The translations under genes were made by a program, and so were the position numbers. DNA of 37,806 nt from Planctomycetota bacterium (GTDB lineage: Bacteria > Planctomycetota > JAJSAM01), in the NCBI GenBank assembly GCA_025459285.1, contig JALOQY010000041.1, forward strand, positions 1-37,806. Direction: 5' to 3'. Under the pieces are notes generated by a model. The model was not told where the DNA came from. It was given only the letters and a program-made list of their open reading frames with translations, and did not search any database. Shown here one piece after another: positions 1 to 37,806 of this stretch (position 1 is the stretch's first letter; each line of letters begins with the position of its first letter).

Positions 1-1
1 C

Positions 2-304
2 TACCCGTGGGGCAACGACGAGGACCCCACCCGCCTGAACTGCAAGGAGTCGAACATCGGGACGACGACCCCCGTGGGCAAGTACCCGCGGGGCACCTCG
101 GCGTTCGGATGCCTCGACATGGGCGGGAACGTGAGCGAGTGGGTGCAGGGGAAGTTCGGCCCGGCGAACGGGCCGGTGATCCGCGCCGTCTGCGGCGGAT
201 CCTGGCGCGACCCCGCGGCCCGCTCCCGCTGCGCCTCCCGCCGCGGCTACCAGGACGGCGGCAAGGCCCCCTACGTGGGGTTCCGCTGCGCCCGCGACGC
301 CTGA
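2..304 (+). CDS. C-terminal part of a sulfatase-modifying-factor-like domain protein (5' end outside window)
   Basis: Frame 2 is open from the window edge to a TGA at 302-304, so only the last ~100 residues are visible. It begins with a YPWGN motif, followed by GNVSEWV, CGGSWRDP and a terminal GFRCARDA, the usual order of the C-terminal half of formylglycine-generating-enzyme/SUMF1-like domains. The last ~40 residues are almost identical to the C-terminus of the complete kinase fusion that follows, so the two are tandem paralogues. The missing upstream part is therefore probably also a Ser/Thr kinase (inference). The paired catalytic cysteines of true formylglycine-generating enzymes, expected just after GGS(Y/W), are absent: RDPAARSRC follows instead. 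The domain is thus more likely a binding or structural module than an active oxidase. Confidence 0.85.
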   Translation, partial: YPWGNDEDPTRLNCKESNIGTTTPVGKYPRGTSAFGCLDMGGNVSEWVQGKFGPANGPVIRAVCGGSWRDPAARSRCASRRGYQDGGKAPYVGFRCARDA

Positions 305-394
305 TCCGGACCGCGCGCGCCGACCCTTCCCCGCGTCTCTCCCGCCCCCCACCCCCCGCCCACCCAATCGACTCTGGAATCCGCGACGGTCAGG

Positions 395-407
395 GCTTAG
401 GCTAAGC
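395..407. promoter_or_regulatory. Perfect 6-bp inverted repeat upstream of kinase gene
   Basis: GCTTAG-g-CTAAGC is a perfect dyad in the 158-bp gap between the two tandem kinase-type genes, about 55 bp before the TTG start. TAGGCT at 398-403 inside it could serve as a weak -10 element, but no good -35 is present. It may be an operator, part of a promoter or chance; only the symmetry itself is observed. Confidence 0.3.
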
Positions 408-462
408 GGGTTAGGAAAGCAGCGGCTTCGGGCAGGTCTTCGTCACCGGCCGGAGGGGCACT

Positions 463-2457
463 TTGGAAGACACGTACCTCGAGCAGCAGCCGATTCCCGG
501 CTACCGGCTCGAATTACGCCTGGGGACGGGCGGGCAGGCCAGCGTCTACAAGGCGATCCAGCTCTCGATGAACCGGCCGGTGGCCATCAAGATCATCCGG
601 CCCGGCGCCGACGGATCCTCCGTGGAGCTCGGCCGGTTCATGCGCGAGGCGCAGGTCCTCGCCCGCCTGCGCCACGACAACGTCGTGCAGGCCATCGACT
701 TCGGCGAGGTCAGCGGGCACCGGTACTTCGTCATGGAGTTCCTCGAAGGCGAACCGGTGGCGGAGATCCAGAAGCGGCAGGTCTTCCTGCCGGTGGCCCA
801 GAGCCTCGACGTCGCCGCGCAGGTCTGCCGCGCCCTCGACCACGCCTTCCGGTTCAACGTCATCCACCGCGACATCAAGCCCGCCAACATCGTGCTCGTG
901 AACGGGCAGCGGGCCGTGCTCGTGGACTTCGGCCTCGCCCGGCCGGAGCAGAGCGACATGCAGGTCACCATGGCCGGCATGACCGTCGGGACGCCGCACT
1001 ACATGGCGCCGGAGCAGATCCGCGGCGACCCGAACCTCGACACGCGGGTGGACATCTACGCGCTGGGCGGCACGCTGTTCCACATGGTGACCGGCTGCCC
1101 GCCCTTCCCCCACCAGCAGAAGACGCAGATCCTCATCGCTCACCTGAAGGACCCCGTGCTCCTGCCCGAGAAGCTGCCGCAGGAGGTCCCGCAGGACGTC
1201 TTCGCGATCGTGAAGAAAGCCATGCGCAAGGAGCGCGAGAAGCGCTACCAGAACCCCGAGGAGATGCTCCGGGACCTGGAGCGAATCCTCGACCGTCTCG
1301 GTGTGCGCGGGGAGCGCCGCACGGCCCAGGCGGCGGTGAAGATCCTCACTCCCATGGCGCCCTCGGCCGCCCCGGTCGCCGCGCCCTCGGCCCAGTTCCA
1401 GGACCTCGCGGCGAAGGCCGAGGAGATGCAGCGGAAGGCTCGCGAGATCCTCCAGCAGAAGCAGAAGGAACTCGACGAGGCCCTCCGGCGGGTCGCGGAT
1501 CTCGAGCGGAAGCTGCGGGAGGCGGAGGCGAAGGAGACGATGGCCCGCCAGAGGGCCGAGGATCTCGAGCAGCGGCTCATGACCGCGCTCGTGAAAGGGC
1601 GTCCGGCCGCGAAAGAGGAGCCGATTTCCGACGCGATCGCCATCGAGGACGAGGGAGAGGTCATCGAAACGGAGGGCGAGATCGTCGAGGAAGGCGAGGA
1701 CGACGGTGACGTCGAGGAGGTTTCCCCCTCCCCGGCGATCGAGCCGGTACCGGAAGAGGTGTTCGAGCCGGCGTTCGCGCCCGAGGAAGTCGAGTCCGCG
1801 CCTGAACCGGAGCGCCGGGAAGTGCCCATGGTGCGGGTGCCGAAGGGCGCGTTCATCGCGGGGGAGAACGGGGCGAAGGACGCCGATCCCCGGCAGGAGA
1901 TCACCCTCCCGGCCTTCTGGATCGACGTCCACCCGGTCACCAACCGTGACTACCTGGACTTCGTCCGTGCCACCGGCCGGACCCCGCCCGACCACTTCAA
2001 GGGCGGAGTCCCCGCCGAGGAGATGCTCGACCATCCGGTCGTCTGGGTCACCTGGCAGGACGCCACGGACTTCGCGGCCTGGGCGGGCAAGAGGCTGCCG
2101 ACCCGGGTCGAGTGGCAGAAGGCCGCCCGCGGCCCGGACGGCCGGACCTTCCCCTGGGGCAACCAGGTGGACGTCCGCCGATGCAACTGCAAGGAGTCCG
2201 GGCCCGGGAAGACCACGCCAGTGGGTGGATATCCGACCGGCGTCTCTCCCTTCGGCATCCACGATGCGGCCGGCAACGTCGCCGAGTGGGTAGCCGGCGA
2301 GATCATGGTGCCAGGAGCGGACCGGAAGCAGGTCGTGCGAGCGGTGTGCGGCGGCTCCTGGCGAGACCCGCTGGAGAGGTCCCGCTGCGCGTCGAGGCGC
2401 GGCTACCCCGACGGAGGGAAGGCGCCCTACGTCGGCTTCCGCTGCGCCAGGGACTAG
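463..2457 (+). CDS. Ser/Thr protein kinase with coiled coil and C-terminal sulfatase-modifying-factor-like domain
   Basis: 664 residues. The start is TTG at 463, chosen because GGAGGGG lies at 452-458 and the kinase domain begins directly afterwards. Residues ~14-275 are a complete Hanks-type kinase: glycine-rich loop GTGGQASVYK (21-30), K43, HRDIKPAN with D137, DFG at 155-157, APE at 182-184. Residues ~310-380 form a strongly charged coiled coil and ~390-450 an acidic linker. Residues ~455-664 are an FGE/SUMF1-like domain with LPTRVEWQKAARG, FPWGN, GNVAEWV and GFRCARD. No transmembrane segment is visible, so it should be cytoplasmic. The catalytic Cys pair of genuine formylglycine-generating enzymes is missing. 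It is a tandem paralogue of the preceding fragment, and recN starts 1 nt after its stop. Substrates cannot be read from the sequence. Confidence 0.93.
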   Translation: MEDTYLEQQPIPGYRLELRLGTGGQASVYKAIQLSMNRPVAIKIIRPGADGSSVELGRFMREAQVLARLRHDNVVQAIDFGEVSGHRYFVMEFLEGEPVAEIQKRQVFLPVAQSLDVAAQVCRALDHAFRFNVIHRDIKPANIVLVNGQRAVLVDFGLARPEQSDMQVTMAGMTVGTPHYMAPEQIRGDPNLDTRVDIYALGGTLFHMVTGCPPFPHQQKTQILIAHLKDPVLLPEKLPQEVPQDVFAIVKKAMRKEREKRYQNPEEMLRDLERILDRLGVRGERRTAQAAVKILTPMAPSAAPVAAPSAQFQDLAAKAEEMQRKAREILQQKQKELDEALRRVADLERKLREAEAKETMARQRAEDLEQRLMTALVKGRPAAKEEPISDAIAIEDEGEVIETEGEIVEEGEDDGDVEEVSPSPAIEPVPEEVFEPAFAPEEVESAPEPERREVPMVRVPKGAFIAGENGAKDADPRQEITLPAFWIDVHPVTNRDYLDFVRATGRTPPDHFKGGVPAEEMLDHPVVWVTWQDATDFAAWAGKRLPTRVEWQKAARGPDGRTFPWGNQVDVRRCNCKESGPGKTTPVGGYPTGVSPFGIHDAAGNVAEWVAGEIMVPGADRKQVVRAVCGGSWRDPLERSRCASRRGYPDGGKAPYVGFRCARD

Positions 2458-2458
2458 G

Positions 2459-4117
2459 ATGCTCGCGGAACTCCGGATCCGGGACCTCCTGCTCATCGCG
2501 GACCTCTCCCTGTCCTTCTCCCCGGGCTTCAACGTGCTCACCGGGGAAACCGGAGCCGGCAAGTCCCTGATCGCCCAGGCCGTCTCCCTCCTGCTCGGCC
2601 GGCGCGCCGAGGGGGAACTCGTGCGCCGGGGCGCCGAGACCGCGGAGGTCGAAGGGTTGTTCGTCGTAGCCGACGAACCGGCGGTCCGCGAGAGACTCCT
2701 CGCCGCCGGGCTCCCGGCGAGCGACGAGCTGCTGGTCCGCCGGGTCATCCCCGCGGACGGCCGGCAGCGCTGCTTCCTCAACGGGCGGCTCGCCTCGCTT
2801 CCCCTGCTCGCGGAACTGGCGAGGGACCTCGCGAGCTTCGCCGGCCAGCACGAGCACCTCGCGCTCCTCGAGCCCTCGCGCCAGCGCGACATCCTGGACG
2901 ACTTCGGCCGACTCGCCGCGGACCGCGAGGAGATGGCCCGACTCCACGCCGCCGCGGTCGAGGCCTCGGGCCGGCTTTCGGACCTGCGGGAACGGGAGAA
3001 GGACCGCGCGCAGCGCCTCGACTGGCTCCTGTTCCGACTCCGGGAGATCGAGGCCCTCGCCCCCGCGCCGGACGAACTGGACACGCTGGCGCGGGAGATC
3101 GAGCGCCTCCGCCACCTCGGCTTCCTGCTCTTGACGGCCCGCCGGGCGGTGGACGAGCTCTACGAGCGGGACGGGGCGGTCTTCGAGCGGCTCGGCGCCC
3201 TGGCTCGCGATCTGCGCCGGGCGGTGGAGCACGATGGAACGTTCGGCGGCCCGGCGGGGACCGTGGAGGAGGCCGCCGCTCTGATCGCGGAAGTCGCCCG
3301 GGGACTCCGCGATTACGGCGCCGGCGAGGAGACCGCTCCGGAACGCCTCGACGAACTGGCCGGACGCCGCGCCGCCCTCGAAGCACTCGTACGAAAGCAC
3401 GGCATGCCGTTGCCGGAGATCCTCGCCTCGAAGGAGGGCCTGGCCACCGAGGCCGCCGAACTCGCCCGTTTCCCCGAGGCGCTCTCCGAGGCCGAAGCCA
3501 CGCTCGCGAGGGCCCTCTCCGCCTCGCGTCACCGGGCGGAGGCGCTCACGGAGGCGCGCCGGAGGGCCGGCGGGAAGCTCGCGAAGGCGGTCACGGCGGA
3601 GCTCCGGGACCTCGCCATGCCGGGCGCGGCGTTCCGCGTGGACCTCCGGGCGGAGGCCAGGGAGCCGGGCCCCCTCGGCTTCGACGTCGTGGAGTTCTCC
3701 GTGGCCCTGAACCCCGGCGAGGGCGCGCACCCGCTCCGGACGACCGCCTCCGGCGGCGAACTGAGCCGCCTCATGCTCGCGCTCCGGAGGGCCCTCGCCG
3801 GCGTCGGTCCCGTCGGGACCCACGTCTTCGACGAGGTGGACGCGGGCATCGGCGGCGCCCAGGCGGCCCTCGTCGGACGGAAACTCCGGGAGGTCTCCTC
3901 CCATCATCAGGTCCTGTGCATCACCCACCTCCCGCAGATCGCCGGCCTCGCCGACGAGCACTTCCTCGTCGCGAAGCTGGTCGGGGACGGCCGAACGGCG
4001 ACCACCGTCCGGCGGCTCACGGCCGACGAGCGGGTGGAGGAGATCGCTCGAATGCTGGGTGGCGAGACACTGACCGACCGGACGCGGGCCGCCGCCCGCG
4101 AGCTCCTGCGGAGGTGA
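2459..4117 (+). CDS. recN: DNA repair ATPase RecN
   Basis: 552 residues, the usual RecN length. RecN is an SMC-like ATPase acting in recombinational repair of double-strand breaks. Walker A GETGAGKS is at 29-36, close to the N-terminus as in RecN. A long charged helical middle (~150-380) forms the coiled-coil arms. The C-terminal half carries the ABC signature SGGE (431-434), Walker B with D458-E459 in VFDEVDAGIGG, and the H-loop-type CITHLPQIA. The N-terminal LRIRDLLLIADLSLSF is typical of the family. ATG at 2459 comes 1 nt after the stop of the kinase gene, so the two are probably cotranscribed and translationally coupled. The aminopeptidase gene follows 4 nt downstream. No damage-response operator is recognisable upstream. 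Confidence 0.96.
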   Translation: MLAELRIRDLLLIADLSLSFSPGFNVLTGETGAGKSLIAQAVSLLLGRRAEGELVRRGAETAEVEGLFVVADEPAVRERLLAAGLPASDELLVRRVIPADGRQRCFLNGRLASLPLLAELARDLASFAGQHEHLALLEPSRQRDILDDFGRLAADREEMARLHAAAVEASGRLSDLREREKDRAQRLDWLLFRLREIEALAPAPDELDTLAREIERLRHLGFLLLTARRAVDELYERDGAVFERLGALARDLRRAVEHDGTFGGPAGTVEEAAALIAEVARGLRDYGAGEETAPERLDELAGRRAALEALVRKHGMPLPEILASKEGLATEAAELARFPEALSEAEATLARALSASRHRAEALTEARRRAGGKLAKAVTAELRDLAMPGAAFRVDLRAEAREPGPLGFDVVEFSVALNPGEGAHPLRTTASGGELSRLMLALRRALAGVGPVGTHVFDEVDAGIGGAQAALVGRKLREVSSHHQVLCITHLPQIAGLADEHFLVAKLVGDGRTATTVRRLTADERVEEIARMLGGETLTDRTRAAARELLRR

Positions 4118-4121
4118 TCCC

Positions 4122-5507
4122 GTGGTTCCCCCTTCGGCTCATCTCGTGGCGCGGCGCGAGGCGGCCCGCCGGGCATTCGACCTCTCCCGGGGCGCGGTGC
4201 TCGTGCCCGCGGGGCTCCCGGTCGTGGTGGCCGGGACCGACGAGCCCTACGAGTTCCGGGTCCATCCGGAGCACCGATGGCTGACCGGGCTCGCGGAGCC
4301 GGGCGCCCTCCTCGCCTTCGACCCCGGCGAGGGGTTCGTCCTGTTCTTCCCGGAACGGACCGAGGAGGAGCGCGTGTGGTCCGGACCGGGACCCGATCCG
4401 GAACGGCTTCGGGAGGAGAGCGGCCTCGACCGGATCCGGCCGCGGGCCGGACTGACCGAGTGGCTTGGCGCAAGGCACGGCGAGCCTCTGGCGATCCTCG
4501 GCAACCCCGACTTCCTCTCCCGTTTCGCCGAGTACGACGTCCCCGGGTGGCCGCGGCTCTGGCCGGCGCTCGAACCGGACCTCTCCACCCGCCTGTCGAA
4601 GGTCCTCGACGTCCTCCGCCGGAGGAAGGACGGCGTGGAGATCGCGCTCCTTCGGCGCGCGGCGGAGATCTCCGCCGCCGGACACGCCGCCGCCGCGGAG
4701 GTCGTCCGGCCGGGCATGACCGAGCGGGAGCTCATGACCGAGGTCTGCGCGGTGTTCCGTCGACTGGGCTCCCGCCGTGACGCCTATGCGCCGATCGTGG
4801 CCGGCGGAGAGAACGCTTCGGTGCTCCACTTCGCGCCCACGGATCGCCCTTTCGCCGACGGGGACCTGGTCCTCGTGGACGCCGGGGCGGAGTACGGGGG
4901 CCTGATGGGCGACGTGACCCGCACGCTCCCCGCCGGCGGCAGGTTCGAGCCCTTCCAGCGCGACGTCTACGAGATCGTGCTGGCCGTGGAGGAGGCCGCC
5001 ATCGCCCGGGCGCGACCCGGCGTGGAGTACCGCGACCTCCACCTGTCCGCGTGCACCGCCCTCGCCGCCGGGCTCGTGGAACTCGGCCTGCTCCGGGGGA
5101 ACCCGGAGTCGCTCGTGGAACGGGACGCCCATGCGCTGTTCTTCCCCCACGGACTCGGGCACATGCTCGGCCTCGCGACCCACGACGCGGGCGGGTATCT
5201 CGAGGGCCGGCCGAGGAGCGATCGGTTCGGCCTCAAGTGGCTGCGGACCGACCTGCCCCTCGAGGCGGGCCACGTGGTGACGATCGAACCCGGGATCTAC
5301 TTCATCCGGCCGCTGCTCACGAACCGTGTCTGGCGAGAGCGGTTCCGGGAGGAAGTCGCCTGGGACCGCGTCGACCGCCTCCTCGGCTTCGGCGGCATCC
5401 GGATCGAGGACGACGTGCACGTCACCGCCGCGGGGCCGGAAGTCCTGACACACGCCGCGCCGAAGCGCGCCGCGGACCTCGAGGCGGCGCGCCGCCCGAG
5501 CGAATGA
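4122..5507 (+). CDS. pepP: Xaa-Pro aminopeptidase, M24B family (aminopeptidase P type)
   Basis: 461 residues. This enzyme type removes an N-terminal residue preceding proline using a dinuclear metal centre. The AMP_N-type N-terminal domain (~5-135) includes FRVHPEHRWLTGL. The C-terminal pita-bread fold carries all five expected ligands: D253 (VLVDAGAEYGG), D264 (GDVTRTLP), H347 (HGLGHMLGL), E389 (IEPGIYF) and E429 (RIEDDVHVT). The start is GTG at 4122, with GGAGGTGA at about 4110-4117 overlapping the recN stop. Length and ligand order match PepP of Gram-negative bacteria. It is probably the last gene of the kinase-recN unit and ends 18 bp before a convergent gene. No signal peptide is visible, so it is cytoplasmic. 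Confidence 0.93.
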   Translation: MVPPSAHLVARREAARRAFDLSRGAVLVPAGLPVVVAGTDEPYEFRVHPEHRWLTGLAEPGALLAFDPGEGFVLFFPERTEEERVWSGPGPDPERLREESGLDRIRPRAGLTEWLGARHGEPLAILGNPDFLSRFAEYDVPGWPRLWPALEPDLSTRLSKVLDVLRRRKDGVEIALLRRAAEISAAGHAAAAEVVRPGMTERELMTEVCAVFRRLGSRRDAYAPIVAGGENASVLHFAPTDRPFADGDLVLVDAGAEYGGLMGDVTRTLPAGGRFEPFQRDVYEIVLAVEEAAIARARPGVEYRDLHLSACTALAAGLVELGLLRGNPESLVERDAHALFFPHGLGHMLGLATHDAGGYLEGRPRSDRFGLKWLRTDLPLEAGHVVTIEPGIYFIRPLLTNRVWRERFREEVAWDRVDRLLGFGGIRIEDDVHVTAAGPEVLTHAAPKRAADLEAARRPSE

Positions 5508-5525
5508 CCGCCCGCGCCGGGTCGG

Positions 5526-6815
5526 TCAGAAGCCGGCCGTCGTGCTCACCCGGAGGGCGAGGAGCCCACCCGCGAGGAGCTGCCCGTCATCGCCGAAGAG
5601 CAGCAGGGTCCGCGGACCGGGGTTCTCGAGGAGTTCGGCGAAGGTGGCCCGCCAGGCGCCGATCTCCTCCTCGCGGCCCTGCTCGTCGAGATCGAACACG
5701 CCGATCCGGACGTCGAACTCGTCGGTGGACCTCGCCCGGATGACGGCCCGGAAGTCCCACACGGGGTTCAGGCTGTCCTGGCGGACGGCGGCCACGCCGG
5801 ACACCCTCTGGCCCGGGATCACGACCACCGGGAAGCAGTCCGGGTCACGCGGGCCTCCTCGCATGGTCTCGACCGCCCGCATCAGCCCGGGGACGTCTCC
5901 GCCGGCGGTCGCTCGCCGGAAGGCCGGGAGGGACCCGAGGAACTCCCCGGCGCCGGGAACCACCATGGGAGCCGTCCGGTCATGGTCCCACGGGCGTTGA
6001 TCGGATGGCCGGAAGGGGAGAATGGAGGCTCCGTGGACGACGATCGTCCACTCGCCCGGAAGGAGGGCGTCCATGCGGGAGCGGACGAACCCGGTGTCGA
6101 ACCCGTAGGAGAGCGCGCTCTCGAAATGGAGCCGGGCCTGGCGCTCGTCGCGGATCGATCCCGCGCGTTCCGCGTCCCGCATCCGCGCGCAGAAGCCCGC
6201 CTCCTTCGTCGATTCCGTCGTGCGGCCGTGGCGGTGGGCCTCCTCGTAAAGGAGGCACGCCCGCTCCCACTCGCGAGCCTCCCGGGCCGCCCGCGCCACG
6301 GCGAGGGCGGGCGCGAAGCTCTCCTCGTGCCACGCCTTCGATTCCCGGCGGGCGGCGTCCAGGAGGCTCCGGTTCCGGGGGTCGGGTTCCACCCGCTCCG
6401 CCTCTTCGAGGATCCGCGCCGCATCGTCGGTCCGGCCGTCGCGCATCGCGGCATTGGCCTGTGTCCGGAGGCTTTTCGAGTACTCCGCCCGCATCTCCTC
6501 GAGCTGCGCCCGCGAGCTGTCCGCGGGATTCAGACGCCAGGCGGCCTCGGCCTCGGCGAAGGCCGCATCCCACCGTTTCTCGCCGGCGAGTCTCCGGGAC
6601 TGGGCGAGATGGGCCATCCCCGCGCGGGCGCGGGCAGCCTCGAGTTTCACCCGGGCGCGTTCGGTCGACTCCGGACTCCGGCCCTCCTCGATGGCCTTCT
6701 CGTAGAGCGCAACGGCCCGATCGTAATCGCCCCGGAGCAGCGCATCGTCGGCGGACTGCATGGAGGACTCGCAGGCAACGGACAGGAGGAGGAGGACGAG
6801 GGCGGCGGTTCTCAT
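5526..6815 (-). CDS. Lipoprotein with TPR-like repeats and a C-terminal C2-like domain
   Basis: 429 residues from ATG at 6815. The start is preferred over an in-frame codon at 6854 because it gives a perfect lipoprotein signal (hydrophobic stretch, then LSVAC with C15) with GGAG 6 nt upstream. It also avoids overlap with the preceding gene. After the lipid anchor, residues ~20-250 are alanine-rich helical repeats with TPR character (LLRGDYDRAVALYEKAI and similar). Residues ~270-400 resemble a C2 domain: a PVVVIPG strand, the hallmark SLNPVWDF, then FDVRIGVFDLDEQGREEEIGAW. C2 domains bind phospholipids or Ca2+ in eukaryotes and are uncommon in bacteria. It is the last gene of a minus-strand group behind a GT87 enzyme. 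An envelope-anchored scaffold is plausible, but its function is unknown. Confidence 0.85.
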   Translation of the reverse strand: MRTAALVLLLLSVACESSMQSADDALLRGDYDRAVALYEKAIEEGRSPESTERARVKLEAARARAGMAHLAQSRRLAGEKRWDAAFAEAEAAWRLNPADSSRAQLEEMRAEYSKSLRTQANAAMRDGRTDDAARILEEAERVEPDPRNRSLLDAARRESKAWHEESFAPALAVARAAREAREWERACLLYEEAHRHGRTTESTKEAGFCARMRDAERAGSIRDERQARLHFESALSYGFDTGFVRSRMDALLPGEWTIVVHGASILPFRPSDQRPWDHDRTAPMVVPGAGEFLGSLPAFRRATAGGDVPGLMRAVETMRGGPRDPDCFPVVVIPGQRVSGVAAVRQDSLNPVWDFRAVIRARSTDEFDVRIGVFDLDEQGREEEIGAWRATFAELLENPGPRTLLLFGDDGQLLAGGLLALRVSTTAGF

Positions 6816-6847
6816 TTGCTGCTCCGGGACAGGGCTGAACCGCAAGT

Positions 6848-8152
6848 CTAGCAACCTGTCGCCGGTCCGGTCTCAACTCCCGGACGGCCGCTCTCTGCCC
6901 GTCGGCCGGATCGCTCGCAGAGGAGAATGAAGACCGTCACGCCGAGTAGCACCAGCGTACCGAAGAGCAGGAACGACAGCCCCTTCAGGTAATCCACGGC
7001 GCAGCTCCAGATGAGGAGCATCGCGGCCGCCGTCCCCCATGCCACGATGCGACGGTCCGACCCGGACCTCGTGAGGTCGAGGGCGAAGGCCAGGGCCGCC
7101 GAGAGCGGCACGACAAGCAGCGCATGGTGCCCGGTGCCCGACATCTCCGACATCTCGAGCATTCCGATCAGCGCCGTGCCGAGCCCGGCGGTCCGCGCGA
7201 CGGGAGTCTCCCTCGCCCCCATCCGGAACCACAGGAGGAACAGCAGGGCCGAGAGGAGCAGGACGAGGATCTTGACCACCCGGCGCACGCTCTCCGCGGG
7301 CAGGCGGGCGACCTGCACGAAGTCGTAGACGTTCTTCTCGGTGACCTCGGCCGGGGCAAGGTAGCGGTACGCCGCCGCCATGAGGGACTGGTTGTTCGTC
7401 CGCCACGGTCGCTCGATGAGCGCATCGGCGCCCCCCTCGCGGTAGGGGAGGACGATCTCCTGATGGTAGCGGACATGATGATCCAGGTTGTGGACCGGAC
7501 CGAAGGCCACGCTGCCAAGACCGCCGACGAGCACCACGCCTCCCACGACCATCGCGGCCAGGGCCCGCCACTCCCGTCGCGCGACCAGCCACAGCGCGAG
7601 GTACGCCGGCAGCACCTTGATGGCCGCGGCGAGGGACAGCGCCGCGCCCGCGAGGGCCGGCAGACCCCGAACGGACAGGAGCCACAGCGCACCGGAGACG
7701 GCAAGGAGGATCACGAGGTCCGTTTCGGAGCGCAGGAGGACGTTCCCCATCAGCGGAGCGCCGAGGAGAAAGAGGAGGAGCCACTCGGAGAGCCTCGGCC
7801 GCCGGGCCAGCGCGGCCCGGAGGCAAAGCCACGGGGAGGCGACGAGAGAGAGAAGGTTCACCCCGGAGAACAGGATGGCTCCGGCGACTTTCCCGATGAC
7901 GGTGAAGGGCAGGAAGAAGACGGCGAAGAACGGGGGGTAGGCCCGCCGGTGCTTCACCGCCTCGTAGAGGTCGAGCCCCCTCAGGATCGTCGTATCGGAG
8001 ATCCGCGAGAAACCCGTGAACTCCGATGATCCCCGGAGGGCGCGGCGCACGGCGACGGCCCAGCCGAGAAGCAGCAGCACGAGGAGGATCGCCGTGATGA
8101 CCCTCCGGACCGGACGCCGCTCGAGAGAATCGAGAAAACTGTGGGCTATCAC
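6848..8152 (-). CDS. Polytopic membrane glycosyltransferase of GT87/DUF2029 type
   Basis: 434 residues from GTG at 8152. The start overlaps the stop of the upstream deacetylase gene as GTGA (8149-8152), a classic coupling arrangement. The open frame extends further 5' but there only reads the deacetylase region out of frame. About nine to eleven hydrophobic segments are visible, beginning with VITAILLVLLLLGWAV near residue 20. YPPFFAVFFLPF and a loop followed by a hydrophobic run after NVLLRSETD are characteristic of GT87-type polyprenyl-phosphate-sugar mannosyltransferases. Such enzymes elongate envelope glycans on the outer face of the cytoplasmic membrane. The acceptor and sugar cannot be inferred. 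The neighbouring deacetylase fits an envelope polysaccharide pathway. Confidence 0.8.
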   Translation of the reverse strand: MIAHSFLDSLERRPVRRVITAILLVLLLLGWAVAVRRALRGSSEFTGFSRISDTTILRGLDLYEAVKHRRAYPPFFAVFFLPFTVIGKVAGAILFSGVNLLSLVASPWLCLRAALARRPRLSEWLLLFLLGAPLMGNVLLRSETDLVILLAVSGALWLLSVRGLPALAGAALSLAAAIKVLPAYLALWLVARREWRALAAMVVGGVVLVGGLGSVAFGPVHNLDHHVRYHQEIVLPYREGGADALIERPWRTNNQSLMAAAYRYLAPAEVTEKNVYDFVQVARLPAESVRRVVKILVLLLSALLFLLWFRMGARETPVARTAGLGTALIGMLEMSEMSGTGHHALLVVPLSAALAFALDLTRSGSDRRIVAWGTAAAMLLIWSCAVDYLKGLSFLLFGTLVLLGVTVFILLCERSGRRAESGRPGVETGPATGC

Positions 8153-8854
8153 CCGAGTTCTCTGTTCCGAGCGAGAAGCCCGCGCCTGAAGAGCCACTCC
8201 GAGCAGGTCACGCGCTCCCCGGGGATCCGGGCGAGAGCCTCGTCGAGAATCCCGAAGGCCCTTTCTCCGCAGTGCCGCGTGAGCACCGGGCGGAGCAGTG
8301 GAGCGAGCCGGCGGGCGGTGTCCGGAGGGAGGAACTCGTGCAGGTGCAGGTAGAACATGCGCGGATTCGGGCGGAGCAGGTGAATTCCGAAGGGAGCGAA
8401 AAGGCGCAGCCACGTGAGACAGCAAGGACTCACGCCGTCCTTCAGGGTGCTCACCGGGATCGAGGGGACGGCGGTACCGCCCTGCACCGGCCGCCGGGCC
8501 CGGTACGGCAGGTTCCCGGGGCTCGGGACCACCCGGCCGTCGGAGGCGTCGTAGCGGTATCCCGCCCGTTCGACTTCCTCGAGCCATCCCGCCGATCGCG
8601 CGAAGAAGGGGGCCCGCACGCCGAACACGGGGCGATCGAGCTCCCCCTCCAGCCGTCGCTTCGACTCCACGAGTTCCCGGCGGCGCTCGGTGGACGGAAG
8701 CGGCCCGATCCGCCGGTGCGTCACGCCGTGGGAGCCGACCTCATGGCGCGAACCGATGCGCGAGAGGACCTCGCCGAACCGCCCGGTCGCCGCTGACGCC
8801 CCAGTCGGGCTCCACGTCCACCGTGAGCAGGAACTCGTCGTCCGCGCCGGTCAC
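8149..8854 (-). pseudogene. Polysaccharide deacetylase (CE4-like), internally deleted and frameshifted
   Basis: The C-terminal part is open from about 8745 to 8149 and contains HEVGSHGVTHRR, the metal-binding HxxxH of CE4-type deacetylases, then RAPFF and a C-terminal region with FYLHLHEF typical of exopolysaccharide-locus deacetylases. The matching N-terminus lies in a different frame. From GTG at 8854 it reads into LLTVDVEPDWGVSG, the family's first motif with its Asp, and stops at 8741. Only ~29 residues' worth of DNA separates the two motifs, against ~50-60 in the family, and the usual TFFVVG strand between them is missing. An internal deletion with a frameshift therefore seems to have broken the gene. 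An assembly or sequencing error is the alternative. A separately initiated C-terminal product (GTG at 8724) would lack the catalytic Asp. Confidence 0.75.
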
Positions 8855-9012
8855 GGTGCGGAGCCTAACACGGAGTGCGGCGCGCGAGCAGTCGATAGCA
8901 GGAGAAGCTCGCGAGGAGGAGCACCCTCCGGAAGGCCGCCGGCCGAAATCGAGACAGGACGATCCGGATCATGGAGGATCGGAGGGTCCGCCGAAGCACA
9001 CCGGGAATCTCC

Positions 9013-9606
9013 TCACCCCTTCGCTCCCCGGCGCTCATCCACGGCGACGGCCTCGAGGTCCGCCACCGCCGCGGCGAGAGCTTCGAGGAGGCGGGGCGGA
9101 ACGGGGCAGAGCCGGAAGGTCGCGAGAAGGGAACGGTAGTACCAGACGGTCCCGTCGCGTCCACCCCGGAAACGCGACCACACCGCCTCCCCGCCTTCCC
9201 GCACGTCGCTGACGATGCTCCGGGCATTGTGGAGCTTGTCGGCGATCGACACGAGGAGCACGGAGGGCGAAGCCGCCGGAAGGTGGGCCAGGTAGGCCTC
9301 CTTCCGCGCACGCCAGGCGGGCTTCGGAGTCTCGAAGGTATCGGTCAGCCCCTCCACGATCCCGGCCACCCGGGAACCGAACCGTCGCTCGATCTCCCGG
9401 AGCGTCTCGCGCCCCCCCTGGTCCTCGGGGCCGTCGTGGAGGAGGGCGGCGATGACCTCGTCCTCCGATCCCCCGGCATCGCCCACGGTCCCGGCCACGA
9501 CCAGGAGGTGCGTGACGTAGGGCACACCCGAGCCCTTCCGGACCTGGTCCCGGTGGAGCCTCGCGGCGTAGACCAGGGCCTCCGTGAACCGCTCTCCATA
9601 GACCAT
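9013..9606 (-). CDS. HD-domain phosphohydrolase, RelA/SpoT hydrolase type
   Basis: 197 residues. It is a stand-alone HD domain resembling the (p)ppGpp hydrolase part of SpoT and the small alarmone hydrolases. YAARLHRDQVRK and PYVTHLL supply the first His (H33), LLHDGPED supplies the HD pair (H57-D58), and DKLHN supplies D123. No synthetase, TGS or ACT domain is present, so if active it should only hydrolyse, probably a ppGpp-like nucleotide (inference). ATG at 9606 has a strong GGAGGT 5 nt upstream. It is transcribed divergently from the GT9 gene and sits alone. The glycine in LLHDG, in place of the common V or A, is a small departure. Confidence 0.88.
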   Translation of the reverse strand: MVYGERFTEALVYAARLHRDQVRKGSGVPYVTHLLVVAGTVGDAGGSEDEVIAALLHDGPEDQGGRETLREIERRFGSRVAGIVEGLTDTFETPKPAWRARKEAYLAHLPAASPSVLLVSIADKLHNARSIVSDVREGGEAVWSRFRGGRDGTVWYYRSLLATFRLCPVPPRLLEALAAAVADLEAVAVDERRGAKG

Positions 9607-9789
9607 TCACGACCTCCCGTACGGCGGTGGGCCGCCACCCGCGCGGCCGCGGCGCGACCGGACGGGACGGCGGGGAACAGGCCCCACGCATAGCGCGGGG
9701 CCATGCTAGCAGCGACCCGTGGTATCGCCCAATGGCCGCCGCGTGGGAGACATTCCCGGGCCATGCTGGAACAAGGAACTTGACCTTTC

Positions 9790-10917
9790 ATGTCCGGTTT
9801 CCGAACCTCATTCACCATCGGCATGGCCACCGTCCCCGTGAAGACCCCGCGCATCCTCCTCGTCCGCCTCTCGGCGATCGGGGACGTCGTTCACGCCCTC
9901 TTCGGGGTCGCGGCACTCCGGGCGGTGCGTGCCGGGGCCTTCATCGGCTTCCTGGTGGAGGATCGGGCCGCCTCCCTGCTCACCGGCCATCCGGACCTCG
10001 ACCGGGTCCACGTCTACCGCCGCTCGGTCTGGCAGCGGGGGGCCCTTCGCGAGCCGGTCCGCGTGGCCAGTGAGGCCGGCAGGTTCCTCGCCGAACTCCG
10101 GGGGGAGCGGTACGACGTCGCGGTGGACCTCCAGGGAAACCTGAAGGGCGCGGTGCTGGCCGCACTCTCCGGTGCCCCACGCCGGATCGGCCTGCCTCCC
10201 GGGGAGGCGAAGGAGTGGAGTCACTGTCTCCACACCGAGAGCGTGACGGTCCCGAACGACCCGCTGCACCGGGTGGAGCGGGTCTACCGGCTCCTCGAAC
10301 CCCTCGGCGTCAAGGGGGCCGGCGGGATCCCTCGCGTCGAGGTCCCGGCACGGGATCGGGAGGACGTGGCGGCCTGGCTCACGGACCGGGGCCTGCCGGA
10401 CGGCGGCTTCGCCGTGCTCCACCCCGGGACCTCCGGTTTCGGTTCCCACAAGCGATGGCCGGTCGATCGCTTCGGAGGCCTTGCGGCGGAACTATCCGGG
10501 CGCCATGGACTCCGGTCCGTGGCCACCTGGGGTCCGGGCGAAGAGGAACTGGCGGACCGCGTGGTCGGCGTGTCGCGTGGCGCCGCGATCCGGGGGCCCC
10601 GGACCCGCACCCTCACCGCGCTCGCCGAACTCGCGTCGAGGTCCGCCCTCTTCGTCGCCGCGGACACCGGCGCGCTGCACCTCGCGGCGCTCCTCGGCGC
10701 CCCCACGATCGGGCTCTTCGGGCCCAAGGACCCAAGGGTGTACGGACCGCGCGGACCGCGCGTCGCGGTGGTCCACAAGGGGGTGGACTGCTCGCCCTGT
10801 CCGAAGCGCCACTGCGCGAATCCGGTCTGCATGAATACCATGACCATCGAGGACGTGCTGGCCGCCGCCGAGGGGATCGTGTCCCCGGCCGCGCCGGCCG
10901 CGAAAGGAATGCCATGA
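9790..10917 (+). CDS. Glycosyltransferase family 9 (heptosyltransferase-like)
   Basis: 375 residues. GT9 enzymes transfer ADP-heptose or similar sugars to lipopolysaccharide core. RILLVRLSAIGDVVHALFG near the N-terminus is the family hallmark. The C-terminal nucleotide-binding half contains VLHPGTSGFGSHKRWP, a VAADTGALHLAALLGAPTIGLFGPKDP block, and the closing cysteine cluster CSPCPKRHC. A start at 9823 would place the GT9 motif closer to the N-terminus, but 9790 has AAGGAA upstream (though at long spacing), so the start is uncertain. The stop overlaps the Rrf2 gene as ATGA. It implies an outer membrane with a heptose-type core, or a related surface glycan. Confidence 0.9.
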   Translation: MSGFRTSFTIGMATVPVKTPRILLVRLSAIGDVVHALFGVAALRAVRAGAFIGFLVEDRAASLLTGHPDLDRVHVYRRSVWQRGALREPVRVASEAGRFLAELRGERYDVAVDLQGNLKGAVLAALSGAPRRIGLPPGEAKEWSHCLHTESVTVPNDPLHRVERVYRLLEPLGVKGAGGIPRVEVPARDREDVAAWLTDRGLPDGGFAVLHPGTSGFGSHKRWPVDRFGGLAAELSGRHGLRSVATWGPGEEELADRVVGVSRGAAIRGPRTRTLTALAELASRSALFVAADTGALHLAALLGAPTIGLFGPKDPRVYGPRGPRVAVVHKGVDCSPCPKRHCANPVCMNTMTIEDVLAAAEGIVSPAAPAAKGMP

Positions 10918-11417
10918 AGAAGGACAAGGAGAAGGCGAAGAAGAAGCGGGGACGCGGTCCCGGACGCGGAGGTCCCATGCAGGTCACCGCTTCGAGCGGT
11001 TACGCGATCCACGGTCTCGGCTACCTCGCCTGGAAGAAGGCCCGGAAGGTGATCTTCCTCTCGGAGATCGCCGAGTACTTCGCGATCCCCACTTCCTACC
11101 TGGCCAAGGTGTTCCAGGCGCTGGCCCGCGCGGGGCTCGTCGTCTCGTACCGCGGAGCCAAGGGCGGCTACGCGCTCGCCCGGGAGGCCGGCGAGATCAC
11201 CTTCCGCGCGGTGATCGAGGTCTTCGAGGGTCCGGTTTCGGAGGTCTGCACGCTGAACAGCGGCCCCTGCACCAAGCGGATGGCCTGCACGGTCTCCCGG
11301 CGGCTCGCGGAGGCCCAGCGCTCGTTCCTCGAGGCCCTGTCGAAGTACACGATCACCGACATCGCCCAGGAACTCGCGCGGGCGGACGCCGCGGCGCGCC
11401 GGGCCGCCCGGGGCTGA
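10914..11417 (+). CDS. Rrf2-family transcriptional regulator with three-cysteine Fe-S-type motif
   Basis: 167 residues. Rrf2 proteins (IscR, NsrR, RirA and relatives) are winged-helix repressors that often sense Fe-S status or NO. The N-terminal helix-turn-helix region reads LSEIAEYFAIPTSYLAKVFQAL and is followed by the wing motif YRGAKGGYALAR. Three cysteines, C112, C119 and C125 (spacing 6 and 5), lie where Fe-S Rrf2 proteins ligate a cluster. ATG at 10914 overlaps the GT9 stop and has AAAGGA upstream, giving an unusual Lys/Arg-rich 21-residue extension. A second ATG at 10977, with GGAGGT just before it, would give the canonical N-terminus. It is followed closely by glnE. Targets are not evident; no isc or suf genes are in the window. 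Confidence 0.9.
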   Translation: MKKDKEKAKKKRGRGPGRGGPMQVTASSGYAIHGLGYLAWKKARKVIFLSEIAEYFAIPTSYLAKVFQALARAGLVVSYRGAKGGYALAREAGEITFRAVIEVFEGPVSEVCTLNSGPCTKRMACTVSRRLAEAQRSFLEALSKYTITDIAQELARADAAARRAARG

Positions 11418-11421
11418 GAGT

Positions 11422-14271
11422 GTGACGACCGGGGTCGAGCGCGCGGACGCTTTCGCCGGCGCTTCCCCCGACCCCGGGATGGCCCGGCGCAACCTGGCCC
11501 GCTTCGTCGCCGCGGCCGGAGAAGTCCCCTCGGACATCCCCCGGGCGATGCGGCTCTTCGCCGGCTCGCAGTCCATGAGCGACGCGGCGATTCGCGATCC
11601 CTCGCTCCTCGCCGAGGTCCTCGGATCGCCGGGACTCCCCTCGCCGCGGGACCTGCGCGAGCGCGCGCTCCGGCTCAGCTCGAAAGACGCACCGGATCCG
11701 CGCCCCCCGCTCCGCCGCTTCGTGCGGGAGGAGACGCTGCGGGTCCTCCTCGCGGATCTCTCGGGCGAGGCGGACCTCGAAACGGTTTCCGCCGCGCTCT
11801 CCCGGATCGCGGATGCCGCCATCGACGCCGCCCTCGCCGCGGCGCTGGCCGAGGCAACGGCCCGCTACGGGACTCCCCGCGAGGAGACCGGACGGCCGGC
11901 CACGATCACGGTGATCGCCCTCGGCAAGCTCGGAGGACTCGAGCTGAACTACTCCTCCGACGTGGACCTGATGTTCCTCTACTCCGCGGAGGGGAAGACG
12001 GACAGTCCGGAGCCCGACCTCGTCCGCCGGAACCGGGATTTCTTCGTCCGGGTGGTCGAGCGGGCGCGAGGTCTCCTTTCGGATCGCACCGAGGACGGCC
12101 ACTGCTATCGAGTCGACCTGCGACTGCGGCCGGAAGGCGCGACGGGGGCGCTCGCGAGATCGGTGGCCGGGGCACTCGCTTACTACCGGGCGGAGGGCCG
12201 GCCCTGGGAACGCCAGGCCCTCATCAAGGCCCGCGCCGCGGCGGGCGACCTTTGCCTGGGGGCCTCCGGTTTCGTGGAACCGGCGGCGGAGTTCGTGTTC
12301 GAGGCCCCGCTGACGATCGAGGGGATCGGCTCGATCAAGGAGCTGAAGCGGGCCATGGAGAGGAGGACGCCGGACCCGCGTGAGGTCAAGTCGGGCCCCG
12401 GCGGCATCCGGGACGTGGAGTACACGGTGCAATTCCTCCAACTGCTGAACGGCGCTCGACTGCCGTCGGTCCGCCGGGCAGGCACTCTGCCGGCCATCGG
12501 TGCCCTCGCCGCGGCCGGCGTGCTCACCGCCGGGGAGGCTGCCGCCCTCGCCGATGCCTACGTATTCCTGCGGACGCTGGAACACCGGCTGCAGACCACG
12601 CACGAGATCCAGACCCACACGATGCCCGCGGACCGGGAAGGCCTCGAACGGCTGGCGCTCCGGACGGGCCTCCCCCCCGGACCCGACCTCGTCCGGCGGT
12701 TCCTCGATCTCCACGCCCGGCACTCGGCGGTGTCAAGGGAGACGCTGCGACGGCACTTCCACGGCCTGTTCCTCTCCGGATCTCCGGACGCCGCGCTGCT
12801 CGCCGATTTCGCACTCGAGCCCGACCGCCACGTCGCGGAGGCGACCTCCTGGCTTGCGGCCCGCGGCTTCGCCGACCCCGCGGGAGCGGTCCTCTCGATG
12901 CGGAACCTCGCCGCCTCGGGCGGGCCGCGCGCTCGGACGTTCTTCGCGAGTCTCTGCCCGCATCTCCTGCTCCACATCGTGGAGACTCCAGACCCCGACC
13001 GGGCCCTCCGCAATCTGGAGACTCTCGTGGGGGCCTACGGCGCCCCGGCCACCTTCTGGCAGTGGCTCTCGGAGAATGGAGACATCCTCGAGGTGTTCGT
13101 GGACCTATGCGGATGGTCCCAGTACCTCACCGACCGGCTGCTCCGGGACCCGGCCATGATCGACGCGTTCCTCGATTCCCTCGTCGTGGACCCGCGCAAC
13201 GGGCGCCAGCCCTGGGACGACCTCCCTCTCGAGGAGATCGAGCGGGCGGATCGACCGGGGGAGATCCTCGCCAGCCTGAAGGACCTGTGCGTGCTCCGGA
13301 TCGGCATCCGGGACATCCAGGGAAAGGCCAACACGCGCAACACGGCGCAGGATCTCACGCGGCTCGCCGAGCGCATTCTCGCGCTCGCCCTCCCCGCCGC
13401 CCGCGCCGGGATCGAGCGCCGCGCCGGGCCCCTCCCCCGGGAGTTCCGCTTCGCCGTCCTGGGCGTCGGGAAACTGGGCGCGGCGGAGATGAACTACGCC
13501 TCGGACCTGGACCTCCTCTTCGTCGCCGAGGGCGGGACGGAACAGGGGCCGAGACTCGCGTCCGCGCTGATGCAGCTGATCGGGGGGCCGGGAGAGTTCG
13601 GCCGGATCTACGAGGTCGACGCCCGGGTCCGGCCGTGGGGGCGATCCGGTCCTCTCGTGACCTCCCTGGCCTCCCTCCGGCGTTACTACTCCGGGGAGGC
13701 CGAGCCGGCGGAACTCCTGATGCTGGCGAAGGCCCGGGCCGTGGCCGGAGACCCGTCCCTTCGCCGCGAGGCGGAAGAGATCATCGCGGGAGTCCTCTTC
13801 GGCGCGCCGCCTCCGCCGGACCTGCGGGAAAGGGTCGTCGCGATGCGGAGGCGGATCGAGGAGGGCGCGGAGGGCGAGGACGTGAAGCGGGGTTTCGGCG
13901 GGCTCTCGGACATCGAGTTCATCGCCGGGTACCTGCGGCTCGCCCATGGCCACGAGCGCCCGGCGCTGCGCGTGACGGGTACTCTGGAGACGCTCGCCGC
14001 GGCCCGCCGGGAAGGCCTGCTCGCGGCGCGACGCCACGAGGCACTGCTGACCGCCCTCCAGTTCCTCACCTCGGTGGAAAGCCGCATCCGCATCGTCTGG
14101 GACATGGCTCTCGACCGCATCCCTCGGTCCCCGGAGGAACTCGACCGGCTGGCGCGCCGGCTCGGCTACTCCTCCTCCGGGACCCGATCCGCCGGGGACT
14201 CGCTCCTCGAGGAGTACCGCTACCACTCGGCGCGGACGCGGGACATCTTCAAGGAGCTGCTCACGCTCTGA
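11422..14271 (+). CDS. glnE: Glutamine synthetase adenylyltransferase/adenylyl-removing enzyme
   Basis: 949 residues, the normal GlnE length. GlnE adenylylates glutamine synthetase when nitrogen is plentiful and removes the AMP when it is scarce. Both nucleotidyltransferase domains are present with intact metal-binding Asp pairs: GKLGGLELNYSSDVDL at 171-186 (D183, D185) and GKLGAAEMNYASDLDL at 683-698 (D695, D697). Each is followed by its helical domain with DVEYTVQFLQL and DIEFIAGYLRLAHG. The start is GTG at 11422, 4 nt after the Rrf2 stop, with only a weak GAG-type site; an ATG at 11479 is an alternative. No glnA or PII gene is nearby. Coupling to an Rrf2 regulator is not a standard arrangement. 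Confidence 0.95.
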   Translation: MTTGVERADAFAGASPDPGMARRNLARFVAAAGEVPSDIPRAMRLFAGSQSMSDAAIRDPSLLAEVLGSPGLPSPRDLRERALRLSSKDAPDPRPPLRRFVREETLRVLLADLSGEADLETVSAALSRIADAAIDAALAAALAEATARYGTPREETGRPATITVIALGKLGGLELNYSSDVDLMFLYSAEGKTDSPEPDLVRRNRDFFVRVVERARGLLSDRTEDGHCYRVDLRLRPEGATGALARSVAGALAYYRAEGRPWERQALIKARAAAGDLCLGASGFVEPAAEFVFEAPLTIEGIGSIKELKRAMERRTPDPREVKSGPGGIRDVEYTVQFLQLLNGARLPSVRRAGTLPAIGALAAAGVLTAGEAAALADAYVFLRTLEHRLQTTHEIQTHTMPADREGLERLALRTGLPPGPDLVRRFLDLHARHSAVSRETLRRHFHGLFLSGSPDAALLADFALEPDRHVAEATSWLAARGFADPAGAVLSMRNLAASGGPRARTFFASLCPHLLLHIVETPDPDRALRNLETLVGAYGAPATFWQWLSENGDILEVFVDLCGWSQYLTDRLLRDPAMIDAFLDSLVVDPRNGRQPWDDLPLEEIERADRPGEILASLKDLCVLRIGIRDIQGKANTRNTAQDLTRLAERILALALPAARAGIERRAGPLPREFRFAVLGVGKLGAAEMNYASDLDLLFVAEGGTEQGPRLASALMQLIGGPGEFGRIYEVDARVRPWGRSGPLVTSLASLRRYYSGEAEPAELLMLAKARAVAGDPSLRREAEEIIAGVLFGAPPPPDLRERVVAMRRRIEEGAEGEDVKRGFGGLSDIEFIAGYLRLAHGHERPALRVTGTLETLAAARREGLLAARRHEALLTALQFLTSVESRIRIVWDMALDRIPRSPEELDRLARRLGYSSSGTRSAGDSLLEEYRYHSARTRDIFKELLTL

Positions 14272-14306
14272 CTGCCCGTCTGGGAGGGACGTCCGGAGAC
14301 CGGCGG

Positions 14307-14831
14307 TCAGAGGGTCGAGGCGAACGCCGTGAAGGCGTGCAGCGCGGCCATGATCTCCGGTCCGGTGGAGACCCCGAGGAGCTCCACCCGGATCTCCCGG
14401 CCGGTGACCCGCGCCTCGGGGTAACCCTTGAACAGATCGCGCAGCTTCGCGTTGGCCTCCGCCGGGAGCCCCTCGACACCGGCGCGCCCCGCGGCCCGGA
14501 AGCTCGTCCGGTTCACGTCGAAGTTCTGTCCGGCGGCCCGGGCGAACCGCACGGCATAGATCGTCCGGGCGACCCGGGAGTCTCCGTCCCGGCTCTCGGC
14601 AACCGTCACCGCCACCCGATGGCCGTCGAGCCGGCCGGAGATCCTCGGACCGGTGAGGAAACCGAAGGGGCGACGCGAGAGGCCGAGCTTCTTCGCCGCC
14701 GCGGGCCAGCCGTCGTAGGCCTTGTCGCGCTTGCGTGTGCCGACGTAGACGGCGACGAGGAACCCCGCGACGACCACGCCCACGAGGACCAGCATGGCGA
14801 TCGAGTTCATGGTCCGGCCATTCTGCGCCAC
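14307..14831 (-). CDS. Membrane-anchored protein of unknown function
   Basis: Up to 174 residues from GTG at 14831, or 167 from ATG at 14810, which puts the single hydrophobic segment (SIAMLVLVGVVVAGFLVAVYV) immediately at the N-terminus. The rest is a soluble alpha/beta-looking domain (~40-174) containing FGFLTGPRISGRLDGHRVAV and FDVNRTSFRA. I do not recognise the family. The topology suggests an N-terminal anchor with the domain either cytoplasmic (GTRKRDK after the segment favours cytoplasmic) or exported. It converges on glnE and lies ~60 bp downstream of the HEAT-protein gene on the same strand, so it may be cotranscribed with it. Confidence 0.65.
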   Translation of the reverse strand: MAQNGRTMNSIAMLVLVGVVVAGFLVAVYVGTRKRDKAYDGWPAAAKKLGLSRRPFGFLTGPRISGRLDGHRVAVTVAESRDGDSRVARTIYAVRFARAAGQNFDVNRTSFRAAGRAGVEGLPAEANAKLRDLFKGYPEARVTGREIRVELLGVSTGPEIMAALHAFTAFASTL

Positions 14832-14891
14832 GTCCCGGGCATGAGCAACAATCCCGCGCGGACTCGACCCCGGCCCCGGCGAATCCGGGGT

Positions 14892-17780
14892 CTACAGGAG
14901 CGCGGTCAGACGGTCGAGGGATGCGAGGCGCACCCGGTAGTTGAAGTGCCATGCCAGGCGGGACAGTGCCGGCGGTGCCGCGCGGACGTCCCCCGCGTAG
15001 CCGAGGGCCAGCACGCCGTAGAGCCGTGTCAGCGCCGGGGCTTTCGGATCGCCCGCCGCGGCAGCCAGCGCCCGCGTGGCGGCTTCTTCCCGAAGGTGAC
15101 CGAGACCGATCGTCGCGGCGGCCTTCACGAAGGGGTCGTTCGAGTCCCGTAGCAGCGCCACGAGACGGTTCGCGGAACCGGACCGCCCCACGAGCGAGAG
15201 CGAAAGCGCCGCCGCCCGGTGGAGAGAGGGGTTTCCCTTCGAGTCGAGGACGTCGTCGATGGCCGCCAGGGCCGCCGGTTCACCGGTCATCGCCGCGGCC
15301 AGGAGGCAGTAACCGCGGAGATCCGGGTCCTCCCCGCGGTCCACGGCCGCGAGGGCGAGGCGCTTCGCCGACCCGATGTCCCCGGCGAGGCCGAGGCCGA
15401 TCGCCATCGCCGCCCGGACGCTCGGGTCCTCCCCGGAACGTTCGAAGGCCCGGACCACGAACGGCGTGAGTTCGGGCGATCGGGTGAGCCCGGCCGCGAG
15501 ACCGGCCCACGCCTTGAGGCGGTGGCTCCGACGTTCGAGGATCTTCCGGATCGCGACGACGGCGTCGGACCCTCCGATCTCCCCGAGACTCGTCAGCGCG
15601 AACGCGGCGACCTGGAGGTCCGGATCGCGGTCCTGCGCCTCGAGGAGCGCCCGGACGGCACCGGAGCGGGCCGCCGCGACCTTCGCCTCTTCCCGCCGGC
15701 TTCGGGCGGTGAGGTCGGCGATCGCCTCCTCCAGAGCCTTCCCCGCTTCCTCGGTCAGCGCGCCGGACGAAAGCCATTCCCGCCGGGCCACGAGGGCCCG
15801 ATCGAGCAGTTCCTGGGCTTCGCCGCGGAAGCGGATCGCTCCGAGGCCGAGGGCCGCGGAGCGCCGGACCTCCGCCGAGCGGTCGACCAGCAGGCGCGCG
15901 AGGGTCCCGGCATTCCCGAGGCGGTTCGCGCGACCGAGCGAGGCGGCGGCCATCGCCCGGACCCGGTCGTCGTCGCGGTCGTCCAGCGCCACGGCGACGA
16001 GCACGCTCCGCGCTTCCTCCTCGCTCGATTCCCCGAGCGCCAGCGCGATCGCTCCCCGGACTTCCGCGGGCTCGCGGTGGTCGAGGAGGACGGACTCCAC
16101 GAAGGCCACGGCGCCGGGGGCGTCGAGGAGCCCGAGCCCCGCGGCGGCGAAGGCCCGGACCTCCGGGTCCTCGTCTTCGTCGGTCACGCAGCGGAGGAAA
16201 ACGGGCGCGATCTCCTTCTCGCCGAGATAGGAAAGCCCGAGCATGGCCGCCTTGCGCACTTCCGGGCTCCGGTCCTTCGTTCCGCGGTAGAGGTCGCCGA
16301 AGACCCCGAGGTCGCCCACCTTCCCGAACGCGAACATCGTCGCGGCCCGCACACCGTCGGAGCGGTCCATGGAGGCGCGGCGCAATGCCGGGAGGATGAG
16401 CGAGGCGCGGAGCGCCCCGAGGGGGTCCGACCGGCGGCCGGCCCCGACGGGAGTGATCGTTCCGCTCTCGTGGCGGCGGAGGAACCGGTCCTTGTTGAAC
16501 TCCCACCAGTACTCCCAGCGCTCCAGCCCCTTCGCGGCGCCGCCGGCGCGGCGGCCCCGATCCTCGGGGGTGGCTTCGCCGCCGGGCGACAGCGGCGGAG
16601 GAGATCCGCCGGGCGCACCGTCGAGACCGCCGGCGGGGCCGCGCGGCGCGGGCGCGGGAGCGGCGCCCCGGCGCCCCGTTTCCGGCGGCGGCGGAGCCGG
16701 TTCATCGGCGCCGGGGCCTTCCTTCGCGCCGCTCCCGCCATCGGCGGAGGGCGTGCTTTCGCCCGGGGGCGTCCCGGGATCCTCGGGCACCGGCTCCGCG
16801 CCCGGGGGGGGCGCGGGCGGAGCCGGCGGCTTCGCGGGCGGCGGCCCGGGAGGGGGCACGACGGGAGGCGTCGTGGTCCCTCCGGGAGGCGCGGCGGGCG
16901 GAGGCGGAGGCTCCGAGGGCGGCGCGGGAGGCAGTGGCGGCTCGCCGGGGGGGGGCTCCTCGGGTGGAGGAAGCGGGTCGGAGGGAGGCGGCTCGGTGGG
17001 AGGCGGCGGCTCCGGGGGCGGTTCGCCGGGATCACCGGGAGGCGGCGGGTCCACCGGGCCCGGTGGGTCGGTCGGCTCGCCGGGGGGAGTCGGATCCCCG
17101 GGCGGCAGGGGCTCGGGGGGCGGCGTCGGCTCGGGGGGCGAAGCCGGCGGCTCCGGGGGGGGCGGCGCCTCCGGGGGGGGCGCCTCCGGGGGGGGCGGAG
17201 TCGTCGGAGTCGTCGGGGGCGGCGGGGGTGGAGGCGGAGTGGCCGGCACCGGAGGAGGGGACTTCGGAGTCACGGGGGGCCGGTCCTGATCTTTCGGACC
17301 GGGCGGAGTGGCCGATCCACCGCCTCCCCCGCCGCTGCCCGGCCCTGCGGGGGCGGGTTCATCGCGACTGCCTTCGCCCGGGGAGGAGGCCGGCGGCGGA
17401 CCGCTGCCAGGAGTCGAGGCCGGAGGCTCCGCGGGCGTCGTGCCGCCGCTTCCGCGTCCCCCGCCGCTGCCGCTGCCCCCCCCGGCCGGCGGGGTGCCGG
17501 CGCCGCCGCCCGCGTCACCCGAGCCCCCGGCCGGGGCGCCCGGTTCCGGCGCCGGAGCGCCGCCACCGCCCGCGGGCGGGTTGCCGGCCGGCGGCGCCCC
17601 GGGCGCGCCCGGAGCCGGCGCGGGCGTTCCGCCGCCGGAAAGACCGCCGTCACCGGTCCCTCCTCCGGAGCCGCCGCGACCGGGCCCCCGGTACTGACCG
17701 GGAAGGCCCTGCCCGAAGGCGAACGCGACGAGGGAGAGGAGAGCGAGGAGGACGAGGAGGGGCAGTGTGATCCGCTTCAT
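14892..17780 (-). CDS. Exported HEAT-repeat protein with giant Pro/Gly-rich N-terminal region
   Basis: 962 residues from ATG at 17780. The start is chosen because it opens with a signal peptide (MKRITLPLLVLLALLSLVAFAFG) and lies ~25 nt after the predicted start point of a good promoter; upstream in-frame sequence runs through that promoter. Residues ~25-410 are almost entirely P, G, E, S, T and A: a Gly-rich half first, then a polyproline-rich half with PPPPEPP-like units. A short WEYWWEFNKDRF motif begins at W422, and ~450-962 are tandem HEAT/PBS-lyase-type helical repeats. The protein is probably periplasmic or surface-associated, with the Pro-rich part acting as a long extended spacer and the HEAT solenoid as a binding platform. 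No enzymatic motif is seen. It is divergent from the cyclophilin gene. Confidence 0.88.
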   Translation of the reverse strand: MKRITLPLLVLLALLSLVAFAFGQGLPGQYRGPGRGGSGGGTGDGGLSGGGTPAPAPGAPGAPPAGNPPAGGGGAPAPEPGAPAGGSGDAGGGAGTPPAGGGSGSGGGRGSGGTTPAEPPASTPGSGPPPASSPGEGSRDEPAPAGPGSGGGGGGSATPPGPKDQDRPPVTPKSPPPVPATPPPPPPPPTTPTTPPPPEAPPPEAPPPPEPPASPPEPTPPPEPLPPGDPTPPGEPTDPPGPVDPPPPGDPGEPPPEPPPPTEPPPSDPLPPPEEPPPGEPPLPPAPPSEPPPPPAAPPGGTTTPPVVPPPGPPPAKPPAPPAPPPGAEPVPEDPGTPPGESTPSADGGSGAKEGPGADEPAPPPPETGRRGAAPAPAPRGPAGGLDGAPGGSPPPLSPGGEATPEDRGRRAGGAAKGLERWEYWWEFNKDRFLRRHESGTITPVGAGRRSDPLGALRASLILPALRRASMDRSDGVRAATMFAFGKVGDLGVFGDLYRGTKDRSPEVRKAAMLGLSYLGEKEIAPVFLRCVTDEDEDPEVRAFAAAGLGLLDAPGAVAFVESVLLDHREPAEVRGAIALALGESSEEEARSVLVAVALDDRDDDRVRAMAAASLGRANRLGNAGTLARLLVDRSAEVRRSAALGLGAIRFRGEAQELLDRALVARREWLSSGALTEEAGKALEEAIADLTARSRREEAKVAAARSGAVRALLEAQDRDPDLQVAAFALTSLGEIGGSDAVVAIRKILERRSHRLKAWAGLAAGLTRSPELTPFVVRAFERSGEDPSVRAAMAIGLGLAGDIGSAKRLALAAVDRGEDPDLRGYCLLAAAMTGEPAALAAIDDVLDSKGNPSLHRAAALSLSLVGRSGSANRLVALLRDSNDPFVKAAATIGLGHLREEAATRALAAAAGDPKAPALTRLYGVLALGYAGDVRAAPPALSRLAWHFNYRVRLASLDRLTALL
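16580..17700 (-). repeat. Low-complexity Pro/Gly-encoding tract inside the HEAT gene
   Basis: About 1.1 kb of near-pure GC sequence made of imperfect repeats of short GGN and CCN units (on the plus strand many runs such as ggcggcggctcc and gggggg). It encodes the N-terminal 25-410 region of the HEAT protein. Frame is kept throughout despite the repeats, so it is real coding sequence. Such tracts are prone to slippage and to assembly error, so its length should be treated as provisional. Confidence 0.8.
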
Positions 17781-17811
17781 ACGCGTCGGGGCTCCGCAGG
17801 TTGTGAGATCG

Positions 17812-17839
17812 AGTCTACCCCGGTCCGCCATCCTGTCAA
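17812..17839 (-). promoter_or_regulatory. Sigma70-type promoter for the HEAT-repeat gene
   Basis: On the minus strand TTGACA (17839-17834) and TAGACT (17817-17812) are separated by 16 bp. The -35 is a full consensus match and the -10 keeps the TAnnnT pattern. The expected transcript start near 17805 gives a 5' leader of about 25 nt before ATG at 17780. Confidence 0.6.
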
Positions 17840-17856
17840 CCGGTCCGGCGGACCGG
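17840..17856. promoter_or_regulatory. Perfect 7-bp dyad between divergent promoters
   Basis: CCGGTCC-ggc-GGACCGG is a perfect inverted repeat. It starts immediately next to the -35 box of the minus-strand HEAT promoter and ends 4 bp before the TATAAT of the plus-strand cyclophilin gene. Its position suits an operator controlling both directions. An extruding hairpin or chance in GC-rich DNA cannot be excluded. Confidence 0.4.
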
Positions 17857-17860
17857 ACGG

Positions 17861-17866
17861 TATAAT
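17861..17866 (+). promoter_or_regulatory. Consensus -10 box directly before the cyclophilin start
   Basis: TATAAT lies 6 nt before ATG at 17873, an exact match in otherwise GC-rich DNA. A transcript starting 7 nt after it would begin at the A of the start codon, i.e. a leaderless mRNA. No clear -35 is seen (the expected place is occupied by the dyad), and there is no Shine-Dalgarno sequence. Confidence 0.45.
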
Positions 17867-17872
17867 CGGACC

Positions 17873-18856
17873 ATGCGCACGAGCCTGCTGCTGCCGGGGC
17901 TGCTCCTCCTCGCGCCTTTCCTCCCCGAAGCCGATTCGCAGGCGCAGGACCGGCCGGAGGTCGTCCTCGAGCTGACCTCTCCAAGGCCCTCGCTCGCCCT
18001 CGGAGACCGCATCGCCCTTGCCGTGAAGCTCGAACGGAAGAAGGGCAAGCCCACGGAATTGAACGTCCTGCGACTCGCTCGCAATTCCATTTCCCTCCGG
18101 GTGACCGCGGGCGACACCACGCGCACCGTGACGCGGATCCACGGCACGGTCGTCGCGAAGGGCGAAGGGGAGTTCGTCGTGATGGACACTCCCTCGTCGA
18201 AGGCGGAGCTGAAGCGGGGGAAGCCGCTCACGGCGGAGATCCCCTTCGTCGCCCTGCTCCCCGGGGAGAACCGCGTGCGGGCGGTCTACGCCGGGCTCGC
18301 GGAGGGCGAACCGCCCCTCGAATCCCCGGAGATCCGGATCGCGGTGTCGGTGCCGGCGGGCAAGTCGGGGATCGGCGCGGTGATCGAGACCTCCGAGGGG
18401 CCGCTCACGTTCGAGCTGTGGCCGGAGCGCGCCTTCAACACGGTCTTCAACTTCCTCGTCCTCGCCGGGGAAGGCCGCTACGACAACCTGAACTTCCACC
18501 GGATCATCCGGGGGTTCATGATCCAGGGGGGCGACCCCAAGGGGGACGGCACGGGCGGGCCGGGGTGGACCATCCCCGGGGAGTTCGACCCCTCGGTGAA
18601 GCACGAGCGCGGCGTGATCTCCATGGCCCGGAGCCGGGCCGTCGATTCCGCGGGGAGCCAGTTCTTCGTCATGCACGCTCAAAAGCCCGACCTCGACGGG
18701 AAGTACGCCGCTTTCGGGAAACTCGTCGACGGCACCGAGGCGCTGGAGCTGATCGCCACCGCCGATGTCGCGGTCCGCCCGGGGACGAATCCTCCCGAGA
18801 AGTCGAAGCCCCTGGATCCCCCGGTGATCCGCACCATCCGCCCCATCCTCCGTTGA
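17873..18856 (+). CDS. Exported cyclophilin-type peptidyl-prolyl cis-trans isomerase
   Basis: 327 residues. Cyclophilins catalyse isomerisation of X-Pro bonds during protein folding. The N-terminus is a signal sequence (SLLLPGLLLLAPFLPEA), so it acts in the periplasm or outside. Residues ~28-160 form a beta-rich domain of unknown family, and ~168-325 are the cyclophilin domain. FHRIIRGFMIQGGDPKGDG (H209, catalytic-type R210) and GSQFFVMHAQKPDLDGKYAAFGK are both intact. A TATAAT 6 nt before ATG suggests leaderless transcription. It is divergent from an exported protein that is extremely proline-rich, which would be a natural client (inference only). The VIT/VWA gene follows 95 bp downstream. 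Confidence 0.93.
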   Translation: MRTSLLLPGLLLLAPFLPEADSQAQDRPEVVLELTSPRPSLALGDRIALAVKLERKKGKPTELNVLRLARNSISLRVTAGDTTRTVTRIHGTVVAKGEGEFVVMDTPSSKAELKRGKPLTAEIPFVALLPGENRVRAVYAGLAEGEPPLESPEIRIAVSVPAGKSGIGAVIETSEGPLTFELWPERAFNTVFNFLVLAGEGRYDNLNFHRIIRGFMIQGGDPKGDGTGGPGWTIPGEFDPSVKHERGVISMARSRAVDSAGSQFFVMHAQKPDLDGKYAAFGKLVDGTEALELIATADVAVRPGTNPPEKSKPLDPPVIRTIRPILR

Positions 18857-18862
18857 GCGGAC

Positions 18863-18880
18863 CACCGGTTCCCTCCGGTG
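18863..18880 (+). terminator. Possible weak terminator hairpin after the cyclophilin gene
   Basis: CACCGG-ttccct-CCGGTG is a perfect 6-bp stem starting 7 nt after the cyclophilin stop. A TTTT run comes only ~9 nt after the stem, so a canonical intrinsic terminator is not certain. Confidence 0.3.
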
Positions 18881-18951
18881 CTGGGCGGGTTTTACGAGGC
18901 TCATACCTGCCGACCGCCCGCCGGCGCGTATCTTCGGGCAGGAGGTGAGCC

Positions 18952-21096
18952 ATGCGTGCCACCGTGCTGCTCGTCGTCTCGCTCTGCTGCGCCGCCCCGG
19001 CCCTCGCCGACGGCTTCATCGTTCCCGTCTCCGAGCGCGACCCCTTCCGGGGCGCATGGGCGGTGAAGGAACACTTCGTCCGCATCGACATCGCGGGGCA
19101 GGAGGCCCGCACCGAGGTCCGCCAGACCTTCGTGAACCTGACGGACCGGCCCCTCGAGGTCCAGTACCTCTTCCCCGTCCCCGAGGGGGCGATGCTGAAG
19201 AGCCTGACGCTCGTCGTGGGCGACCGGTCGTTCACCGGGCGCATCCTGCCCGTCGAGGAGGCCCGCCGGATCTACGAAGAGATCGTCCGGCAGAAACGGG
19301 ACCCGGCGATCCTCTCCTACGCCGGCCGGGCCCTCGTCCAGGGCGGCGTCTTCCCCCTGCCCGCGCGCGGCGAGCGCGAGGTCATCGTCCGGTACGACGA
19401 GCTGCTCCCCCGGGACGCGGGCGCCGTGAAGCTGGTCTACCCGCTCGACACCGAGAGGTTCTCGGCCCGCCGGATCGGCACGGTGGAGGTCCGGGTGGAC
19501 ATCCGGGACTCCCTCCCGGTGCGATCGGTCTACTCCCCGTCCCACCCGCTCCGCGTCGAGTACCCCGAGCGGTGCCGCGCCGTGGCGACCTTCACCGAGA
19601 AGGACTCCCTCCCCGATCGCGACCTCGTCCTCTACTACGGCACCGATGAACGGGAAGTCGGCGCCACGGTCCTGACCTTCTTCCCTCCCGGCGCCGACGC
19701 GGGCCACTTCCTGCTCCTCCTCTCCCCCGGCGCCCTCGACCCCGGCCGGGAGCCGCTCCCGAAGGACCTGGTCCTCGTGCTCGACCACTCCGGCTCCATG
19801 CAGGGCGGGAAGATCGCGCAGGCGAAGGAGGCGCTCCGCAACGTGCTCCAGTCCCTCTCGCCGCGGGACCGCGTGAACCTCGTGGCGTTCGCGAGCACCG
19901 CGCGGAGCCTCTTCGCCGCGCCGCGGGAGCTCTCGCCGGAAGTCCGGCGCGAGGCGCTCCAGTTCGTCGAGACCATCGAGGCCACGGGCGGGACCGACAT
20001 CGGGAGCGCCCTCGACATGGCCCTCGCGGGACTCGCCGCGGAGCCGGGCCGGGAGCGGGCCGTCCTGTTCCTCACCGACGGCCTGCCCACGGTGGGAGTC
20101 CAGGACACCGCGGAGATCGTCCGGGCGGTGGCGAAGGGGAACTCCGGACCCGGTGCCCGCCTGTTCGTCTTCGGCGTCGGCTATGACGTGAACGCGGCCT
20201 TCCTCGACCGGCTCGTGGAGGAGAACGGCGGCGTCTCCGAGAACGTGCTGCCGGACGAGAACGTGGAGATCGCCGTGTCCGGCCTCTGGCGCAAGATCCG
20301 GAACACCGCGCTGTCCGGCCTTTCCGTGCGGATCGACGGGGTCCCCACCCACGATCTGTACCCCCGGCGGCTCCCCGACCTGTTCGAGGGATCCCAGCTC
20401 GTCGTGGCGGGCCGCTACGCGAAGGGCGGGGAAGCTACCGTGGTGCTGGACGGCCGGACCTCCGGCGGCCCCCGCACGTTCCGCTTCGCGGCGCGGTTCC
20501 CGGATCGGACGGACGAGGACTCCCGGCCCTTCGTGGCCCGCGTCTACGCCACGATGAAGATCGGCTACCTCATCGACCAGATGCGTCTGCTCGGCCGGCG
20601 CGAGCCGGAACTCGTGGACGAGATCGTGAAGCTCTCCGAGCGGTACGGCATCCTGACCGAGTACACCGCGTTCCTTGCCGACGACACCAACGACTTCCGC
20701 GACCTGCCGGGCAACTCCGCGGCGGCCCGGCGCGACCTGGAGGAGAAGCTCGGACAGGTCACGGGCGGGTCGGGGTCGAACCAGGCCCTCAACACCAAGC
20801 GACTGCGCGCCCAGCAGCACGCCGAGGGGCGCAACTTCTGGAACGACGAGGACGGCCGCGTGGTGGAGGTCTCCTCGGTGCGCAGTGTCGGGCGCAAGGT
20901 CTTCTACCGGCGCGGGGGGGTCTGGATGGACCGCGAGGCGACCGGCGAACCGGTCGAGACCGTCCGGCAGTGGAGCGAGCGGTACTTCGATCTCGTCCGG
21001 GGGCAGACCGCCGCCCAGAACGAGTGGTTCGCGCTCGACGGGCCGGTGCTCCTCGAGATCGGCGGTCGCATCGTGAAGATCCTGCCCCCGGAGTAG
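18952..21096 (+). CDS. Exported VIT and von Willebrand factor A domain protein
   Basis: 714 residues, start fixed by AGGAGGTGAG just before ATG at 18952. A signal peptide ends near APALA|DG (about residue 19). Residues ~20-145 are a VIT domain (QTFVNLTDRPLEVQYLFPVPEGA, then RRIYEEIVRQKRDPAIL), as in inter-alpha-trypsin inhibitor heavy chains. Residues ~270-440 are a VWA domain with an intact MIDAS DHSGSM (D278, S280, S282) and TGGTDIGSAL. The C-terminal region contains LLGRREPELVDEIVKLSERYGILTEYTAFLAD, typical of bacterial VIT-VWA proteins, plus a tail of unknown fold. VWA/MIDAS domains bind proteins through a metal ion; the partner is unknown. The two-component system starts 26 bp downstream. 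Confidence 0.93.
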   Translation: MRATVLLVVSLCCAAPALADGFIVPVSERDPFRGAWAVKEHFVRIDIAGQEARTEVRQTFVNLTDRPLEVQYLFPVPEGAMLKSLTLVVGDRSFTGRILPVEEARRIYEEIVRQKRDPAILSYAGRALVQGGVFPLPARGEREVIVRYDELLPRDAGAVKLVYPLDTERFSARRIGTVEVRVDIRDSLPVRSVYSPSHPLRVEYPERCRAVATFTEKDSLPDRDLVLYYGTDEREVGATVLTFFPPGADAGHFLLLLSPGALDPGREPLPKDLVLVLDHSGSMQGGKIAQAKEALRNVLQSLSPRDRVNLVAFASTARSLFAAPRELSPEVRREALQFVETIEATGGTDIGSALDMALAGLAAEPGRERAVLFLTDGLPTVGVQDTAEIVRAVAKGNSGPGARLFVFGVGYDVNAAFLDRLVEENGGVSENVLPDENVEIAVSGLWRKIRNTALSGLSVRIDGVPTHDLYPRRLPDLFEGSQLVVAGRYAKGGEATVVLDGRTSGGPRTFRFAARFPDRTDEDSRPFVARVYATMKIGYLIDQMRLLGRREPELVDEIVKLSERYGILTEYTAFLADDTNDFRDLPGNSAAARRDLEEKLGQVTGGSGSNQALNTKRLRAQQHAEGRNFWNDEDGRVVEVSSVRSVGRKVFYRRGGVWMDREATGEPVETVRQWSERYFDLVRGQTAAQNEWFALDGPVLLEIGGRIVKILPPE

Positions 21097-21122
21097 AATG
21101 CGGCGGTGACGGAGGAACGGCG

Positions 21123-21818
21123 ATGGAGCGGCGCATCCTGGTCGTGGAAGACGAGCCGGCGGTGGCCCGCGGACTCTCGGACGCATTCGGGTTCCGAGGG
21201 TTTTCGGTCACGGTGGCGAGGGACGGCGAAGAGGCCCTCGCCGCCGCTTCGGCCGGCGGCTTCGATCTGATCCTCCTCGACCTCATGCTCCCGAAGATCT
21301 CGGGCTTCACGGTCCTCGAGCGGTTGCGGGCCGCGGGAAACCGGACTCCCACGATCGTGCTCACCGCGCGCGGCGAAGAGGAGGATCGCGTCCGCGGGCT
21401 CGCCACCGGCGCCGACGACTACGTCGTGAAACCGTTCTCGATCCTCGAGCTCGTCGCGCGGGTCGAGGCCCAGATCCGCCGCCGGGAGATGGACCGCGCG
21501 CCGCCGCCCGCCCTGCGGTTCGGGGTGGTGGAGGTGGACCTCGAGCGCCACCGCGTGCTCCGGGACGGGGTGGCCGAGGAGCTGCCGGCCCGGGAGGCCT
21601 CGCTCCTCCGCTACCTCCTCCGGCACCGCGACCGGGTGGTCTCCCGCGACGAACTCCTCACGGAGGTCTGGGAGTACCCCACGGTGCGCGGCGTGGAGAC
21701 GAGGACGGTGGACAACTACGTGGTGCGCCTGCGCCAGAAGATCGAACCGGACCCCGAGCGGCCGCGGGTCGTGCTGACGGTGCGGGGCCGCGGGTACCGG
21801 TACGGATGGGAGGGCTGA
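21123..21818 (+). CDS. OmpR/PhoB-type response regulator
   Basis: 231 residues. The N-terminal receiver has the acidic pair E9-D10, phospho-acceptor D53 (LLDLMLPK), T81 and K103 (VVKPFS). The C-terminal winged helix (~135-230) has RDELLTEVWEYPTVRGVETRTVDNYVVRLRQKIE and the terminal VRGRGYRYGW. ATG at 21123 gives the canonical receiver N-terminus and has GGAGGAA upstream; the longer open frame runs back into the VIT/VWA gene. TAGAAT at 21094-21099 could be a -10. Its stop overlaps the kinase start (TGATG), so it is coupled to its sensor. It may regulate neighbouring envelope genes, but no target sites are evident. Confidence 0.95.
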   Translation: MERRILVVEDEPAVARGLSDAFGFRGFSVTVARDGEEALAAASAGGFDLILLDLMLPKISGFTVLERLRAAGNRTPTIVLTARGEEEDRVRGLATGADDYVVKPFSILELVARVEAQIRRREMDRAPPPALRFGVVEVDLERHRVLRDGVAEELPAREASLLRYLLRHRDRVVSRDELLTEVWEYPTVRGVETRTVDNYVVRLRQKIEPDPERPRVVLTVRGRGYRYGWEG

Positions 21819-23590
21819 TGCGACCCGGGCGCCTCGATGCGCGAAGCGGCCGGAGGCTCGTCATCCTCTTCGCCGCCTCCGTCCTCCTTCCGGCCTCGGC
21901 GCTCGCCGTCCTCGCCTGGCGGAGCGTGGAGGGCGAGAAGCGCGCGCTCGCCGCGGAGCGCGAGGGGGCCCTTGTCGCGGCGGGCCGCCGCATCCGCCGC
22001 GAACTGGCCGAGGAGGTGGAGCGGCTCCGCCGCGAGGAGGAGGCCCGCCCCTTCTACCAGTACAATCGCCTCTTCTACGACGCGAACGCCGTGGGGAAAG
22101 GCTCCAGCTTCATCCCCTCCCCCCTCGCCGGTCCGTCGCCGGACCCGCTCGTCGAGGGCTGGTTCGAGATCGACCCCGAAGGAGGTGTCGGGAGCCCGGG
22201 CGGCGAGGCGTCCCGCGACGCCATGCGCAATGCGGGACAGACGCTGCTTCCGAAGATGGAGGAGGATCTCCGGCGGATCCCCGAACCGAAACAGGGCCAG
22301 TTCGCCGGCGAGGCCGGGGAGAAGAGGACCCAGAATCTCTCCCGCAAAGCCCTCCGGGCCAACGAGCAGGCGAGGGCCCAGACGGCGGAGATCCTGTCCG
22401 GGCAGGTCGAGGACCTTCCGGCGGAGCCCGGCGACGATGAACCGCTGGAGGTCGTCCTCTCGCCCGTCTTCTACGTGCGCGACGCGGAGGGCGGCGTCCT
22501 CGGCTGGCGCTACGCCGACGTGCCGGCGGCGCGGGGGCCCTCCTTCCACCGCTTCGTGCAGGGCTTCCGGCTCGATCTCGACCACCTCGGGAGCGTCCTC
22601 TTCCCGGAGATCGCGCGCCGGGGCCTCGACGTGGAAGGGGCCCGGGCCGTCCTGCTCCCCGCCGGGGCCGCCGCGCCTGCCGGCCGGGTGGCCTTCGAGG
22701 AGGATCCCGCGCCGCTGCCCGGGTTCCGGGTTCTCGTCCTGGACGAGGACCCCGACTACGTCGGCCGGCGGGTGGCGCGGCTCTCCCTCACCCTCCTCGC
22801 CGTGGCCGGAGGCCTGCTCCTCGTGATCCTCACAGGTCTCCTGTTCACCGCCCGCACCGTGCGGCAGGAACTCGACTTCGCCCGGCGCAAGAACGACTTC
22901 GTCTCGGCGGTGACCCACGAACTCCGGACGCCCCTCACCGGGATCCGCATGTACGCCGAGATGCTCGGCGCGGGATGGGTGAAGGACGAGGCGACGAAGA
23001 GCGATTACGTTCGCTTCATGGCCGAGGAGACGGAGCGCCTCACGCGGCTCGTGAACCGGGTGCTCGACTTCGCGCGCGCCGGGCGCGGGCCCGCCGCCCT
23101 GAAACCGCTCGACCTCGCCGGCCCGGTCCGCGAGGTCGAGCGGGTCTTCGGCCCGACCCTCGCGGCACGGGGGGCCCGGCTCGCCGTCGAGATCGTCGCC
23201 TCGCCGCCGGCCCTCGTCGATCCGGACGCCGTGAAGCAGATCCTGCTCAACCTGCTGGAGAACGCCGCGAAGTACGCGAGGCCGGCGCGCGACCCGACGG
23301 TGACCGTGCGGGTCGCTCCGGAGGGTGCCTTCGTCGTCCTGTCCGTGATCGACCACGGCCCCGGGATACCGGAGCCGGAGCGGGATATGGTCTTTCTCGA
23401 CTTCTACCGCCGGGGCGAGGAACTGACCCGGGAGGCGCCGGGCACGGGACTCGGCCTCGCCCTGGTGCGCCGGCTCGCCGAGGCATCCGGCGGCCGCGCC
23501 GAGGTCCGGGAGACGCCCGGCGGCGGCGCCACGTTCCGGGTCGGCTTTGCGGCCGCCGGGATCGGACCCTCCCCTACTTCCGCGGGATGA
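21818..23590 (+). CDS. Sensor histidine kinase with large extracytoplasmic domain
   Basis: 590 residues from ATG at 21818, chosen over 21806 because GGGAGGG precedes it and it overlaps the regulator stop by one base. TM1 is at ~13-35 and TM2 at ~328-352, enclosing ~290 residues outside the membrane. This sensor region has a charged helical start and a later EVVLSPVFYVRDAEGGVLGWRY segment suggesting a PAS/Cache-like fold (inference). The cytoplasmic part has DHp with H367 (VTHELRTPL), N-box LLENAAKYA (N482), DHGPGIP and GTGLGLALVRRLAEASGG, all typical of an active HisKA/HATPase kinase. No HAMP domain is obvious. It pairs with the preceding regulator and overlaps a convergent gene by 17 bp. Confidence 0.94.
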   Translation: MRPGRLDARSGRRLVILFAASVLLPASALAVLAWRSVEGEKRALAAEREGALVAAGRRIRRELAEEVERLRREEEARPFYQYNRLFYDANAVGKGSSFIPSPLAGPSPDPLVEGWFEIDPEGGVGSPGGEASRDAMRNAGQTLLPKMEEDLRRIPEPKQGQFAGEAGEKRTQNLSRKALRANEQARAQTAEILSGQVEDLPAEPGDDEPLEVVLSPVFYVRDAEGGVLGWRYADVPAARGPSFHRFVQGFRLDLDHLGSVLFPEIARRGLDVEGARAVLLPAGAAAPAGRVAFEEDPAPLPGFRVLVLDEDPDYVGRRVARLSLTLLAVAGGLLLVILTGLLFTARTVRQELDFARRKNDFVSAVTHELRTPLTGIRMYAEMLGAGWVKDEATKSDYVRFMAEETERLTRLVNRVLDFARAGRGPAALKPLDLAGPVREVERVFGPTLAARGARLAVEIVASPPALVDPDAVKQILLNLLENAAKYARPARDPTVTVRVAPEGAFVVLSVIDHGPGIPEPERDMVFLDFYRRGEELTREAPGTGLGLALVRRLAEASGGRAEVRETPGGGATFRVGFAAAGIGPSPTSAG

Positions 23591-24947
23591 CCTCGATCGT
23601 GTCGAGGATCGCGTCCATCTCGTAGGGACAGCGGTCAAGCATGCCGAGGTCGGCGATCACGGTGATCTTGAAGGTGGCCTGCCGGGAGGACTCCTTGAAG
23701 AAGATGCAGCGGTACTCCGCCGTGTAGTTGTCCTCCGTCATCCCCTTCACGCTGAAAGTCTCGGCCTTGGTGATCCGCTTGTTGAGCTGCAGCGGGTGGA
23801 GCTTCTCCATGTCCTTCACGTTCTTGAAGTAGGACCGGGCCGATTTCTCGGAGCGCCGCGCGAGCCCCCCGATGTTGTCGCCCCCCACCGCCTCGCCGGT
23901 CTCCTCGTTGACGTAGTTCGAACGCCACTCGTACCGGTCGATGCTGAAGAAGAGGCCCTGCTTGCTCTTCCGGTCGTACTTCAGCGCCTCGAAGAGGTCG
24001 TCGTCGCGCTTGAACTTGTCCTCTTCGGTGACCTTCCACCACTCCGAGTCCGGGAGCTTCAGCTTCACCGTGGCGTAGCGCGCCTTGCACTCCTTCATCA
24101 GCGGCTTCTGCTTCGCCTTGCCTTCGGTGACCCGCATGGCCTCCCACAGACATTCGTTGTAGAGGGTCTTCAGCTCCTGGTTCTTCGCGTCCCCCTTGAG
24201 CGCCTGCTCATAGCTCACGAGCGCCTGGCCCCAGGCCTCGACCACGCCCTTCGCGAGGGCCTTGTCCTTCGGGGTCCTCGCGAGGAGTTCCTCCCTCGTC
24301 TCGGCGAGGAGCTGGCGCGTCTCGCCGATGCAGCGGCACAGGTGGGAGGAGTCCCCGCTTTCCTTGCGCTCCAGGTCGTACTGGGCGGCGGCCTTCGCGG
24401 TGTGCTCCTCGGCCTTGGGCGGTTCGCGTTTCGCCAACCGGCTGTAGGCCGCCCCGAGATCGGCGTGGACGCCGGCCGGGTGGCTCTCCAGGGCGGCGAG
24501 GGCCTCCAGCATCGCGAGGGCACGGTCCTGGGCGGCGGCGGCCTTGTCCCCCGTGCCGATCTCGATGTACACGTCACCCACCTTCATGAGTCCCCGGGCC
24601 ACGAGGATCCGGTTCTCGTGGTCTTCCTCCATGAGCTTCTTGTCGACGGAGTCGAAGCAGGCCAGGGCCCGGTCCAGGCAGTCCGCCGGGATGTCCTGGT
24701 AGCGCAGGACCTCCTTGAGGCCGGCGAAGTCCGCCCAGGCCCGGCCGGCCTTCAGGCAGGCGCCGACGTTGCCCAGTACATCCTCCTCGTACTGCTCCCA
24801 CAGGACATAAGCCTGATCGATGCGCTTGGCACCGAGCGCGCTCTCGATCTGGCCGGCGATCGCCATGGGGTCGGCCGACTGCGGCAGCGCCGGAATCGAC
24901 AGGAACAGGATCGACAGGACGACGGCTACTCCACAACGTCTCATCAT
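23574..24947 (-). CDS. Exported helical-repeat protein of unknown function
   Basis: 457 residues from ATG at 24947 (a second ATG follows immediately at 24944), with GGAGGT upstream. A signal peptide is clear (CGVAVVLSILFLSIPALPQS). Residues ~25-280 are alpha-helical with TPR-like character (RALACFDSVDKKLMEED, ALVSYEQALKGDAKNQELKTLYNECLWEAM). Residues ~290-457 form a distinct lysine-rich mixed domain containing LFFSIDRYEWRSNY and a last strand DAILDTIEVIPR. I do not recognise the C-terminal domain. It has its own strong promoter, so it can be expressed apart from the MltA operon. Its 3' end overlaps the histidine kinase gene by 17 bp tail to tail. Confidence 0.85.
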   Translation of the reverse strand: MMRRCGVAVVLSILFLSIPALPQSADPMAIAGQIESALGAKRIDQAYVLWEQYEEDVLGNVGACLKAGRAWADFAGLKEVLRYQDIPADCLDRALACFDSVDKKLMEEDHENRILVARGLMKVGDVYIEIGTGDKAAAAQDRALAMLEALAALESHPAGVHADLGAAYSRLAKREPPKAEEHTAKAAAQYDLERKESGDSSHLCRCIGETRQLLAETREELLARTPKDKALAKGVVEAWGQALVSYEQALKGDAKNQELKTLYNECLWEAMRVTEGKAKQKPLMKECKARYATVKLKLPDSEWWKVTEEDKFKRDDDLFEALKYDRKSKQGLFFSIDRYEWRSNYVNEETGEAVGGDNIGGLARRSEKSARSYFKNVKDMEKLHPLQLNKRITKAETFSVKGMTEDNYTAEYRCIFFKESSRQATFKITVIADLGMLDRCPYEMDAILDTIEVIPRK

Positions 24948-24976
24948 TCCACCTCCGCGGTAGCGAGGCCCGCACC

Positions 24977-25004
24977 AGTGTACCGGACTGCCGGTCGATG
25001 TCAA
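24977..25004 (-). promoter_or_regulatory. Sigma70-type promoter for the exported helical-repeat gene
   Basis: On the minus strand TTGACA (25004-24999) and TACACT (24982-24977) are separated by 16 bp. Both boxes are close to consensus. The predicted start near 24970 gives a ~23-nt leader containing GGAGGT before ATG 24947. It has the same -35 box and spacing as the HEAT-gene promoter at 17812-17839. Confidence 0.65.
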
Positions 25005-25012
25005 CCCCGCTG

Positions 25013-25067
25013 GCAGCCCGTCGGCGCAAATCCTCAGGCGCGTGGAAGCCGCTCGGCGACGGGCTGC
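25013..25067 (-). terminator. Inverted repeat at the mltA stop codon, possible terminator or attenuator
   Basis: GCAGCCCGTCG at 25013-25023 and CGACGGGCTGC at 25057-25067 are a perfect 11-bp inverted repeat with a 33-nt loop. The upstream arm begins within the mltA stop codon. There is no U-run after the hairpin on the minus strand, so it may act as a Rho-type or mRNA-stabilising structure rather than a classic intrinsic terminator. It separates mltA from the next promoter. Confidence 0.45.
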
Positions 25068-26266
25068 TAGGGCACCGGCGACTTCAGGAAGAAGTAGTAG
25101 AGCTGCCCCTCGGCGTACTGGCCGCCGGCGAGGACCTCGGCCTCCGGGCCGACGCCCATGTAGATGTCCGCCCGGCCCGGCGCGCGGATCGCACCGCCCG
25201 TGTCCTGGTCCAGCATGAACCGGAGGAAGTCGGTCCGGCCGCGGGTCAGGCTCACGGCCTTCGTATCCACCAGCACCACGCCGGCGCGGGGGTAGATCGC
25301 CTTGTCCGTGGCCAGCGAGGCCCTCGGCGTCACGCGCACGCCGAGGGAGCCCGAGGGCCACTTGTCCCCCCCGTACTCCATGAAGAAGACGTAGCTCTCG
25401 TTGCGGTTCATCATCTCCTTCACTTCACGGGGGTGCTTCTTCCACGCCTCGATCACCGCGGGGAGGCTCAGGCGGTCCTTGTCCACGAGGCCCGCCTCAA
25501 CGAGGGACTTGCCGAGGCCGACGTAGGGGCGGTCGGTCTTGCCGGCGTAACCGATGTGGATCGTCCGGCCGTCGGTGAGGGTCAGGCGCGCGGAGCCGTT
25601 GACGTGGGCGATGTAGGCCGACATCTCGTCCGCGAGCCACACGAGCTCCGTGCCCCGGAGCAACCCGCCCTCCTCGATCTCGCGCCGCGTGGGGTAGGGC
25701 GCGGTCGACCCGTCCGGCAGGCGGCGTCCCCGCGGCTCTCCGGTGACGGGGTCGGTCAGGAGATCCGGCGGCCGGCGATAGAGGGGAACCCGGTACTCCC
25801 CGGTCATCGTGGGACTGGCGGTGAACTCCGGCGAGTAGTAGCCCGTGTAGAGCACCGTGCCCTTCATGTCGCATCCGACGGAGATGTAGACGTCGAACCG
25901 CCGCACCACCTCCGTTTCGAATTCCTTCGGGGGGAGTCCCTGTGCAACGAGGTCCCGGAAGGCCGTGAGGCTCTGCTTCGCGTGCTCGTGGGTGCAGATG
26001 TCCTCGAAGGGGAAATAGCGCTGGCTCGACGGCGCCTGGAACCACCGGAGGCTCTGGGCGATCGCCTCGGAGAGTCCGGCTTCCCGGGCGGCGTAGGCAC
26101 CGGCGATGTCCGGGAGGGGGTCGCCGGGGCCGAGCTTGCGGAGGGCGGACATGCCGGGCGGAAGCTGCCGGCTGTAGTCCTTTCCCTCGGGCTCCGGATA
26201 GAGGTTGACCCTGCGGGTGGCGCAGGCGGTCAGGACGAGGACGAGAGCGATGGTCGCGGGTTTCAT
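25067..26266 (-). CDS. mltA: MltA-type lytic murein transglycosylase, lipoprotein
   Basis: 399 residues from ATG at 26266. The start is preferred over GTG 26287 because it yields a compact lipoprotein signal (MKPATIALVLVLTAC, C15). MltA enzymes cleave peptidoglycan glycan strands to 1,6-anhydro products from the inner face of the outer membrane. The MltA domain has YTGYYSPEF and YRVPLYRRPPDL. The C-terminal 3D domain has FMLDQDTGGAIRAPGRADIYMGVG, with the conserved aspartates D353, D355 and D367 intact. Length matches the family. It lies downstream of the FHA gene and may belong to the kinase operon; a weak TTTATA -10-like element is present at 26292-26297. Confidence 0.93.
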   Translation of the reverse strand: MKPATIALVLVLTACATRRVNLYPEPEGKDYSRQLPPGMSALRKLGPGDPLPDIAGAYAAREAGLSEAIAQSLRWFQAPSSQRYFPFEDICTHEHAKQSLTAFRDLVAQGLPPKEFETEVVRRFDVYISVGCDMKGTVLYTGYYSPEFTASPTMTGEYRVPLYRRPPDLLTDPVTGEPRGRRLPDGSTAPYPTRREIEEGGLLRGTELVWLADEMSAYIAHVNGSARLTLTDGRTIHIGYAGKTDRPYVGLGKSLVEAGLVDKDRLSLPAVIEAWKKHPREVKEMMNRNESYVFFMEYGGDKWPSGSLGVRVTPRASLATDKAIYPRAGVVLVDTKAVSLTRGRTDFLRFMLDQDTGGAIRAPGRADIYMGVGPEAEVLAGGQYAEGQLYYFFLKSPVP

Positions 26267-26326
26267 GGCGAGAGAATCCTCCCTCACTTCCTATAAAGGC
26301 GGGAGGAAGAGCGGATGCCGGGAATT

Positions 26327-26677
26327 TCAGAGCAGCCGGAACTTCTCGACCTCCGCCAGCCGGATCTCGACCCCGTCGGGCCCGGGGAGAGGCAGGTTGA
26401 GCCGGTCCACCCGTCCGCCGTCGACGAACGTGCCGTTCCGGGAGAGGTCCTCGATCTCCACCGTCTCCCGCGAGATCCACGTGATCTTCACGTGCTGGCG
26501 CGACACGCGGAGGAAGGATCGCGCAGCGAGAATCGCCCGCTGCTCCTCCTCCGAGGCCTTCCTGAAGCGCTTCGACTTCCGGGTGGAGACGTCGCAGGAG
26601 CGGCTTCGCCCCACCACGATGGACTGGCCGAGCCGGTCCCCCCGGCCGCCCTTCCCGTCGCTGTTCATTTCGTTCAT
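26327..26677 (-). CDS. Small stand-alone FHA-domain protein
   Basis: 116 residues from ATG at 26677, supported by GGAG 7 nt upstream; a GTG at 26698 is less likely. FHA domains bind phosphothreonine peptides. The core motifs are present: GRS (23-25), SRQH (59-62) and NGT (81-83), the residues that contact the phosphopeptide. The spacing between GRS and SRQH is unusually large, with ~30 residues of basic then acidic helix (STRKSKRFRKASEEEQRAIL) where a short strand-loop is normal. It lies 46 bp downstream of a transmembrane Ser/Thr kinase, the expected source of its ligand, and upstream of mltA. It may link kinase output to a partner protein (inference). Confidence 0.85.
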   Translation of the reverse strand: MNEMNSDGKGGRGDRLGQSIVVGRSRSCDVSTRKSKRFRKASEEEQRAILAARSFLRVSRQHVKITWISRETVEIEDLSRNGTFVDGGRVDRLNLPLPGPDGVEIRLAEVEKFRLL

Positions 26678-26723
26678 CGGAAGCTCCGCGCATACCACTC
26701 GCGATCCACGATGCCCTCGATCC

Positions 26724-29700
26724 TCAGTTCGTCGAGATCGAGGGGGTCCAGGTGCGAAGCACGATCTCGTCGCTCTTCTCGACGTACTGCTGGATCTTCT
26801 CCGTCCGGAGGGCGCGGCCGTCCACGAAGAGCGTGGCGTCCTTCGCGCCCTTCACGAAACGGACGCGGTACCAGCGGTTCGCCTCGAACCGGAAGTACCG
26901 CTCGCGGGCCGCCTCACCGGCCAGGAGATCGGGGCGGCGGGCCAGATAGGTGGAACGGAACTCGTCCGGGACCGCAAGGTCCGGACGGCTCGCGTCGGCG
27001 GCCTGCCAGACGTGAACGCCGCGCCCGTTCTCCTGCCGGCTCTCGTCGGACAGGATCGCCACGTTGACGCCGCAGACGGAGATGACGAGCGCCACCGGGT
27101 TCGGGAAACGCACCCGGAACTCCACGGCGATCTCGTCGGACCAGACGAAGGGCGATCCGAGGCGGAGCGGATGGCGGTCGAGCCAGTCGTCGGGGATCTT
27201 CTCCGGAGGGAGGAACCGGAGGACATGCTCCTTCTGGGTGGCCGGTTCCGGCCCCTGCTCCGGCGGCTCGGGCCCGATGAACAGGGTGTTCACCTCGGAG
27301 ATGGCCACCCGGCCGGGAGAAAGGGTGAACCGCGCGATCTCCGCCGGGTCCTCCCAGTCGAAGTAGAGGACGGCCCGGTAGCCGCTGTTCACGGAGACTC
27401 CGGCCAGATGGTCGCTCCTCGCGCCGAAGTAGTCCCGGAGCCGGCCCGCCGGCAGCTTGGCGCGCACCTCGTCCCGGTCGCGCCGGATGCTCTCCTCCCT
27501 CTGCTTCACGAAGTCGGTGCGGGAGAGCCTCGGGTCGGTGAGCAGGAGATTCAGCAGGTCGAAGGCCTCCTGCCAGCGGCGGGCCTCCATGTGCTTCAGG
27601 GCCTGGTCGTACTTCACCCGGGCGGAATCCTCTTCGATCCGGAGCCGGTCATCCGCCGTGGTCCGCTGCTCGCGGAGCAGCGCCGCCGCGTCCTCGGCGA
27701 GGGGAGCCAGCGACGGGTTTCCCTTCCCGGCGAGGATCTCGTTCTCGATGTCCGGGAGGGCGTTGCGCAGGGCCCGGTCATCCTGCTGTGCCCGCAGTTC
27801 CCCGAGTCGGAACAGCGCGAAGAGCATCCGGACGCCGGGCTCGGTGAGGGGCAGTCCGCACTCCCGGCGCAGGTCGTCCACGGAGACGCGCTCCACGGAC
27901 AGGACCTCCGGGCGTCCGCCGGACTCCCGGCGGAAGGTGATGTCCCGCCCGGAGACCGTCACTTCGTACATCGGCCAGTAGCGCACCCGGCCGAACAGCA
28001 GCCCCTCGGAGAGCACGGCCCGGCCGTCGATGCTCCGGAGGAACGCCTCCTCCACGGCCTGGGCCATGGCGAGGACGGTGTCGGCGGCACGGACCTGGGG
28101 GAGGAAGTCGTTGGGCACGAACAGGCCCATCAGGTTGCGGAGCCTGGCCAGTTCGGCCTCCGCCGCGGACCACCGCCGGGCGCCGACCTGGTCGAGGAAC
28201 ATCGGCAGGAACGTCTGCCAGGACTCACCAAGGGTTTTCCGGGCCCCCTCGAGGAGAACCGTGATCTTCTCCTGTTCGGACCGCAGGTCGGGCGCGACCC
28301 CGGGCAGGGATCGCGCCGAGAGGTCCGCGAGCAGGGCGATCGCCTCCTGGTACCGGGCTCCGTCCACCAGCGCCCGGGAGTCCACCAGGGCCTTCGCCGC
28401 CTCGCCGGCGTTCAGCTTCAGCGCCTCCGCGGCGAGCAGATCCCAGGTGCTCCGCAACCGGTCCGCCCAGACGACCGGAAGCTCGGACAGGGTCGCCGAT
28501 ACGCCGCGGTCCTCGAGCCACGACTTCCGCGCGGCTTCCAGCACCTCCGCGAATCGCCGGTAGTCCCGTGGCGAAGGATGATCGAGGAGGCCGCGGGGAC
28601 CGGACAGGTGGCGCTCCGTTCCCTCGATCGCGCGATCCAGGTCGCCGAGCACGGTCGAGGCGCGAGCCAGGGCCGGGCGGTCCTCCTCGGGGAGGTAGGC
28701 CCGGAGCTCGAAGTCCGCGATCCGCCTGCGCAGGGCGTCGCGCGCCTCGCCCGGGGGCAGCGCCTCGTACGCCACGAGCGATTCGCCGATCGCCCGGGCC
28801 ACCTCCTGATCGCGGCGATCGAGGAGCATCCTGACGGAAGCCTCGGCCTCCCCGCGCGCGAGGTCTCCGTCCCCTTCCGGCAGGCCCGCCCCGAACTCCC
28901 GCAGAGCACGGAGGGCGGCCGCCCACTCCTCCTTCTCCGCGAGATCCCGAGCCTCGATCTCCTGCTCGCGCGCGGCTTCGAGGTGGACGCTCTGCCGGCG
29001 GAGGTGGCGCAGGTGCCGTTTCGCCTCGCCCCCCGCCTCGGTGTCCTCGTACTCCTCGACGAGCTTCTCGTGGCGCCGGATCAGCGCCGCGATGTTCGAG
29101 GCGGTCACCGTCTCGCGGCCGAGGGCGGCCCACTCCTCGCGGGCCGAAGCTTCCACCTGGCCGCGGCGCGCCTGCTCCAGCTGCCAGTTGAGGACGAGGG
29201 ACGCCGCCCCGCCGAGGAGCAGGACGGCGACCGTGGCGGTGATCGCGCGACGCAGGCGCCGGCGGAGGTGGAACGCCTCGAAGTCCCCCTGCCACCCCGC
29301 CGGCACGATGGACTTCCCCTTCTCGATCCGCTCCAGGTCGGCGAGCAGCTCCCGGGGCCCCTGGTACCGGTGGCGGGACCGGCGCGCCATCATCTTCTCG
29401 ATGAGGAAGCAGGTGTTCGGCGAGAGGTTGCGCCGCAGCGTCCGCGGCGGGGCGTAGGGCTCGTAGAGAACCTGCTGGATCAGGTGCGCGAGGGTCTCGC
29501 CTTCGTAGGGCGGGCGGCCCGTGACCATGTGGTACAGGGTGGCGCCGAGCGAGTAGATGTCGGTCCGGATGTCCACACCCGAGGGACCGCGGGCCTGTTC
29601 GGGGGAGATGTACTGCGGCGTCCCCACCGTGACCCCGCTCTGGGTGAGCTGCTGGTCCTCGATCGGCCCCTTCGCCAGTCCGTAGTCGGCGAGCCTCGTC

Positions 29701-30341
29701 GAGCCGTCGCGGCCGATCAGGATGTTCCCCGGCTTGACGTCCCGGTGCACGATGCCCTCGCCGTGGGCATGATCGAGGGCGAGCGCCACCTCCCTCACGA
29801 TCCGGAGGGCGTCCTTCTCCTTGAAGGGTCCCTTCTTTTCCACCGCCTCCTTGACGCTCTCCCCCTCCACGTACTCCATCGCGAAGTAGTAGAAGCCGTT
29901 GCTCAGTCCGAAGTCGAGCCCGCGGACGATGTTCGGGTGCTCGAGCCTCCCGACGAGCTGCGCCTCACGCTTGAGCCGCGCCACCTGCTGGTCGTCCCGG
30001 GTCAGGGACGGTTTCAGGACCTTGAGCGCGACGAAGCGGTCCATGGAGACCTGCACCGCCTTGTAGACCGAACCCATCCCGCCGCGGCCGAGGCGCTCCA
30101 CGAGTCGATACCCCTCGATCCACTGTCGTCCCGTCGCGCCCACCCGGGCCCGGATCAGCGCCGCGTCCCCCTCGGAGATCATCCCCCTCTTGACGAGCAG
30201 GTCGGCGAGGTGCTCGTCGAGCCCCATCTCCGCGAGCCGGGCCTTCAGGGCGTGGACCTCGTCGACATGCTCGGGAGTGACGAGTTCCCGCTTGAGGGCC
30301 AGTTCGACGAAGAGGAGTTCCTCGTTCTCCGCCACGGTCAC
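26724..30341 (-). CDS. Transmembrane Ser/Thr protein kinase with long extracytoplasmic region
   Basis: 1205 residues. The start is GTG at 30341, overlapping the HEAT gene stop as GTGA with AAGGAGG upstream; a second GTG at 30335 is also possible. Residues 1-70 are a helical extension (ELVTPEHVDEVHALKA, DLLVKRGMISEGDA). Kinase domain 78-340: glycine-rich GRGGMGSVYKA, K107, E126, HRDVKPGN with D201, and SPE at 246-248. DYG at 219-221 replaces the common DFG. One TM segment lies at ~366-386. Residues ~390-950 are mostly charged helix, and ~955-1200 look like a jelly-roll lectin/LamG-type domain (VLYFDWEDPAEIARFTL, YFRFEANRWYRVRF, ATLFVDGRAL). This places a potential ligand-binding module outside the membrane and the kinase inside. 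It sits in an operon with FHA and MltA genes. Confidence 0.92.
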   Translation of the reverse strand: MTVAENEELLFVELALKRELVTPEHVDEVHALKARLAEMGLDEHLADLLVKRGMISEGDAALIRARVGATGRQWIEGYRLVERLGRGGMGSVYKAVQVSMDRFVALKVLKPSLTRDDQQVARLKREAQLVGRLEHPNIVRGLDFGLSNGFYYFAMEYVEGESVKEAVEKKGPFKEKDALRIVREVALALDHAHGEGIVHRDVKPGNILIGRDGSTRLADYGLAKGPIEDQQLTQSGVTVGTPQYISPEQARGPSGVDIRTDIYSLGATLYHMVTGRPPYEGETLAHLIQQVLYEPYAPPRTLRRNLSPNTCFLIEKMMARRSRHRYQGPRELLADLERIEKGKSIVPAGWQGDFEAFHLRRRLRRAITATVAVLLLGGAASLVLNWQLEQARRGQVEASAREEWAALGRETVTASNIAALIRRHEKLVEEYEDTEAGGEAKRHLRHLRRQSVHLEAAREQEIEARDLAEKEEWAAALRALREFGAGLPEGDGDLARGEAEASVRMLLDRRDQEVARAIGESLVAYEALPPGEARDALRRRIADFELRAYLPEEDRPALARASTVLGDLDRAIEGTERHLSGPRGLLDHPSPRDYRRFAEVLEAARKSWLEDRGVSATLSELPVVWADRLRSTWDLLAAEALKLNAGEAAKALVDSRALVDGARYQEAIALLADLSARSLPGVAPDLRSEQEKITVLLEGARKTLGESWQTFLPMFLDQVGARRWSAAEAELARLRNLMGLFVPNDFLPQVRAADTVLAMAQAVEEAFLRSIDGRAVLSEGLLFGRVRYWPMYEVTVSGRDITFRRESGGRPEVLSVERVSVDDLRRECGLPLTEPGVRMLFALFRLGELRAQQDDRALRNALPDIENEILAGKGNPSLAPLAEDAAALLREQRTTADDRLRIEEDSARVKYDQALKHMEARRWQEAFDLLNLLLTDPRLSRTDFVKQREESIRRDRDEVRAKLPAGRLRDYFGARSDHLAGVSVNSGYRAVLYFDWEDPAEIARFTLSPGRVAISEVNTLFIGPEPPEQGPEPATQKEHVLRFLPPEKIPDDWLDRHPLRLGSPFVWSDEIAVEFRVRFPNPVALVISVCGVNVAILSDESRQENGRGVHVWQAADASRPDLAVPDEFRSTYLARRPDLLAGEAARERYFRFEANRWYRVRFVKGAKDATLFVDGRALRTEKIQQYVEKSDEIVLRTWTPSISTN

Positions 30342-31864
30342 CGGCCTCCTTCCGGCCGCGGCAGGGGGGTCGCCACCACTCTCGGCTCGGGGATGTCCCT
30401 CGGCAGGAAGTACGGGTAGCGGGCCAGGTAATCCTGCAGGTCCCGGAGGTCCGCCCCCTCGTCGCTCACCCGGAACCGCTCGTCCCGGAGCGGGCCGGCC
30501 TTGATCTGGGTGAGACTCGACAGGTCGAGCACCCGCTCCACGGCGCCGTTCACGAGGTCGAGCACACGCTCCTCGACATCCTTCGGCAGGTCCTCCGCGG
30601 TGTCCTCGTTCCCCAGCCAGACGAAGTCCCCGGGCGCCTCGCCCTTCAGGAGGATCTCCCGGGCCCGCTCCATGTCGAACCGGACGTTCGCGTCGAGGGT
30701 CCCTCCCTTGCCCTGGAGCATCGAGGTGAGACGGCCGATCGCCTTCTCCTTCAGTTCGGGGACCGTGAGTCTCGAGAGGGCGACCGCGGCCGCCACGCGC
30801 ACCTGATCGCTCTTGTCGGTGAGGCGGTCGGCGATCCGGGTCATCACCTCCTCGCTCTCGAAGTTCGAGAGCGCGAGCGTGAAGACGGCCTTCAGTCGCG
30901 GATCCTCCGGACTCGCCCGGAGGAGGGCCTGGACGACCGCCGGGTCCCGGCGGTCCTTCAGGATCATGGCCGCCATCTCGATCTCGACCTTCGCGGCATT
31001 GGGATTCGCGACGACGCCGAGCAGGAGCTTCGTCACGTCCTCGTCCGGGAAGCGGCCCAGCGCGAGGAGGGCGATGCGGCGGACCTCGTGGTCCTCGCGG
31101 CCGTTCTGGGCGGCCCTCATGTAAAGGTCCTTCAGGTCCCGGTGGCCGAGCAGGGCGAGGGCGAGCATGCCGGCGCGGCGGAGGGCGGTCTCGGAGGAGC
31201 CGAGGGCGTACTCGATCTCCCGGCAGGGCCGCATCCGCCCGTCCGGGCCGAGCACGAGGGCCTGGTCGCGGAGGAAGCCGAGGCAGAACGCGGCGGTCTC
31301 CCGGACCAGGGAGTCTTCCCGGGGATTGACGAGGAGCGCGATCGCCTCGAATGCCCGCGGGTCGCCGACCTTCGTGAGGGCGAGCACGGCGGCCCGGCGG
31401 CGGTGGCTCCGCTTGGGATCCGAAAGCAGCGCGGTCAGGCGGTCCGCCGCCACGGGATCCTGGTACTTCCCCGCCATCAGCGCGGCGAAGGACGTGGCGA
31501 ACAGGTACGGGTCGTTCTCCGCCGTCCGCAACAGATCGGGCAACGCCCGCCGGTCGAGGAGCGTGCCGAGCACGAGAACGGCGTTACGGCGCTGGGAGGA
31601 GTCCCCCGTCCGGAGGATCGCCCGAAGCGGTTCCACCGCCCAGTGGCCGACATCCGTGAGCAGGGTCCTCCCCCGCTCATGGTCCGAGGCCGAGGCCCGC
31701 TCGATGAGCGCGATTCCCTCGGCGATCCGCTTCGCCGTCTCGCGGTCGGGCTCGCGGAAGAACACCGGCCCCGGGTCCGCGGCGGGGGCGGCGGACAGCG
31801 GGTCGGTCGCGACGAGGGCCGCGCCGATGAGGATCAGTAGTTGGCCCGGACGTAGTCGCGCCAC
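30338..31864 (-). CDS. Exported HEAT-repeat protein
   Basis: Up to 508 residues from GTG at 31864, which overlaps the upstream gene by 31 bp and gives a signal peptide (QLLILIGAALVATDPLSAAPA). No strong ribosome-binding site fits and the exact start is uncertain; translational coupling is likely. Residues ~60-360 are HEAT-type helical repeats (RRNAVLVLGTLLDRRALPDLL, RRRAAVLALTKVGDPRAF, VRRIALLALGRFPDEDV). The C-terminal ~120 residues are less repetitive and end with PYFLPRDIPEPRV. It is a scaffold-type protein with no catalytic motif. Its stop overlaps the kinase start (GTGA), so the two are probably made together and may work together at the envelope. Confidence 0.85.
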   Translation of the reverse strand: MARLRPGQLLILIGAALVATDPLSAAPAADPGPVFFREPDRETAKRIAEGIALIERASASDHERGRTLLTDVGHWAVEPLRAILRTGDSSQRRNAVLVLGTLLDRRALPDLLRTAENDPYLFATSFAALMAGKYQDPVAADRLTALLSDPKRSHRRRAAVLALTKVGDPRAFEAIALLVNPREDSLVRETAAFCLGFLRDQALVLGPDGRMRPCREIEYALGSSETALRRAGMLALALLGHRDLKDLYMRAAQNGREDHEVRRIALLALGRFPDEDVTKLLLGVVANPNAAKVEIEMAAMILKDRRDPAVVQALLRASPEDPRLKAVFTLALSNFESEEVMTRIADRLTDKSDQVRVAAAVALSRLTVPELKEKAIGRLTSMLQGKGGTLDANVRFDMERAREILLKGEAPGDFVWLGNEDTAEDLPKDVEERVLDLVNGAVERVLDLSSLTQIKAGPLRDERFRVSDEGADLRDLQDYLARYPYFLPRDIPEPRVVATPLPRPEGGR

Positions 31865-33375
31865 TGTTTGTCCAATTGCTCCGGGGAGATCCCGAAAGCC
31901 CCTTCCGTCGCCTCGACGATCGACTTCTGTGCCTTCAGTTCCTGGACGAGCCGGACGAACTTGTCACGGTTCTGCGCGATGAGCCACTCGCACAGGGACC
32001 AGCACTTCGCGAGGTCCCGGAAGTCCAGTTCGTTGAGCCCTTTCTTCGACAACTCGATGAGCGAAGGGTCGGTGAGTCCCGTCACCATGGACTTCACGAC
32101 CTCCTTCCACCGGGAGAGCCCCGCCCACTTCTGGGCCGGGTCGCCGCCCTGCACGCCGTACCCCTGGTCCGTGATGCAGTAGGTGTCGCACTGGCCGAGA
32201 AGCGCGATCTCCTGCCAGGTCCCGAGCCCCTCGATGAGCCACCACGGCCACCAGTTCCCCGTGTAGAAGACCCGCTGGAGCAGCACGTGGCTCAGCTTGT
32301 GGACGATGGAGGCCCGCACCTGCTGGAAGGTGTTCGGGAACTGGTAGCCGGCCACGTAGCAGCCGGGATAGACGAAGTAGAAGCCCTTCTGCTGCTTCAT
32401 CAGGTTCGCGCGCGAGGCGGGCATGTCCTGGGGATACCGCTCCATCATCCAGTCCACGAACCTCACGTAGTCGAGGGCCTTCTTCGTGTAGAGGACGAGG
32501 CAGCGGGGATTCCCCTCGTCTTCCTCGCGCCCTTCCACCAGGTTGTCCCGTGGATCCACGGCGAAGACGCTTCCGAACTGCCGGTAGGTCGCCTCCGCGG
32601 CGTCCGCGAGGATCTTCAGTTCGGCGTCGTCGTAGGTCCCCACGACCGCGAAGTGCGGCGTCAGGGACACCTTCACCTCGATCCTGAGGACATCGGTGAA
32701 CCGGTCGGTCAACTCTCGGGCGTCCAGTTCGTCCTTCCGGATCCAGCCCCCCTTGTAGGGGACGAAGCCGTCGGCGCGCTTCACTTCGTCGGCGGTCATC
32801 CACCGGCCGTCCCGGAACACCAGGCCCTTCTCCAGGTTGGCCTTCTCCTCCGGGGTGACCCAGCGGCCCTCGTGCTCGACGAGGCCCTTCTCGCGCATCC
32901 CGGCGGCCTCGGCTTCCGCGACGCGGCGGTCGCGCTCGGCGGGCGTCATCCAGCGACCATCGTGTTCTACGTTGCCCACGGCCTGGTTGGCCCCGGGATG
33001 CTGGTCGTCGATCGCGAGGACCTTCCGGTAGAGATCCGCCTCCTGCTTCCGCAGGCCGTGCTTCCGGCAGTAGAGCGCGAGTTCGAAGTGGCCCTCGGCG
33101 TCATCCGGGTCGAGGGCCTTCAGCTTCTCCTCGACTTCCTGGGTCGGGGTGGCCTTCTTCTCGATGCGGTCGACCTTCGACTTGTCGACGGCGATCTCCC
33201 CGGCCGCGGTCCGCACCTTGAGCTGGGTCCCGGTGTCCGCGACGACGACCCCCTCGAGCTTCCCCCCGCCCTTGAGCCAGATGATGTCCGCCCTCGCCGC
33301 GGCGGCGGTCAGGACGACCGCAAAAACCGCGGCCAGGATCAGGACGGCGAGGCTCCCTGCCTTCTGCTCCGGCAT
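31834..33375 (-). CDS. Exported gluzincin-like protein with HKxxH in place of HExxH
   Basis: 513 residues from ATG at 33375, where a signal sequence begins (LAVLILAAVFAVVLTAAAARA). The longer open frame upstream is antisense to the amidase gene. Residues ~30-75 are a small beta domain (DIIWLKGGGKLEGVV), then a TPR-like segment to ~130. About three and a half repeats of an HDGRWMTPAE unit (GRW at 140, 170 and 190, GGW at 209) follow. The C-terminal half resembles peptidase-MA-like metalloproteases: SIVHKLSHVLLQ then LIEGLGTWQE, giving H359, H363 and E382 as metal ligands. The catalytic Glu is replaced by K360 (codon AAG). It is therefore probably a non-proteolytic relative. It is the first gene of the operon leading to the kinase. 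Confidence 0.85.
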   Translation of the reverse strand: MPEQKAGSLAVLILAAVFAVVLTAAAARADIIWLKGGGKLEGVVVADTGTQLKVRTAAGEIAVDKSKVDRIEKKATPTQEVEEKLKALDPDDAEGHFELALYCRKHGLRKQEADLYRKVLAIDDQHPGANQAVGNVEHDGRWMTPAERDRRVAEAEAAGMREKGLVEHEGRWVTPEEKANLEKGLVFRDGRWMTADEVKRADGFVPYKGGWIRKDELDARELTDRFTDVLRIEVKVSLTPHFAVVGTYDDAELKILADAAEATYRQFGSVFAVDPRDNLVEGREEDEGNPRCLVLYTKKALDYVRFVDWMMERYPQDMPASRANLMKQQKGFYFVYPGCYVAGYQFPNTFQQVRASIVHKLSHVLLQRVFYTGNWWPWWLIEGLGTWQEIALLGQCDTYCITDQGYGVQGGDPAQKWAGLSRWKEVVKSMVTGLTDPSLIELSKKGLNELDFRDLAKCWSLCEWLIAQNRDKFVRLVQELKAQKSIVEATEGAFGISPEQLDKQWRDYVRANY

Positions 33376-33408
33376 ACCCGGCACCCCCGACTGGTCTGTA
33401 CACCGGGG

Positions 33409-33414
33409 ATTATA
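33409..33414 (-). promoter_or_regulatory. Consensus -10 box upstream of the gluzincin-like gene
   Basis: TATAAT on the minus strand (33414-33409) lies 33 nt before ATG 33375, giving a ~27-nt leader. No -35 match is present at 16 or 17 bp. It could drive the whole gluzincin-HEAT-kinase-FHA-mltA unit. Confidence 0.4.
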
Positions 33415-33533
33415 CCCCGCGGACCGCAGAGTCGGGCGCTCCACTGCACCCGGCCCGGCGGGCTGTCGGCCTCGGTGCGCGAAGGTGTCGCGACCCGACG
33501 ACACAGAACCGGGCCGTCCTCCGGACCGCGTGG

Positions 33534-33539
33534 TACTAT
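33534..33539 (+). promoter_or_regulatory. Possible -10 box for the amidase gene
   Basis: TACTAT lies 37 nt before ATG 33577, with GGAGG 8 nt before the start codon. A -35 is not recognisable, so the assignment rests on position and the TAnnnT-like pattern only. Confidence 0.3.
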
Positions 33540-33576
33540 GCTTTTGCGACGCACTCTCTTTACAGGAGGGCTGAAC

Positions 33577-34155
33577 ATGGTTGGCGGCAACGGCGATGGC
33601 TTCCCGGGTTCGAGGTGGATCCCCGCGCATTCCGACCGGTTCACCGCCGGCACCTCCCGCACCATCGAGGAGATCGTCCTCCACATCACCGAGGGCGGCA
33701 CGGACAAGGCCGAGATCACCGCGCAGAACGCGTTCGGCGGGCCGAAGTACCTGCAGGGCGGCCACTGGAAGAACCAGGCGGCGCACTACGTCGTGGGGCG
33801 GGACGGAACCGTGGTCCAGTGCGTGCGCCACAAGGACATCGCCCACCACGCCGGTCCCGCGAACGGCTGGACGATCGGCATCGAGCACAACACGCGCACG
33901 GGCAAGGACTCGAAACTGACGGCCGCGCAATACCTGAAGTCGGCGGAGCTCGTGGTCTGGCTCTGCCGGAAGTTCGGCCTCCCGCCCACGAGGAACAACA
34001 TCAGCGGCCATTCGGAGGCCGATCCGGGCAGCTCCCACTCGAGCTGCCCCGGACGGGTGCTGAAGTGGCCGACGTACATGGCCGCCATCGACCATGTCCT
34101 CGCGGTCGCGCAGGGGCGCGCGCCGATGCGCCTGTGGGATGACGAGTCGGTCTGA
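33577..34155 (+). CDS. N-acetylmuramoyl-L-alanine amidase (Amidase_2/PGRP type)
   Basis: 192 residues from ATG at 33577, supported by ACAGGAGGG upstream. Amidase_2 enzymes use zinc to cut the bond between N-acetylmuramic acid and L-alanine in peptidoglycan. The visible zinc ligands are H36 (EIVLHITEG), H145 (SGHSEADPG) and C157 (SSCPGR), in the usual order. HYVVGRDGTVVQCV and the HHAGPANGWTIGIEH segment are also diagnostic. No signal peptide is visible, so export by another route, lysis-linked release or intracellular recycling must be considered. It stands alone between two minus-strand genes. The absence of a cell-wall-binding domain and the small size recall phage or recycling amidases, but no phage genes are nearby. 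Confidence 0.93.
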   Translation: MVGGNGDGFPGSRWIPAHSDRFTAGTSRTIEEIVLHITEGGTDKAEITAQNAFGGPKYLQGGHWKNQAAHYVVGRDGTVVQCVRHKDIAHHAGPANGWTIGIEHNTRTGKDSKLTAAQYLKSAELVVWLCRKFGLPPTRNNISGHSEADPGSSHSSCPGRVLKWPTYMAAIDHVLAVAQGRAPMRLWDDESV

Positions 34156-34166
34156 CCGCGACCCGC

Positions 34167-36116
34167 TCAATCCGGAGCGTCGATGCCGTATTTCTCCAGC
34201 TTGCGCTGGAGCGTGAAGCGGGATATGCCGAGCAGCTCCGCGGCGCGGGTCTTGTTGCCGCCGCTCGCCGCGAGGGCCCGGCGGATCTCGCGGATCTCGA
34301 GGTCCCGGACCTGGTCGTCGAGGGGGGCGAAGCCGCCCGGCCCGGGTTCGCCCTGCGACCGGGGCTCGGCGAAGCGGACCGACTCGGACACGCAGTCGAT
34401 GTCCACGACCGTGTCCGACAGGGCGATCATCCGGCGGACCTCGTTCTCCAGTTCGCGGACGTTCCCCGGCCAGTCGTACGCGCGGAGGATCTCCATCACC
34501 CCGGGATCGACGCGCTCGGGGACCCGCTGGCCGGTCTTCTTCGTCTCCTCGAAGAAGTGCGCGAAGAGGAGAGGGATGTCGTCCCGCCGCTCCCGGAGGG
34601 GTGGGATCTCGATGGTGAGGACACAGAGCCGGTAGAAGAGGTCCTCGCGGAAGGCCCCCTGCTCCACGAGCTTCCGGAGGTTGCGGTTGCTCGCGGAGAT
34701 GATCCGCACGTCCACGGGGATCGTCTCCTTGCCCCCCACCGGCCGGATCTCCTTCTCCTGGAGCACCCGGAGGAGCTTCTTCTGCATCTCCGGACTCATG
34801 TCCCCGACCTCGTCGAGGAAGAGGGTCCCGCCCGAGGCTTCCTCGAAGAGCCCCTTCCGGTCCCGATGCGCGCCCGTGAACGCCCCGCGCATGTACCCGA
34901 ACAGCTCCGACTCGAGCAGCGTCTCGGGCAGCGCGGCGCAGTTCTCGGACACGAACTTGCGCTTCCGGCGGGAGCCCATGTAGTGGATCGCCCGGGCCAC
35001 GAGCTCCTTCCCGGTGCCCGACTCGCCCTCGACCAGCACCGGCATCTCCGTGGGGATGATCCGGTCGAGCCGCTTGAAGACCGTCTGCATGGCCGGCGAC
35101 CGGCCGATGATGCTCGCGTAATCGAAACGGTGCTCCAGTTCCGACTGCTTCACCGCAAGCTCACTCCGGATCTCGGTGATCTCGACCTGCTGCTTCTCGA
35201 CCCGGTCCTTCAGAGCGAGGTTCAGCTTCTCCACTCGCTGATTTGCCTCGAGGAGCTCCCGCTCCCGGTCCTTCAGCTCGGCGAAGACCCGGGCGTGCTC
35301 GATGGCGAGGGCCGCCTGGGACGCCAGGGCCTCCAGCATCCGCAGGTGCACGCGGGAGAAGACCCCCTTCTGCAGCCGGTTGTCGATGTACAGCACGCCG
35401 ATGGGCCGCCCGCGGGAGGAGAACGGCAGGCAGAGCACGCTCCGCAGGCCGATCACGCTGATGGACTGGATCTCCTTGAACCGACCGTCCTCCATGGCGT
35501 TGACCGCGAGCACCGGCTCCCCGCTCAAGAGCACCTTCTCGGCGATCGTGCGGCTGATCGTGAACTCCGGTCCGGTCACCTCCTCCTTCGCGAAGTTCCG
35601 CGCCACCTCGAACTTCATGTCGCCGTCACCGGAGAGGATCAGGAACCCGCGCTCGGCCTCGGTCAGTTCGATCGCGTGGTCCACGATCATCCCGAGCAGC
35701 TTCTGGAGTTCCAGCGTGGAGTTGATCGCCATCGTCACCCGCTGCAGTCGCAGCAGGTTCTCCCGCTCACGCAGCAGGTCCTCGCGGTCGGGTTCGTCCA
35801 TCCGCGGGAGCTTCTGGGTGATCGACCCGGTGTCGAACGCCTCGAAGGCGATGCGGACGTCCCCGATCTCCACCACGTCGCCCTGGCGCAGGGTCCGGCG
35901 CTCGACGAAGGAACCGTTCACCCGGGTCCCGTTCTGGCTCCCCTCGTCCCGGATCTCGTACTCGTCCCCGAGCCGCGCGATCGTGGCGTGGCGGCGCGAG
36001 GCCCGGATGTCGGAGAGGGGGATGTGGGAGTCCGGGGAGCGGCCGATCGTGGTCGCGTCGCGCGTCAGGTTGTAAGTCTTTTTCTGACCCTGCTCTAGAA
36101 CGATGACTTTCGCCAC
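34167..36116 (-). CDS. Sigma54-dependent activator with FHA, GAF, AAA+ and Fis-type domains
   Basis: 649 residues from GTG at 36116, with GGAGG 9 nt upstream. An FHA domain at ~1-95 contains GRSPDSH, SRRHA and NGT. A GAF domain lies at ~115-275, and a coiled coil at ~280-330. The AAA+ domain (335-575) has Walker A GESGTGKE (364-371), the sigma54-contacting GAFTGA (411-416), Walker B LFLDEVGDM, and an R-finger region FREDLFYRL. The C-terminal Fis-type helix-turn-helix ends NKTRAAELLGISRFTLQRKLEKYG. It should activate RpoN promoters when the FHA or GAF domain receives its signal, plausibly a phosphothreonine from one of the local kinases (inference). No -24/-12 promoter was identified in the window. 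It is divergent from the ParA-like gene. Confidence 0.96.
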   Translation of the reverse strand: MAKVIVLEQGQKKTYNLTRDATTIGRSPDSHIPLSDIRASRRHATIARLGDEYEIRDEGSQNGTRVNGSFVERRTLRQGDVVEIGDVRIAFEAFDTGSITQKLPRMDEPDREDLLRERENLLRLQRVTMAINSTLELQKLLGMIVDHAIELTEAERGFLILSGDGDMKFEVARNFAKEEVTGPEFTISRTIAEKVLLSGEPVLAVNAMEDGRFKEIQSISVIGLRSVLCLPFSSRGRPIGVLYIDNRLQKGVFSRVHLRMLEALASQAALAIEHARVFAELKDRERELLEANQRVEKLNLALKDRVEKQQVEITEIRSELAVKQSELEHRFDYASIIGRSPAMQTVFKRLDRIIPTEMPVLVEGESGTGKELVARAIHYMGSRRKRKFVSENCAALPETLLESELFGYMRGAFTGAHRDRKGLFEEASGGTLFLDEVGDMSPEMQKKLLRVLQEKEIRPVGGKETIPVDVRIISASNRNLRKLVEQGAFREDLFYRLCVLTIEIPPLRERRDDIPLLFAHFFEETKKTGQRVPERVDPGVMEILRAYDWPGNVRELENEVRRMIALSDTVVDIDCVSESVRFAEPRSQGEPGPGGFAPLDDQVRDLEIREIRRALAASGGNKTRAAELLGISRFTLQRKLEKYGIDAPD

Positions 36117-36136
36117 GGGTCCGGGCCTCCACCCGA

Positions 36137-36165
36137 ATCATAGCCCGGCCGCGCCGGCCCGACAA
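36137..36165 (-). promoter_or_regulatory. Sigma70-type promoter for the sigma54 activator gene
   Basis: On the minus strand TTGTCG (36165-36160) and TATGAT (36142-36137) are spaced 17 bp. The predicted start near 36130 gives a ~14-nt leader carrying GGAGG before GTG 36116. Confidence 0.55.
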
Positions 36166-36190
36166 GGTCCCCGCCGCGGGCGGGTCCGGA

Positions 36191-36214
36191 CTGAGAGCGT
36201 GAGCTGAGAGCGTG
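36191..36214. repeat. Tandem 11-bp direct repeat between divergent regulator and ParA genes
   Basis: CTGAGAGCGTG occurs at 36191-36201 and again at 36204-36214, separated by AG. It lies midway in the 144-bp region shared by the sigma54 activator and ParA-like genes. It may be a binding site for a regulator such as the MerR-like domain of the downstream protein, or a recent small duplication. Confidence 0.45.
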
Positions 36215-36260
36215 GGGTTTTCGGCGGCCGGATGCCGGGTTTCCGAAATAGCATGGGGGC

Positions 36261-37238
36261 ATGGAGAGGAACGCCGGTTTTGCCGCGGGACGCGCTGCCG
36301 AGATCGCCGGGCTTTCGCGCGAGGAACTCGCGCGCCTCGAGACCGAGGGCATCCTCGTCCCGTCCCGGGACGCGAAGGGGAACCGCTCCTACTCCCGGGA
36401 CGACGTCCGCCGGGCGTGCGAGCTCGCGGGCCGCGCGGTCCGCCGCTCGGTGGCCGTCGTGAACCAGAAGGGCGGCGTGGGCAAGACGACCACCGCGTTC
36501 AACCTCGCGGCGGCCTTCATCCTGGAGGGCCGCCGGGTCCTCGCCGTCGACCTCGACTCCCAGGCGAGTCTGACCCGCTCCTTCGGCCTCATCAGCGAGA
36601 ACTTCGAGAAGACCTCCCACGACCTCCTCCTCTCCGACCAGGTCGCGGCGGAGGATGTCATCGTCGAGACCCTCTACGACGGCCTCGACATCGTCCCGGC
36701 GGACATCCGCCTCGCCAGCGCCGACGTGCTTCTGCGCGAGGTGATCATGCGCGAGCGGATCCTCGCGACGAAACTGGAGCCATTGGCTCCTCTTTATGAC
36801 CTGATGCTCTTCGACTGCCCGCCGAACCTCTCGACGATCACGATCAACGCCCTCGTGGCCGCGGACACCGCGGTCGTCCCCCTGGAGACGCAGTTCTACT
36901 CCATCAAGGCGGTGGAGGACCTCGCGCGGACCTTCAACCTCCTCGCCACGCGGATGGGCCACGCCCTCGACGTGCTGATGCTCCCGACGAAGATCGACCT
37001 CCGGGTGAAGATGTCGAGGGAGGTGCTCGCCACCATGGAGCGGAACTTCGCGGGGCGGTTCCTCACCCCGATCCGGACCGACGCGAACCTGATGAAGGCC
37101 CCGATGCTCCATGAACCGGCGGTGGTGGCCTTCCCCGCCTCCCGCGGCTCGCGGGACTACCGCCGCGCGGCCCGCGAGATCCTCGAGCGCCCGCGGCCCC
37201 CCGGCCAGGCCGCCCTCGCCTCCCCCCCGCTCGTCTGA
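36261..37238 (+). CDS. ParA/Soj-type ATPase with N-terminal MerR-like helix-turn-helix
   Basis: 325 residues. Residues ~5-56 read as a MerR-type winged helix (GRAAEIAGLSREELARLETEGILV, then NRSYSRDDVRRA). Residues ~62-310 are a ParA ATPase: deviant Walker A KGGVGKTT (70-77), VDLDSQASLT, and Walker B LMLFDCPPN. The family partitions DNA or positions large complexes by ATP-dependent binding to the nucleoid. No ParB gene or parS-like site is visible, and the built-in DNA-binding domain could replace a partner or autoregulate. ATG at 36261 has no Shine-Dalgarno; TAGCAT ends 6 nt before it, as in the cyclophilin gene, hinting at a leaderless mRNA. It is divergent from the sigma54 activator. Confidence 0.92.
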   Translation: MERNAGFAAGRAAEIAGLSREELARLETEGILVPSRDAKGNRSYSRDDVRRACELAGRAVRRSVAVVNQKGGVGKTTTAFNLAAAFILEGRRVLAVDLDSQASLTRSFGLISENFEKTSHDLLLSDQVAAEDVIVETLYDGLDIVPADIRLASADVLLREVIMRERILATKLEPLAPLYDLMLFDCPPNLSTITINALVAADTAVVPLETQFYSIKAVEDLARTFNLLATRMGHALDVLMLPTKIDLRVKMSREVLATMERNFAGRFLTPIRTDANLMKAPMLHEPAVVAFPASRGSRDYRRAAREILERPRPPGQAALASPPLV

Positions 37239-37304
37239 TCCGCTGCTCCCGAGCAACTCCGGGCGTCAATCCGGATCGACGAGACGTCGAGAGCGCGGGA
37301 CAAC

Positions 37305-37320
37305 CGGACGGACGGACGGA
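37305..37320 (+). repeat. (CGGA)4 microsatellite after the ParA-like gene
   Basis: Four perfect tandem copies of CGGA begin ~67 nt after the stop codon. It is non-coding and short; no function is evident. Confidence 0.6.
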
Positions 37321-37322
37321 CC

Positions 37323-37346
37323 GCCGGAATCGCCGCCCGGCCTTTT
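37323..37346 (+). terminator. Candidate intrinsic terminator of the ParA-like gene
   Basis: GCCGG (37323-37327) and CCGGC (37337-37341) form a 5-bp stem with a 9-nt loop, followed by C and TTTT (37343-37346). The stem is short and the U-run brief, but the position 85 nt after the stop codon is suitable. Confidence 0.4.
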
Positions 37347-37391
37347 GGGATAACGAGTTACGGCCGCCCCTGCTCCAGCGGCACGGACCTT

Positions 37392-37806
37392 GCTCTTCGA
37401 GGGGCCTCCTCCTACGTCGCACTCGGCCGCTGCCGCCGGCGACGTGCCGGTGACCGGACGGGCGCGTAGGAGCCCCAAGAGCGGCCCCGCTTCGGCGGGG
37501 TCGCTCCCTTTCGGGGGCGAAGCGCGGGCCGCTCGGTTACTGAGCTTCGAAGACTTCGGGTGGCGAGAGGATCCTCTCTGCCCATCGCCCTCCCGCCGCG
37601 CCGCAGGCGCGCGCCGCCCATCAGGCGGCGAGGCGAGGGAGGCCAACGTGTCACGGCCGATGCGGGGGAGGGACCGCCTTCCCCGCCAGCAAAGTCAGCG
37701 CGGGCCGAACGAACCTCGACGTGGATTGCGGGCCTGCGCCCGCGCTGGAAAAATAGGGTCGTACCCCAGATGTCCAGGGGACGAGCGGGCGGCTACTTCG
37801 CGAAGG
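37392..37806. ncRNA. Densely structured non-coding region, unidentified
   Basis: No credible protein frame crosses this stretch; the minus-strand frames are Arg/Pro/Ala-rich with no recognisable motif. Clear stems follow one another. (1) GCTCTT, GGGG and CTCCTACG (37392-37416) pair with CGTAGGAGCCCCAAGAGC (37465-37482), 18 bp with two bulges. (2) 37479-37506 is a 12-bp stem with a TTCG tetraloop. (3) An enclosing stem, CCTCCCGCC (37589-37597) with GGC and GGGAGG (37632-37642), holds hairpins 37598-37610 and 37613-37629. (4) CAGCGCGGGC (37696-37705) pairs with GCCCGCGCTG (37738-37747). The strand is undetermined. I found no tmRNA, RNase P, SRP or tRNA signature. It continues to the window edge and may be incomplete. 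Confidence 0.45.

Follow-up and report, generated by a model that had tools for sequence, protein, structure and literature searches.

The final 415 nucleotides of the DNA analysed here raise the question of what a heavily structured segment beyond the last gene represents. The stretch as a whole (the window) is 37,806 nucleotides long and forms positions 1-37806 of contig C311, a contig end in G000, a Planctomycetota MAG of 5.0 Mb in 534 contigs. A first-pass annotation had read 37392-37806 as a single structured RNA with mutually exclusive folds. Re-checking the pairing confirms every stem that it named: a bulged helix of 18 pairs with two bulges (37392-37416 with 37465-37482), a 12-bp hairpin with a UUCG loop (37479-37506), an outer stem enclosing two hairpins (37589-37642), a further stem at 37696-37747, and an alternative pairing of 37479-37494 with 37518-37534 (16 pairs, one bulge). 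The segment is indeed non-coding, and the whole of it folds better than dinucleotide-shuffled sequence (z = -2.81, 1 of 100 shuffles as good); no Rfam family reaches threshold anywhere in the window, in agreement with the earlier failure to match it to a known structured RNA. The statement that this is the only gene-free stretch of more than 300 bp is doubtful, since our crude codon-usage gene caller also leaves 16791-17872 (1.1 kb) without a gene.

The reading as one 415-nt RNA fails on comparison with the rest of the genome. The stretch splits at position 37533, and its last two stems are part of a mobile repeat that is present about 65 times across G000. A BLASTN search of 37200-37806 against its own genome returned about 35 other places on both strands at 71-85% identity, which match solely from 37598 to about 37752, and a covariance model (CM R1), built from 22 copies with the window copy excluded, recovers 37533-37749 on the forward strand at 63.0 bits (E = 7.1e-11). 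In our proposal, 37533-37749 carries the decayed copy of a mobile structured DNA repeat that is non-autonomous and MITE-like, keeps its core constant and can exchange its ends; we give this reading a probability of about 0.82. The separate stems at 37392-37534 (the bulged helix, the UUCG hairpin and the alternative pairing) are not part of the repeat; own-genome BLAST of this part gave one short, weak match (37428-37465, E = 4e-4). Folded alone, the upstream hairpins (37380-37532) have z = -2.16 and the repeat copy has z = -0.72, with 45 of 200 shuffles as good, a weak value that we attribute to decay; an intact copy elsewhere has z = -7.85, with 0 of 200 shuffles as good. The upstream neighbour, on the same strand at 36261-37238, is a ParA-like ATPase gene with an N-terminal MerR-like segment, called from its ORF and codon usage and identified by reading its sequence. 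That the UUCG-capped hairpin downstream of it could be a terminator is only a guess; this hairpin has no T-run.

The repeat unit is about 195 bp long, or about 255-277 bp in a long variant that carries a 50-70-nt branched extension inside hairpin D, and is non-coding, with no gene called inside it. In copies aligned with their flanks it opens with TGTACTAC(a/t)(c/g)ACC(c/t)TC... and continues into a 5' arm; the family consensus then has hairpins B (GCGCC-n-GGCGC) and C (CGCCGCC-n-GGCGGCG), followed by GAGGAGGGGGA, a linker able to pair with the 5' arm; beyond it come hairpins D and E (the latter GCGGGGGAGG-ATCTG-CCTCCCCCGC) and, at the 3' side, hairpin F of about 20 bp, finishing ...CGCTGTG. 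The window copy shows the same order on the forward strand. Its 5' arm (TTACTGAGCTTCGAAGACTTCG..., 37533-37597) has an extra segment relative to the other copies in an alignment of 29; its core (37598-37686) is made up of hairpin B (GCGCC-GCA-GGCGC, 37598-37610), hairpin C (CGCCGCC-CATCA-GGCGGCG, 37612-37630), the purine-rich linker, a partly decayed hairpin D (GGCC...GGCC, 37641-37658) and hairpin E (GCGGGGGAGG-GACCG-CCTTCCCCGC, 37662-37686). The long terminal hairpin F (37696-37747), which had been annotated as the fourth stem, forms the 3' end of the element according to the alignment, the end profile and the pairing check. The core alignment and a DNA search through 199 Planctomycetota genomes place the core also in a distant family, represented by G135. 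The window copy resembles that version in its CATCA loop of hairpin C, common to the distant-family copies, in CGTGTC in hairpin D and in GGGAGGGACCGCC in hairpin E, and it therefore represents a divergent subfamily. One truncated copy elsewhere in the genome (L040:1992-2096, contig C362) carries the 3' arm of hairpin E (CTGCCTCCCCCGCCCTCAAG) in three tandem repeats.

With a cut-off of 40 bits and weak reverse-strand palindrome echoes excluded, the first 150 CM candidates scored per genome gave lower bounds on the counts: at least 67 places in G000 (about 65 copies, that in the window included) and at least 47 (about 45 copies) in G001, which represents another genus of the same family (f1) and is the closest relative with matches; in G002, from a third genus of this family, there was no copy among the candidates scored. 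The genomes compared are fragmented MAGs.

That the repeat moves or has moved is well supported: it displays the exact ends, the occupied and empty sites and the independent amplification by which mobile elements are generally recognised. Over about 60 insertion sites its ends are sharp to a single base: information per base climbs at the 5' end (0.05 to 0.95 bits) and drops at the 3' end (1.88 to 0.13 bits). Nearly all of the 95 copies viewed in context are intergenic (all but one lie between genes called by the crude codon-usage caller), and the orientation of the flanking genes is random: (-,-) 20, (+,-) 18, (+,+) 18 and (-,+) 15. Flank-only queries, which avoid the swamping of element-wide queries by other copies, identified an empty site at the junction of glyQ and a TPR/HEAT-repeat gene, where a G000 copy directly follows the glyQ stop codon and the junctions of G001 and G002 are empty, the two genes overlapping in G002 (ATGCGTAG); this lone empty site is compatible also with precise deletion. 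The gene that follows seems to take its start codon region from this same copy (L087:2001-2193, contig C494), its predicted start lying 12 bp inside the element. When 58 loci in G000 are compared with 40 in G001, just one pair of loci has orthologous genes alongside (aroB-like), and the two copies at this pair point in opposite directions. A tree built from 62 copies has one switch of genome label, where shuffles give 20.9, with the G000 and G001 copies forming separate clades, which indicates that amplification (or homogenisation) took place within each genome after the two genera had diverged.

Two hallmarks of many transposons are not seen. Among 42 copies with both flanks, matches of 1-12 bp that would mark a target duplication are no commoner than in shuffled flanks, and the TGTACTAC...CGCTGTG ends are not inverted repeats in the family of the window; their absence would suit a single-strand mechanism. 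All seven pairs of closely spaced copies (below 2.6 kb; contigs C20, C33 and C263 of G000 and C110, C144, C237 and C249 of G001) are convergent, a forward copy followed by a reverse copy with the 3' hairpins facing each other around ordinary host genes; wider pairs are mixed. The chance of seven in seven is (1/4)^7, or about 6e-5, for a distance cut chosen after seeing the data, and simple random insertion does not explain the arrangement. A composite transposon or gene cassette was rejected as an explanation of the close pairs: the two copies of a pair resemble each other no more than randomly chosen copies do, and they enclose ordinary host genes.

The proposal of exchangeable ends comes from the distant relatives. 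When the 199 genomes were searched with an intact copy, real matches were found only in G000, G001 and G135, the last from another family of the phylum, with short, chance-like matches in four other genomes. The matches in G135 lie at four places, are 80-82% identical and cover the core only; the copies score 65-69 bits with the CM. A 327-kb sample of G135 (6.5%) holds at least 15 copies, which extrapolates to roughly 200 genome-wide, and their identity of 94-99% suggests that they are likely recent or active. They retain a core of about 85 nt, including the purine linker, but carry other arms. Some have the ends TTATACC...GGTATAT, imperfect inverted repeats (TATACCGCACGCGGGC / TATACCTCGCGCGCCC), and the unit of this genome folds with z = -5.46. 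At least two further arm types surround the same core in G135, one of which ends TAGACTCCTCG...CGAGGAGTATA, with ends that pair with each other (L176:2691-2775, L176:17117-17205 and L167:4258-4343). Searches of phages, plasmids and IMG/VR gave no match for either element type.

Paired changes, detailed below, maintain the hairpin structure of the repeat. We propose that copies are moved in trans by a putative transposase or other recombinase, which would recognise the ends of the element, probably in hairpin form; structure would be selected in source copies and would decay after insertion. A Y1_Tnp family search of the three genomes of the family found no transposase or autonomous parent for the element: the sole Y1 (HUH) transposase gene in each of G000, G001 and G002 has no copy adjoining it (no CM match at L060, L146 and L147). 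In G000 this gene (L060, contig C321) lies between inverted copies of a different repeat, AGGGGACGTACGTACCTTTTCACCTTT; at L077 that repeat directly adjoins a copy of the present element. For G135, the TATACC/GGTATA ends, which resemble terminal inverted repeats, suggest a DDE transposase.

The variety of ends allows a bolder reading, which we put forward tentatively as a possibility. The core (hairpins B and C, the linker, and hairpins D and E) may function autonomously as a module, in the form of RNA or of single-stranded DNA, and spread across Planctomycetota in several mobile guises with at least four sets of ends; it would thus be a new class of modular mobile element in place of an ordinary MITE family. 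The ends found joined to it are TGTACTAC...CGCTGTG in the family of the window and, in G135, TTATACC...GGTATA, TAGACTCCTCG...CGAGGAGTATA and a third arm type.

It is also possible, though we regard it as unlikely, that the core is a functional RNA, for instance a multi-copy sRNA or a protein-binding RNA, and that mobility is secondary. The compensatory base changes that the first-pass annotation had looked to relatives to supply are present in the dispersed repeat: a manual structure placed on an unfitted MAFFT alignment has 12 double-sided cells where shuffles give 3.8, and 0 of 500 shuffles are as high. Most of these lie in hairpin D, the most covarying hairpin of the family, whose stem occurs as GGCCGC/GCGGCC, GACCGCC/GGCGGTC, GGGGGCC/GGCCCCC, GGCCGCG/CGCGGCC and other versions; hairpin C contributes a C-G to G-C double change across the two families (CG 17, GC 6). 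Together with the conserved forward-strand G.U pairs in the outer stem and hairpin F and the very low folding energy, a core structure kept across two families is what a functional RNA would be expected to show. The covariation supports one fold, but palindrome maintenance at the DNA level would give the same sign; since kinship of the copies inflates covariation and template switching keeps palindromes, paired changes alone are no proof of RNA. Outside the outer stem, stem mutations in 62 near-full copies produce similar numbers of G.T (73) and A.C (60) mismatches and thus reveal no strand-specific RNA selection on single copies, as would follow if selection on structure acts in the source copies alone and inserted copies are left to drift. 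Both strands fold about equally well, orientation to genes is random, many copies are truncated, and no sigma-70-like promoter was found in the window stretch. Rfam yielded no family for the repeat at gathering or relaxed thresholds, the relaxed scan of intact copies returning one group II intron inserted in a copy and chance matches.

An improbable explanation is that the copies are gene-end hairpins of the REP/BIME kind, serving as transcription terminators or mRNA stabilisers. Stop codons are indeed closer to the copies than start codons are (median distances of 50 and 112 bp; p = 0.001), and the copies end in a strong 3' hairpin, but longer upstream regions alone could give the difference in distance, the copies do not favour the strand of the gene before them, they also occur between divergent genes, and hairpin F is not followed by a T-run. 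A cis-regulatory leader or terminator was rejected on account of the random orientation.

Copying of a structured RNA by a group II intron reverse transcriptase, followed by its integration as a SINE-like retroposon, is a distinctly improbable origin. The multi-domain, RNA-like fold with its strong 3' hairpin and the existence of 5'-truncated copies (L122, L126) would suit it, and a group II intron with a reverse transcriptase gene does sit in one copy (L091:2001-3098, contig C177; RF00029, 56 bits, minus strand 2089-2165; reverse transcriptase gene 2178-3098). That intron, however, interrupts the copy after hairpin C and looks like an insertion into the element, not its source; 3'-truncated copies are common too (L043, L047, L048), and the ends of the G135 relative are typical of DNA transposons.

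The reading from which this work started, one regulatory RNA with mutually exclusive folds at 37392-37806, is highly improbable: the competing pairings exist, and the entire stretch folds better than its shuffles, but the competing stems fall outside the conserved element, which does not contain the proposed switch, they are without usable relatives, the element boundary at 37533 divides the stretch in two, and random orientation and the drift of single copies argue against a riboswitch-like locus.

Our preferred reading, a non-autonomous MITE-like repeat, can be set beside known systems, although no described family in the literature searched corresponds to this repeat. Bacterial MITEs such as RUP, NEMIS/Correia, ERIC/IRU, YPAL and Nezha, as defined in PMC3733652, are likewise elements of 70-300 bp that are non-coding, intergenic, structured, dispersed and apparently mobile (PMC3733652), and the G135 relative shares their inverted-repeat-like ends. 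The family of the window, in contrast, has neither terminal inverted repeats nor a visible target duplication, which are two defining MITE features; it has six hairpins where MITEs mostly have one long stem, and the Y1_Tnp search found no parent transposon. The repeat is also like bcr1 and the related repeats of Bacillus cereus, which are 100-400 bp long (PMC6542083, PMC2267715), in being restricted to a group, in its tens of copies per genome, in a predicted common secondary structure and in its mobile features. Mobility of the bcr repeats is tied to a TTTAT motif (PMC6542083), which the present repeat, from an unrelated phylum, does not have. REP/BIME sequences, dispersed intergenic palindromes with GTAG or CGTC tags and RAYT transposases, have been reported also from Planctomycetes (PMC3733652). 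REPs are single hairpins of 20-40 bp, whereas the unit here is a 195-bp multi-hairpin structure with fixed ends; the reverse complement of its 5' end reads GTAGTACA, but does not stand beside a single hairpin. A REP/RAYT system was rejected, as the Y1 transposase genes have no adjoining copy and all the REP features tested fail. The modular make-up invites a further comparison, made by description. The BOX elements of Streptococcus pneumoniae are intergenic repeats of modular composition, and the present repeat differs from them in joining a constant core to different ends.

G000 contains other repeated sequences. A second palindromic repeat (AGCAGCCCGTCGGGG...CCCCGACGGGCTGCT), about 65 bp long and likewise dispersed, occurs in copies that are 80-98% identical (L018:4001-4067, L045:1842-1909, L083:3515-3578, L087:3117-3185 and L090:1864-1932). 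The amidase-like gene at window positions 33539-34165 has a paralogue, 88.7% identical, at L088:2150-2775 (contig C342), and the element copy at L088 ends 4 bp from this duplicated stretch.

To our knowledge, the repeats of Planctomycetota have been little described. A constant, covarying core with different ends is an unusual arrangement, and it also carries a warning: folding-based searches for RNA in GC-rich genomes will catch repeats of this kind. The arrangement lets one ask whether the core is what is selected, as RNA or as single-stranded DNA, with the ends choosing the enzyme that moves it.
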